Assembly: GCA_023375675.1 (NCBI GenBank)
Contig: JALQBC010000037.1
Span: 368,258 to 432,257, forward strand
Direction: 5' to 3'
DNA length: 64,000 nucleotides
Source of the DNA: Cytospora piceicola
Lineage: Eukaryota > Ascomycota > Sordariomycetes > Diaporthales > Cytosporaceae
Position numbers and translations under genes: made by a program. Shown here in pieces: positions 1 to 64,000 of the stretch. The stretch's first letter is position 1; each line of letters opens with the position of its first letter. The notes beneath the pieces were generated by a model, which worked only from the letters and a program-made list of their open reading frames with translations, was not told the origin of the DNA and did not search any database.

Positions 1-236
1 ACTTGAGAGGAAGGCGGAGGGGTCAAGGAAGATGGGATGATGGATTGGGAAGCAGCATGGTCGTCGCTCAGCTCGTTCTTGAAGGACTGGTCGGCGCCGG
101 CGCCGGCGGGTGATGCGGGTGCTTCGGTCGAGGGTAGCGAGGAAAAGCTTTGTTGCAAAGGGTCGAAAGGCGTTGTTGGTGCATCGTCTTCGACCGTGAC
201 GGTCGGTCTTGCGACAGCGGCGTCTGTAATAGGCAT
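1..236 (-). CDS. 5' end of an unidentified gene, cut by the window edge
   Basis: An ATG at 236 opens a frame on the minus strand that stays open to base 1, giving about 78 residues (begins MPITDAAVARPT). The peptide is rich in Ser, Pro, Ala and Thr, with acidic patches and a TPPPSSQ stretch near the edge. This looks like a disordered N-terminus, as often found in fungal nuclear or regulatory proteins. No domain is visible, so I assign no function. Base composition and codon choice (many third-position C) are like those of the real genes in the window. The frame could end at an intron close to the edge. Basis: open frame and composition seen; function unknown. Confidence 0.5.
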   Translation of the reverse strand, partial: MPITDAAVARPTVTVEDDAPTTPFDPLQQSFSSLPSTEAPASPAGAGADQSFKNELSDDHAASQSIIPSSLTPPPSSQ

Positions 237-1172
237 ATTGGACTGATTGATTGGAGAAATGTCTGTCTTGAGCTCAATGGCTCGACACAAGCGGCTCGTC
301 GTGTGGGTTTTTGGAGGCGGAGTGGTGTGTCACGACCATACTCTGTAATAACGAGTGCGACCGTGAATGAAACGAAGCGGAGTAAACAGGCTTCCAGCGA
401 TGCGATGTCGAGCGACTTCGAGTAAACAAAGCAAATGAAGGACCAGCTAGGACATTCACGATGGTCGCCCACAGTGTATTCTTCCCAGCGTGCAGAGATA
501 TCGGGTCTCAGCGTGGGGGTGAGGGGATGGTGAAGGAGCAGTGATAGAAATAGAACGGGGTTGGTGTGATGCGATGCGATTGCAGCAGAAGCCCAAGTTG
601 GGTCTGGAGGAGTCAAATGGTCGCAAAGAGGGGGGATTGGCCTGTGGGCGGAAGACGGTGGACCGGGGACGTGCGCCAGGCCTGCAAGCCTGCAAGCTTA
701 GGTGCCCGCAAGCCCAGGTGCCCAGGCCTGCCAGGGTGCCAAGATCAGATCAGCCAGCCCGGACCTCCACTGGCGTAGCAACCAGGAGTGAAGCGGTCTG
801 TTCATTGGCTACTGGACTAGTGCGCTAAACTCAAACCGTGAGCAGTGTCGGCAATCCAAAAAGCATCCACCGCTTGCAGAGCTGTGCACAGACCACCACC
901 AGCTGTCTCACAGAATTGAGCAGTCAAGTCAACAAACTGTCAATCTATCCCAGGGCTAAACAAAAAATGTCCCCTTGCGACGGTGCTATATTCAAGTGTA
1001 CCTGGATATCGTGGCTCCCGCAATGAATTCTCGCCCGATGCCCTGAGCACTTGAGAAATACGATTTGTTGACAAGTGGAATGCCAATTATACCCAAGTTT
1101 TCAGACTCTTCTCTAGTGAATAACTACAATATTAATCATGATCAATTATGATCTCTCAACCATGTATCGCGC
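237..1172. other. Intergenic; upstream of the truncated gene and downstream of the GPI-protein gene
   Basis: No gene is supported here. Between about 675 and 765 there is a GC-rich imperfect repeat built from GCCTGCAAG and AGGTGCCC units. The stretch next to 236 should hold the promoter of the truncated leftward gene. Confidence 0.5.
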
Positions 1173-1975
1173 TCACCACAGCGCCATCATCAACCCGCAC
1201 AGCCCAACAAGCCCACCAGCAACACCAGCAATGTTTCCGTTCGCCCGAGCTGCGGCTCCAGTCGCCGCCGACGAGCTCGCTGCCGAAGCGGACGTCTTAG
1301 CCGCTGAGGCAGTGGCAGAGGCAGACGCAGAAGAAGACGCAGCGCTGCCGGTCTCCGCGGGGCCGGAGGAAGCCGAGGATGACGGCTGCGCCGTGCCAGA
1401 AGCGGCGGACCCCGAGCTCGTGGCGCTCGCGGTCGCGGCGGCCTTGAGGAGGTCCAGCCCGGCGGTGATGGTGACCGCGTACACGTCGTCCGTGAGGTCG
1501 GTCACCACGGCACTGTAGGTTCCGGGACCGTTTGCCTCGGGGCCGGCGAGGGTCTCGATGCAGCTCATGGTGCCGGATGCAATGTCGCATTCCAGATCGA
1601 CCGTGCTGTGGAAGCATCAAGTCAGCCAGCCGGACGCCTATTATGGATGATGGGCTGTACTGGTTGTGTACGAGATGAGGGTGAGCCGCAAGGCAAGAGA
1701 GTAACTTACTATGCACCACTCTCCGTGGCGTGCTCCGCCAAGGTGGATGGACCCTCTACAACCGTCACGCCCGTACCGAGGCCACAGTCATCTGAATCGG
1801 TGCCTTTGGCACAGTTGACGAAGTATGTCGTCGCTCCTGGGGAGACAGACATGACAGACGCTTGGAAGTTCTCGCCCTCTTGGCCGTAGAGGAACATGCT
1901 GGTCACGGACGTTGACTGGGCCATGGCGATTGCCACGAAGGCGGAGGAGGCCAGGGTTAGAGAGCGTGCGAACAT
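1173..1975 (-). CDS. Small secreted serine/alanine-rich protein with probable GPI anchor
   Basis: Two exons: 1710-1975 and 1173-1605, intron 1606-1709 (gtaagt...cag). The join makes a TAC codon and keeps the frame, giving about 232 residues. The protein starts MFARSLTLASSAFVAIAMAQ, a clear signal peptide with cleavage after AMA or AQ. The middle domain (about residues 20-130) carries four spaced cysteines (FVNCAKG, DDCGLG, LECDI, MSCIE) and ends with YAVTITAG. A Ser/Ala-rich linker follows, then a hydrophobic C-tail (VAGGLVGLCGLMMALW) typical of a GPI-anchor signal. Known of such proteins: they are placed on the outer plasma membrane or cell wall; their role is usually unknown. I chose the ATG at 1975 because the signal peptide begins there, although the frame extends upstream to 2113. 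Confidence 0.8.
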
Positions 1976-4736
1976 GGTGACGACTTGGTATAATGAGTGA
2001 ATATGGAAGGTCAGTGAAGGAGTGCGAAGATATGCGAAGGAACGGATGGCGTCGCAAGAATTTGGTGTATTCGAGGAAGCTTGAGAAAGGGCCGCCTTGT
2101 TGCCCTTTTTCAAAGATCCGGCTAATACCCCTGAGGATACCAGGGTAATATTTAATGTGTTCCTTCAGACTCGGTAACCAATAGCCTGTCGTGCCGACTG
2201 GTGCGTGAGCGGCTATAAATAAAGACCGGCCGAAGCCCCAATTTTTGGCCTAGTTTAATTTAAGCATGTTGGTTAAAGGAGCCGGATGGCGCCACCTCCG
2301 ACGTCACTATATAACGTCCCAGGTGGCCCCTGTGCTGATGGTTGATCAGTGATCAGTTCAAAGCTTGCGAACTCAATCAGGCTGTGCTTTGGTACAATCC
2401 TCTTATGAATTGCCCACATGCATATCGCCCATATCGCATCGAAAGCCCAACCATGATCATAACCCTGATCACCGTTATAAGCGGGATCTCGGGCCTTACC
2501 CTTACCTTTTGTCCTCCAGGGCTCTAGTGGCCATGGATTCCGCATATCCTTGCAGACTGGCACTCACCTTCTCCCACCTGCCCACATTTTCTCCACGCCG
2601 GTGCGGACTCAGGAAAGCATTTACGTCTGCAATCAGACTTATGTTGGCTATAAATGGAGACTGTTGCAATCTTTCAGGACTCCAGCGTCGTAAGGGTTGT
2701 GTGGAGCATTTTGAGTCAAAAAGGGGAGGGGAGAGGGGGGATGATTCGAGTTTCGCGAGGATTGATATGCGGTAATCGTTTCTTTATTGTACTGCTAACC
2801 TGCTTAGCAGTTTTGCCTGTTCCGGAACCGAGTGCTTGCTATGATGTCCATCATGGGATGGGATATGGCGGAGATGGAGTCGCCACCTTCATCGTGGGCT
2901 GCTCTGGTTCAAATGTTTTGTTCATATGTGTTTGAACTGTATGTTGTTCCCAACATTTGAACAATCGCATCTTCAGCCTTCGATGCCTGCGCTTCGTTAG
3001 GGAACCTGCTTGTCGATCATTTTGAGCCGTTGGTCCCTGCTCGCAGTGAGTTGTCGCAGCCGCTACTCACCATTCTCGAAAACGTCGCCGCAGACGATGT
3101 AATAGTGCAGGGTGGTGCTGAGAATTGAGGCCAACAGATGTGATTAAATAAATACCTGGAGGTCGGGCAAGGCAACGGTCTGCAACACACGTTGACCAGT
3201 TACAAATACGCCAAAGGCCTCGGGCAAATCGACATCAATCCGTGGACCACTAATCAGAGTAAATAAAGAGATGCATGCCATCGTAAAAGGCTTCTACCAG
3301 TAGTATTAGTGGTACGTGACGGCGGGGCGGTGCTTATTAAGAAAAGAACACATTGGGCAGTAGAGCTTACTTAAAGACCTACAGTACATCCATCTGTAAT
3401 TCCTTGTAAAAAGAACTCGGATCCGGTCCTCGGAATTCTAGATCCGGCGGGAAAGCTCCGGTGGCAACAAATGTCAAGGCAGGAGCAAACCCAGCGGGCG
3501 GAGGCAAAAGATCGCCTGGCGGTAAGATCCAGAGCTCCAGAGCCATAGAGCGAATGCTACAAGTCGCATGAGTCGAAACTCCTCGGCCTTATCTCGCCTC
3601 CTTCGGGTTGCATCCAAATTGCAGCTAGAAGCTGTTGGGTCGGGTACTATGCAGTAGGGGCGGTCGGAGACTCCATATCACATGCGCGAAGCAGCGTTTC
3701 AAGATAGAGTTGCGGGAGATCGACCCGCCAAGGCTGACGGCACGTGTGGATATGTATACTTATATATGTACTTAATATCTCTGGAATAGCTCGGGAGCAT
3801 CTTTTTCCCCAAGGCGCTGTGCTTAGGTACACATCCGGAAGATTATTAAGCCTGCATAAGTGCTTGACATCGAGACCCACTTACTACAGTACATAAGCGA
3901 GGCTTTTGCTTCCGGGGTTCTAGATTTTCCGTCCTACGTAATGATCAACGTTCTCGTAGATGCGGCTCTCCAGGTTTGCCAAGTGGCAATCTTGGTCACC
4001 AATTCACCTATATGAATCTGGAATCACCTGTCAACCGGTATGAACCTGGAAGTCCTTCACCGCGACCGCAGTCGAACTGCCAGCATATATTATCAATAGA
4101 TGATCAGTTGTTCGGAAGGTCCGCTATCGCAGACAAGGAACATTGAAGCACAGCGACACTGGATCATACGTAGAGATGCCTGCTGACAATCATTGTGATC
4201 GTCTATACTACGTCTACCATGACTGGCAGACTGGGCTGGCTTCCGTACGAAGATGCACCTAAGCACCTAAAGCGGTAAGAAAATCCATACTGTGAAGAAG
4301 AAGAAGGAAAAATATGCCAAAGCTGCATTTCAGATCCTGCGACTCGCGCAAGGTCCCGCTTGCCGAATGCTCGAGAAACGTCCGGAGAAAAGGGGCCCTC
4401 TAAAAACTGATCCACTTTGACACCAAAGCCGACTCGAGTGCTTACTCGGTAGATACCTGGGTACTGGTTTCGTCGGGATTGTTAAGCAACTTTCATAGGG
4501 ATTATAATTCTCGCGCGGTTGTGGAGTACGAGGAGCAGAACAGAAAAATTATTGAAAACGCCCCTTGAGGAATCTGATATATAAATGCTCGCCCGTCGAT
4601 GTCGTTAAACAGTCTTTGTAAATTTGCATAAACACAATCATTCTCTCATAACACCATCTCTGTTCAGTTTGATACCCCAGTCCATCCTTCTATTTCATCG
4701 TAATTCTTTAGATTTATACCCAAAACATCTCTCAAA
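1976..4736. other. 2.8 kb intergenic region between divergent genes
   Basis: It holds the promoters of the GPI-protein gene (left) and of the Old Yellow Enzyme gene (right). Several reading frames of 60-140 codons exist but show no signal peptide, conserved motif or consistent codon use, so I do not call them. The right 150 bases hold a TATA box and a pyrimidine-rich leader. Confidence 0.5.
4578..4585 (+). promoter_or_regulatory. TATA box of the Old Yellow Enzyme gene
   Basis: TATATAAA lies 152 bases before the ATG at 4737 and is followed by a CT/CA-rich leader ending in TCTCAAA just before the start codon. A strong TATA box fits an inducible, stress-type gene (inference). Confidence 0.55.
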
Positions 4737-5971
4737 ATGGCCGCCAACACCAAGGTCTTCTCTCCCTTCCAGGTGGGCAGCACCAAGCTCGACCACAGGG
4801 TCGTCATGGCTCCCCTGACCCGGTTCCGTGCCACCGTCGACAACGTCCCCACCGACCTCATGGCCCAGTACTACGCCCAGCGAGCCGTCGTCCCCGGCAC
4901 TCTGATCATCTCCGAGGCCTCATTCATCTCTCCCAAGGCCGGTGGCTACGCCACCATCCCTGGTCTGTGGAACGACGAGCAGCTGAACGCATGGAAGAAG
5001 ACCACCGACGCCGTCCACGCCAAGGGCTCCAAGATCTACATGCAGCTGTGGCACCTGGGCCGCGCCGCCCACCCCGACCCCGCCGGCTCCGGCGGTGCCG
5101 TCAAGGACGAGCGCTTCGACTTTGAGAACGACTTGGTCTCCTCCAGCGCCGTCCCCATCGCCGAGGGCCAGCCTACCCCCCGTGCCCTCTCCGAGGAGGA
5201 GGTCTGGGCCACCGTTGCCGACTACGCCACCGCCGCCAAGAACGCCGTCGAGAAGGCTGGCTTTGACGGAGTCGAGATCCACGGTGCCCACGGTTACCTG
5301 ATCGACCAGTTCAACCAGGACACCTGCAACAAGCGTACCGACCAGTTCGGTGGCAGCATCGAGAACCGTGCTCGCTTCTGTCTCGAGGTCGCCAAGGCCG
5401 TTGCCAAGGCCGTTGGCGCCGACAAGACCGGTATCCGTCTGTCACCCTGGTCCGGATTCCAGGGCATGCGCATGGCCGACCCCATCCCCCAGTTCAGCTA
5501 CATCATCCACCAGCTCCGCGAGTTGGATTTGGCCTACCTGCACCTGGTTGAGCCCAGAGTCCAGTAAGTAATCCCCTTGAGAATTAAACTCTGCGAAGTT
5601 TTGATGCTAACAAAACCCGCAGCGGTGTTGTCGATGTCGAGCCCGCGAACGAGACCCTGGACTTCGCTCTCCAGTCCTGGGGCCGCGAGAAGCCGGTGCT
5701 CATCGCCGGTGGAATGTCCACCGAGCGTGCCATCGAGGCCGTGAACGAGAAGTACGCCGACTACAACGTCGGCATCGTCTTCGGACGTCGCTTCATCTCC
5801 ACCCCCGACCTGGTTTACCGCGTCAAGAAGGGTCTCCCCTTCAACGACTACGACCGTTTCACCTTCTACATCAACCAGGCCGCCGGTGTCAAGACCGCCC
5901 CTGGCTACATCGACTACCCCTACTCCGAGGAGTACATCAAGGAGTTCGGCAAGCCTGACGTTGCCGCTTAA
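4737..5971 (+). CDS. Old Yellow Enzyme family FMN oxidoreductase (ene-reductase)
   Basis: Exons 4737-5563 and 5623-5971; the intron has gtaagt, a TGCTAAC branch site and cag, and the join gives the conserved EPRVHG. Length is 391 residues, usual for the family. The FMN-barrel motifs are visible: MAPLTRFRA near residue 22, the substrate-binding IHGAHGYLIDQF near 180 (His-x-x-His type), FGGSIENRARF near 202, and the phosphate-binding GGMSTERA near 328 and GIVFGRRFI. These enzymes use NAD(P)H through FMN to reduce activated C=C bonds. The last residues (KPDVAA) show no obvious organelle signal, so it is probably cytosolic. The coding region is strongly C-ending, suggesting high expression. It could be a general detoxification enzyme or a pathway enzyme; no cluster partner lies next to it. 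Confidence 0.93.
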
Positions 5972-6960
5972 AGTGGATTAGACGGATGAACTAGTAGGAG
6001 AAATGGAAATGGATTGGCCAGTGTCGAGGACCTGGGATATCGGTATAGAGCCGACATATTAGCAGCAAAGTGTGTTTTATAGCATATCATCACAAGGGCT
6101 TGTGGTGCGGAAGTTCAAAAATCGAATTACCTTACTCATATGTCTATTTTCCGTTATAATGATCAAGTTCAATGTGTCAGGATGAAACAAACTGTTATAT
6201 GCATGAGTAAGTGCATGGAAATAGCCAAGCCGCCAAGACCGTGGTTCTACATATAACAGTTCAAACCTACCAACCCCCTGCGGCATGTCACCTTGGGCAG
6301 AGCCATGAAGGCAAATCTCACGCCTGATTTGTTCTCTACAAGGAAATCAGCCGCTCTAGAGTCTTGACTGTTGTCAGACCAAAGTTTATGTGAATTTGGG
6401 TACCCATGATCCAACAAAAACACCGTTATGTATACACCGAAGAGCTAGGATGTTGTATTACGGGCACCTGGGAAGAACAAGTTAAGTGGCCTCGATCTTC
6501 CATCCCCGGAAGAGGCATAGGGACAGTGAAGCCGCTGTCCGACCAGCACCGACCCAAGATAGGAGACAGCCCAAAGCACGACCGGGCCCAGGCACACTAC
6601 AAGGTCAACAGAGAAGACCCTTTTCGACTCGACGGAGCCATCAGGCAAATACCTCTCGGTCTTTGTCCACATGTCCACTCCCATCGACGCCAACTCTGCC
6701 GCTCCCCCGCCCCTCGAAGCAAAGTATTGTTAGTACTATTTGACTCCCTGGTGCCGATTTATAAATATCAAACAAACGAGTACCTAAGTAGTTTTATGGG
6801 TGACAGCAAGGTACCAAGTAATTGCAATTTGATCAACACAAAGCAATTAGGGCTGAGACAGACATATGATTTCCAAAGATCATTCAGACTGCCAAAGTAA
6901 TGATCTGTTGTTGACCTGCTACCTACCATGATGTATGTAGTTACACAACCCTTCTAAAGT
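5972..6960. other. Intergenic between two convergent genes; possible small coding remnant inside
   Basis: Downstream sequence of the Old Yellow Enzyme gene and of the VWA-Hint gene. Apart from the weak minus-strand fragment at 6445-6684, I see nothing coding. Confidence 0.45.
6445..6684 (-). pseudogene. Possible small ORF or exon remnant with one membrane segment
   Basis: The minus frame from the ATG at 6684 encodes 79 residues. It begins MGVDMWTKTERYLPDGSVES, a charged stretch of the kind seen in several fungal protein tails. It continues with a hydrophobic segment (VVCLGPVVLWAVSYLGSVLV). Just upstream there is an ACTAAC branch-like site and a CAG acceptor, so it may be a terminal exon whose 5' part is lost. 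No family is recognised. It could equally be a chance frame. Confidence 0.22.
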
Positions 6961-9411
6961 TCACGCCCCAATCGCCCGTCGCCGGAAGCCGGCCTCACGT
7001 TTCGAGACCGGCAAGGTCCCAGCAGACCGTCGTCCCCGACGACTCCGATATGCCTTGAACCCATTGACGAGTCCCGTGGTCTTACTCTTTCTCACACCAC
7101 CACCGAGTACAAGTCCATCCTTCCTCACCCCCAAACCCGCCAGACTCCTGACCACGCGATCATAACTCCCGAAGAACCGGTGAGTCCTGACATCATTCGT
7201 CCCCCTCGCACTCGTCATGCCATGGCCCAGCGTAACCCCCCAAAATGGAACATCACCCCGTCCCCCACCCAGCGCAACGGCATGCGCGCCAGCATCCCCA
7301 TCCCTCTGCAACAACACGCTGTAGATGGCACCCGTGTACCTCACCATCTCGCGAGGGCGCACCCGAGCGGGGAACACCCACCCAAGCCCCCCACCCCGCC
7401 CCGCGACGGTGTCACCAGCAGGCAGAGCGACGGGGTGCCACGGCGTGACGAGCACGCCCTCGAGCCGGACCATGACCCTCCGGCGCACGGGCGTGACCAG
7501 CACGGCGGCCACCTCGCGGGGGCCGAGGGGCGTCGCCACGCGCGCCCCCTCCCGGAGCGACGACATGCGGACCTTGCCGCCGCTCGCCAGCAGGACCCTC
7601 GTGCGCCCCGCGAAGCACGGCGCCCCGGGCGAGTTGTACGAGCTCATCAGGATGGGGGGTTGGCGGCGGCGGCGGTCGTGGCCCGCCCAGTCGTCCGGTG
7701 AGCTCGACCTCGACCTCGCCCCGGTGTCGCGCGCTCTCGTCCTCTTGAGGGCCGCGTAGGTGCCCGCCGGGCGGGTGCCCGCCTGGTAGGTGCCCGCCGG
7801 GTAGCGGTAAATGCTCGGCGCCGGCGCGGGCAGGTCGTCGAAGGCGCTGCTGAGCGCGTCCCGGCACCTGACGAAGAGCGGGGACGCGGCGCCGTACCGC
7901 AGCGGGCCCGGGTCCTTGAAGCTGTTGCAGAGCTGCCGGGCGTGCGCGCCGTGCAGGCTGGGGAGGTAGTGCTGGCCCCAGCGGGAGAAGTAGTCGTGCC
8001 GTGAGAGGGCGAGGGTGACCTGGCCCAGGGGCTCCGGGCCGCTGAGGTCCTGGAGGAGGGAGGCGCATTGGGGGTCGTTGGGGAAGTGGGCTGCTGGGAG
8101 GGAGGCGATGAGGGCCTGGAGTTGGGCTTGTTTTTGGGTGAGGCCTGGCTCGGTTTCTAGGGCCTTGTCGACGCGGTGCTCGCCGAGGGGGTCGATGGGG
8201 AAGATGTCTGCGAGAAAGGCGCAGATGCGTGATCGTGAGATGTGGTATGCCATTTCGGCGTCAGACAGAGTCGTGAAAGACAGATCGTGCAGGCTGCGGC
8301 TTGAGTGGATAGTGCACTGCGTCCCGGTCATCTGGCTGTATTGAAGGACAGCGTTGATGAATGGTGGCGAAATTTCGTCGTCATTCCCAGGGCTACTCTG
8401 CCATTGTAAGTAGATGTCGCGAGACTGCCCGTACTGGATGTTTCCTAGTGGTACTATCAGTTCATAGTTGCCACCTGCGACTTGAACAGCATCTTTTCGG
8501 TCAACTGAAGCGCCGGTAGTTTGTTGGATATTGACATGATCTGGGTAGGTCAAATGCAAAGTGGCGTTATTCGCAAAGGTCGATTGGAGATTGGCGACGG
8601 TATGGACAAAGACGGTTCCAATCATGCCGGCGTCGGGGATGAAAGAGTAGTTGCCATTTCCAAACTCTGAGATAGACTTCAGAAGTCCAGACTTGAGGGT
8701 GTATCCGAATCCAAAGGTGTGTATCGACGGCACGATTTTGCCCATGTTTTTCAGGGCGGGAACGTAACCTTGCGGAGGACACATATGATTAGGAACCCCA
8801 TCGGTCAGGACCATCACTGCGGGCACACGGCCGGTATCTTCCTCATTCTCGAAAAGCCTGATCCCATCTTTGAGACCATGCCAGAGATTCGTGGAGCCTT
8901 CCAAGTTCATCGCCTCGAGTTTGGCCTTTGCCGTTTCCTTGTTGTCCTCCGTCATGGCCGTGAGTGATTGGAGAATCCTGGACCTGTTAGAAAAGGTCAC
9001 AATCGCCAACCGGTCCTCTGCTGTCATGGTCGATAGGATGGTTCTGCAGGCGTGTTTGACAAGGTCGAGGACGGACAGCCCTGTGCTCTCGCCCTCCCCT
9101 GGCACTGGAGCATCAGCGCCCATACTCCCCGAGACATCGATGACCAGCGCTATATCGCAAGGTACATGCGACATCGTGTGGTTCGCAGGGCTCTTTGGTG
9201 GTTGGACTGTGACGATGACTCCATCTTTGTCGGGTAAAGGTTGGATGTTCAGGGTAGCATCTGCCGATGGACTGCTCATCTCCTGCATCTCGGAATAGGG
9301 AGGAGGTTCGTCATGGTCTGTGTAAATGGGTACGATAACTTCTTGAACCTAGTATGAAGTCAGCAGATGAGGATAATTATGTGCGACAACGAGAGGGCTC
9401 TTTCTTACCAT
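6961..9411 (-). CDS. VWA-Hint protein (von Willebrand A domain, Vwaint, Hedgehog/intein-type domain)
   Basis: A single long exon (6961-9348) encodes 795 residues. A 60-nt intron (9349-9408) separates it from an ATG at 9409-9411, giving a 796-residue model that begins M-VQEVIVPIYTDHDEPPPYSE. If that intron is wrong, the ATG at 9288 gives 775 residues. Domains: VWA near residues 60-235 with the metal-site motif DVSGSMG and TDGVPN; a beta-rich Vwaint-type region to about 480; a basic low-complexity linker with PAGTY/QAGTR repeats; then a Hint domain from Cys579 (CFAGRTRVLL) to about 740, ending THRFFGSYDRVVRSL. VWA modules bind partners through a metal ion; Hint domains can cleave or splice themselves at the leading Cys. 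Proteins of this design are known in fungi but their role is unclear. The 7.4-8.1 kb part is very GC-rich. Confidence 0.85.
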
Positions 9412-10577
9412 CGTTATGAATGCTTCGTCGAATCGCGATATTGTCAAATGGTCAAAGTAATTAGTGTGTAGCCAACTGGTGTGTAGTGTGTCTGGTAGTA
9501 AGTAGTAGTGTCAAATCTAAGCGAAGAGTCAATTCCCTGCCTCTATCTGTTACGGGTAGAAAGTAAATAAGTAGTTTTCGAGGCCGAACGGCCGCCTGTC
9601 CCACTAATTCTACATTTCGAGCTATGAATTGCCTGAAGGCCGCTTTCATTCACCGTTAATTAGCCCTTGCGTGAGGGGCATAAGCTTCCTTTGTCAACAA
9701 CCAGCCACGCAACCGGGCCGACGTTTGGACCTGTCAAAGTTGGCCCGGAACCGCAGCTCTTCTAGGGGCTTCCCAGTCTGACTAACTCCATCAGTGGAGC
9801 CTCAGTAGTCGCCGGAGAGTCAACTGGTTGATAACAACGGGAACTACGAGTCTTGATCCACTTGAATGTTGGCTGCGCAGGCGATTGAGCACTGCCCAGA
9901 CATCTGGAGACTAAGAGAGACCAACATCGAACATTGCAACTGGAAGGGGAATGGTGGACAAAGAAGACTACCGTAGTAAACAGCCCCAATCAAAGCACTT
10001 GAGCAATCTCAGTTGTTGGGGGTTGGGAATGAAAGGAACTTGTGGAAGCCAAGAGTAAGAAAAGGTCACATGCACATTCTGTTGGTGGTCGATAAATGCA
10101 CGACATGGGCCACCGTTGTTGGCCCCCCGGAAGGATTGAGACCAGTTGATGCACCACATGCAGCCCTTTCCACAGGTTTGGATCATACCCACCGTCCTAA
10201 CAGGGGAACCTACAAAGTCTTCCTGCCTTGGTGTCTGCCTCGATCCATCTCTCCGTTCTGTTGCCCATTGGCAACCTGGAGAAGAATGAAATTAAGACAG
10301 AGGCGAAGTCTTAATTAGTCATAGTCCAATAATACGACAGGCAGCATCAATATATGATTGATATATATACATTTGTTGACGGAGACAAAGTTGAACAAGG
10401 CGTTTTTTATACTGTCATTCAAGCAGCCGTTTCTTCGAATGTTAAAACTCTGTAACTACCTAGGTACTTAGAGTGGTGAACTAATTTCAGGAGAAAAACT
10501 CCCGAAGATAATCAGATAGCTACAGGTCTCTAATAACCACGTTACACCATAGATGCAGCGGATAGCAGGTGCTCCTG
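9412..10577. other. Intergenic, upstream of the VWA-Hint gene
   Basis: No supported gene. Contains one exact TACCTAGGTA palindrome at 10457-10466. Confidence 0.4.
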
Positions 10578-11199
10578 TTATGCCAACAACCTTGGAACTG
10601 TTCTCACCACGGCTTGGTCGAATTGATAATCATCTCCCGAATTCACAAAGTCGGTCAGGCAGCGTATCTTCCGCTGTCCTATAATCTGGCCAACCGATTG
10701 ACCACAGTAGAACTGCTCATCAGGGAACGGCATGCAAGTGCCAACCTGATTGCCTCCCAGGTCAAACAGACCCCAGGTGCCCAGTTGCAATCCGCATAAG
10801 TGGCTACATTGCAAGAGGTCAGCTGGTCTCGCACACAGACATCTGTAGCAATCAAAACGTTGACAATTTACTCTAATGATGACCATTGCTGTCGCAGTTC
10901 ATTTCCAGCTCTTGAAAAACAGATCAATAGTTCACTCGATGGGTCATCAGATGCATAAAATGACTGATCAAATCCCTTGAAGCGCACGCCATATTTTCCT
11001 CCGCTTGCAGAATCACTCGCTCTGCAGATTCAGTCGATTGTTTCATCGCAGGTTGGTGGCACCTGGTGCTGCTATAGACCTGGAATCCCTAGGCGCTGGC
11101 GGAAATGCCATTACCTCCATGCCTGCCACATAAACATCGAAGTTGGCATTGACAGCATGCAGTAGAGCTATCGAAGCGACATAAGAGACTGGATTGCAT
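10578..11199 (-). pseudogene. Decayed gene for a small secreted protein
   Basis: The three minus frames hold successive pieces that match, in order, a family of small fungal secreted proteins I recall. They are a signal-peptide-like segment (VASIALLHAVNA) followed by FDVYVAG, then GGNGIS in a shifted frame, then SASGGKYGVRFKG, then LFDLGGNQVGTCMPFP near the end. They cannot be joined without at least two frame changes, and an in-frame TAG lies after GGNGISASA. No clean introns explain this. I read it as a pseudogene of a secreted, possibly effector-like protein. The family assignment is from memory of motifs only. The 5' limit is set at an ATG at 11199; the 3' limit is uncertain. Confidence 0.45.
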
Positions 11200-12560
11200 T
11201 GAGTATTGAATGGTTGAAAAGTTCTTGTGTTGGGAAAACGTGAGATTGGATTGGATGTAGAAGGTTGATCTGGGAGGTTTAGATCATAAATTCTTCGATT
11301 GCAATCAAGGAAACACAAAACTTGTTACCCTGAGGTGCTCAGGCATTCATACTGAATCATCAATTAGGGACTGATGACTTCTTCTAAGGGGGCAAGGGAA
11401 TTAGGGCGGACAGATCGGCACTTTCCTCAAGTGCTGGAAATGTCGACCTCAACTTACTACCCGGGCTCAAACACTTGTCATAATATGGACAGGTGATCTT
11501 ATTAGCTATTTCATCACGATACGAATATTTCATAAACTAATAGTGGATAGTAATCGAAGATGTCTGGGATCCTGATATAGTAAGCTGACAGAATGGTCGC
11601 ACCTTCTCGTATAAAGCCAATACATAGAGTAGGCTTCCTAGTTAGATATAAGCCTGAGTTATCCCATGTTTATAAAACCTGTTTCATGTAGGGAACCCTT
11701 TGCTTAGTCTATCCCTTCCCAGGGATATGTCAGTGACGTAAAATACGTAGCTGAATCGTTAAAGCGCCATCGTTAGGCGTAAGATGTGTGTTGACCTACA
11801 AAAGAACAAGGCGTCTAATAAGCCTGTCCTCCAAAGAGGATGCAGAATCTTCCACGGACTTTCTTATTGTCAGGTAGACACTAGGGCCTGCAACATGAAG
11901 TGAACATCCCTACTCGTACGCGCCTGGTACGGCCTGACCAACAGAGATCAGATCCATTGCCATCATAAGAATAGAGTGAAACAGCTGTACAGTGGTACCA
12001 CAACCCCCTAAACTCCATGATGAGTGGCGAGTGATACTTGGGTTCATGATAGTTATAGTGAAGTCCTCACATATAAGAAACAGCACTTAAAGAGTAGTGA
12101 ACTCAATATTCAGCCTACAGGTAATGGAGTACAGTATACTAGATATAGGCTAGCTATTATTGAAATCTAAGCTTATCTCAATATCAAAGCCGAGGACAAA
12201 GTTGAAGATATATTCTACATATATCATATATCAATGTGAGGAGCGTCGCAGGTATATAAAAGTAGTTGAATCAGCAGCCTAGGTGACTTCATTATGATAA
12301 GTAGATACCTTTAGTAACTAAACCATGTGTCCATGATAGATGTCCAGATGTCTGATTCCTGGTGTCTAAAATCTCCCCTACAAGCAATGGTGGTGTCCTA
12401 GATCGAAGGTTAGCACCGGGCATACCAAATTTTTGAATTCCCAGGGTCGCTTGGGGATTCCCTTACGTACTCTCTATCTTTCCTCTGTCTATATATATGA
12501 TCCTTATACCGGATTGTCGACGCCCGCCCTGAAAGCAAAACCCGGGGCTTGCAGTCTGGA
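11200..12560. other. AT-richer gene-free stretch
   Basis: Nothing coding is seen. From 11.5 to 12.3 kb the sequence is rich in TA steps (for example around 12120-12230), as left by an old, mutated insertion, but no terminal repeats or transposase motif can be seen. Confidence 0.4.
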
Positions 12561-12743
12561 TTATCTCTTGAGTGGGGATTCGAAACTGAAAGTTGCTTTG
12601 CTGCAATTGCTGCATGTTGCGTGCCAGCACTCCTTGCAGAAATATTCCCAGCATTTCGAATCAAATAGCTGCCAACCACGGCCACAACTGCAGCAGGTCC
12701 AAAGAGGCACTTCGCGAGACTTGTGTACGGCGCGAGGTGTCAT
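12561..12743 (-). CDS. Small cysteine-rich zinc-ribbon-like protein (possibly only a fragment)
   Basis: A 60-codon frame from an ATG at 12743. It holds WTCCSCGRGW, then SKCWEYFCKEC and HATCSNC. These Cys and His residues are arranged like the short zinc-binding module found in many small hypothetical proteins of filamentous fungi (W-x-C-C-x-C ... C-x2-C ... H-x2-C-x2-C). No function is known to me. It may be a complete mini-protein or the remaining exon of a longer gene; the other frames around it show no continuation. Confidence 0.35.
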   Translation of the reverse strand: MTPRAVHKSREVPLWTCCSCGRGWQLFDSKCWEYFCKECWHATCSNCSKATFSFESPLKR

Positions 12744-13275
12744 TTTGATATGAGAAGGCTGGCAGTCGTTTGTCTCGGTGTCGTTGCTTATCTGTTGTCA
12801 ACTTTTGAGGGTACCGATGTTGAGAAGACCTCGGGAAATGTTGTGCTGAATGTGGTCTGAAAAGATGCGTTTGGTCTGAGGGCAAAGCTTCGGGGGCATC
12901 GAGTGGTCATTTATACCCTAGTTGGGAAGTCTGCTGATTTGGGCTCAGTCCTCTTTGTGACTTAACGCGTTGCGCACGGGGATGGTACAAATGCTATTAC
13001 ATTCAACTAGCTTTAGATCTAATTTAAATCCAGAAACTTAGGCATAGGACTAAACCATTTAGTTGTGATCTCTATAAAATGCTGCCCTTAGACCGGGGGG
13101 GGTTCGACTGGGGAGCGAACCTAGCGGAGACAATTTCGGGGTAAAACCCTAGTCCAACCCTAAACCCTGGCCGTATTGCTAAGGGTCCCGCTCACAATCT
13201 GTCAAACAGCGAAGCACTACACCTCACACAACAACACTACATCAGCCGCCTGAATAACGCTCGCCTCTTTACGCC
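12744..13275. other. Intergenic, upstream of the thioredoxin gene
   Basis: Shared promoter region between the mini-ORF (left) and thioredoxin gene (right). A single CCCTAA-containing stretch near 13145-13168 is too short to be an internal telomere repeat. Confidence 0.4.
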
Positions 13276-13994
13276 ATGGAGACCAACTGGTATTTTATCT
13301 TAGCGTTAATCGCCATCTATTTTATCGCACCTGTAAGTTATAACAGTTGTATTCTGTATATGTCTCGGTGACACACCCGAAACCCCCTCACTCAATCATC
13401 ACTGCGTCGATGTAGATGCTACGCATCTCGATTCATATCGGTCCACAACAAGTCACAGAGACGGTAGTGAATAACTACTCGGGCTGACAGACAGAACTGA
13501 CACATTTACAGGCCCTCCTCAAAGACCGCTCACCCATCCCCGAGACGTCCGGCAACGTCCACAAGGCCGCCAAGGCCGGCGAGTTCGACGCCCTGCTGAA
13601 GTCCACCACCAACGTCGTCGTCGACTTCTACGCCGACTGGTGCCCGCCCTGCCGGGCCATCGCGCCCGTCTTCTCCAAGCTGGCCGACAAGTACGCCATC
13701 CCGGGCCACCTCGCCTTCGCCAAGATCAACGTCGACCACGTCAACGATGTCGCGGGCCGCTATGGCGTCTCTGCCATGCCCACCTTCTTGTTTTTCGAGA
13801 ACGGGAAGCCCGCGCCCGTGGAGGCCAGGCTAACGAGCCCAGGCGCCTCTGTGGTACTTGCTGATGGGGGCAAGGTCGATAGAATCCGTGGTGCTGATCC
13901 GACGTCGCTAACGGCTGTGACTCTGGCTTTGTACGAGAAGGCTAAGGCTACTGCTGGCATCAAGGACGATGCTGATGGTGGGAAGGAGGAGTAG
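13276..13994 (+). CDS. Membrane-anchored thioredoxin
   Basis: Exons 13276-13332 and 13512-13994 (intron gtaagt...cag, phase 0) give 179 residues. The N-terminus has one hydrophobic helix (NWYFILALIAIYFIAPALL), so the protein is probably anchored in a membrane. The thioredoxin fold follows: VVVDFYADWCPPCRAIAPVF near residue 56 with a CPPC active site instead of CGPC, then AKINVDHV, and the cis-proline AMPTFLFFENGK. The last strand (DGGKVDRIRGADP) is separated by an unusual insertion of about 17 residues (PAPVEARLTSPGASVVLAD). A 48-base stretch inside the intron (13416-13463) has splice signals and could be an optional in-frame exon. Role: disulfide reduction near a membrane (inference). Confidence 0.88.
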
Positions 13995-15374
13995 GGTTAG
14001 CCTGGGAGGGTGAGAGACGCATGCGCATAGGCCATGGCGGGAAGATATGAATGAGCGATGGTACCCGTAGACCTCACCCTCAGCTGCATACATGGATCAA
14101 TGAGTGCTTTTATGTACTATGTACATAACATCCCGAGGTCGTTCGACTTCTCTGGTGCAGGTCAAAGATGGAGTCTGAGACAGTACAGAACACAGGAGAA
14201 GAAGCGTGCTTTCCATTTACGTACAGTAATTGATACTGGACATTGTCATGCTGAAGACCGGGGCAGTGACCAGCAGGTGTTGTCTTTGCTCTTGAAATTG
14301 CACCTGTATTCTCCCTAAGACGAAGATCGATTACCAGCCCAGAAGCTTTCCAGTTGCCGCTCATGGTGATATATATCTTGAAGTTGAGCGCGAACTGGGT
14401 TCAGGCTATACCGACATTCACGCCCACCGCGATGAGAGCCTATAGCCTGTGAGGATGAACTTTAGGGCACTTGTTGTACTCGCTCTATCATGAAGAGTAT
14501 GATATTTTGGAAATCATCGTGATTCCTCTCACCACAGACCTCCTCTCGGGGCCACCTCCGCCCAGGTCAACATCTCTCTAGTTGACATATTCATTTGCAA
14601 GGCATCGTGATCTGTTCTTCCAAGCCATCTGTTCGCTCAGTTGCATTCTTACCATGATCCCCGTCGTATAACTTCTGTATGCTGGTCGCGTGCTGGGAGA
14701 AACCAGCACAAGTCTCTTGTTTCCATCTCCGAGAGCTGAATGGTAGCTTCCTTCCATGTAAACAACCTCGATAAGAAGGGCGGCAACTTGTCAAGGGCGG
14801 ACGATGTTCCGAGAACTCTATACCGTAGGGCAGTACCGCGCCGTCATGAGTGGTGTACCCAGTGAGTCGATCAGTTGTATCCAGAGGGTAGCAACCATTA
14901 AGAGGGTTCTCTTTCCCTTAGTGGCTCGCTGTGCCACCAGCTCGACGACACGGGTGTTGATGAGCGACCTGCAGATAACCCGGCTCAGGACGGCTTTGCG
15001 CTCGACGGGGATAAAGTGGTAGGGAATGATTCCGAGGAGCTGGAGGTACGATTGGCCTAGGTCCCTAGGACCGCGAAGGATATGTTTGAAAGTCACGAGA
15101 GCAAAAATGGTGAAATATTGAGGTGCAAAATGGAGACAAAACTCAGATGGGTGTAAGTCCTTAATATTGAAGGTGGATAATACTGATCGATGGTAAGTCC
15201 AAGGCAGAAAAGGCCCCTATATATAACCATCAGGTAGATCGACCTAACGGCAGTCAGGTAACCCAGTACGCGCCGAAGGAAATCGAGTCATCATCTCCGT
15301 AGGATATCGTCCCCTTGGTGGCTGCTCGGGAAGTCTTGGACTTCATCCGGGTTGCCTTACCGGCCTCTCGCCAG
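13995..15374. other. Gene-free stretch after the thioredoxin gene
   Basis: Frames of 60-90 codons on both strands (for example 14804-15096) have no recognisable motif and are not called. Confidence 0.35.
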
Positions 15375-16054
15375 TCAGGGCCAGGCTATCTCCAGCTTAC
15401 TTCCTAGGAAGGAGCCGAGTATATCTTTGTTCTCCATGGCCTCAAAGCTGAACCAGTCTATAGACATAATGGTGAGCACGCGAAGCAGGCCCTCGGTTAT
15501 GCGGGCGAAGTCGTTTTCGGCGTTGTCGAGGGCCGCTGGCACCTCCTTCGGCTCGGGAGGCACCACGATCACGTCCTCGACGACGCCCGCCTCGTCATTG
15601 CTGTCGAGGAGGTCCTGGAAGTGCTCTCCATGCACTTGTCTACAGCGCCATTGTGAATCCCGTGCTGCAGCTCGTGTCCCGATGCTCTGTGGGGGGATGC
15701 CGTCGCGGGGGTATACGAGCTACCCGTGGACGGCGTGCATTTCCTGAACGAGGAAAGCATCCCTTGTCACCTCCGTAATCCGGCTAGGAGTAGCAGTTTT
15801 GGTAATCCTGTCGAGTGGAAGACTCCGACTTGGCGTCTGGGCCTCGGGGGCTGTGGGATGTGCTCTCTCGGGCTTCTGTCGCTCATGCTCAACGCTTCGG
15901 TCCAACTCTCCACCAACCTCCCGCTTGTAAGTATGGCCTCAAGTGCTCTGCATATCTTGAATATGAGTATGGCTAAGTATTGGATTCCTAGGTGACCTGC
16001 CGGCGCCCACGCTAATTCGTTCTCGATATGCACTGGTTTCTTGTTGTCTGCCAT
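15375..16054 (-). pseudogene. Possible decayed or unresolved multi-exon gene
   Basis: The minus strand carries coding-like pieces in different frames. One runs from an ATG at 16054 (MADNKKPVHIENELAWAP...). A middle piece contains EVTRDAFLVQEMHAVHG followed by a stop. The end piece is acidic (VVEDVIVVPPEPKEVPAAL, ending KLEIAWP, stop at 15375). I could not find introns that join them cleanly. I do not recognise the family. It may be a pseudogene or a real gene with introns I mis-see. Confidence 0.22.
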
Positions 16055-19000
16055 TACAGAGCGTGTGCGTGATGCCGTGGTTGGGGGGAACAATTACTAG
16101 TCAATATACAAGATTTCTGGAGCCATGTGCTTCGCTAATATGATTCTTGTACTGGAAAGGAATAGGAGGTAATACTTCCTAGGTCAAATGAAAACACCGG
16201 TAGAGGGTTCGAGCTGTAAGTTATTATATCCAACGAAAGCATCAATACGAATTCCCCGAGTCTACCGGATCCGAGGTCGACTGCATCGGCTATATCCCGC
16301 CCCGGGGTGAAGGGGAGTAGTCCTCTACCCAGTAATTAGGTAAGATAGTACTGCAGAGCCGTCGTTAGTCGATTGATTATAGGGTCCTGTTTTGCAACCC
16401 ATCAAGGGTTGGGATCTCATGAACGCGGAGACGTTGTTGTGAGGGGGGGGGGGGATACCAAACAGGACCAGGAATTTTATGTGTCTTTCGGGGCTACACA
16501 TCATCTTGAGAAGAGGAATGAGGGAACAATGAACAAACAGGTAGGTAACCGGGCTCACCAGGGCAGACTCGACTTCCCCGTTGGGTCCTTCCTCAACCAG
16601 GATATATCAATCAACCCCTCCAAACTTGGATTTGTCGTCTTATGAGCATTGGGCTTAAGGCAGCAGAGAGATAGAAAAAGTCATTTATCTGGAAATAAGG
16701 GTCCAACGTTCCAACGTTTGGATACCAGTAACATCCTCACTGCTTATGTCTGACACATCATATGAATACATATTTTGAAATCGAGCAACAATCATCCCTG
16801 ACACAGTGCCTACCTGGGGCATGTACTTTGCAGTCATCCTCTCCGTATCAAAAACAGTATCACCTAATATCCCCTTAATGCAACTGCATGCAGGCAAAGA
16901 CGCTTATTGGAGGCGGGAGCGAAGCCATACGACTTAATCAACACGGCACCTGGGAGTACTGTCATTCCACGCGTAGACCGTGACTTACTATATATTGGAG
17001 CCACATGGGATGGACTGTTCATATAATTGCCCACATATCCATGCCACCGATGCCCAGGGCTTTGTAAATCTCGGTCAATAACGAGTAACCGATAAATGTT
17101 CATAAGAGCAGATACACGGCATTGCATCTCACGTACTGTGCAAGCCCCAAGGGGTCCATGGGTGTTTGCAGATCATGTGCAACAGCCGGAGAGATTCCCA
17201 TCAACTTAGTTGGGCCTAGTCCGGTTGCAAACATACTTTGGCGATACACAAGATACGGCCATCTTTGGATAGCAATCCACGTCATGGTGGCTGGCTGTGC
17301 CCTTTGGCGGTTATCTCATCATTACTGCCACCGTACGTTGGCGCCAGTAGTACTCGGAAGTAGAGAGGCCTTCGGGTCCGACTTGAAACGGATCAGTACC
17401 AACGGATGGAAGACTGTGGAAGTGTTTGTAGTGGGTGGTCTCGTAGAAACCCTGCCTGGGCAGATATGCCCATCAACCCTCAGTTTCGAGCTGAATTTCT
17501 GGGCCGGGGTTGAATGGACTTGGGATAAACCCAAGTCTACCAAGTCTAAGTGGCGGTTGGACAGACGCATTGTTCCTTGATGGCTTCTTGACATGCAATG
17601 ATCACTTTCCCAACACCTGGGCAGTTGACATATGGTCAGCCTAAACGGTCGTAATGGCCTTGCCAATTGTTGGGCCCTTGACCCATGGTCTCCCGCGGAA
17701 CAAGGGTAACAGTCTACTAGCATGGGATATGAGGGGAGATGAGTCGGACATGACTCCTCTGTATGCGTGTTCATGTCACTATAGGGTGTATGTTGCGACT
17801 GATGACAGCTGATCAAAGACGGAACAAAAAGGGGAGAGGCGTGTTCCCTGTTGCTCTGGGAGAGGATGTGGATAATCATGGCAGCTCGTACCATCCTGCC
17901 AGGCTGCATTTGTCGAGAGACCTGGGCCAGCCCCAACATGCAAATCAATTGATGCGATGTCACCCACAGGTCGTCTCTGACATATGACATATGACATCTA
18001 CTATCTAACTGTATACCTACTTTAGAACCACTGATGTCAGGGTTCGGGTTGACCAACTTCTCAGGTTAAGAAGGAAAAGAAGGGGAAGAAAAAAAAAAGA
18101 ATTTAATAAAGCGGGAAGGTCCGGCGTGGTCCGACAAATCACAAGCGCGCCAAAAGGAAAAGACTAAACAGTAAACAAGGTCCTGAAGATCAGGGGGGAT
18201 ACCTGGGGAGATGCCTGCGATTTACCCGTCCAGCCCGTACCGTCTGTGCTTTTACAGGGCTTGCCAATGAGATGACGGCCCGCCCTTGAGAAGGGGGACC
18301 CTCGGTGTCACTAATGTCACTAATGCAGGGTGCCCCTCTTTGGCCCTCTTTGGCCCTCTTTGGCTCTGTGTGGGGTCGAGAACTGCCAAAGGGTTCAGAA
18401 AAGTGGTCTGATTCTGCAATCAGAATGGCATGCTTTTTGATGGTTTTCCCGTGACATGTCAACACAGTTGAAGGGGTTTTGACTGGGGGATCGGGCGCAT
18501 TTGGGGGGGATCTTGGAACTGATGGGGGCGAACGGGGACTGGGACAGTGTCAGCAGCAGGTAGCAGCACCATTCTTCAGGGCTTTCCCAGGGCTTTTCAA
18601 GTGCTCTCTCACTGCTCTCTCCTGCTGAACAGGCCCCGAATGTTTTCCCAACACATACAACCAGCCACTGTCAATTAACAACCATCAACCATCAACATCC
18701 AACATCCAACCATCAATCGTCACCGTCGATCGTCACCGTCGCAAAAGTGTCAGGCCATTCATTACAAAACACCCACAGTGCGTGTGTTGACGCCCTCATT
18801 CTCCACCCAGTCGGTTCTTTGTCCGTCCACCATTGCGCATGTTAACGCGATTCGCTGCTTGATTGACCCTCTTCACACTCGCGATACCTTGATACTTCGA
18901 TACTTCCTCTCCTCCTCCTAATTCCCACCACAGCTGGTCACTATTACCCAATTTTATGCTATTCCCGTGCGACTTTCAGATCAGAGACTTCGACTGCCAG

Positions 19001-19458
19001 ATAGGCCAGAGTTCACTCATTCTCTACGTATCTACTGTACTGTACGTAGATACTGTCTGACGGTATCTGCCCGGGCAGCGACAACTTTTAGTCGAGGGAA
19101 AACTCCGCGCATTAAACTTTTGTTTCAGTCATGCGATAGCTTCTCTCTCCAGGAATTCTTCTTCATGATTCACAGTACTGCACTCTCCCAACGTTCCTGC
19201 CGCAGAAGATACGCACAGTACGATTCCGACCAAGCCCCCCCCCCCTCTATCAAGTAACCACCTCGCCTCGATACCACCCGTCCCAAGTTTTACTAGGCGC
19301 CATCTATGCGCCAGAAGGGATCCTCCCCCCCCCCGGTCTTCCTTATTCCCACCACCCACGGCGAAATCATCCGATACACCACACAATCTGCATCATCCAG
19401 CTCCCTTTCACGCTGATCTCTCCTGTCTCTGTCTGCAATGCTCAGCAGATAACCAACC
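16055..19458. other. 3.4 kb non-coding region; right part is the long leader/promoter of the bHLH gene
   Basis: No gene supported; disconnected frames at 16.7-17.6 kb on both strands have no clear motif. Around 18334-18363 there is a 10-bp repeat (CCCTCTTTGG, three units), preceded by a doubled TGTCACTAA unit. Around 18716-18742 there is a 13-bp TCGTCACCGTCGA duplication. The 18.6-19.45 kb part is rich in CATCAAC and CT runs, as in long 5' leaders of fungal regulators. Confidence 0.4.
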
Positions 19459-21450
19459 ATGGACCCCAATCTCCTCAGACAAATCGAGTACTTCCTCGAG
19501 CCTAACAGCCAAGTAAGGTCACCACCGTTTACGAACCCGTCTATCGACTGCTTCCAACCCGGGCATACAGATGCCGATTGGACCGAGCGTTTCTGGTGCT
19601 GACCCGGCGCAGACCGATGACCCTGATGGCCAGCAACAACAACAACGACGATTCAACCCACAAGCCTCGACGCCCTCGAACCCGGACTTCTGGGATATTG
19701 CTGGCCTGAATGCCGACTCGGCCCTTGGTTCGCCTTCGAGTGCCCCGACGGGCTTCTCCTTCGATTCATTTGAACAGCCATCCTCCCCCGCCACATCTAA
19801 CAGATCCCAACAGCAGCAGCAACAACAACAGCAAAGATCACAGATGTTCGGTCAGGGCTCAAGAGTGATACTTCCTCCAAGGCCACCCAAGTCGAAAGGG
19901 GGCCACGAACGAAAGCGAACAAAACTAAGTACAGAGTCGACGCCCTTCGATGATGTCAACTATTGGATTCAGTTCGACAACGAGGAGGGCGCAGGGGAGG
20001 CGGGGGGCTCCGAGCTCAACCACCAGAAGGGCAAGGAGGCCCAACAACAATCGCAGCATCAACGGTAAGCTCCTTCCCCCGAGCGACCGGTGTGAATGAA
20101 GAGCATCGACATGAACTTCGTGCTGGACGTGAAAGTTGCCCTTCATGTACCCCGATCCCACGGCAAAGTAACCTGGTGGCGTGACTGACCTGTGTAACGA
20201 TCCCAGGCCAAAGATGTCACGATCCCATACAGACCCATCAAATAGACAGACCAATCGACACACGTCGCGAACTTCGGATTCGGGGCAGCCAGGGCCCAGC
20301 AATTCCAGGCCGCGGGGTCGTCGACAACAGGACATGATCGACGACGCCGCGCTGGACTACGCATTATCCGAGGAGGGTGATATGACGGCCGAGGATTTCT
20401 CGACGATGAATCTAGCAGAACAGATGTCCCAGATCGATACAATGCCGCCCTCAGATGTGCCGCCACGAGAAGGTCTATACTCGACACCACTGAGCTGGGA
20501 AAAGCCACAACCAGGTCTCCGGCTTGATTCTCTGTTGAGCACCCAGGACCCGCATCAGCTGAACGAGGAGGATCAACGGCGGCTGATCGCCATTGCTATG
20601 AATACGGGCCCAGTAATGGGCGGGTTAGGGTCTGGGCAATTTGGGGGACTAGGAAATAACAATCGCGGTTATATATCAGGCAGCGGTCTACATGCGACCC
20701 TAGCTTCTGGGTTGAGCCTAGGTGGCTTGGGAGGCATGGGGAACATGGGGCATATGGGGGGCATGGGTGGAATGGGGCCTATGGGCGGGATGGGCGCATA
20801 CAGCGGCGGGCTGGGTGGACTAGGGATGGGCCAAATGACGGACGACGCGCCACTTCTGCGACCAGAGACTCCTGCTGTTGCGAAACCGCCACAATTGTCC
20901 CGGCCACGCCTCTCACGGACGAACACGGATCGGTCGGCGACCGAGGACAAAGGCAAGGGAAAGGAGACAGAGACGGAGGATGGAGGCAAGGTCAAACCCG
21001 GAGACCGGACAGCTCACAACGACATCGAGCGAAAATATCGCACGAATTTGAAGGACAGGATCGCCGAGCTGCGGGATGCCGTGCCTGCGCTGAGGACGAT
21101 AGAAGATGGTGTTCCTGAAGAGGGTGACTCGAGCACGCCGGCATCGCGGCCCAAAGTCAGCAAGGTTAGTGACGGTGACTTTACTTCATGCCATTCTCCC
21201 CCTTGGGGGGATGGTTCAACTTCTTGGTGCCAGACAGACAGCTTACAATCTGGAACAGGGTACGGTGCTCACGAAAGCAACCGAGTACATCAGTTACCTG
21301 GAAAAGAAGAACAAGTCCATCATAGCGCAGCATCAGCAACTCTCCAGGCGACTTGCGGCATTCGAGCAGCTCCTCAGCCAGACGGCGAGGCCGTCATTCC
21401 AGATGCCCAACTACAGTCGCACGCTGTTCGACCCCAGAGCTTTTTGTTAA
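19459..21450 (+). CDS. SREBP-type bHLH transcription factor
   Basis: Four exons: 19459-19512, 19571-20064, 20207-21164, 21259-21450; all joins keep frame and give 565 residues. The N-terminal part is disordered with two glutamine runs. A glycine/methionine-rich tract (GGMGNMGHMGGMG) lies near residues 360-395. The bHLH domain begins HNDIERKYRTNLKDRIAEL at about 456; the Tyr in ERKYR is the hallmark of SREBP-like factors that can bind both E-box and sterol-type sites. The loop is long and an intron cuts it just before GTVLTKATEYISYLEKKN. No membrane helices follow, so it resembles the soluble group (as A. fumigatus SrbB) and not membrane-tethered SREBP. Likely nuclear. Targets cannot be told from sequence. 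Confidence 0.88.
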
Positions 21451-22053
21451 TTCACGCAGTGTCTTGTTTGGTTTTATCGGCGTTTTTCTTCTATGGCACC
21501 TGCCTCGGCCAACTTGGCTTCCGGCGTTACTTTGGCTGATATTCATCATGAGGCGAATTTATTCTCCCGGACGCCACGAGAGCAGAAACTATAGACTACC
21601 CTCTAAGCAAGCACTCTTGCTACCTACGTACCTCAGCTACGTGTCTGTACATACTTCTATATACATATATATACTGCCAATGTGTGTTGGACCCATGCTA
21701 CGCAGCAATGTCAGATGGCCAGGGACCACGACATGTAATGGATGGTGACGACGTGGAGTGGACACGTGAAAACGGCCACACAAATATGCAGCGCGAAGGG
21801 CTACAAGGGACAAACGATTGATATTGCACATTTAGAACTGCAACTGCAAGGCAAGACGACGCAGGTTCGTCATTGTTGCTGGACAAGAAACGCTGTGCAA
21901 TTCAGTGCTACGGAATACTTCCCAGATGACCGGCTCACTTGAATTTGAGAGACGGTTTGCCTTCTTTTTGTACATGAGATGAGTCGTGCATATACCAGTT
22001 GCACCTCCTGTTGCCCTACAACATCACGGTTGTGAGCCTCAACTCCAAGGACC
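21451..22053. other. Intergenic between convergent bHLH and ICP55 genes
   Basis: Downstream sequence of both genes; nothing else seen. Confidence 0.5.
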
Positions 22054-23717
22054 TCAGTCCCTCAGGGCCTCAATATCAACAACCTCCTTGACGGCCTCGG
22101 TCGTCAGCACCAACGGGCCATTGTCATCCACATACACGCTGTCCTCGATCCTGATGCCCATACCCCTGAAATGTTCCGGCCACCTATCATCGTCAGGCAC
22201 GTAAACGCCCGGCTCGACCGTGACGCAGTGGCCCTTCTTCAGGGGCACCGCCCGGCCGTACCCAGGGCAGTCGTGCACGTCCAGGCCGACGTAGTGGCCG
22301 ACGTGGTGCGGGAACAGCACCTCGAGGTTGTTGCCGCTCATGTCGAAGCCGAGCCTCGACAGCTCGTTCCGCAGGGCGTGCTCGGTGGCGCGGTGGACGC
22401 CGTCGAGCGTCGTGCCGCCGTCGGCGCGGCACAGAGAGACGCCCATGCGCTGGACCCGCAGCACGGCCTCGTACAGGTCGCGCTGCGCGGGGGCGAACCG
22501 GCCGCCCGCGGGCCACGTCCGCGTGATGTCGGCGATGTAGGTGCCGTACTCGCCGCCCGCGTCCACGAGCACCAGCTCGCGGGGGTCCAGCGCCGCCGTG
22601 TTGTGCACGTAGTGGATCATGTTGGCGCGCGGCCCGCCCGCCACGACGGGCACGTACGCCGGGCCGTCGCACCCGTCCTGCCGGAAGCCCCACTCCAGGA
22701 ACGACTGCAGGTCCTTCTCGCCCGCCCACGGCCGGCGCATGGCGTCCGTGATGGCCCGCCCGGACACGCGGCCCGCCCGCCGCATGTTGGCCAGCTCGGC
22801 CGGGGACTTGACGGCGCGGAGCTGGTTGGCGAGGGGCTGGAGACGGTCGATGGCGACCTTGCCGTCCGTCGCGGCGAGGAGGAGGCCGCCCCACTTGGTG
22901 CGGGCGGCGCCGGCGGCACCGGGGCCGGGGCCGCGCCCGATGTCGATGTCGGTGTAGATCCGGCCGGCGCCCCGGAGCACGGGGGCCAGGGCCTCGGGCG
23001 CCTTGGCGATGTCGCCGGCGTGGTCGGCGTTGAAGACGTCCAGGGCGGCCTGCACGCCGCTCCAGGGCCCGCTCCACTGCTCGGCCGAGGGGTCCTTGGG
23101 GCGCACGTAGAGGTGGAAGAGGAAGTCGCCGGGCTGGTCGCCCGTCTTCTGGATGACGGCGAGGGACTCGGGCTCGCTGAAGCCGGTCAGGTAGAGGAAG
23201 TTGGAGTCCTGCCGGAAGGGGAAGAAGACGGCGCCCGAGCGCCACTTGATGTCGGACGACTGGAGGATGGCGACGGCGTCGCGGGGGAGGGACTGGGCCA
23301 GGGCGGCGCGGCGGTCGTGGTACTCTTGGGCGGTTATGCCGGGGGTTACTAGAGGGGTTACTATGCTGCTGCTGTGGTGGTTGTTGCTGTTGGCTTGAGC
23401 CGGAGGACAAGTTGGAAAAGTGGAGGGGGAGGGGGTTTGGGGGAAGGGAACAACTCACGTTCGCCCGGTTTCAGGATATGAGGATGGGTCTCGTAGACGG
23501 GCTGGCCGAACTGCAATTGCGACGCTGGTACTGTGGCATACTGTCTTCTTGTCACCGGCAGCCTCTTTATCGTTGTTGCGCGGGGTGCATTGTCGCGTGA
23601 TGAGACTGAAAGTCCGGATGCGATGGGAGGCAGCGCATTGGATCCGCCCCTGGTGCAGACGCGCAGGAGGCTGCACGGCGTGGCCAGCGAGTTGGCAGTG
23701 GACGGTCGTATCCTCAT
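22054..23717 (-). CDS. icp55: Mitochondrial intermediate-cleaving Xaa-Pro aminopeptidase (ICP55 type)
   Basis: Exons 23459-23717 and 22054-23348; intron gtgagt...ctag, joined as PGE-LTPGITAQEYHDRR; 517 residues. An upstream TAG acceptor at 23361 would add four residues in frame. The N-terminus is Arg/Ser-rich without acids (MRIRPSTANSLATP... RRQYATV), a mitochondrial targeting sequence. The aminopeptidase P N-domain (SSDIKWRSGAVFFPFRQDSN) is followed by the pita-bread domain. Its metal ligands are visible: DAGGEYGTYIADITRTWP (two Asp), HHVGHYVGLDVHD (His), VTVEPGVYVP (Glu) and IRIEDSVYV (Glu). In yeast, Icp55 removes one N-terminal residue after MPP cleavage and stabilises mitochondrial proteins. 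GC content is very high from 22.2 to 23.3 kb, which produces long false frames on the other strand. Confidence 0.92.
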
Positions 23718-24360
23718 TGTCGACAGGTGGTTCGGTAGCTTCGGCCGTCGTCGTCGTCGTCGTCTTCCAACATCTCGACAGCAGCGGCAGAATTGAGTGG
23801 TCAAGCGGAAAGAGCCCTCGATGACGATCACTAAATTCCATTGGCCGCCTTTCCTAAAGAGGCAAACAGCTAAACCCTGCCTCCTGAACGATGTTGACAG
23901 GGGTCACACACATTACACACACCACCATCTTGGTTTTCCTCAGGGAGTACATATCGATAGCTTCTTTTTACCTGCACTGGCTTGGTTATTCAAGTGCTAC
24001 TACATTGTTTTGATCTCACTTTATCTGGTGACGCTCAAATACGCCTCCTCGGCAGGTTTACTAGGATAGTGGTAAAGATTGCTGTTAACTATAAATCCGG
24101 GAAATACCTGACAACCTCACTAAAGTCCAGAACAGAGTCGACGACTTCCCAAAAGGGATAAGATACCTAGGTACGCTAGACCAAGATGTATGCATGACCA
24201 TTTCCCCAAACCATTCGGGACCCATAGTAGGGTCGCGTGGAGACAACGTAAGACGCGATGTATTCCGATGCTTCTTCCAGACTCATGCATACATCTTCAT
24301 CCCCCCTCAGCTGCTCATAATTACATAGTTTGCTCGTCCACTTGCTATGCTCCAACTGGA
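23718..24360. other. Intergenic between ICP55 and the Clr5-ankyrin gene
   Basis: Promoter region of the ICP55 gene; holds one exact TACCTAGGTA at 24164-24173. An upstream in-frame extension of the ICP55 frame to 23831 exists but is Arg-only low complexity and is taken as leader. Confidence 0.45.
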
Positions 24361-27300
24361 TCATGAACCAGGCCACCGCTCTGGTTTCCACACCACCAGA
24401 CTGTCGTCGTGAGTCAGAGCCGAGAGTACCGGGTCCGAGTGGGAGACATCAGGCTCCTCGATAACATACCCGCCCAAATGTTCGTCTCCTCGGGTTGTTG
24501 AGTTCGTGGCTCCAGTCCAGACAGACTCAAACGCAATGTGATTGAATTCTCCTCCCTCACTGAGAAACCCCATGTCTTGATCGACTGCCGCCGAAGCGTG
24601 GTCGGGTCCTTCGACCGAAACGTCCTCCTGATAATCGTGATTCGCCGAGGGCACGGTCTCAAAGCGGTCAGAAGTGCCGTAGGCCTCTTCATCATCCGAA
24701 CTAGATACATCATACGAACGGCAGGGATCAAGAGTTTCATAATCTGTGCCCCATTCGTCTTCATACTCGTGCCAGTCCCGCGGCGGGTGCGAGAGATATT
24801 CACTTAAGGTTTTGAGTTCCTCGTCACTTCTGATCTGAGCTGCGTGCTGGCGTATCAATTCTGCGACTGCTGTATTCTCCGCGAGCTCAATGGCTCCGTC
24901 ATAGCCAGTGTCACCTCGAAATTCGCTGAGTGCATTTGCATTGAGAAGCAATTTGACAAGATCCAGACGACCTTCTTCGGCTGCGGTATCCAGAGCATTG
25001 TCTGGCTTCCAGTCTCTGCCTGTCGTACGTTTGCACGGTGGCGCGTTGACATCGGCGCCTTTTTGCAGAAGTAGGATCGCTGTCTCCAAGTCTCCCCGTA
25101 ATGCCGTCAATTGTAGCGCGGTATATCCTGCACACCATGCAGGAGCCGCATTAATATTTGCACCGTTGTCGATAAGACTGTTGATGATTCTTATCTTCCT
25201 TGCTTGTTCATCTTGTGTAAAGGCGTCAAACGAGCAAATCGCTTGAAGTGCGGTGTAGCCCCGACGGCCTAGGGCGGGTGCGTTGACGGTGGCTCCTTCT
25301 TTGAGTAGTAGCAATACTACTTCCTCGTTGCCTCGATCCGCCGCAGCCTGCAAAGGGCTAAGACGATGGCAGTCAACAGATGAATGGAGGTGGCAATCAA
25401 TATCAGCACCTGCATCCAACAGCTCTCGGACAAGTTCTATCCCACCATCCAACAAGATCCAGGTCGCAAGTACAGCACCCGATCGGACATGCGCGCCTTT
25501 TCTGTAGAGGTACTCAAAGACCGCACGTCTTTCTGTCATGTCGTCAAATCCATAACAATACTCCAACATTGATGATGACAACATGAGAGGATCTTGACGC
25601 TCAAGTGTCTGTTCGATCACGTAGCGGACTGATAACCATCGCAGTTGTCCCGGTCCTTGATCACTGATCAGATATTTCAGCAGATCGGATGGCCGTGGTT
25701 TCTTCTTCGAGAGTCGAATGATCGCTCCTCTTCCAACCAGAAGACGAACCATTTCATTTGTGTTCTTTCCTCTGCCACCGCGAATAAGGACATAAGCCAA
25801 GATGCTTACGCTGTGACCACCAAACCTCAATTCTGAATTGATATCCACTCGAGCACCCAAAAGCAGTATGACAACTTCGATATTCTCTCGAGTGGCCGCT
25901 TCCGCAAGGGCATAACGGCCTTGCTTGGCGATGTCGTCCATGTAGGGTATCAAGAACTCCAAAAGATCGGTCCCTTGTGATTGGACAGCGTCTTGCAGAA
26001 CGCCGTTCGTGACAATAGCCCCATGATCAATGAGTAGCTGCAGTGCCTGGATCTCATGTCTCAAAAACTCCTGCGGCTGGCCCTGGATTTGTCTTACCAG
26101 TATATGCAGTGCAAATGAGGCTTGGTTTTGTCTCTGCAGAGATCCAGCCTGTGTGCATCTGGTCTTTCTGGGAGGACGTGGCAATGCTGCTGAGGGGAAG
26201 TCGATGCCAAAATCTAGCAATGCATGCACAACCTCTAGATTTGTCCGTTTGGGAGTGCGACAAGAGCGGGCAATGATGAATTGCTCAAACAAAATCGCCT
26301 GTAGGAACCCGTTGATGTCATCTATATCCACCTGATTGGATTCCCTTGCCTCTGAAAGGTAGCACTCCAGGCCATTCTTTTCCAAAGCTAGAAAAACCCC
26401 TGCTCTGGTGACCTTGGAGGTGAAAGCTTGACTGTAGTGCCGGAAACGGTCAAACGCTGGTCGCTCGAAGTAAAACAACCCATCCAGTATCGATGGCCAC
26501 CATTCAGGTCTTGATTCAGGAATGATCTCGTGCAAACAGTAGTCTGTGTACAGATCCTCCGATATGAATGCAGCATCCAGATTTGCATCTGCATTTACAA
26601 ACATTTGCAGATATTCGCTCCAATCTTTTGAAGATGATAAGTGCTGCCGGCTGAAAATTTGGAAAGTTGTCACTTCGTCGTAGTACCTCGCGTCCTGGGG
26701 GTTCCTTCCTAGCAGGCGATTGACCTCGCAATCTTTGAGTAAAAGGTGCGCGCATTCAATTTCGCTGTTGTTTAGGGCATCCACAATAACAGAACCGGTA
26801 CTTTCCACTTCGAAGTAGTCAACTACCCCTTGATCAGGACGGCATCCTATAGACAACAGTCTCCGTATTACGCCGGTAAGACCCATTGAGGCGGCGAGCC
26901 ACAGGTATTCATGCCCCATCTCTGATACAGATACAGAAAACCAGTGATTGGCGAAGCCCACATCGACCATTGTTCTGAAGAACCTGGCCTGCTTGCACAA
27001 ACCTGCAACGATGAGGAACTGCTCCCATGCAGCCCTGATGCTCGATAGACGGCTCTTCAGTAGGACTTGAAGGTGTTCTTGGGGAATAAGCGCGAAGACG
27101 ATATCCAACTTGGCAAATAGATTGCAGTAGCACTGGCCTGGATCCCATTCATCGACAAGATTGTTGGAAAACAGATATATTGCCATCGACAAGAAGACGT
27201 AAGCTTGCATATGATTTGCTGGTGTTGCGAGTGCGACGTCCAGTGAACACTTTGACATCGCTGATAGGAACAATTCATAGCAGTCGAGAAATGGAATCAT

Positions 27301-28526
27301 CGACGAGACGTCACTGTCGGATGCGTCGAAGATGAGCGGCGGTCGGGGCGACAGGCAAAGCAGCTTCAGGTCAGACTCAGGCCCCAAAAACGTAATCATT
27401 TGCTTGCAAGAGACATTGGTAATATCTGTAAGACGGTCAGCCATCCTGTGCTCGTGAGGGCGTAGGACTGCGCATTGGTCTTGCAAAACTAAAATAAATA
27501 ACGAGGGGCCCAAAAACAGGGGAGCAGTATACCGTTAGTCAAGTGCGGGTGAGGGACAACGACGACGACAATGAAAAGAATAGAATATCGAATCAACAAT
27601 TTAAATTGCCCTCTAATATGCTCTTAGAAAGATGGGAATCTGCAACCATACCTAGTATCTTCTTGAACAAGCTGAATGAAGGAAGGGTGCCCAAGGACAA
27701 TGTTACGACCCGACGCCTCGAGATCGACGGATCGTACCATGTAGGAACCAGTGAAGAGTGCACATGGGCCTTTTGCTGTTGGTCTGCCGAGACGTGCTGT
27801 GTGCAGACGAGGCCTTCGGAGCGAGACTTCGGTTGTTGTTGCCGTCTTGAAATATCGGCACCCATTTGCTTGGGCGTGGCTGGGCGTAATGTTACCGAGG
27901 CACCAGGGAATGACGACGGCATACGTTTGATGATTGTATCATGGGGAAGCGGACTGAGGGGACCTGGTTCGCTTCAAGTCAGCACGAGGCACAGATTGGC
28001 TCTGAGAGGAGAATGTGATCGACCTTGAATTGGTAGACCAACAGCACCTGCACTCTTCATGTTCTTCCAGGCTTGGTCCCAAGTGTATCTTCTGCCATGC
28101 AAGGAGATGGCGATTTGAACATTCGTCCGTTTGAGTTTGAGGTCTCCCCTGAGCCGGGTTGGGTCTTCAAGATAGGGCTGGATGTGCTGCCATATAACGT
28201 GCCATTCCTTTTTGGTGGCATTTTTTCGAACGTTGAGATCGCCAATCTTTTCGATCCACGTCTTTTCGCTACGTCGGAATTTTTATGAGCCCAGATTCAG
28301 ATATTTCATTGAAATGAATGTTGGAGCAAGTAATCCCCCGCGTTGGAGGCCGATGACGGGGTTGAATGGGTGCTTGCCTATATTTCCTGGGGAACCCTCG
28401 TTCCTCTTCCATAACCCTCTTCACCTCTTCGATCGGGTTCGCCATGTAGAGGTCTCTGATTTCGACCTTGTGTTTCTGCCATGGGTCCTCGAGACCAGGC
28501 ATTCGACGTGGTTTAGACCGAGGCAT
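24361..28526 (-). CDS. Clr5-domain ankyrin-repeat protein
   Basis: Four exons: 28378-28526, 28024-28268, 27652-27963 and 24361-27488, giving 1277 residues. Phases agree at every join (2, 1, 1). Intron 1 is GC-AG (gcaagc...gtag) and restores the Clr5 domain as RGFPRKY-SEKTWIEKIGDLNVRKNATKKEW. The Clr5 domain begins with DPWQKHKVEIRDLYM near residue 13. Intron 2 is 60 nt with CTGAC. Exon 4 has no ATG at its beginning, only a possible internal one at 27444, which supports the longer model. Ankyrin repeats spread over about residues 440-1130 (for example SPLQAAADRGNEEVVLLLL, TALQLTALRGDLETAILLL). The last 150 residues are acidic. Clr5-ankyrin proteins are large accessory families in Pezizomycotina with unknown role; Clr5 is thought to be DNA- or protein-binding. 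Confidence 0.82.
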
Positions 28527-29458
28527 GATGAGTATACAGGTAGGTAGTCAGTATTCCATGCAAGACTGATTGGAAACGTAATAAGGAGGTTCTTTGTCAA
28601 CAAGCTGTCCACTTGGGATACACGAGTGTCAACAGATGGCAGAAACTTGTGAGGAAGAACCAGGTAGGGTAATAACAAAGCAACCCGAGTTGGAAGAACC
28701 AGGCATTATGTCAGAAGAAGTAAAAACGAACAGGACGGACGTCTGCATATATATATGTGAGGCGCCCAAAGTTGCCCAATCTGCCACTTAGCCATCCCCG
28801 GAAGTTGACCAGACTTCGGTCACACCAGGCGCAGCTACTAATGCATACAGACGCAATATATTGCTTTCTTAGAGGTCCGGTGTGTTGCACCACCTGGGTG
28901 ATGAGTTGGTGGATACAGGCGCAGTTGAGGCTGAGATGCAAAACGATTTGTCCTGAGTCCCTCAGCCAGGTCGCACCGCATCTGGACGTTCCCACGCCCG
29001 ACCTGCCAACGTGATCACCCTGGCTGCCTGGTCGCTTGCCATCTCAACCGCTGCGGGCATGTTTTGACATACAAGGCTCTCAACCCGTGACTGACAGAAT
29101 GGCCGCGGGGTTGGAGAGCGGAGCAATAACCATAACCGTACATATTATGTCGTGCAACCTAAGGTAATCATATAAGGTACCTGAGACCCCGCCCCCATCC
29201 CCCCCCTCCCCCAAAAAGGCTGGGCGCCACAGTCGTCCAGAGTTCGGTCGTACAAAGTTCGGTCATTCAACCCGGGGGGCGGGTCCCTGACTTGCACACA
29301 TCTTCCCTTCGAGATATATCAGTGGCAGCACAGCGTATCTGCCCAGCTTGACCAGAGTTCGGTCATGCTTACACCCAGGAGGCTTTCTTGATGTTGCAAT
29401 GCTGCATGTCATTCGATAATCCCAGATCCTTCAATGTTGACAGCCTGGTCAACTTCAA
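28527..29458. other. Intergenic with dispersed TTGACCAGA-TTCGGTC motifs
   Basis: No gene supported. Single copies of a TTGACCAGA(C/G)TTCGGTCA motif lie at about 28805-28822 and 29348-29365. Shorter relatives (AGTTCGGTC) lie at 29240-29263. The same core forms the tandem repeat that follows. Confidence 0.5.
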
Positions 29459-29466
29459 AGTTGACC
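29447..29466. repeat. Perfect inverted repeat GGTCAACTT-ca-AAGTTGACC
   Basis: Nine-base arms with a two-base spacer, directly at the left border of the 23-bp tandem repeat. Confidence 0.8.
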
Positions 29467-29545
29467 AAAATTCGGGTGCGAAGTTGACCAGAATTCGGGT
29501 GCGAAATTGACCAGAATTCGGGTTCGAAGTTGACCAGACTTCTGT
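29461..29545. repeat. 23-bp tandem repeat (TTGACCAGAATTCGGGTGCGAAG type)
   Basis: Three full units and a partial fourth: starts at 29461, 29484, 29507 and 29530. Units differ at one to three bases; the last ends in CTTCTG. The spacing is exact at 23 bases. Confidence 0.85.
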
Positions 29546-29733
29546 TATGGGTACTGGGGCCCTGTTCGTCAAGCAGGTCAATGTTTTAATAAATACCGAC
29601 ATAGTTCTCGAATATGGAACTATTTGGTTCGTGACGGCCTTCAAGAATGGTTGGATAAACACGCAGTATTTTCTTTTCGAGCACGACTCGGAATCTTGAA
29701 GCACATTGTCAAACCGTGAACATCGCCTTCGAC

Positions 29734-30036
29734 ATGACCATAAGCTCGAGCGCACAACCATACCTCACTCTTCTGAGTATCGGTATCATGTGCGTCCCTG
29801 GCTTCTATTGGGCCCAGAAACGGATCTCAGCGCGGCGGTCCAAAAAGAGACAAGCTCCACCCCTCCCGGTGCATCGCTCTCATGCACCCGACACTCTCCT
29901 GCCAAACCTGAACATCCTCAGGTACCACATCACACCCCGCACACACTACCACGGTGCCCGGCAGAACATCCCATACCTAAATCGGCTGCATTCTGAGTCC
30001 ATGCCGGAACTGGAAACTCCAGGTCGAGTTGAGTGA
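29734..30036 (+). CDS. Doubtful small ORF with one membrane segment
   Basis: ATG at 29734, 100 residues. It begins MTISSSAQPYLTLLSIGIMC and has a single hydrophobic segment followed by RISARRSKKR, then a Pro/His-rich tail. No family is recognised, and no intron or promoter signal supports it. It lies in repeat-rich accessory DNA, so chance is possible. Confidence 0.22.
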   Translation: MTISSSAQPYLTLLSIGIMCVPGFYWAQKRISARRSKKRQAPPLPVHRSHAPDTLLPNLNILRYHITPRTHYHGARQNIPYLNRLHSESMPELETPGRVE

Positions 30037-31448
30037 ACCTGTACTAGGATGAAATCGTGAGTTCGACTGAATGCTGATTCTAGATTGTTCATAGGACGAC
30101 GTTTCTATCACGTTTCCAAGCAACATATACCTTGGAAACAATACAAGCAGCCACAGGGGTGAGACGATGTAATTTGCGGATTGCAACTGTGGCCGGTGGG
30201 AGGTTGGTGGCCGCTAGTGGGAAAGCAGGCGAGTTGACAGGGCACTTGGAGCAAGCCTCGATGCTACATGTACATGTATTCTAAGAGGCGGTCGTCGTCT
30301 TCCGGCTCTAACAGGGCAAGGCGGTTTAGTTGAACAGGCATTACCTCAAGGTTGGCATTATCTATAAAATACAATGGTCAAGACTATTTTCATGTCACAA
30401 GTCAGTTGCTATCTATGAAATTAGGCACAAAGCAGTAAGTGACTCTCCGATTGAAAAGAACGGGCTGTGAAGACCAACTTCAAGGCATTACATCACCAGG
30501 ATAGGATCTAGCCATTCTCTAAGCTCAACGGCTCCTTGGAACACCATATATCATCCCATGGGATTATAGGGTCACTCTGTCTGGTGTCATTATAATTATA
30601 CCAAGAACATGTGCCTTGTCTTCGAGAGACGAATCTATTTGAAGCCGAACGAAGTAATAATCAGAAGGAAACTGTCTGAACGGATACTGGCAACAGAAGC
30701 ACAACTCGGCAGATATGTATTTTGGCAATAAATCCGGACCGCTTAACCTCCCTCCCTAGTAGTCTCTCGGTCTCTCAGTCTCTCAGTCTCTCAGTCTCTC
30801 AGTCTCTCAGTCTCTCAGTCTCTCAGTCTCTCAGTCTCTCAGTCTCTCAGTCTCTCAGTCTCTCAGTCTCTCAGTCTCTCAGTCTCTCAGTCTCTNNNNN
30901 NNNNNNNNNNNNNNNNNNNNNNNNNNNNNNNNNNNNNNNNNNNNNNNNNNNNNNNNNNNNNNNNNNNNNNNNNNNNNNNNNNNNNNNNNNNNNCTCAGTC
31001 GTGTAAGTAGCTTCAGAGTCACTGCGAATCTGCCTCATGATCCTATCTAATCCAACAGGTCTGATAACCAATGTCGACCCCCAAAAAGGAAGCGATGAAC
31101 ATATCAGCTAGTTTATTTTAAAAAGTGTGACCCGAGTTCTTGATCTAGTTTATATTTCTCCAAATGTGCGGTTGTGCTCATAACTCGATCTCCATCCTAC
31201 TATCCGAATCAGTCGTTCCATTCCTGCCCTCACTCCTTCAGAATCTGGGGGGTTAAGGGGCTGGCCCTTAGGCCACAGAAGTAAGTAACGAAAAGTTGCT
31301 GATACGTCACGGAGAAATATACTAAACTATTGGTCCTCTTACTGGTCAGCACTTTCGAGAAGCTCAGACTGGACCTTGCCAGGGCCCTTAATAGGCCTAC
31401 CAGCAACTCTGTGCCATAGCACCTAAGCACTAAGTCTGTAGTAGGCGC
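30037..31448. other. Intergenic with microsatellite and assembly gap
   Basis: No gene supported on either side of the microsatellite. Confidence 0.5.
30762..30895. repeat. 8-bp microsatellite (CAGTCTCT)n, running into an assembly gap
   Basis: About sixteen uninterrupted units, directly followed by 98 N (30896-30993); CTCAGTC on the far side shows that the gap lies inside the repeat. True length is unknown. Confidence 0.95.
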
Positions 31449-31481
31449 TATGAACTTTGGTCAAGTTTGACCAAAGTTTAT
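31449..31481. repeat. Long near-perfect palindrome upstream of the BBP-like gene
   Basis: AACTTTGGTCAA-GT-TTGACCAAAGTT (31453-31478) is a perfect inverted repeat with 12-base arms. One mismatch further out, TAT/ATA extends it to 33 bases. It lies about 45 bases before the TATA box, so it may be a dimer-binding operator (inference). Confidence 0.8.
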
Positions 31482-31524
31482 AGCTTGGAAGATCATGGCT
31501 GAGTCATATGCGTCTCCATGTGTC

Positions 31525-31532
31525 TATATAAA
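31525..31532 (+). promoter_or_regulatory. TATA box of the BBP-like gene
   Basis: TATATAAA 133 bases before the ATG at 31665, followed by a CT-rich stretch and an A-rich leader. Confidence 0.55.
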
Positions 31533-31664
31533 GCACCCTCCCCTCGCCCAATCTCCAGTTGAAAGAGGTCAATTTGATACTGGACAAACTTAAGCAACAC
31601 TTTTACTAATAAACCCTAGCGTACTCAGACAGTTCCAAGAGACAAGCCGACCTTACATCTCAAC

Positions 31665-32690
31665 ATGTCTCATGATTCTCAAACCCATCAGGATCGAGGC
31701 CGCCAGCGAACATCCCGATGGGGTACTGAAAGCCAGGCCTCAAAATCCACCGGGCTAGATACAGCTATCACAGCTGCAATGACTGCTGAGCAGATCGAGG
31801 CCTATGTCATGCATTTCCGCATCGAGGAAATCAGCCAAAGCCTACAAACTAACGACAGCGACAGAACTAATACCCGCAGGTCTCCTTCGCCACCACCTGG
31901 ATACGACGCCTCTGGCCGCCGCACTAATACCCGCGAGCGACAGCACCGCCAGCGCCTGGAGGAAGAACTCCAGAGGCTAGTTGACGCCGCACAGAAGACC
32001 TTCAACGGGTACAAAGCGCCTCACAACCTCCGAACTTACCAGCGACGTGGCGGTCTGATCAAGGAGAAGGTCTTCATCCCCGTCAGGGACTTCCCCGCCC
32101 TGAACTTCATCGGCCAGATCCTGGGCCCCCGCGGCCAAAGCCTGCGGGAGATGAACGCGGAGTCCGGAGCCAATATCGTCATCAGGGGCAGGGGCTCGGT
32201 CAAGGAGGGCAGGGGCAGCAGCCGTCCCTACCGGGCGACTACTGACGAGTTGCAGGAGCCACTGCATTGCCTCATCGAGGCGGACAGCCGGGAGAAGGTG
32301 GAAAAGGCAAAGGGGCTAATCAACAGGGTCATCGAGACTGTCATATGTGTGCCGGAGGACCAGAACGAACGGAAGCGTGAGCAGCTCCGCCAGCTGGCTC
32401 AGGTGAATGGGACTTTCCGCGACGACGAGCAGCAGGTGTGTCAGAATTGCGGCCAGCATAGTCATCGACAGTACGCTTGCCTGGAACCGAAGAGGTTTGC
32501 GGCGAATGTTACGTGTCATGTCTGTCACAACTCGGGCCATCTGGCGCGGGATTGCCCTGATAGGAAGGGCATAGGCAGCAGTGTGCCGCCGTGGAGGAAG
32601 AACAGGATGACCGCGCAGATGCAGGTGGCATCCAACGTCACGGAGGGTGATCGCGACTTTGAGCAATTCATGTTGGAGCTGGGTGATTGA
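31665..32690 (+). CDS. Short SF1/branch-point-bridging-protein-like protein (KH plus zinc knuckles)
   Basis: An uninterrupted frame of 341 residues. Order: a RTSRWG motif near residue 15 and a helix-hairpin-like segment AAMTAEQIEAYVMHFRIEEI near 37; an SPSPPP motif as in SF1 near 72; YQRRGGLIKEKVFIPVRDFP; a KH/QUA2 domain with NFIGQILGPRGQSLREMN near 147 (GPRG loop) and IRGRGSVKEGRG; then two CCHC knuckles (CQNCGQHSHRQYAC near 266 and CHVCHNSGHLARDC near 288). SF1/BBP binds the intron branch point during early spliceosome assembly. Genuine fungal BBP is longer, with a Pro-rich tail; this one stops soon after the knuckles. It has no introns, so it is probably a divergent paralog or retro-copy, not the essential gene (inference). 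Confidence 0.82.
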   Translation: MSHDSQTHQDRGRQRTSRWGTESQASKSTGLDTAITAAMTAEQIEAYVMHFRIEEISQSLQTNDSDRTNTRRSPSPPPGYDASGRRTNTRERQHRQRLEEELQRLVDAAQKTFNGYKAPHNLRTYQRRGGLIKEKVFIPVRDFPALNFIGQILGPRGQSLREMNAESGANIVIRGRGSVKEGRGSSRPYRATTDELQEPLHCLIEADSREKVEKAKGLINRVIETVICVPEDQNERKREQLRQLAQVNGTFRDDEQQVCQNCGQHSHRQYACLEPKRFAANVTCHVCHNSGHLARDCPDRKGIGSSVPPWRKNRMTAQMQVASNVTEGDRDFEQFMLELGD

Positions 32691-33609
32691 TGTCTGTGTT
32701 CTGCTAACCTTACTAATCTCGAAGGATCGAAGTTTGAATTACTTGACCATTGTTGTTGGTGTTTGATCATTCTGTCCTCGCATTCCTGGGACATAATATC
32801 CGGAGATTATCGATGCATGTTTATACTCCTAACTAACCTGGCTAATACACTAAATCAATCCAGAACCACTCCCGGCTTTTGTAAGTTCAAGTGAGGGTGG
32901 TGAACTTGATATTTGGACGGAGGAAAGTGAGAAATGATAGTTCACTATTCCTAGTTAATTACTTGGTACTCTCAAAAGGGGCCATCTCTGAAGACAATAT
33001 TGGAGTTTTACTTGAGAGACGATGCGCATCTCCCTAAACACTGGAATTGACCACTGCACTAGCTAACAATAAAGGCTAAGTACCTACCTCTAGATGAATT
33101 GGGAATAAGTTTCTACTTCAGACAACTTCAGACAACTCCAGACAACTCCAGACAAGCCAGTGATCGGAACCTGATACAATATCTCATATCAACAACATGA
33201 TATTCACATACCCTAGGGTATGGTACATTGAGCTAGTTCAGTTGATCCTTCGAATATCCGTCATAGAATCACAAACTTGAAGTGATCATCTGTATGTTTC
33301 CGTATCTAACCACTCACAGGCAAGCCCAAGGTCCCCATTATCATTGCTGATGGGCTCCCATTCTGCACTTCTACCCTCCAGGGCTCCCAGACGTAAGGTT
33401 GAGGAGATGGAAAGGCCGGACATGAGTTCGGTGACGACCAGCGATGCCCTGGTGCTGTAAATGTTATTCTCAAGGTGTTACCGTCTTTCTAATTAAGCTT
33501 GATACATACTCCATAGTCTATTGCGTCTATCACGTCTAGGAATGAGAAACACTAATACATGCCCACAGCCGTCTAGTCCTACGCACACGTCTAGAAAGAC
33601 TGGATCTAA
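32691..33609. other. Intergenic after the BBP-like gene
   Basis: The first 35 bases are similar to the sequence after 38051. A 10-bp repeat GACAACTYCA (four units) lies at 33114-33157. No gene seen. Confidence 0.45.
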
Positions 33610-34715
33610 TTATGGATATGGTTCGCCTTCGTTCGCCTTCGTTCGGCAGAGTCTCCCTTCGACGTCCTCATGCCAAGCATCGCTCCCGACAGCCGTCAAG
33701 CCGTAGAACATACCGCGCGGGTCGTTTTTGTCCTCAATCTGCAGAAGTCGCTCGTATTGGCGCCGTAGAGGAGATGCTGCCAGTCAGGCTGCGCCCAGTT
33801 GCCTTCGTTCAGGTACACAGCCGAGCCCGGGGTGGTTGCCTCCATAGCCGGCAGGACACGGCCGATCAGATCGTCCTGCAACACCGCAGCCTCGCTCCAG
33901 TCGTTGTTCCCGTCTCACTCCGAGCTGATGACATTGATCGAGATGAAGGCGTCTCGCCACCCGGGCTGCACCGCGTTGTCGGCGACGGGCCCCGCGACAA
34001 GCGCCGGGCTGTTGGTGTTGAGGGCGGTGGGGGCCATGTAGAACTTCCCACCATCCGTGGCGGTCCGGAAGCTCTCGATGACAGCGCTCCTGTTGCTAGC
34101 CATGTTGTCGCGTAACGCCATCCGGCATCCCATGACGGGACTTTCATTTACATACTGCATCAGGGGCGCCAGCGTCTTGGCGTACAGGTTGTAGAACCTC
34201 CGCCGGCCTTGTGCAGCGTCAAGCCTAGCGACTGTTGTGTGACAGAGCCCGTGCCTGATTGCACCAGAGCAGAGGTCATGGGGCTTAATAACGTCGAAAG
34301 GGTGTCTGACGTGTGTCCGGGTGCCGTGATCGAATAGGCGGTCAAGCCGGTGTTCCCGAGTAGGTAGGCCCCCACCACGCCCTCACTGTCGACAATGCTT
34401 TGCAGCTCCTCATGGAACACGCCGACCGCGTCCCAGAACTCGTCCACCCCACCTGTGCTGTTGACATCGAAAGCCAGTGTTGCACTCGCTATCTGGCCGT
34501 CCTTGAACAGCCGTGCTGTCATGGAAACTACCACGGCGTAAGTACCGCCGCCGCCGCCGCTCAGAACCCAGTACAGATCCGAGTTCTGGGTAGGAGTGGC
34601 CACGGGGTGCTCACCCGAGGCCTTGACCACCTCCCACTCGAGCACCTTGTCCGCTCCGACCCTATAGGACCCAGACAGCTGAGAGTGTCCACCGACCTGG
34701 GAGGATTCCCCGGCG
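33610..34715 (-). pseudogene. Broken FAD-linked oxidoreductase (berberine-bridge-enzyme type), 5'-truncated
   Basis: Read in order on the minus strand: GGHSQLSGSYRVGADKVLEWEVV (second half of the FAD domain), PTQNSDLYWVLSGGGGGTYAVV, then a substrate domain. A frame change near 34160-34215 leads into FYNLYAKTLAPLM. An in-frame TGA at 33915-33917 follows VISSE. A one-base loss near 33757 breaks LLYGAN from YERLLQIEDKNDPRGMFYG, the BBE tail. The N-terminal half with the flavin-attaching His is missing. Such enzymes oxidise many substrates with covalent FAD and often belong to secondary-metabolite clusters. With three breaks and a lost 5' end the gene cannot work. The final codons pass over a small GTTCGCCTTC repeat. 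Confidence 0.75.
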
Positions 34716-35619
34716 AAACCTACGGTTGCCTCGTGAGCGCCAGCCGTTTTACAACGTTGATGCCGCCAGGTGTGTTTTCCAGGCTTATTCTCAGCCCCCA
34801 GATCCTATGACTCCAATTTCTCTCGATCCTATTCTTATCGTGGAATCCTGGCCTGTAACTGGTATTGATGCGGGAGCAGCTAACGAGGGTGTTGCGGCGC
34901 AGGCTGAGGCAGTTAGAGGCAACCATAAGCGTCAATGAATGTTGTAGCAGTGCACATGTGTGGTCAGGAAGCCCCCAACTTCCATAAAGCCACGTTACCG
35001 GCCAGATATCCGTAACATGTACTTACTTCGATGTGGGGGAGAAAGCCACACCTCAATGTTCTGGTTTCGTATGAGGATTGACCAGGGCAAAGTGTCACAG
35101 ACAGAGTAAAGGGGTTCAAATCTTGCCTCCAAGTCCCGAACAGGCCTCCATACAATCGTTTCAATGTGGGCATATTCCCTTCCTGCGGACTCAACCACCC
35201 ATGATTGATCATACCCTTGAATTGTTACTAATGAAGGACAAAGTGCGGAGTTCAAGCAGCTAAGCCAGCCGTATCCCTTGCTGACCCTAACAGAGGCCAG
35301 CCAAAGCTGAGCCCCGACTCGTATTTGCCTAATGGCTATGATGACCTGACTTTCCATTTGCGACTCAGAAACCTCGGATGGGAAGTTTCTTGTTGTTTAA
35401 TACCAGGTATGCGAGAAACTCCACTAACGCCTGGGAAGCTGGATTTCACCTGAATACATAGGAGATGATAGAAGGAGTCTCTTCAAACATGAGCAGTCGT
35501 CCTGCGTGTTTGTGATTCACCATATGTAAGTGGGATGAGCCCTTTGGAACACGAAACACTGGTGATCTATTCAAGTCAAGTCACGGTCAACATGAGAAAG
35601 GTTCTATGTGATCCTCCAC
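34716..35619. other. Intergenic; no intact gene
   Basis: Upstream of the broken oxidoreductase. A minus frame at 34720-34935 ends where the oxidoreductase remnant begins but shows no matching motif. Nothing else seen. Confidence 0.4.
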
Positions 35620-36947
35620 CTACGGTCCGAACCGATTCATCTCGTGGTCGTAGTTGTGCATCGTGCGCTGCTCAAACTGGCGCTTGACATATATTCCGGT
35701 GTCACTTTCCAGGCTCTGCGTCTGATAGCCACCTCCGCTAGCAGTACTCTCAAAACGCGGGCCGTCCGAGCTTCCCGTCTCCCTGTAGCCGACTCTTGCT
35801 GAGGACGCACTCCTTGAAGGGACTCGTAGCGTATTTGTCACCGACCTAACCCATGTCAAGGCCGAGCACTTTTCCAGCCGTTCTCCCAACGGCCGCAGTA
35901 GCGGCATACATGCCAAAGTGACGCCCAATGACGAATCGATGGATGTGAAGAGGTAGAGAGTTGTGCTTGAGTAGGTGAAGTCGGGATTGGTGTAGTCTAG
36001 AACACTTTTGTACAATGCAATACGCAGAATAGCCATTATGCAGACCCTGGAAGATGTTGAGACTTAGTCAAGGAAGAGTCAAGGAAGGGTGTGTCTGTCT
36101 GTTGTGTGTGTGATTGCGTGTGCACGTTGGGGGGAGGGGGACGAGGAAGACATACAGCGAACCCAAGGCGAATATCACTATAATTCCAATCTTCTTGTAC
36201 TTGGGCATCTGGAGGTTCCAGAGCACGGGCGCTGGCAGTAATGCAATGGCAAGATCAATGGCAAAGTTGAAGGCATTTGCGGAAAGGTAGCCCCCGGCTT
36301 CGTTGCCACGGGTGACATTGCCGATCGATGTGTCCCAGTTCGCTGCCAGGGGCCGGCAGATCAGGAAGACCATGAGCAGCTCTCCGATGCTCCAAAGGAT
36401 GGAAACAGCCATCAGAAGATAGCAAGCCTGGCGAAAAACCCTCTTTGTACCGCATAGGTGGATGTATAGATTGAGGATAGACAGTCGGGTGGTGGTCATG
36501 GCGACCGCCCAGCAAACTTGAAGTGCGATGAGGAGCTGGATGCCCCATATGGCACAGGGACCAGATCAGCCATGCTAAACTATGAAATTACCTCTGATAG
36601 GCGGCGGAAATATTACCTTTCGGAAGACCACCAATTTCCCCGGGGTGCTTGCAAGCTCTGCTGCGTGGGTACCAAGTCCACCGTGGGTGACACTCAGCAT
36701 GATGCAGATGGCAAGCCCGGTGATGCTGGTCTTGATTGTGGAGCCCTCCAGATATCAGTGACTGCACAACTTTCAGGCTAGCTGAGAGGCAACTTACAAA
36801 TGCTATGATGATCAACCCATCGTGGAGGGCCCATTTCCGCCTGATTATCTGCAGAGACCAGAAGCGCAGGACGATAGCGGTCAAGGCAATGACCTCAAAC
36901 ATTACTGCGATGCCGATGATAATGCGGCCCTGGTTTGCTCCTGCCAT
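35620..36947 (-). CDS. Seven-helix integral membrane protein, fungal rhodopsin-fold (PTH11-like) family
   Basis: Exons 36798-36947, 36617-36745, 36156-36535 and 35620-36046; phases match and give 361 residues. Helices seen: IIIGIAVMFEVIALTAIVLRF, the region up to LIIIAF, SITGLAICIMLSVTHGGLG, LLIALQVCWAVAMTTTRLSIL, CYLLMAVSILWSIGELLMVFLIC, AIDLAIALLPAPVLWNL plus IGIIVIFALGSLVCIMAILRI, and the last one at SIDSSLGVTLACMPLLRPLG. Typical family marks are TTTRLSILNLY, CRPLAANWD and LLPAPVLWNLQM. The C-tail is soluble, Ser/Thr-rich and ends with HNYDHEMNRFGP. PTH11 of Magnaporthe senses surfaces, but most members have no known ligand. The exact start of exon 2 (AG at 36746-36747) is the least certain join. 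Confidence 0.85.
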
Positions 36948-37949
36948 GACTGCGTTTTAATTTATGTGTGCTGACCGACTCCGATTTGTTTATGAAGATG
37001 GCGAGGTTCATTGATCTGGCAGGCCGCTTGGAGTAATCACGACTTCAGAATGCCTGTGGTTGAGCAGTAAGCTTACATATATGTATGTCCTGAGTTTCAA
37101 GAGTGCTGACTGATAACTTGATGCATATCACTTGTCCAAAAGAGATAGCATTATGGAAACGCCGCTAATCATTCACTGGTGCCAATGGCCAGGTTTCGAG
37201 TTAGGCTGAGGATTTCGCATCTTCCAAGGTTCCACACCTACCGAGAGGCCCCCAAGCAGCAGTACTTGGTCCCATAAGATTTCTAGGCGTAAGCAGAATA
37301 TCCCCTCACGTCAGAAGACCAGCCAGGGGAATTGCGGCGCGATATTCAGGATACATTAGGGTACACACATCAACCTACCTAGGTACTTAAGTATGTTGAT
37401 AATCGATCTGGCTTATAATATGGTCATCCGTGAACACTTTTTCATTTGCACAGTGTAATCCGAATGCTTTCAATATTAATATATACACTCAATCTTTCAA
37501 GGCTGACCATGATGGGTTGCATCGAAACTGCAGATATCTAGTAATTATGTGCGCGGGTGATTCTCACAGTATTCGCCAGGGTTGCATCATGTACGACCCG
37601 ATGATGGCCCAGCCAGGTATTCTGTGTAATACCATATCCCGAGGCTCTACGTCATCCCAACTATGTAATTGGTAAGTGTTCCCGCTTGCTAAATCTTCTT
37701 CCTCTGACATCGCCATGGATATGCCCCAAACTGGTATCGGACTTGCTCGAAGCTAGATCTCAAAGATGCGCCCCAAATCGGATCCTCCGCCAATAGGTGC
37801 CTTGACTTGCCCATACTGCGTACATACCTAATGGACAAGACATGTTACCCGGTCAGCATCACGTCAGAAACCACTTCGATCATGTTCAAAATCCTTGCCA
37901 GATCAAGCGGGAGCCCAGGTGCCACCGGTACTTCCTTGGTTCAGGCCTG
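36948..37949. other. Intergenic upstream of the membrane-protein gene
   Basis: No gene seen. One exact TACCTAGGTA at 37376-37385, next to a TACTTAAGTA-like palindrome. Confidence 0.45.
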
Positions 37950-38085
37950 GACCCAGGGGTTCCGGACCATGGCCGCGCATATGCAGGTGGCTTCCAACTT
38001 CACAGAGGGTGATCGTGAATTCGAGCAATTCATGTTGGAGCTGGAGAAATGATGTTTGTGGTCTACTAACCTTACTAATCTGGGT
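37950..38085 (+). pseudogene. Duplicated 3' fragment of the BBP-like gene
   Basis: The peptide MQVASNFTEGDREFEQFMLELEK (frame ending at the TGA at 38050-38052) repeats, with few changes, the C-terminus of the protein at 31665-32690. The DNA match runs on past the stop codon (CTAACCTTACTAATCT in both). Upstream of about 37960 the match fades and no KH or zinc knuckle is found. So this is a partial copy, about 5.3 kb from the other copy, in the same orientation. Confidence 0.75.
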
Positions 38086-39252
38086 ATATCGACAGTCTGC
38101 CATCGACTATTGTTATTTTACTGTCCAGTGTTTACTGACATGGTTTTAGATTTCCCAGGAATAGCATTGATGCATGTAGTCATACTGTATCGACAGATCT
38201 TTCTAACTTTATTTCTGTAGCATATGCTATTTGACCAGAGCCACTAATTTACAGTTGGATTCGCCAGAAAATCCAGTCGCCTCACAACTTCATAAACAGA
38301 GCGTTTCGAAAGTGTGTTGCATTCTGGCAGACGCCCGGGTGACACCTAAGGCACTGGGTGGGGAATTTCCTCCTACATAAGGCCACTGGACCAAGTAAAA
38401 TATTTCAAGTGGAAACATGTATAAAGACCTAGTAGATACACATGTAACAAAAATCGAACGTTGGAAATGCAATCCTTTTTTTTTACGCCTCTAATTAACA
38501 AAGTCTTAGGTAGGATCTTGTTCGCGACAGGAATTTGGCAATATTCTGGGGTCTCGTTGTGGGAGAACGAGCTAGTTTGAAATCAAGCTTTTCTGGGAGG
38601 TTGTGTTATTCTTATGTCCTGCTACGGGTGTTCATAGCACTATCTCCAGTCTATATGTTTCAATTATGGACCTTGATTGTATACTTGTGAGAGGGTCACG
38701 GTGCAAGCCAAAACATATGGTCCCTCAATTCCGTCTGTCGACTTCAGTCTATATGGTCACCTCTGAGCCCTGACTGCCTCGAGGGATCGTTCAACGAGGT
38801 ATGTACACAGTGCTGGTAAGCCTGCAGCACCAGCATCCAGTCTATCGAGAGTAGTTAGCTGAGCACCAATAGATCCGCAGTTGGTTGTTGGCTGTTGGTT
38901 GCTAGTTTCCTAACATGTTGGTCTGCGCCACTTACATGCAGCCTAGAGATACTCTCGGAAACATCCGCGAGCTTCCCTGTAACGGACTCGGATGAACAAA
39001 GAATCAAAATTAGAGAAGAGTAAAATTATGAATCAAAGAATAAACATATAAATCACTGACCTGCACCTGCAGGCGCAGGAACACCGGGTCTGATGTTCAT
39101 CCACAATTTACATATCTGAGTACTCCCCTGAATATTGAAACGAAACCAGCAAGAAGATTGAAAGTAGGGGCTCATTGCCACTTTCAGGCTCCATACTAAA
39201 AATCCATAACACAACGCCACCCAAAGTCCAATGAACTAGACACTCACCCAAT
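38086..39252. other. Intergenic upstream of the SDR gene
   Basis: No gene seen; contains a short GTTGTTGGCTGTTGGTTG stretch near 38884. Confidence 0.45.
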
Positions 39253-40352
39253 ATGTCCGTGTCAATTCGTACCCTTTGGACGCAATTATTCCCGCCCCCG
39301 GGACCAATCAATGGGTCCAACTTGCAAAGTCAGGCTGGCAAGGTTTTCGTGGTGACGGGCGGGTCGCACGGTCTGGGCTATGAGCTCACGAAAGCCCTCT
39401 ACGGCGCTGGAGGCAAGGTTTACATGCTCACCCGGTCAAAGGAGCGTGCAGAGGAGGCCATATTTCGCATCAAGGCCTCTTACGACGGAAAAGATGCCAC
39501 GAAGAAGCCCGGAAGCTTGGAGTTCATACACATGGACCTGATGGACTTCGAGTCCGTCAAGAAAGCCGCTCAGGAGTTCTTCGACCGCGAGGGTCCGAAC
39601 GGGCGACTTGATGTGCTGTGAGTTCATTGCATCTTGATCCCCATAGCGATATGCACATTACTGACTTTGACATCTTCAGGTTCAACAACGCAGGCACGGG
39701 AGGACGCAAGAATGCACCCCTTGGAGCTCAGGGCAACGAGTACCATTTCACCACGAATACACTCGGGCCCTTCCTACTGGCCCGGCTTTTGACGCCCATC
39801 CTCTCCAGCACGGCAAGGCGAAGCCCACCGGGCAGTGTGCGGGTCGTCTGGGCCGCATCCCTCCTCGTCGAGACGGGCTCCCCTAAGAGTGGCGTACGCC
39901 AGGAGTTCATCGACGACCAAGAGTCCGCCAAGAAAATGGACTACGTCGAGCTCTACAGCGCGTCCAAAGCGGCGTCCTGGTTCCTCTCGTCCGAGCTCTC
40001 GCGCCGCCAGCCGCGCGGTGAGGGCGCCGTCGCCTACGTCGCCGCAAACCCTGGGACCTACCTCACCAACATGTGGCAGTATACCCCGTGGTTCCTCTAC
40101 ATCTTCCTGAAGCCCCTGCTCCATGATCCCACGCTGCACGGAGCCGAGACTTACCTATGGATGGGCTTCTCCGACGAGGTTACCCTCGACGATGCCATCG
40201 CGGGACGCTACGGTATGTGCAATGGCAGGTGGCATCCTGGACAGAGGGGAGACCTGCTTCAGGCTTTGCGGGGGGTTGACGAAGGCGGGTCTGGATGGGC
40301 CAGTAAGGTCTACGACTGGTGCGAGGAGAGGGTACAGAGCTATCTAAACTGA
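39253..40352 (+). CDS. Short-chain dehydrogenase/reductase
   Basis: Exons 39253-39617 and 39680-40352 (gtgagt...cag), joined as DVLFNNAGTGG; 345 residues. The Rossmann NAD(P) motif VVTGGSHGLGYELTKAL lies near residue 34, a basic RSKER after strand 2 favours NADP, NNAG near 123, the catalytic Ser in RVVWAASLLV and the Y-SAS-K pair in VELYSASKAASWFL near 226. The tail is longer than in minimal SDRs and resembles the retinol-dehydrogenase-like/WWOX-like group of fungal SDRs. Substrate unknown. It stands alone but in the same accessory area as a broken FAD oxidoreductase, so a former metabolic cluster is possible (inference). Confidence 0.92.
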
Positions 40353-41791
40353 GATGAGATTCGGGGTGACAGTATCGAAGCGAGTAATATGTAGTTGATA
40401 CTAGTACATAATGCTGCATGGTGGCCCTCGATTGGCGATGAGAGATACCAGCGATCACCCGCCTTACTCGAAAATTTGGCAGTGACACCGGTGAGTTGTT
40501 CATGGTTACCCCCTGCTATCAGCATCTCATACCAGAGATCGAGGCAGCGACGCTCGGAGCGAGGACGCTGGAGGGAGGCTCTGCCGCAAAGGGATTGAAC
40601 CGTGGGAATTGGTAGATACAGCCTTTTTGTAAATGTGATACTAAATCAGAGGATATACATTAGTGTTCCCATTCGTAGACGTAGTTGGTAAGTGATTCGG
40701 AACATATCAGAAATCTTTCAGATCAAACAAAAGTCAAAGAAGAGAACAAAAATGATATAAAAGAAACAACAGCGATGAAACGGGAAGGGGGGGGGGGCGG
40801 TCAACTGGTACGGAAGGAAAAGAAACATGCAATACAGAGGATTCAATATTCGATGCCAGCCAGACTATGGTGCAGGTGAGGTACTTGAGACTTATATATG
40901 GCTCTCCTTACTCTTCAAAGATTACATGTATAGAAGATCAGGTGTGCAGAAAGGGAGATCGTGAGAAACAGAATGGCAATGGGAGCATTGAGCTGGATGC
41001 CACCTGGGCCCCCCCCCATGTCTTGAGAAAAGACTGTCCTTCTGATTGTTCAGCATGTCACATCGAAAGAGGGATACTTGCAGTAAAACACGTGCAAGAG
41101 AGGAATATTGCAAGGGCCACCTAATGAGAGTATCGCCGACGTACTGTAACAGGTTGTTCATAGGCCCTTTTTGGAGGTCCTGGAGCTATATTCTCAATTT
41201 CGGCTGAAATTCAACCGTCATTGAATATGAATGTATTGAGAATCAATTTCATACAAGCTCGACTGATAGGACCTAAGCGACGAAGCAATCGGAAATTTAA
41301 AATTAACTTGCGCAGGCACGACATGCGTTCATCTGGAGAAATGTTCTGTCAACCTATATGTACATATCTCCCAGTGCAACTTAGTATACAGCTTCTCACA
41401 AGGGCAATTATGGGTATTTCTGTTTTAGACTGGAATTCAGAAAATGCCTTATTCCCCATCAAAGTCTAGAATTAGCATACTGATTTACCTAGGTCGCATT
41501 CAAGGGACCTTGAAGGACTGTATTTTGGTCTCGACGAAGGTTTCCAAGCAGCATGGATTATGTAATCAGCTGCGCCTTTTTGGGTCGACTCTGCCTACCT
41601 CCGCATATTGCAACAAGCCAGGGGAAAGTCATAAAATCACTACTTCGATCTGATCCCTTCAATGAAATCAGGCCGAGTGAGACGGAATTTTGAGATGTGG
41701 CTCGGCAGACATCAGTGACAGCCACCAGCGTTGAAGCCCCCCTCCCCTCCCAGGAGTCAGGACAGACTGACGACCGTCGGACTACCACAGC
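40353..41791. other. Intergenic between SDR and HET genes
   Basis: AT-richer, with poly-A/G tracts near 40730-40800; no gene seen. Confidence 0.45.
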
Positions 41792-43459
41792 ATGTCCATA
41801 ATACCGCCAGAATCGGTATTTCAACATGAACCGCTGCCCACCAAAGGTTGGATCAGGCTCGTCACCGTCCTTCCAGACCTCGAGAGCGGCAACATAGCTT
41901 GCACGCTGCAACACTTCGACGGCAACGCAGGCCCCGAGTACGTTGCACTCTCCTACCTGTGGGGTGACCCGACTCCCAGTCACATAATCTGCATCAATGG
42001 ACTGCCCCGGAAGATCCACGAGAACCTTTGGCACTTTTTCCACCGGGCTTGGCAGAACGATATGACCGATTATCTCTGGATAGACTCGATATGTCTAGAC
42101 CAGAGTAATCACAGCGAGCGCAACGAACAGGTGCAGCGGATGGGGGATATCTATTCCCAAGCACACCATGTCCTCTCATGGATTGGGGAAGATCCGCGTG
42201 GTGCTGAAGCATTGCGAACCATGGCGGAGGTTGGCCAACATAGCCTCTGGCTTGATGAGCCTGCCAATCTGTCTGGCCCCGTCACGATCCGAGTCTGGGA
42301 TGCCTTGACTCACCTCTTTAACGAAACTTATTGGGAGCGGGTCTGGATATTCCAGGAGGTCATATGCGCGAAGCAGTGCTTCGTTGTCTATGGTCCTGTC
42401 GAGATGCGGTTCGAAGATCTCGTGCGACACATGCACGCGGCTAGTGACCACCTGTATGAGCACAGAAGACCGGCAAGTGTTTTACGCCACTGGATATTCA
42501 AGCTGTCCGAGCTCAGGGATGATATGAAATGCAACCAACGCCTGGGGTTTGTGGAATTGGTCGCGATGCTGTCGAATTGCACAAGCACACGGGAAGTGGA
42601 TCGGATCTATGGGCTTCTTGGGCTGGCCGGTCGATTCGATCCCGGTTTCGATCCGCAGGCCCTCGAGGTCGATTATGACAAACCCGTGGACGACGTCTTC
42701 TGGGATATCGCCTGCCTGTCGACGGAGACTCTGAATCGTGATGGGTACCTCGGGTTCATCGGCTCCATGCCAATCTGGAAAGACCGAGCGGGCAAAATCA
42801 CCGAAACGGCATCCAACGTTGGTGCACACCTGGAGAGATACTCGACCGCCGCTACAACGTCCGAGAAGTGGCGGGGTCGAGCTCGGGTTGCTCACAAGGT
42901 CTACATGACCGTTGCGTCGGCCTACCGAAACACCTATGGTAAGGGACTCGGACGGGTTGGCCACAGCTTTGTCCAGTTATGTGACGCATGGAGGGTGGCA
43001 GTCAAGTGCGCATTGAGTGATGTGTATCGAACTTGTGAGCGGCCGAGCTCCTCACCGTGTCAAAACACGAGGTTTCTATTCACCGACATCGAGATCAAGA
43101 TGGGTCTTGACACCGAGCCGCCTTGGCCGCGAGCCGGCCATTTCTCGCAACCTGAAGGCCTGGTACTGGGCCTATCTCTGCTTCTCCGCACCATAGACCG
43201 GGCTTACGTTATCAAGAGGCTTCTCTATGAATCACACGTTTCCACGGGGTGGTTCTGTGCTGTCCACAAGCCCCAGCAGGTAGTAGCCAAGGATTGGGAG
43301 GTTGTACCTTTCACATTCTTTGGTCTCTATACCGCTTCTGACTTGGGTATGGATTGTGCGGCCCGTTCAGAGGCCTGTGTAAATACCAACTTGTCTCTCG
43401 AACTCGCAGGCGAGGACGGGCTTGTCTTGGAAATCCGAGACCTCAAGATATGCCCATAA
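41792..43459 (+). CDS. HET-domain protein (heterokaryon-incompatibility type)
   Basis: Intronless frame of 555 residues. The HET domain covers about residues 48-190 with its three blocks: YVALSYLWGDP, YLWIDSICLDQSNHSERNEQV with QRMGDIYSQA, and TYWERVWIFQEVICAKQCFV. The remaining 360 residues contain DRIYGLLGLAGRF, a common follow-up block of HET proteins, then no known domain. HET domains trigger cell death on non-self recognition in Neurospora and Podospora and can act as TIR-like NADases in some cases. No NACHT or repeat domain is fused, so this is a stand-alone HET effector type. The frame is intact, so it may be functional. Confidence 0.92.
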   Translation: MSIIPPESVFQHEPLPTKGWIRLVTVLPDLESGNIACTLQHFDGNAGPEYVALSYLWGDPTPSHIICINGLPRKIHENLWHFFHRAWQNDMTDYLWIDSICLDQSNHSERNEQVQRMGDIYSQAHHVLSWIGEDPRGAEALRTMAEVGQHSLWLDEPANLSGPVTIRVWDALTHLFNETYWERVWIFQEVICAKQCFVVYGPVEMRFEDLVRHMHAASDHLYEHRRPASVLRHWIFKLSELRDDMKCNQRLGFVELVAMLSNCTSTREVDRIYGLLGLAGRFDPGFDPQALEVDYDKPVDDVFWDIACLSTETLNRDGYLGFIGSMPIWKDRAGKITETASNVGAHLERYSTAATTSEKWRGRARVAHKVYMTVASAYRNTYGKGLGRVGHSFVQLCDAWRVAVKCALSDVYRTCERPSSSPCQNTRFLFTDIEIKMGLDTEPPWPRAGHFSQPEGLVLGLSLLLRTIDRAYVIKRLLYESHVSTGWFCAVHKPQQVVAKDWEVVPFTFFGLYTASDLGMDCAARSEACVNTNLSLELAGEDGLVLEIRDLKICP

Positions 43460-44572
43460 GGGACCATAGTATGGATCGGGCCGAATCCACAGAGTCTAGC
43501 TCAGCTGAGTGGAACCAAGTGACTTCTGTAGAATATCACAGGCGAACAAGACAGCGGGTTACCTAGAAGTTCTTCAATGTTGAGGCTTCCCGATATCTTC
43601 TGCGTGCTTTCAAGTTCGAAGCCAACTTGACGGTATGAAGAAGCTTGGTTCGAGCTAGAACCCAAGGGTCAGTTGCGGCGTTGCACTTGTGTACCTACCT
43701 ACTTGAGTAGGTATTTAGTATATAGTCGTCTCCGGCTCGGGAAACAGTTTCCCAGCAACCAGTTACTATTAGTGTATGACTGTTAGTGTACAGTACATGC
43801 CACAAATAGGCGGTTTTCATGTAGCATCTAACAATATCCCAAAATGCAAGTAGCACTGCTGGTGCAAATAAACACCAGTGGATGCCTAGGTACCTTGGTA
43901 GTGATGACAATCCGAAGAATTGAAGGGGTCGACAAACGCTTCTAAAGTACTTAAGTACCATAACAGATGGTGAATTTCCTAAAGGGGAAAGTAGCTGCGC
44001 GTTGCTGCTCCTACTGATTAAGTGGGGCAAAATGGGGGTGCTTCCATGGTTGCTACGGCCCGTGCGCGTATTTGTTATGCCCCATTTCGAACTCGTGCTC
44101 AAACCACCGCGATTTTCATCAGTGCGTGAGACATCGACGGACGCATTTGGACCATACAACACCTGCACCATCATCTCCTTCCTTTACAACCGTGCAGCAC
44201 TCGTCGGTGTCCCCTCCCAAGCCGTTTAATACTGCTGTCAGCCCAATTGACCGGCTCCTCTCCTTTCTTGTTCGTACTACTCCGAGGAGACGGCCAGACG
44301 CGTGCTGTTGACCCAGTTGAGGTCCTCCGAGTCCTGGAACACTCAACTCCACCAGGACCAGGTGCATCGTCATCCTCGTCTCACTCCGGGCCAACCTCTT
44401 CCGCCCACTGCCTAACGCCCGCCGTACATCCCATTTGGGCAGCGTCGTCCACGGTCAACGGTGCCAGAGATACCAAGACTCGACAAAACACTAGCATGTT
44501 GACATAGAGAACAATATTTACATGGCAACTGTATCCCTATCGCCACCCCCCATCTTCTCATATCCATCCATA
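43460..44572. other. Intergenic between HET and DBF4 genes
   Basis: No gene seen. An inverted repeat TACCTACT-tg-AGTAGGTA lies at 43696-43713 and GTACTTAAGTAC near 43948. Confidence 0.5.
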
Positions 44573-46643
44573 ATGTCCACCTCGACCCGACGAATCCCTC
44601 TCTCCTCCAACCAGAATGCCGCCAATTCTCCAGTCCGAAACTCCGCTCTAGCTACGGCCTTCAACAAGCAAAGACACACCAAGAGGGCGTATGCCAGTGT
44701 CCAAAGGGAAGAGCCGTACGGCCAGCCGCCCCCGGCAAAGAAGCAGATGCTGAATGATGGAACCGAGAAGGCTTCAAGGTCCCCCGTGCGGCAGGTCAAA
44801 ATTGTCCGACGAGATCCTACCCGCCCACACAGGGATGACAAGACATCCCTGGAGAAGGCTCCGAGGCCATCTCAACAGGAGGATGAGAGGGCCCGGGTCC
44901 AACAATGGCAACAGGTCACGCGCCGTAACTTCCCCGGCTTTGTGTTCTACTTCGAAAGCGTTTCCAGCGAACAGAGTGCGAAGATCGTAAAACAATTGGT
45001 ACACCTGGGTGCTGTGAGTGACCCCGGCCGCCCATCCTTTGTTGTTGCTTCGAACCACTGACCTTCTATCAAACAGCGAGAGGAGAAGTTCTTCTCCAAG
45101 GACATCACCCATGTCATTACGACACGCCCGATCCCTACCGGAAAACCTGCCCCTGCCCGCCATGACGCCGCTGATCATGCCTCCGAATCGATTCACGACC
45201 AACGTGGGGCACATGAGATGCCCAAGACTATTGACCCGTCCTTGCTGAGCCGCGACACGGTCGTGAAAGATGTCCGGAGACGACTGTTCGAGAGCGCCCC
45301 CCGGAAACTGCCTGTTCCTGTTGCCACAGACGACAACATATTGCATCAACCCCCAACCGCGCGAAAAACCGATATCCTCGTTCGAGCGCAAGAAATGAAC
45401 AAGAAAATATGGACGTTTGCTAAGTTGGTGCGCGTCCTACAAGTCTTGAACGATCCTGATCCGTTTCGAACTGCAAACGCTCCCAAAGCAACCGAGCAGG
45501 CCAACCTGGCCCAGCTTCTTAACAAGGAGCGAACCACTGGTCCATCGGACAGAGACCCGACTGTGGCAACCAAAGAGTTGATTTTCTTCAAGGGCCCTTT
45601 CATTTATGTTTACGACATTGAGGGGAAACAGAAGCCAATCATGGTCAGGGAGTACGCCAAGGTTGCGGACAAGAAAGATGGAGACTGGCCTCAGTTCCGG
45701 ACAACTTCGAGCGGACGTTGTCCTTTTGTCGAGGAGGAGGATCCCAACGAGCGGAGGCGCCACGCAGAGAAGAAGGCCCGTGAAAGGGCACTGGAGAAGC
45801 AGCGCCAGGAAGCGGCGGTGGTGAATGCAGCTCCCAAGCTGAAGGCTCCTCCAGCCCCAAGCACTGCCGGTATGGGTGCGAAACGAAGTCTCACTGAGAT
45901 GGAGCATGGCCACAACCCTCGCGCAAATCCTGCACGTGTGCCCGAAGTCTTCGACCTCGCCAAGGCTGCCAATCCTCCCAACATTGACTTCGCTAAACCT
46001 CAAAATGCCTTCACCAGCCGTGCGCGATCGGCCCGTCTTCTCGCCGGTGAGCCTGTTGCATCTGGTATACAGCCATCGAACATCACATCTGCTATTCGAT
46101 CCCAGATGATCTCGTCGGCGACAGGCATTCTCGGGGCCAAGGCAGGTACAAGCAAGGAACTACACGGCCTACAGCGTCAAGTCTTGCAGAAAAGCAACGC
46201 AAACTCGGTGAACCCGACGTCTCAGGATATGAGCTCACGTCGTCTTGCTGAGATGAGCATGGACAATAGCACGTTCCAGCGCTCGGCCAGTCTTGGAGTG
46301 GCTTCTCGGAAGTTGGCGCAGATCGAGGAGAGGCCTCAAGAGCACAAGAGGACCAAGAGCGTCCCCGTTGCCGTCCCCGTCAAGCCTAAGAAGCGGGACC
46401 TGAAGCCAGGGTACTGTGAGAATTGCCAGGACAAGTACCCAGACTTCGACGAGGTAAGTCTCATTGAAAAGTTCCTTCTCGTTAACACAACACTGACCGG
46501 TGTAACAGCACATTCTCTCGAGAAAGCATCGCAAGTTCGCTGAGAACGATGAAAACTGGTCTGATCTGGATAAGTTATTGGGTCAGCTTGAGCGCCTTCC
46601 CAAGTACTCCGATGAGCTCGGCGAAGAGCCTGGCCGTTGGTAA
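44573..46643 (+). CDS. dbf4: DBF4-type regulatory subunit of the Cdc7 kinase
   Basis: Exons 44573-45013, 45077-46453 and 46509-46643; 650 residues. An in-frame ATG at 44522 would add 17 residues; I prefer 44573 because MSTSTRRIPLSSNQNAANSP looks like the conserved start. Motif N/BRCT-like region: RRNFPGFVFYFESV to REEKFFSKDITHVITTRP (about 117-165). Motif M: ATKELIFFKGPFIYVYDIEG near 312. Motif C: a CCHH zinc finger, GYCENCQDKYPDFDE-HILSRKHRKFA, near 595, split by the last intron. Dbf4 activates Cdc7, which phosphorylates the MCM helicase to fire replication origins. Nuclear and expected to be cell-cycle regulated. The A. nidulans homologue is nimO. Confidence 0.93.
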
Positions 46644-47907
46644 AAGGCTACAGTTTCGCCAATACGCCAGCTAGCCAGCCAGCCACCCATAACCATTTGG
46701 CCAGTTCCACTAGTTCCACCCTTTGCAGCAGCATCTTGACAAACATCCAGCTTCATTCGCTCCGCTTGCTGATACCCATCGCTTTGCATCAAATGAGTTC
46801 TTTTGCAATGCAATTTTTGCAGTCGTTCAGCGAAAAGCTGCATATCACCGCCGCATGGCACTTTGCCCGTCCACTTTTGTTATTTTGATACTTGGTTGGC
46901 ACGCTCCAGCATGGTATTTATGGGGCCTGGAGGAGCGACGTGCGATGATACCTCACTATGGAATTGCTTTTCAACAGCACATGCCCCCGTTTTTTCTGGT
47001 ACGCTCCTTGATACCTCCTTTTCTGCGAAGTATTCTTTGCGCGGAGCATATATGGTGGTCGGTACGAAGGGATGATGGGGCGATGAGTCCGCATGAGACG
47101 GTGTTAATGAGGTTTTCCTTCGGCACATACTTGGGTGAACTGAAACATGACTTGAAATGATAGAGGACCCGGACGGTCTAAAGGGAAGGGGAAGGTGTTG
47201 TGCATTGACGAGGACGGGGTTTCTAATTTTGGCCAGCCCTAGGTCAGGTCAGGTCTGACATGGTTCTCTGCCTGGAATGGCAGACGGACGAGATGTCCCT
47301 GGCGGCGAGGCTCCCGGACTTACGTACAAAGAGACAAGGGTTTATGTATATTAAGTTGCATACATAAGCCGTGTTAAGAATATGAACATTCATCAAGGAA
47401 ATCTTTGCGCCTGTCTACGAAGGAGGGACGGTCCGTTTCAGTCAGTGACGTGATATGAGGACGAATGCCTCTCATGTGCGGTAGATCAGGTATGATTCTT
47501 GTTTATGGCCCGGACATCCACCATCCAGTCCTCTATATGGTGATGTTGAGAAAAACAAAGCAATGTCGTATATGAAGTCGAAGGCCTGTTCGCAATCATG
47601 AATGTCAGAGGAAAGGAGAGGCGCGGGAGCTCCCTTATCGATAAGCTTCTTGGAGCTCTCAGCAAGCAGACAGCAGATGAGCTACCCCGCGGAACTTCGA
47701 TCGACATAACTGTCTCGGCAACCTTAACTCTATTCTCACCTCAGTTCCTACATTGACATTGTGTCACGCAAAATCTCCTTCCACCCCTTTTGTATACACT
47801 GGCCCATCATATTGACAATAGTATCGATAACATACTAAATCAACGTCCTACCTCAACTGACGACCCTTGAAAAGCCGCGACACGCGAGGCATACACCTGA
47901 ACCAGCC
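46644..47907. other. Intergenic between DBF4 and ATG12 genes
   Basis: Downstream of dbf4 and promoter of atg12; no other gene supported. Confidence 0.5.
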
Positions 47908-48470
47908 ATGTCGTCCCCGCCGCAGCCTCCCACGTCCTTCCCTGCACCCGCGGGCGCAGGCACGGCCGCGAGCCCCGACATCCCGGACCGGAGCGGGTCG
48001 CCGGACCTGCCGCTGACGATGACGGCGTCGCTCGTGCTGACGCACCTGCCCCGGGACGCGACGGCGGCGCTGGCCGAGGTGGGCACGACGTTCGCGCAGG
48101 AGAAGGTGGTGGTGCGGTTCAAGCCGGTTGGGGGGTCGGCGCCGCCGCTGCCGGCGCGCAGGGAGAGGAGCACCATCTCGGCGACGTCCAAGTTCGAGGC
48201 GGTGGTGGCGTACCTCCGGCGGACGCTCAAGGTGAAGGAGACGGAGAGCCTGTTCCTGTATGTGAACTCTACGTTTGCGCCGGCGCTGGACGAGGTGGTG
48301 GGGAATCTTTGGAGGGTGAGTACTGATTTGGTGACTGGTTCTGATATGTGTGCGAGTGCGTTGATGATGGGGGGATGTGTGGCTGACATTGGCGATTGAT
48401 GTGACAGTGCTTCAAGGACTCGAACGACCAGCTGAATGTTGGGTACTCGATGACGCCGGCCTTTGGATGA
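47908..48470 (+). CDS. atg12: Ubiquitin-like autophagy protein Atg12
   Basis: Exons 47908-48315 and 48408-48470 (gtgagt...gtgacag), 156 residues. The first 60 residues are a Pro/Ala/Ser-rich tail. The ubiquitin fold follows, with [52 protein letters not shown], and the conserved end [17 protein letters not shown]. The chain ends in the glycine that is joined by Atg7 and Atg10 to Atg5. The Atg12-Atg5 conjugate with Atg16 then drives lipidation of Atg8 on the growing autophagosome. The gene ends 139 bases before the convergent panB gene. Confidence 0.95.
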
Positions 48471-48609
48471 ACACCTAACACGATAGTGCCATGTCACTCG
48501 AAATACGCTTGGGATACAGTATTGCTATGCCCGCCTCGGTCCGCCTCGCGGCTGTCTAATTACACCACGCTACGCCATGCAAAGGACAGAACCAAACACA
48601 CCACCTACT

Positions 48610-49720
48610 CTAAAGCCCCTTCTCAAATTCCTCCAGCTCCTCCTTCGATATGGGATACGTGTGCTCGGGGGCAGGATACGCGCGGCTCCTGACCTCATCC
48701 CGGTACGTCTCAATAGCCTTCAAGCTCTCAGACCATACATCACCATACCTCTTCACAAACTTGGGCAGGAACCGGCCCGGGGGGAAGTTGCCCATCATGT
48801 CGATCTGCACCAGGACCTGGCCAGAGCACCCGTTCCCGGCGCCGATGCCGATGGTCGGGATGGACAGCTTCTGGGTGATGAGGGCGGCCACCTCGGCGGG
48901 CACGGCCTCCATGACCATGGCGAAGGCGCCGGCCTCCTGCACGGCCAGGGCGTCCTCGAGGAGGCGGCGGGCGCCGGCGGCGGTCTTGCCCTGGACGCGG
49001 AAGCCGCCGAGGGCGTTCTGGCGCTGCGGGGTCAGGCCGACGTGGCCCAGGACGGGGATGCCGGCGGTGGTGATGCGCCGGATGGAGGGGGCCATCTCCT
49101 TGCCGCCCTCGAGCTTGACGCCCTGCACGCGGCCCGTCTTGACGAAGCGGATGGCTGTCTCTAGGGCCTGCTCGGGGCTTATCTCGTATGATCCCATTGG
49201 TAGGTCGCCGACCTGTGTGCGTTGTGTCAGTGAGGAGGGCTTCCGGTTTTGGTTTGGTGGTTGGGTGAGTGAGTGAGTGGATGAGGTGAGGTAGGATGGG
49301 ATGGATAGTGAGACTAACTGTGAAGGCAGACTTGGTAGCCCTAGCAACACTCCGACAATGCAACAGCATCTCCTCCACCAGCACCTCACTCGTGTCCTCC
49401 ATGCCCAGGGTGACCATGGCCAGGCTGTCCCCCACCAGGATTATGTCCATCCCTGCGACGTCGGCAACGAGTGCTGACGGGAAGTCATACGCGGTGATCA
49501 CACTTATGGGTTCATTCTTCTTGTGCATCGACCGCAGGGCGCCGAGGGTGACTTTCTTCCGTTGGTTTGGAGAGGGTGTGCCCATGGGTGAGTGGGAGGA
49601 GTACCTAGTCTGGAAGAAGGACAGGAGTGGTGTGGTGGCGATGAGGGCTGTTGATGGGCGTGATGAGGTGCGCGCCAGCGAGGCGGCGCATGTGCGCAGG
49701 CTTGATGATAATGAAAGCAT
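48610..49720 (-). CDS. panB: 3-methyl-2-oxobutanoate hydroxymethyltransferase (pantothenate synthesis)
   Basis: Exons 49319-49720 and 48610-49212; the join reads KSAFT-VGDLPMGSYE and gives 334 residues. A Ser/Arg-rich leader of about 45 residues (MLSLSSSLRTCAASLARTSS) looks like a mitochondrial targeting signal. The TIM barrel shows ISVITAYDFPSALVAD, the metal-binding DIILVGDSLAMV, VKLEGGKE, GHVGLTPQ, VMEAVPAEVAA (catalytic Glu) and PTIGIGAG. It adds a hydroxymethyl group from methylene-tetrahydrofolate to ketoisovalerate, giving ketopantoate, the first step to pantothenate and CoA. The intron sits at a conserved spot before the VGDLP strand. Confidence 0.95.
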
Positions 49721-51019
49721 TATGAATAACTCAAGGTGTCCAATTCCGGTAGTGATTGACTCGCTCGTAGGATGTTGGCAGTATAAATGCAAGTCCAAGA
49801 TTGTACTGTACTTAGGTATACACAACGGTGAAAAATGCAAGGCAAGTTACGAAGTCTCAATTGGCGGCCGAACGTATTGCTTGTCTAGAAGTAGGAAAAT
49901 GAGGAGCAGAAGAAGGATCAAGAAAGAGATCCAGCCATTGCCTTGGAATTTTTTGCGACGTCTCTTTTAACTGGAATGGTCATGATGATTACTGCCGTGT
50001 ATTTTCGAGCCCGGCTGCTGGTGTTTTCTCGACCGTTTTCTTATGTAAACGGCCCCAGCCTTATTCCGTAATGATCTCTTACCCGTAGAACCGAAGGCCT
50101 GGAACAAGGGACCGGGGCTCGGCAGGCCCGGGCTAAGCCGCGTTTAAGGTGCGCACGTGCCATGTGCCGGTCGGAGGGGGAAACGGTGGGTTTGGAGGTA
50201 ACACATGTTGAAACTATGGCTAGATATGCAGAGGATTATTTAGCTAGGAGAGTATATGGGTGCCTTGATGATAATAATTCGCGTTTAGGGAGTGGTTTTG
50301 GTGTATAACAAGGTTCCGATATTCGCGTGGACAGAACATGCTTTCAACCTGATGTTCCGGAACTAAGAGCTGTTTATGCCTGATGTCACCTGATAATTAA
50401 CTGTACAAACCACTATGCATCGCCATATCATCGAGCTGGTTGACTTATATCTTCCAGGGTCTACCATGTGAGTGAGTCTGTACCTACCTAACTATCTGTA
50501 GACACTGCCGAGTCACCTTTATTACTGTGTAAGTGGTGGGTGTGTAAGTCACGCGGCCTCTTCTGCCATTGTGCATAAAGACAAGGGTTCCTTATCTCTT
50601 ATCAGCTTTGGACCCCCTCTATCCACAGTGCATTACTGCAGTGTTTGAGGTCCACTCAGCATGTGGTCATGGCTCCGTTCCCCGGCGCCAGCAACGCAAC
50701 GTCAGTGTAACGACCACTTAAGTGACCTAAGCTGCCCAACTCAACTGACTGAATGACTCCATAACCATTCATCAACTCGTGCCCTTTCACCCCCTCAAAC
50801 CACAAAGGAGTTCATACGAGGCCGTATCTATTCAACCCCTCTTCCTCCCTTCTATTTCATGCAAAACTTCGACAGCCTCTCCTGATTTCTTTCTACCTGA
50901 CGCGAATAACAAGTACCCCCAGTGAATTGGGGAACCATATCGTATTCCAATCCCGGGACTTGATCATCACCAACAAGCTGCAGTATCAATCAATCAACCA
51001 CACCACCACAATACCCAAA
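49721..51019. other. Intergenic between divergent panB and UBC8-type genes
   Basis: Promoters of both; CT-rich leader before 51020. No other gene seen. Confidence 0.5.
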
Positions 51020-52104
51020 ATGGCGAGTCCAAGGCGAAGGATCGAGACTGATGTAAGCTTTCCATTTTGCCCATAACTTTGGGAACAAAGAACGGGTTAG
51101 CATGGAGATACTGACCTTGCCTTCTGCTATAGGTGATGAAGTGCGTTCCCGAATCTACCGGTATCGCGTATCGCGGTGACGCTTGACGCTTGCTAACTAG
51201 CCTCTAGGATGTATGACCCGCCGAACGACCTCCCCTGCCCTCGATGCTAACTTCCGCAGGCTGATGAGTGACTACGAGGTTACCCTGGTGAACGACAACA
51301 GTGAGTAAATGCCCCGGAACACCTTCCTCGACTCCCCGTCTGACTGACTGGCTACAGTGTAAGCAACCACCTCGAAACGAACGAGCTGCCCGATTTCGAA
51401 ACGAACGACTTACACACCATGTTATAGGCAAGAGTTCTACATCAAGTTCAAGGGCCCAACCGAGACTCCTTTCGAAGGTGGTGTTTGGAAAGTCCACGTC
51501 GAGCTCCCCGACCAGTACCCCTACAAATCTCCCAGCATCGGGTTCACGAACCGTATCTTCCACCCAAACATAGACGAGCTGTAAGTGGGCAAAGAACCCT
51601 ACCTTATAATGTGATGAGGAGTGTTGTCGGTGCCGTACAGCGAGCAGCAGGAATACTTGAAGAGCACGGCTAAATAAGTGTCGTGGGAAACAGGTCCGGC
51701 TCCGTCTGCTTGGATGTCATCAACCAGACATGGTCGCCGATGTACGATATGATCAACATCTTCGAGGCATTCCTGCCACACCTGCTGCGATACCCAAACC
51801 CGTCCGACCCGTTGAACGGCGAGGCCGCCGCTTTGATGCTTAGGGATCCTAAGGGCTACGACGCCAAAGTACGGGGTATGTAAAACTATCTGTGGCTATG
51901 GTCTCCCAAATCTCCAGTCTTTGCATATCCTCGCCTTTTCAAATCACTGACACAGCCGGTTCAGAGTATGTTCAGCGGTACGCAAGCAAGGACGCAGCCG
52001 AGGAGGCCGGCGCCGAGAGCGAGGACGACGACGACATGAGCTCGGTGGGAAGCTTCGGCGACGACGACGACGACGAGCCCGCGGGCCAGATGGACGACGT
52101 GTAG
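51020..52104 (+). CDS. ubc8: Ubiquitin-conjugating enzyme E2, UBC8/UBE2H type, with microexons
   Basis: Proposed eight exons: 51020-51052, 51133-51140 (8 nt), 51208-51210 (3 nt, GAT), 51260-51300, 51358 (1 nt, T), 51428-51580, 51694-51875 and 51965-52104; 186 residues. The join gives [22 protein letters not shown] and VNDN-M-QEFYIKF, exactly the order conserved in Ubc8. Introns around the tiny exons are 80, 67, 49, 57 and 69 nt, with GT-AG ends and GCTAAC or CTGAC branch sites. The E2 fold shows [27 protein letters not shown], the active-site Cys in [12 protein letters not shown], and [16 protein letters not shown]. The tail is acidic ([12 protein letters not shown]). In yeast Ubc8 works with the GID ligase to degrade gluconeogenic enzymes. 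Simpler intron models shift the frame or drop a conserved residue. Confidence 0.9.
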
Positions 52105-52616
52105 GCAGCGATACGGCGCGGGCGGCTACCGCCCGTTGCGATAGCAATTTGCTTTCTCATTTTCATCATGGCGTCAATGGCTATCATGGGTAGGTTGCAT
52201 GGGAACTTCTGGATTGTGTAAGGATGGAGGACGCCGCGTGTTTCTTGCTTTTGCTCTAGATGTGTTTTTTCTTTTCGAGGGAGTGGGACGCAGGCCGGAA
52301 AGATCATCGTCGCCTCTCTCCTCAGCTCCTAGCCCAGCATTGCTCCTGCCCAACAGTTTCGGGGGTACTCGCGTGAGGGCAAGGAACAAGGCTAGAGGTT
52401 CTGGATTTGATGACGCGAGGGTATTGTTCGTTGCGGGAGACCTAGGTCTCAATACTTGCACATAGCAACAGGCCCTAATTTCAAGAATGCTCAACCAAAT
52501 GCTAGAAACCATAGAGCTAGGTGCTAATTGTAGAAGTGAAATATATGGGGTATCATGAAAAACTGTCTAGAAATCTATCACTATAATCAACGCTGTCCCT
52601 GTCTCTCACAACCGTG
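52105..52616. other. Intergenic between convergent UBC8 and Saf4-type genes
   Basis: Downstream regions of both genes; nothing else seen. Confidence 0.5.
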
Positions 52617-53753
52617 TCAGTCTGAGTCGTAATCCACCAATCCCGATGATACGGCGACCACCTTTCCAGCAGGCCCTTCGTCAGGGGGCTGGGGTGGTTC
52701 GCTTTCGGTTAATCTTTTCCTCTTCAAGCCCGGCAGGGTGGTCGAAGTCTTCGTCGAGTCCCTGCTCCTCGGCTCCAAGAAGGGGTCACTAGCCAGGCGC
52801 GTGTTCCCCATGATCTCAGAGACCAAGGATTCCCTCATCTTCGAGGCCGCGATCTCCGACTTGAGTTTTCGTGGGGCTTTGACCGCTTTCCCCTTAGACT
52901 TATTGATCCCTTCTGCGCCATTCACATCACTCTTGTCATCACCAAACAGCGGCTTCGCAAGGACCTTGACCTCCTGACCAACGAAACCTTCCGGCTTCGA
53001 CCCAAAGTCCACCAGCCTGGCCCAGCGCGCATCCTCCTCGCTCTCGGGCAGCAGCTCGATGCCCAGGCTCATCCTGTCTTGCAGGTCCGCGGAGACCTCG
53101 GCGTCCTTTTCCCTCTGCTTCCTGCCGACCCGGAACTGCTTCCGGAGCATCTGGTTCCTCGCGTACGGGTCATCCCACTGCTTGGCGTTCTCCTCGTGGA
53201 TCTCGCCTATCCTCTCCTTGGCAGCCTCGAAGGCGGCGCGGTCCGCGATCGTCTTCTCGAGGTTCGCAAAGGCGCTCTCCCTCTCCTCGGCCTGCTCCTG
53301 GAACGTCCTGATGGGCCTGGCCCCCGCGGCCCCGCCGCCCACCAGCGAGTCGCCGCCGCCGCCGCCGCCCGCCCCCTCCTTCCCCTCCCCGGTGTCCCTC
53401 TTCCGCCCCCCGCTGACGACCACGTACGCCGTGTTCTTGGGGTCCGTCCGGACCTCGATCCAGCCGCCGCAGGCGGCGTGCCGCATGCGGAAGCTGAAGA
53501 CGGGGCTCGAGTAGTAGTTCCCGACCTTCCTCTTCTCGGCGTTGAAGCGGACGCCCTGCCCGATGATGGCCGGGTGCGGCCGGCAGTGGTCGCACCACAC
53601 GGCGAAGGGCATCTCGAAGCGCACGGTGAGGACGCCCTCGGTCCTGAGCCGGGAGGCGCGCGCCCCCAGCGGGTGCTTCCCGGCGAGCTGGTTGCCGCTG
53701 GATAGGCCCTCCTGGTCCGGGGGGACGTAGCGTCCCATGTTGAAGCCCTGCAT
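52617..53753 (-). CDS. Saf4/CCDC130-type splicing factor (Yju2/CWC16 family)
   Basis: Intronless, 378 residues. It begins MQGFNMGRYVPPDQEG, the typical start of the CCDC130/Saf4 branch. The conserved core covers about residues 35-120: LRTEGVLTVRFEMPFAVWC, CDHC, then HAACGGWIEVRTDPKN, with the four Cys that bind zinc, and KRKVGNYYSSPVFSFRM. After this comes a glycine-rich loop, a helical charged region (ESAFANLEKTIADRAAFEAA), DPYARNQMLRKQFR, and a disordered basic/acidic tail. Family members sit near the catalytic centre of the spliceosome and help step 1 or alternative splicing. It is nuclear. GC-rich coding produces long false frames on the other strand. Confidence 0.92.
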   Translation of the reverse strand: MQGFNMGRYVPPDQEGLSSGNQLAGKHPLGARASRLRTEGVLTVRFEMPFAVWCDHCRPHPAIIGQGVRFNAEKRKVGNYYSSPVFSFRMRHAACGGWIEVRTDPKNTAYVVVSGGRKRDTGEGKEGAGGGGGGDSLVGGGAAGARPIRTFQEQAEERESAFANLEKTIADRAAFEAAKERIGEIHEENAKQWDDPYARNQMLRKQFRVGRKQREKDAEVSADLQDRMSLGIELLPESEEDARWARLVDFGSKPEGFVGQEVKVLAKPLFGDDKSDVNGAEGINKSKGKAVKAPRKLKSEIAASKMRESLVSEIMGNTRLASDPFLEPRSRDSTKTSTTLPGLKRKRLTESEPPQPPDEGPAGKVVAVSSGLVDYDSD

Positions 53754-55790
53754 TTTGAGGGTTGGGGTGGGGGGGGTGCCGCGTGAGGCGACGGCGGTGG
53801 TGTGGGCGCGGAGGAGGGTTTTGTTCTCGTGGGCGGGGAGAGGATGTGGGTTGGGCTGGGTGGTGGCTGTGGGCTTTGGTGGAAAGTTGTTTGGAGTCTG
53901 AGATGCTGGAACGGGCGTTGACGGTCACATAATCGTCAGATTCAAGGGATACCTAGGTACTAAGTAGACATGGAAGTCCATAGGGTTAGGGTCGCGCACG
54001 AGCCACGTGGCTTTCTAGTTACGTAACCAGGATGGCCGGTGTCTATGAAGAACTACCTACCTTATACACATACATATTTAGTAGGTAGTCCGGAGAGAAG
54101 TTTCGAAAGGCCTCTGTATAACTCAATTTATATAATTAAGCCCTATCATAAGCCCTTGGCCGTGACATATGACACCGGGAGGGGCTCGCAGTCCCGTAGA
54201 AAGTCTCAACCGTCGCCATGGTCATCATATCACATCCAGAGCCACAGGCTGGGAACACGGGGTCCTTTACCGCCTATGCCATTGTGGATGGCGTTGAGGT
54301 GCGAGCTGACGTAGGCTAACGTGGCCGAGTTCCTGTCGTAAGGGCCTGGCCTGTGAGACCGGACTTAGTCGCGGCGGCAGAAGGCCTGCTAGGCTCGATG
54401 TGGGGAGAAGATGAAGTGAGTACTCTCGTTCAGCATGGGCATTGTTATAATCGACTTGTCTGTTTTGGCTTACAAACATAAGGATTTGATTATCAGGTAA
54501 GGAAAGATTGATGTTGCATGTGGAAAAAGCTAGTTGGACCTCCGAAGCATGGTCAAATAAGTTGCCTCGTGCTGTATGAGGCCGATAATGTGCCCGATCA
54601 TTGGTATTCGAGGTTCAGAGTCGGCGATCCTGGCGATGTTGTGACGCAAGAACGGAACCGCTATTGCTGTGCAGTGGCGATTACCTTATATCGTGACAGA
54701 TGTCTACTCAAGTATATTGCTGACTTTGTCCACAAGGCACCCGTGGACCGTTACTGCCAGTACCATTGCCGCCACTTGATAAGTAGTTGAGATCACCATT
54801 GTTATCAAGTGGTACGGTATGGTCCCTAAACAGACTTCCCTTGGAGTCTATTCGGGGTTGTGGAGTTATTTTGCAATCTCAGTCCTTTTCACTTCCCAGT
54901 TTTAACATTACTGACAAGCGCCAATATTATAAAGCAGAAACCCGGAATGCTGCCACACTGATCCTGGTACCAACACATATACAATGAGTACAGTGATTTT
55001 ATTTGATAGACAATGCGGTTGGACGCAGTCAGGACGTTGTTGGTCACAAGCTTGTAAAGAGACCACCCTCCAGCTGATATGAAGGAGAGCCCGAGCTAGT
55101 AAGCTGACGCTGCCATGATGGATCCTTCGCCAATCCTCCTGGCATTGTTGGTTATCACCCCGGATACATTGGAATACTTGACCAGTGTAAATGGCCATCT
55201 TGTAGACGCCGCAGATAAGAATGTGCAACGAGAGCGTTGTTGGCTGCAGGCTTGGGAATGGACCTCCCCAATATGTAGAAGGGCCCGAAGAAGTAGGCTG
55301 GCTGTGCCATACTGTGCCAACCCTTCCGGTATAGTTCTAGGTCACCCGGGATACCCGTGAGATATTTGACTTGTATGGACGGAGTCTCTAGATAAGCTAA
55401 ATCAAGACGTGGCTGCGGGCTGAGACAATGAGTGAGCATCAAGCTGACTACCTAGGTAGCCTAACACCCCGAAACGGTATTCTGTACATGTACTGAGTTG
55501 AAACTGAGTTGAAAGGAAAGGATGATGGTAAACGTAAAGAGATCAGGTGCAATTAAGGCCGTCTTTGGTCTGATCCTTACATATGACCCCGAAGTACACA
55601 GATATAACCGTAAAGAGATCTTTAGGATTCGGTCCAAGTCACAGTTCCAGTACCAGTTCCAGTGCTTGATATATCGTCTGTCCGGCTTCTCTTGACGCAC
55701 ATATTCACTCCCACGGGACACCAATTGACCACCTCATAACACTCACGCAACCCCATACAGTTAAAGGGAATAGAGACTACCGTACCCATT
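53754..55790. other. 2.0 kb intergenic region
   Basis: No supported gene. Two exact TACCTAGGTA palindromes, at 53950-53959 and 55449-55458. Two similar stretches (around 55010-55130 and 55200-55300) share CAAGCTTG/CAGGCTTG, GACC and TGCCAT words and may be a weak direct duplication. Confidence 0.4.
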
Positions 55791-57690
55791 ATGTCTTTAG
55801 TTTACCTACTGCTAGCGTCCCAAGCCATAGGGATTTCTGTCGTTGCAGTTCTGGCCTACTACATCATCTACTATCTCATCACTCCCTTGAAAGAAATTCC
55901 CGGCCCGTTCTTTGCCAAGTTCACCAATTTCTGGCGTGTTTATGACTACTACCACTTGATATCTCCTGAGACACAGAAGAAACTCCATGCTAAGCATGGA
56001 GTTGCCGTTCGGCTGGGTCCAAGCCTAGTTGCACTTAACGACCCGGCCTTGATCCCAGTCATCTACAACGCCCGAGGAACATTTCGCAAGGTTGGTATTG
56101 GCGTGCCTCTGACAGGCGATGGTAAAGGCCTTGAAACTTACACAAATTAAATTATCCATATAGGGCGACTTCTACTCGGCCAGTGATGCGCTTGTTCATG
56201 GCATCAAGATGGAGCATATCTTCTCGACTCGCAGCAACCAGTTCCACCTCGAGCAACTCACGCCAATCCAGAGTTTCTACTCCATCCAAGGTGTTCTCGC
56301 CTACGAGAATCTGATCGACCGTGCCATGCTTTTTCTCTGCGAGCAGCTTGAGACCCGGTTCATCGATGGCGCCAACGTAGGCAAGACCTTTGATATCGCT
56401 GATTGGATTTCCTTCTGTAAGTTTCGTCAGATCTGCGGACCTGAACTTCATCCTCAACTTGATTCATCCACTGGTGTGCAGAAGCTCTGAGATATTCAAA
56501 AACAGCATTACTGACCTGATCACGACTCCGTTTTCAGTCTCTTGGGACCTTCTTGGTGAAATCACTTGGAGTAGCGAGATGGGTTTCTTGAAAACAGGTT
56601 CGGATGTTAAGAATATGATTCATATCGGCGAGCTGTCTATGATGTACCTGGGCCTGGTATGTGCCTTCCTTCATCTGGTTTCCTCTGCCTTGACTTGAAT
56701 GCATATCTTGTCTACTTCCAGGTGCGATGACAACACTAAGTGCCTGTTCACACCTCTAGATCGGTCAAGTTCCATGGCTTGCGCAGCTGCTCAGCTTGAA
56801 CCCTTACCGTCCGTCCCAAGTCTATTGACGCGTTTGACCACGTCATTTACTACAGTCTCACCCGGCTGATGGAGCGTCTGTCATCGCTTAAATCGCATCA
56901 CCCTTCCCCCACCGCTGGGGTCGACGGCCTGGAGAAGGGAGATGGCTTCGGCATTAAGAAGGACTTCATCACCAGCTTCCTGCAGGCCAAGCAGCTTCAT
57001 CCGGACGTCGTCACGGATAACAATATCGTCATGTACATCCTGACCAACATCTCTGCGGGCGCGGACCCCACAGCAACCGTGCAAGAGGCCATCATCTACC
57101 ACCTCCTTCGCAACCCGGCCGCGCTGGACCGCCTGCGCGCCGAGCTCGACGCGGCGGACTTAGCCTTCCCGCCCAGCTACAAGTCCGTCAACGACATCGC
57201 GCGGCTGCCCTACCTCGGCGCCGTCATCAAGGAGGGGCTGCGGATGCACCCGACCGTGGGCCTGTGCCTGGAGCGCGTCGTCCCGGGGCCCGGGCTCACC
57301 CTGCCCGACGGCCGCTTCATCCCCGCCGGGACGACGGTCGGGCTGAACCCGTCGGTGGTGACGCGCGACCGCAACGTGTACGGGCCCGACGCGGAGGTGT
57401 TCCGGCCCGGGCGGTGGCTGCCGAGGGCGCTCGCCGCCGAGGACCCCGGGGTCTACCGGGAGCGCGTGCGCCGGATGGACGAGCTCAACTCCTTCGTGTG
57501 GGGCGGGGGGAACCGCACGTGTCTGGGCCGGAACCTCGCGACGACGAGCCTGTACAAGGTCACTGCCATGTTGTTTGTGCGCTATGATGTCGCGCTGGAG
57601 GATGTGACCCAGGACTGGGAGTTGAGGAGGCATTGGATGGTATACAATGACAAGATTCGGGTTAAGATTGCGCTGCGGCATCGAGAATAG
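55791..57690 (+). pseudogene. Cytochrome P450 with a single-base frameshift
   Basis: Exons 55791-56090, 56164-56416, 56538-56656 and 56760-57690, about 533 residues if the break is ignored. The N-terminus has a membrane anchor (VYLLLASQAIGISVVAVLAYYIIYYL) and the PGP hinge (EIPGPFFAKF). FYSASDALVHG and ISFFSWDLLGEITW are typical of pisatin-demethylase-like fungal P450s. In exon 4 the frame breaks in NPYRPSQ: one extra base near 56814 separates it from PKSIDAFDHVIYYSLTRLMER. After the break all is intact: helix I (NISAGADPTATVQEA), EGLR (ExxR), and the heme loop FVWGGGNRTCLGRN. One break and otherwise good sequence mean either a very young pseudogene or a sequencing error. Substrate unknown. 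Confidence 0.85.
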
Positions 57691-58069
57691 ACGGAGGCAG
57701 GCCAAGTACTTTCCCAAGATTCCGGCTTGAATTTCATATCTACTATGTATAAGCTTTGCCCTCGGATAGATTGGCACGTTCTTTACTCTGGGAGGGCTGA
57801 AACACGTCAACTGGTGCTCAGCTTTCCGGACCTCACTGTCCTCGGCACCAACGATCGGATAGAATCTGTAATATCCAGTTACAGCTCAAGTGTTGTATCT
57901 TCTTCAAATAATGATACTACCCTAGGGTAGTCAGGTACCTCTTCTATCAACAATCTTTATCAACACCGTTCTGCAATGCGAGTTGCGTCTGTTTTATGAT
58001 CTAAGCAACAATGACTCCTATCGTATAACAGTATCCCGCATCTAAGATTTGGCCCACGGCAATATGCAT
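57691..58069. other. Intergenic between the two convergent P450 genes
   Basis: Only downstream sequence; nothing else seen. Confidence 0.5.
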
Positions 58070-59886
58070 CTATGGGCGTTTTTTGAAGACAAGTTGGCAG
58101 CCGTCCTTCGTTGAGAATTAGCACAAACCATGAGCGCAAACCCCATGGGAGGGCGGCTTATTACGTCGACTTACCATGGGAAACAGCGTCGCAAACACTT
58201 TGATCTCCTCTGACTTCTCCGTAGGGTGATGCTCCCAGTCGAGCTCCAGCGCCGCCTTTCCAATCATGCCTGCCATGGACAGTGGTACATAGTTCCTTGC
58301 GAGACAGTCATGCGGCCCCGCACCGAAGACAAGCCAGTTCTTGGTCTTGGAATCGGCGTCCCCGGATAGCCAGCGTTCGGGGTCAAAGACATCAGGATTG
58401 GGGTAGACCTCCGGGTCGTGTAAAGCCGGGTAGCAGGAGGGGATGATCATCGAGCCCTTGGGCACAGTGTAACTGGGGGATACAGGGAAATCTTTCAGTG
58501 CAAGGTAGGGCACAAAGATGACGGGCGGTCTGTAGCGGAGGAGCTCCTTGATGACTGCGTTGGTGTAGGTGAGAGACTCCAGCATGGGGAGATCAAAGGG
58601 CTTGTTCTTGTCACCGCCTCGCGCCGTCAGGTTTTCTTCACGCAACCGATCGAGCACATCAGGTCGCTGGGCAAGGACCTGGAACATCCAGTTTGAGGAA
58701 CTGCTCGATGCATCCTGTGATGCGAATAAGAAGGTGAATAGCGTCTCTCCAATCTCCGCGTTGGTGAATTCCCGGATGAGGTTCGTTGGCCTCTCCGCGT
58801 CCGTCTCCCCGGCGGCGACCTTTTCGTGGTATCTCGCGGACTCCATCATGTGCAAGACCCAATGATCTACGGTGCATGTAGGAGTGGCGCCGATGGCCAT
58901 ATTTGCCTTGCACGCAGCCGCACATTTCGTGAACTCAGCGAGAACAGAATCGGCCGTCCGCTTGCCTAGCCATGTCTTGGTGTAAGGAACATACATCGAA
59001 AGAGGGACGTTGACCAGCTCGAGGGCGGCGGTAGCCAGGTAGAAGTCGTCTGCGGTTTTCTTCACCGCGTCCTGTGATATGTAATCGCCGAAGAAAGTGC
59101 GGCATGACAGTGCACAGTTGATTTCGCGAAATAATCCCATAAAAGCTGTTGGTCGGCCCTGATTCGCTTCGCTGGCTGCAACGAACTTGTCAAAGTAGTA
59201 CGCCAGTACCTTCTCTTGCACTGGTAAATAAGTCGCCATCGCCTTGGCGGTGAATAGAGGAGCCAATCCCCTGCGGTATTCGGCATGAGCTTTACCATGA
59301 AGGAAAACCCACGCATTGCGGCCTATGATGTCCTTGGCAATGGGCACCAGACATGGCTCGGCGTAGGAGGGCGACTTGAAGACTTTATGGGCTATGTCTC
59401 GGTCGGAGGCGAGTACAACAAACCTGAAAAAGAACAGAAGGTGAGCATCACTCTCAGCAGAGAGTTTGAGCGCCAGGAAGGTAAATGGTGCAGCCAATTA
59501 TACATACTTGTGGAAGACAGAAACGCAGCTAAGAGGTCCGCTGGCCCATTGGGCAAGATATCCTTCAAACTTCGGGTCCAGTGCTTGGAAAAACGGGCCG
59601 ACGAATGGTATCTTGAATGTAGGCCCAGCTATTGGCCCTTTTCGCTTGATGTACATGACTACTTCGCGTGAGCTGTCTGAAGATTATCCCGTGAATCTTA
59701 CATTTCTGTGCCGATCTTACCTTGGTCGTAGACCACCAGGCCCAGCAGAAACGTCACCACATACTGCCAGGTCGACCAGCCTGCTGTGACATTCAACAGA
59801 GTACCTTGCCATTGGGTGGTATTGGAATGCCACATCTGTGGTAGCTCGGACTGCGCGCTGAAGGCTTTGACGATTTGTGAAGCCAT
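58070..59886 (-). CDS. CYP61/ERG5-type cytochrome P450 (sterol C-22 desaturase family)
   Basis: Exons 59721-59886, 59508-59676, 58175-59423 and 58070-58105; phases match; 539 residues. The last exon has only 12 codons (DGCQLVFKKRP and stop). Family marks: one membrane helix near residue 40 (WQYVVTFLLGLVVYD), RKGPIAGPTFKIPFVGPF, SGPLSCVSVFHKFVVLAS, NAWVFLHGKAHAEYRRGLAPLF, helix I FLFASQDASSSSSNW, ExxR in VIKELLRYRPP, and the heme loop LVFGAGPHDCLARNY. CYP61 makes the C-22 double bond of ergosterol in the endoplasmic reticulum. Whether this is the housekeeping gene or a second copy cannot be decided here; its place beside accessory genes and differences in usually constant blocks suggest a paralog (inference). 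Confidence 0.88.
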
Positions 59887-62800
59887 ATTCGAATCGATCC
59901 CCGGTGAAGAGTGTCTTTCTGCTAAGGACTGGAACGTGAAGCAACAATTAACAGCTGCTGCTTGATTCTGAGGAAGTGGAGAGAGAAAACGATACAAGAA
60001 TGCTCTGGAACCGATCTAGATCAATCTTCAGGTGCATGTGTTAATCAAATACCTTTCATTTCAGTCACTGTAACTGTGTCTCTGCAACACAATATAAGCA
60101 ACTCTACCCCCCTGCTGACACATCTTGAATCTCTTAACAAAGCTACGCTAAGAGTTGGTGCAGGTATGTTGGATGATGTTATGCTGAACAACGGATCCTT
60201 CATGGTTACAAGATATCCTACCTAGACCAGTTGTAGATAACTATGCTGACACCTCGTTGGTCAACGTGCAGACGACTATGCCGCAGTCTCACATTAAACC
60301 CTTTGATGATGCCTAAAGAGGAAAGGACCCCGATAATGCAGTCAGCAGGCAGGAAATGAGTGTCAACCAGGATGGTGCAGCTTGTTGATAGATCATCATG
60401 GATGTAGTCTAAAAGGGGTTCAAGGCTCGATAAGAAAGTGAGCCAAAATCGAATGAAAGTCAACATATATCCAGTTGATGAAGTTTAAACGCCTACACTG
60501 GCCTATCGGTGTAGGTACCCTAGAGTAACTAACTATCTGCAAGTGTTTGTATAACGGTGCTTCAGAAAGTAGCGCCATAGTATAGCGACGAGCCGTTAAG
60601 AACGCTAGTTCAGTACGTAGGGCCCGCGACGGTTCCTGACTATATTTACCTGTGTACTTCTACATACCTTCGACTAATGCATATTGCACCAAGTGTTTGT
60701 AATGCACTGTAGAACAAGTACAGTAGAGCCACATGAGGGAACTCACTGGGCCCCTGCGATGGCAACCGAAATTGGCAAATTAGCTGCTTCCGGTAATTAG
60801 GTCGGCTTTAGACAAAGCTGAATGCTTCTTGTCCTATTATCAGCCAAGGTGGCGCAGCGTAACTTGGTACTTGGGATTGTATAAGCCGCCACTCTCCAGA
60901 ACGAGACGGCCGTAAGCCTGCATCCCATGCCTTCCCCCTCTCTTGCCAGCCAAACCAACACCATTTTCTTTCAAACGAGTCACATAACCAGCGGTGTGGG
61001 GAATAAGTAATAATGATTGGTTTCGTCCAGGTCCACGGGTGCTCCTACATCGTTACCAGGTTTGATCAATAGACCATGGAGCACAATATTGCGGGATGGT
61101 CACTTGATGATACCCTTGTTAGTAATTAACTACCGAGTTTCTGATCAAGTTCTGCGGCCAACGCCCAACTCTGATATATTATGAAATTTAATGTGGTTTT
61201 TATTCAGGGGACAAATCAAGAATTCTAAGCAGGCTGGTCTGGAATTGCTTTCCAGATGTCGTCTGCAGCAGCTGATACTCATGTAACCAATGATTGTAGC
61301 TCCACTGCCAAAGCAGGTGCATCAAGCAGTATCCTAATAGCTAATACTAAACCCGTATGTGAAGATTAGTACTTGGGAAAGTGGTCGTTACGGACGGTTG
61401 GATAATCCTATCTTCTTGCCACAAGTCCAATCCTCCGGTACGCGTCTAAGTCGAGATTTGTAATGACATTAGTACCGTGGTAGCCTCAAAGTATATTGAA
61501 AGTAAGGTTTCGCACCTGATAGCCCCCGAAAGGTTTGCTACACCATGTAACACACCAGATGTCGCATTTTCATAAAATATTAGCTTTGTCTGGACAAAAG
61601 AGAGCCTACTGTTATGCAACGAAAGTGGCTTACTCTAAGCGCCGTTTTCGATAACCTAGGGCATGCTGGCATACTCCGCAATCAATGCCTCAACTGACTC
61701 TTCGGAGGAAGCCATGGCGTTGCCTGACTTTGAACACGAAGCTATGGAAAAATGTGTTTATTCTCGAAATATGGCATAGTTTATCTGTGGCATAGACGAT
61801 GCTTCTGACAGGATGGCGCTCAGAACTGCTCTCTGGGTCCGTGAAAATGGCTGCAAGACAACTTCTCGCCTCGATTAAGGCATTCGAGCTTCAAGTTGAG
61901 AAGAAATATCACCAGATGGATGTGGCTCCTAATGGCAGCACAAGCCGAGGTTTGGATAATACATTCACACAGATTAAAATGGACACACATCATATCCTCT
62001 CCCACACCCATTCTTATCACACCTCTAATGAATTATTACTGAAGATCTGTGTTACACGAATCTTATCGGCAACCAGTCTACATCGTTCCCAAATTTGTAA
62101 TTCCCACGTGGTGTGGTGTGTCTGTTCACAGCAGCAAGCATACGACCACGTGTCACCGTACACACAACGCTTTGGATTTGTCTCATGAAACAATAGCCTA
62201 CTCTTCTCCTCCATTTTCAACGTTGCACAACGTTAAGTCCTCGCATCGTCCTAGAATCTACATTCCTCTTGGACCATGAACAGCACCGCCCCCATTGAAA
62301 CCCTAACCCTGTGTAGACAATTCTTGACCACATCTGAGCCACCAGATGTTCTTCTGTACCGGTACTGCGTAACGCATGAGTATGAACGAAAAGGCAAGAC
62401 TCTCAACCAGAAGCTTTGAGTGCCGAAGGTCCTTGTTCTGTAAAAACCAATGTATACATGATGCAAGGTATCAAGGCAGGCACTTGCAGGCGCCTCTTCT
62501 TCTTGGTTCCCGGGACAGGTGTCACTGGTCCCGCTGTCGGTATCATGTCTCAAGCCGGAGGCGACTCTCACGACCATCTCGATATACCCGATTGCAAAGG
62601 GGGTATGACTTGAATACCTAGGCACTCAGATGCACGCACTGGGACAATGTATGCAGGTTATGTTGCACACCATCGGCGACTGCCAGGACCCACACTGCAC
62701 AGTTGCAAAATCCGGGGCATTTCCAGAAGATCCCCTGAGGGACCAGAGAGGCTCCCCGACAACTTCATATCGATCTCAGGAAGAAGCCGAAAGTAACAAT

Positions 62801-63031
62801 GTGACGTCAGGCTGTCATTGGTGATCCGCTGTGACGTCGCCTATTACATGTGTGCTTAACAATACAGCAACTGATATTCGGAGCCGTATATGAGAGTTTC
62901 GTCGAAACATTGCAAGTTCTCTGGACTGCTCAATCCTCTAACTGTTCACAAACGACTTCCTGAACTATACGCACTTCTCGAGCAGATACATCATCCTCAG
63001 TTCTCTACCCATACGAACATCAACAGCAATC
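59887..63031. other. 3.1 kb gene-poor stretch
   Basis: No gene supported on either strand; frames near 61.8-62.6 kb lack motifs and stay short. AT-rich around 61.1-61.8 kb. The last 150 bases are the promoter/leader of the small gene at 63032. Confidence 0.45.
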
Positions 63032-63398
63032 ATGGCACCCACCAAGACTGCAGGCGGTCAGGAGCCAAGTGGGAAGTTCCTTAAGAAGGATGCATCTGGT
63101 GAGTCTTGACAGCTGCCCATGATATGTTAAGAAACACACATTGAATCTAGTTGACTGACGTTGCACGAAAACAGCCAAGGGCCTCGGCGCCGACAACACA
63201 CCGGCACACAAGGACGGCCACGCGCCAGGCGAGGCCCCCGTCGCCTCGGACAGCGGCCTGCCAGTGTCCCAGGCGAGCGTGGAGGAGGCGAGCTCCGGCA
63301 CTGGGAAATTGACCTCGACCAACGACGTTGGGAAGACTGGGCTTAAGGCTGCGCAACCTGGTAGTGCTGCGCCTGGTCCTGATATGGCAGGGGCATGA
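63032..63398 (+). CDS. Small hydrophilic hypothetical protein
   Basis: Exons 63032-63098 and 63175-63398 (gtgagt...acag, join makes GCC); 96 residues. It begins MAPTKTAGGQEPSGKFLKKD and continues with GLGADNTPAHKDGHAPGEAP. It is rich in Gly, Ala, Ser, Pro and Lys, with no hydrophobic core, Cys or Trp, so it is probably disordered. No family is recognised. The clear intron, coding-like GC content in exon 2 and C-rich leader with CAACAGCAATC before the ATG support a real gene. Confidence 0.65.
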
Positions 63399-64000
63399 GG
63401 TATGGTGGACTAGGAGTGTCGACTGCTACTATTGTAATTAGAGCTGAATGAAACGCCGCATTCTTTGGAACATGTTGTTGGTTGCAGAAATAGCACCCTT
63501 GAGGTGAAGCACGTGCAGAAACGTTCAATAAATTTTAGATCTTAGACCTGTGTCCCTACCAGTATATCAAGTATGTTCTGCTCTACCTTCGATTTATAGA
63601 GCCCTTTAGATTAGGACACGGTGATTACGTAGAACGTCGCAAAATAAACATACGAAACGAAGCAAAAATAGGGTGAGGTGTCACCTTGAAACGTGAAGCA
63701 AAAACACCCCGCGGGCCGAAGCCCGCGGTCACGAAAAGCCTCGAGGGCTTTTTGATGGTTCGTATGAACGGCCCTCGAGGGCCGGTGTCGTCGAGATCGG
63801 TCGAGGTCGGTCAGGATCGGTCGAAAAGTTGTTGTTGGACGAGAGGGAGTTGAACGCTGGCCCTTGGGAGGCGAATTTGGGGGCGGGGGGGGGGGCGCAA
63901 CCGGGGACGTGGGGGGGCGGCGGCCCGGGCCCCCCCAACCCCCGGTGTTGGAGTTTTTGGGTTGGGGGGGAATAGTATAATTGTGGGGATGGGGGGGTTG
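63399..64000. other. Right edge: GC hairpins and poly-G low-complexity DNA
   Basis: Two GC-rich inverted repeats (63709-63728 and 63770-63783), a GATCGGTCGAGGTCGGTC-type repeat at about 63793-63825, and long G runs from about 63880 to the end. No gene. It may be a repeat end or low-quality contig end. Confidence 0.5.
63709..63728. repeat. Perfect hairpin CCGCGGGC-cgaa-GCCCGCGG
   Basis: Eight-base GC arms with a CGAA tetraloop. The same block continues with AAGCC-tcgag-GGCTT (63737-63751) and the 14-base palindrome GGCCCTCGAGGGCC (63770-63783). Confidence 0.85.

What the first reader, a model, noticed from the sequence alone, without database searches (positions are those of the whole stretch)
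51020..51580. Three microexons of 8, 3 and 1 nucleotides in a UBC8-type E2 gene
The conserved N-terminus IETDVMKMLMSDYEV...VNDNMQEFY is rebuilt only if exons of 8 nt (51133-51140), 3 nt (51208-51210, GAT) and 1 nt (51358, T) are used. Seen directly: TATAG|GTGATGAA|GTGCGT, CTCTAG|GAT|GTATGA and CTACAG|T|GTAAGC, and flanking introns of 49-80 nt with GCTAAC or CTGAC branch sites. A direct 51141-51259 intron would lose one conserved Met; a direct 51301-51427 intron shifts the frame. One-nucleotide exons are extremely rare, and three tiny exons in 230 bases is remarkable. They raise the question of how the spliceosome defines them (stepwise re-splicing is possible).
Basis: partly seen in the sequence, partly recalled or inferred. 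Interest (0 to 1): 0.88.

Follow-up and report, generated by a model that had tools for sequence, protein, structure and literature searches.

The report
One-letter exon in a fungal gene
A fungal gene for a protein-tagging enzyme appears to be cut so finely that three of its coding pieces are only eight, three and one DNA letters long, and related fungi seem to share the arrangement, at which most of the gene models examined go astray.

Summary
The window holds a single-copy UBC8/UBE2H-type E2 gene of a Cytospora-like fungus. Its 186-aa protein is encoded by one chain of GT-AG introns, with exons of 33, 8, 3, 41, 1, 153, 182 and 140 nt. No single intron of 20 nt or more, with any boundaries, rebuilds either site. 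A database protein from short, transcript-like contigs (P0002) equals residues 13-186 letter for letter; only the same chain, with the 3-nt and 1-nt exons, encodes it. Among listed relatives, 50 of 50 short-contig proteins are intact at both sites, but 105 of 123 Pezizomycotina genome models are broken at the 1-nt site. Control sites are broken in 1, 14 and 0 of 128. Broken models carry footprints of the hidden splice sites, so the structure looks old in Pezizomycotina. Likely mechanism: intron definition, with the introns flanking a microexon removed one after the other. One-nucleotide exons are already known (plant APC11 and VPS55, Fusarium CYP621A), so this is an extreme, probably deeply conserved member of a known kind. 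No raw RNA reads or relatives' DNA were seen.

The parts
51020..51052 (+). exon 1 (33 nt), [11 protein letters not shown]
   Evidence: spliced translation
51053..51132 (+). intron 1 (80 nt), GTAAGC..CTATAG, branch-like CTGAC, its A 18 nt before the intron end
51133..51140 (+). microexon 2, 8 nt, GTGATGAA (V M and two bases of K)
   Evidence: unique chain; its last five bases also needed by P0002
51141..51207 (+). intron 2 (67 nt), GTGCGT..CTCTAG, branch-like CTAAC
51208..51210 (+). microexon 3, 3 nt, GAT (completes K14, starts M15)
   Evidence: unique chain for P0002; no one-intron alternative
51211..51259 (+). intron 3 (49 nt), GTATGA..CCGCAG, branch-like CTAAC
51260..51300 (+). exon 4 (41 nt), ends in the A of Met29
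51301..51357 (+). intron 4 (57 nt), GTGAGT..CTACAG, two CTGAC branch-like sites
51358..51358 (+). microexon 5, 1 nt, T, middle base of the Met29 codon A|T|G
   Evidence: unique chain; the only AG-N-GT in 51301-51427
51359..51427 (+). intron 5 (69 nt), GTAAGC..TTATAG, branch candidate CTTAC at 51409
51428..51580 (+). exon 6 (153 nt), starts with the G of Met29
51581..51693 (+). intron 6 (113 nt)
51694..51875 (+). exon 7 (182 nt)
51876..51964 (+). intron 7 (89 nt)
51965..52104 (+). exon 8 (140 nt) with stop codon; whole CDS 561 nt, 186 aa

Best explanation
This is a normal, expressed UBC8/UBE2H-type E2 gene whose 5' half is cut by five short spliceosomal introns that leave exons of 8, 3 and 1 nt in the mRNA. 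Shown here: the exon chain is the only canonical one, and a transcript-like protein requires the 3- and 1-nt exons. Inferred: each intron is recognised as a unit (intron definition), and the two introns flanking a 3- or 1-nt exon are removed one after the other, because the acceptor of one lies 1-3 nt from the donor of the next. I favour the downstream intron going first (5 before 4, 3 before 2; about 55%): a donor just behind a fresh exon junction is what the exon junction complex can repress in human cells. Also inferred: the arrangement is old in Pezizomycotina and is held in place by the protein sequence, since missing the T shifts the frame.
For: Unique chain and no one-intron alternative. 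P0002 is identical to residues 13-186 and comes from contigs of at most 2745 nt, while the genomic DNA holds this gene's coding sequence only in open frames of 69, 73 and 83 aa., rows+25: 50 of 50 short-contig proteins intact at both sites; 105 of 123 Pezizomycotina genome models broken at the 1-nt site; 12 of 12 other fungal models intact. Controls on the 128 Pezizomycotina models of all three searches: 1, 14 and 0 broken at the intron 6, intron 7 and mid-exon 6 sites, against 78 and 107 at the 8/3-nt and 1-nt sites. Footprints: of 84 broken models with residues inserted, 48 begin with S (A|GT read through) and 40 end with R (AG|G); 8 show NDNM followed by YV, FV or YA, i.e. T read into a GTAYGY- or GTTYGT-like donor, and 8 show MKMY or RMY, i.e. 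the 3-nt exon read into its donor. Ubc8 8pmq_E aligns without gaps through both sites. Sequential removal is proposed for APC11, whose authors cite downstream-first removal for a 9-nt potato exon (PMC4674806, passages). Intron definition in Ascomycota is stated in PMC12403724 (passages). EJC repression of donors close to a junction: PMC6224609 (abstract and one section).
Against: No RNA read was seen; that the short 'lgn', 'jgi', 'ena' and 'merc' entries are cDNA-derived is inferred from uninterrupted frames and, where given, short contigs ('merc' rows give no contig). P0002 starts at Met13, so the exon 1/exon 2 junction is covered only by relatives' proteins. Entries are clusters at 90% identity, so isoforms may hide behind an intact representative, and each search listed only the best 120 of 4955, 5768 and 726 hits. 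21 of 128 Pezizomycotina models are intact at the 1-nt site, among them all 3 Lecanoro-/Lichinomycetes and all 4 Cladosporium models, where introns may be lost. Of 10 long inserts tested for a hidden YAG-T-GTRNGY, 5 were compatible (0.81 expected from shuffles) and 5 were not; the 5 are all Fusarium, of about two lineages. The UBE2H chain 8pjn_2 has a one-residue gap just before the 1-nt site, so length there is not invariant outside fungi. Intron 5 has no CTRAY branch site. Splicing order was not tested.
Confidence: 0.92

Rival explanations
1. Twin intron (stwintron): 51301-51427 is one complex intron with an internal intron inside a splice element of an external one, removed in two steps with no exonic base left.
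For: Same clade, same two-step logic; stwintrons are reported and validated in ascomycetes (PMC12403724, passages).
Against: The transcript-like protein needs a T between A51300 and G51428; removing the T shifts the frame. Both introns have complete donors and acceptors of their own, so no splice element is interrupted.
Confidence: 0.03
2. The exons exist but are often skipped, as a regulatory switch: GAT skipping gives a protein one residue shorter, T skipping a frameshifted transcript for decay.
For: 41 of 123 Pezizomycotina genome models are one residue short at the 3-nt site; skipping T, or retaining any of introns 1-5, brings an early stop codon.
Against: None of the 67 short-contig representatives is a skip form (50 of 50 and 17 of 17 intact), although one search used the skip form as query. 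The skip forms listed are gene models of genome records.
Confidence: 0.12
3. Genome sequence error or a decayed gene copy in this interval.
For: Short exons can be artefacts of assembly errors.
Against: P0002 agrees letter for letter over 174 residues; it is the only full-length copy found in the genome, other E2 matches being at most 44% identical; relatives' models break at the same two sites.
Confidence: 0.01
4. Non-canonical splicing or RNA editing supplies the missing T, so that T51358 is not the base used.
For: With arbitrary boundaries other T bases between 51301 and 51427 could serve in principle.
Against: The only AG-N-GT in the interval has T as its middle base and the chain is unique among GT/GC-AG chains; 8 relatives' models read as T running into a following donor.
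Confidence: 0.02

Closest known systems
CYP621A single-nucleotide exon, Fusarium (PMC12940212; abstract, part 1 of 3 of the text and Discussion read)
   Same: 1-nt exon supplying the middle base of a split codon between two short introns in filamentous ascomycetes; hard for annotation; leaving it out breaks the frame.
   Different: G (AGGGT) in a P450 of one genus, with RNA reads shown; here T in a conserved E2, beside 3- and 8-nt exons, with signs of the same structure in several classes of Pezizomycotina, but no reads seen.
APC11 and VPS55 1-nt microexons of plants (PMC4674806, PMC8831610; passages read)
   Same: 1-nt exon conserved over a large clade and missing from reference annotations; APC11 is also a ubiquitin-system gene.
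   Different: Plants; in Arabidopsis APC11 the A lies 333 nt into a 422-nt interval; I read of no cluster with a 3-nt and an 8-nt exon in these genes.
Stwintrons of Ascomycota (PMC12403724, passages)
   Same: Two U2 introns that must be removed consecutively in an intron-definition splicing system.
   Different: A stwintron leaves no base in the mRNA and its inner intron interrupts a splice element; here one base is kept and all elements are whole.
Trichoderma Xlr2 20-nt microexon (PMC11121469, passages)
   Same: Microexon in a Sordariomycete missed by gene prediction.
   Different: 20 nt and glucose-regulated; here 1-8 nt, with no sign of regulation seen.

Membership tests
1-nt exons (APC11, VPS55, CYP621A) | single nucleotide flanked by AG and GT with two separate introns of workable length | tested here: met
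1-nt exons (APC11, VPS55, CYP621A) | base present in mature transcripts | tested here: met
   only indirectly: the transcript-like P0002 needs it; that P0002 is cDNA is inferred and no RNA read was seen
1-nt exons (APC11, VPS55, CYP621A) | constitutive inclusion | not testable with these tools
   67 of 67 short-contig representatives intact, but clustering hides isoforms
1-nt exons (APC11, VPS55, CYP621A) | conserved in orthologues | tested here: inconclusive
   footprints in gene models of several classes; no relatives' DNA available
Stwintron | internal intron interrupts a splice element of the external intron | tested here: not met
   both introns complete
Stwintron | no exonic base left between the outer exons | tested here: not met
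   T needed by P0002
Zero-nucleotide recursive splice site | AG directly followed by GT, nothing retained | tested here: not met
   AG-T-GT, T retained
UBC8/UBE2H E2 | sequence relation to Ubc8/UBE2H nearer than to other solved E2s | tested here: met
   8pmq_E 1.6e-72, 8pjn_2 6.5e-67; other E2 classes from about 4e-28
UBC8/UBE2H E2 | E2 activity in the GID/CTLH pathway (recalled) | not tested
   -

The most novel reading that the evidence does not exclude
The 8/3/1-nt chain was already in the last common ancestor of Pezizomycotina and has been kept since as a device: obligatory ordered re-splicing at these exons makes UBC8 output depend on splicing efficiency, with every failure at the 1-nt exon producing a transcript for decay.
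Probability: 0.13. Interest if true: 0.85.

Novelty: new member of a known kind. Interest (0 to 1): 0.62.

Why it matters
It puts a 1-nt exon in a conserved ubiquitin-system gene of filamentous fungi, next to 3- and 8-nt exons, and suggests a wide spread: 107 of the 128 Pezizomycotina gene models examined deviate at exactly this codon. It offers a compact natural substrate for asking how the spliceosome handles an acceptor and a donor one base apart, and gives annotators a concrete, checkable correction for UBC8.

Tried and rejected
Stwintron, zero-nt recursive site, sequence error and one-intron solutions were considered and rejected. Scans of prokaryote genome contigs and viral contigs for fungal relatives' DNA gave nothing usable (three distant archaeal or bacterial loci; none). 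One search returned no solution because my target ended inside a split codon; corrected. One search stopped with an error and its 1-nt-site pattern also counted 'NDNSMQEF' as intact; replaced. One search used an earlier, slightly different classification of 118 of the 120 rows (2 plant rows dropped) and gave the same picture (38 of 38 short-contig proteins intact at both sites; 10 of 80 genome models intact at the 1-nt site). The pattern for the 3-nt site accepts any residue at the Met15 position, so a model such as Monilinia MKRLMSD counts as intact. (skip-form query, first 45 residues) favours intact N-termini, so its new rows are counted apart. Literature searches listed no report of microexons in a fungal UBC8; most subscription papers and all bioRxiv preprints are outside that library, and only the listed rows were looked at. 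Two stwintron papers searched for mini- or microexons gave no relevant passage.

Full report
What is there. The interval 51020-52104 (+) encodes an E2 of the UBC8/UBE2H type: spliced CDS 561 nt, 186 aa. Best solved relatives are 8pmq_E (E2-24 kDa, E 1.6e-72; S. cerevisiae Ubc8, recalled) and 8pjn_2 (E2 H, 6.5e-67); other E2 classes follow from about 4e-28. The genome (43.6 Mb, 99 contigs) shows no other copy: three pieces of the query match here at 90-96%, and all other listed E2 matches are at most 44% identical. The Cytospora schulzeri model P0003 is identical over the last 157 residues, so the window is probably from Cytospora or a near relative (Diaporthales); this rests on one protein.

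Exon map. I enumerated colinear exon chains that encode the first 79 residues, with introns of at least 20, 30 or 40 nt, donors GT, GT/GC or GT/GC/AT, acceptor AG, and two to six introns. With arbitrary boundaries no single intron of 20 nt or more rebuilds either VMKMLMSDYEV or VNDNMQEFY. AG-N-GT occurs once in the 127 nt between exons 4 and 6, as AGTGT. In 20,000 dinucleotide shuffles AG-T-GT with both introns >=45 nt occurred in 0.84%, with YAG and a loose GTRNG[ACT] donor in 0.02%. All seven donors lie in the top 5% of the window's + strand GT sites by a Fusarium donor matrix (frequencies from PMC5677156, passages). Introns 1-4 and 7 have CTRAY-like branch sites; introns 5 and 6 do not. Intron 5 has CTTAC, a listed variant in Fusarium.

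Transcript-level evidence. The protein search returned P0002: 174 aa, 23 member sequences, 38 contigs, longest 2745 nt, source 'lgn'. It equals residues 13-186 letter for letter, and only one GT/GC-AG chain (up to 8 introns of 30-300 nt) in the window encodes it: introns 2-7 of this map, with the GAT and T exons. The genomic DNA carries this coding sequence only in open frames of 69, 73 and 83 aa, so an uninterrupted 174-aa frame should come from cDNA. I infer this; the tool does not explain its source labels. P0002 does not cover the exon 1/exon 2 junction; that junction rests on relatives (for example P0004 and P0007).

Relatives. Each search lists only its best 120 hits (of 4955, 5768 and 726). 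Rows give 187 proteins; two plant proteins were dropped, leaving 185. Short-contig proteins: 50 of 50 intact at both sites. Pezizomycotina genome models: 46 of 123 intact at the 8/3-nt site (41 are one residue short there) and 18 of 123 intact at the 1-nt site; 11 of 123 at both. Other fungal genome models: 12 of 12 intact. Rows only, whose query favours intact N-termini: 17 of 17 short-contig, 3 of 5 Pezizomycotina and 35 of 35 other models intact at both. As controls, the 128 Pezizomycotina models are broken at the ordinary intron 6 site in 1, at the intron 7 site in 14 and in mid-exon 6 in 0, against 78 at the 8/3-nt site and 107 at the 1-nt site. Models are not independent: species are related and share pipelines. 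Classes were assigned from memory; ten names were checked and agreed.

Footprints in deviating models. If exon 4 ends in A|GT, reading on gives Ser; if exon 6 begins after AG|G, the codon before QEF is Arg. Of the 128, 21 are intact, 12 could not be aligned there, 11 take a K-F-Y/F form that drops MQE, and 84 carry inserted residues: 48 of 84 begin with S and 40 of 84 end with R (one-sided binomial P 2e-26 and 6e-22 against assumed rates of 10% and 8%, ignoring relatedness). Eight models read NDNM followed by YV, FV or YA, which is what T followed by a GTAYGY- or GTTYGT-like donor encodes; eight read MKMY or RMY at the other site, the 3-nt exon read into its donor. They come from Sordario- and Dothideomycetes and, for the T, also one Eurotiomycete. 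Of 10 long inserts, 5 can encode YAG-T-GTRNGY (0.81 expected from shuffles), all Fusarium and of about two lineages; five cannot. Pezizomycetes models (4 of 4) deviate at the 1-nt site too. So the structure is probably ancestral or nearly so in Pezizomycotina, with losses (for example 4 of 4 Cladosporium and 3 of 3 Lecanoro-/Lichinomycetes models intact). No relatives' DNA was available to prove it. Outside fungi, the UBE2H chain 8pjn_2 has a one-residue gap just before the 1-nt site.

How it probably works. Ascomycete splice sites pair across introns (PMC12403724, passages), so a tiny exon is no obstacle in itself. But the acceptor of intron 4 and the donor of intron 5 are one base apart, so the two introns should go in turn. 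The authors of the APC11 paper consider the same and cite a potato 9-nt exon whose downstream intron goes first (PMC4674806, passages). In HeLa cells the exon junction complex represses some donors lying within 15 nt behind a fresh junction (PMC6224609, one section). If that holds in fungi (not tested), removing the downstream intron first avoids the block; hence my modest preference. Skipping T, or retaining any of introns 1-5, gives premature stops; skipping GAT removes one residue from what I recall as the first helix.

Known and new. One-nucleotide exons are published for APC11 and VPS55 in plants, for placozoan mitochondrial cox1 (title in a listing) and for Fusarium CYP621A, described there as the first in a fungal gene. 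I found no report for UBC8 in eight searches of one library (listed under Tried and rejected). The new points are the conserved gene, the chain of 8, 3 and 1 nt within 226 bases, the probable spread over Pezizomycotina, and the deviation of most genome models examined at the 1-nt site.

Noticed in passing
window 52617-53753 (-): The convergent neighbour is a Saf4/Yju2-family splicing factor (Pfam E 1.3e-65; best solved relative 'Probable splicing factor YJU2B', 8.6e-43). A splicing factor beside a gene with extreme exons is probably coincidence.
   Followed up: partly
window 47908-48399 (+) and 48610-49389 (-): Upstream neighbours: an Apg12-type autophagy protein (E 1.3e-15) and ketopantoate hydroxymethyltransferase (E 2.8e-75).
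   Followed up: partly
P0002, P0073, P0113, P0163: Three short-contig proteins start at the Met13 equivalent and a fourth at a nearby internal Met. In the window intron 1 ends in TAG directly before GTG ATG, so retention of intron 1 would give the Met13 start; truncated contigs would too.
   Followed up: no
P0067, P0085, P0105, P0192, P0194, P0202: Six non-NCBI proteins read NIDE-SG without the residue at the intron 6 junction, which may be an alternative splice site 3 nt away.
   Followed up: no
P0214 and P0049: P0214 lacks the stretch between YP and SGSVCL (possible skipped exon in a transcript); P0049 has a C-terminal piece of the protein in front of the N-terminus (assembly artefact, tandem copy or back-spliced RNA).
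   Followed up: no
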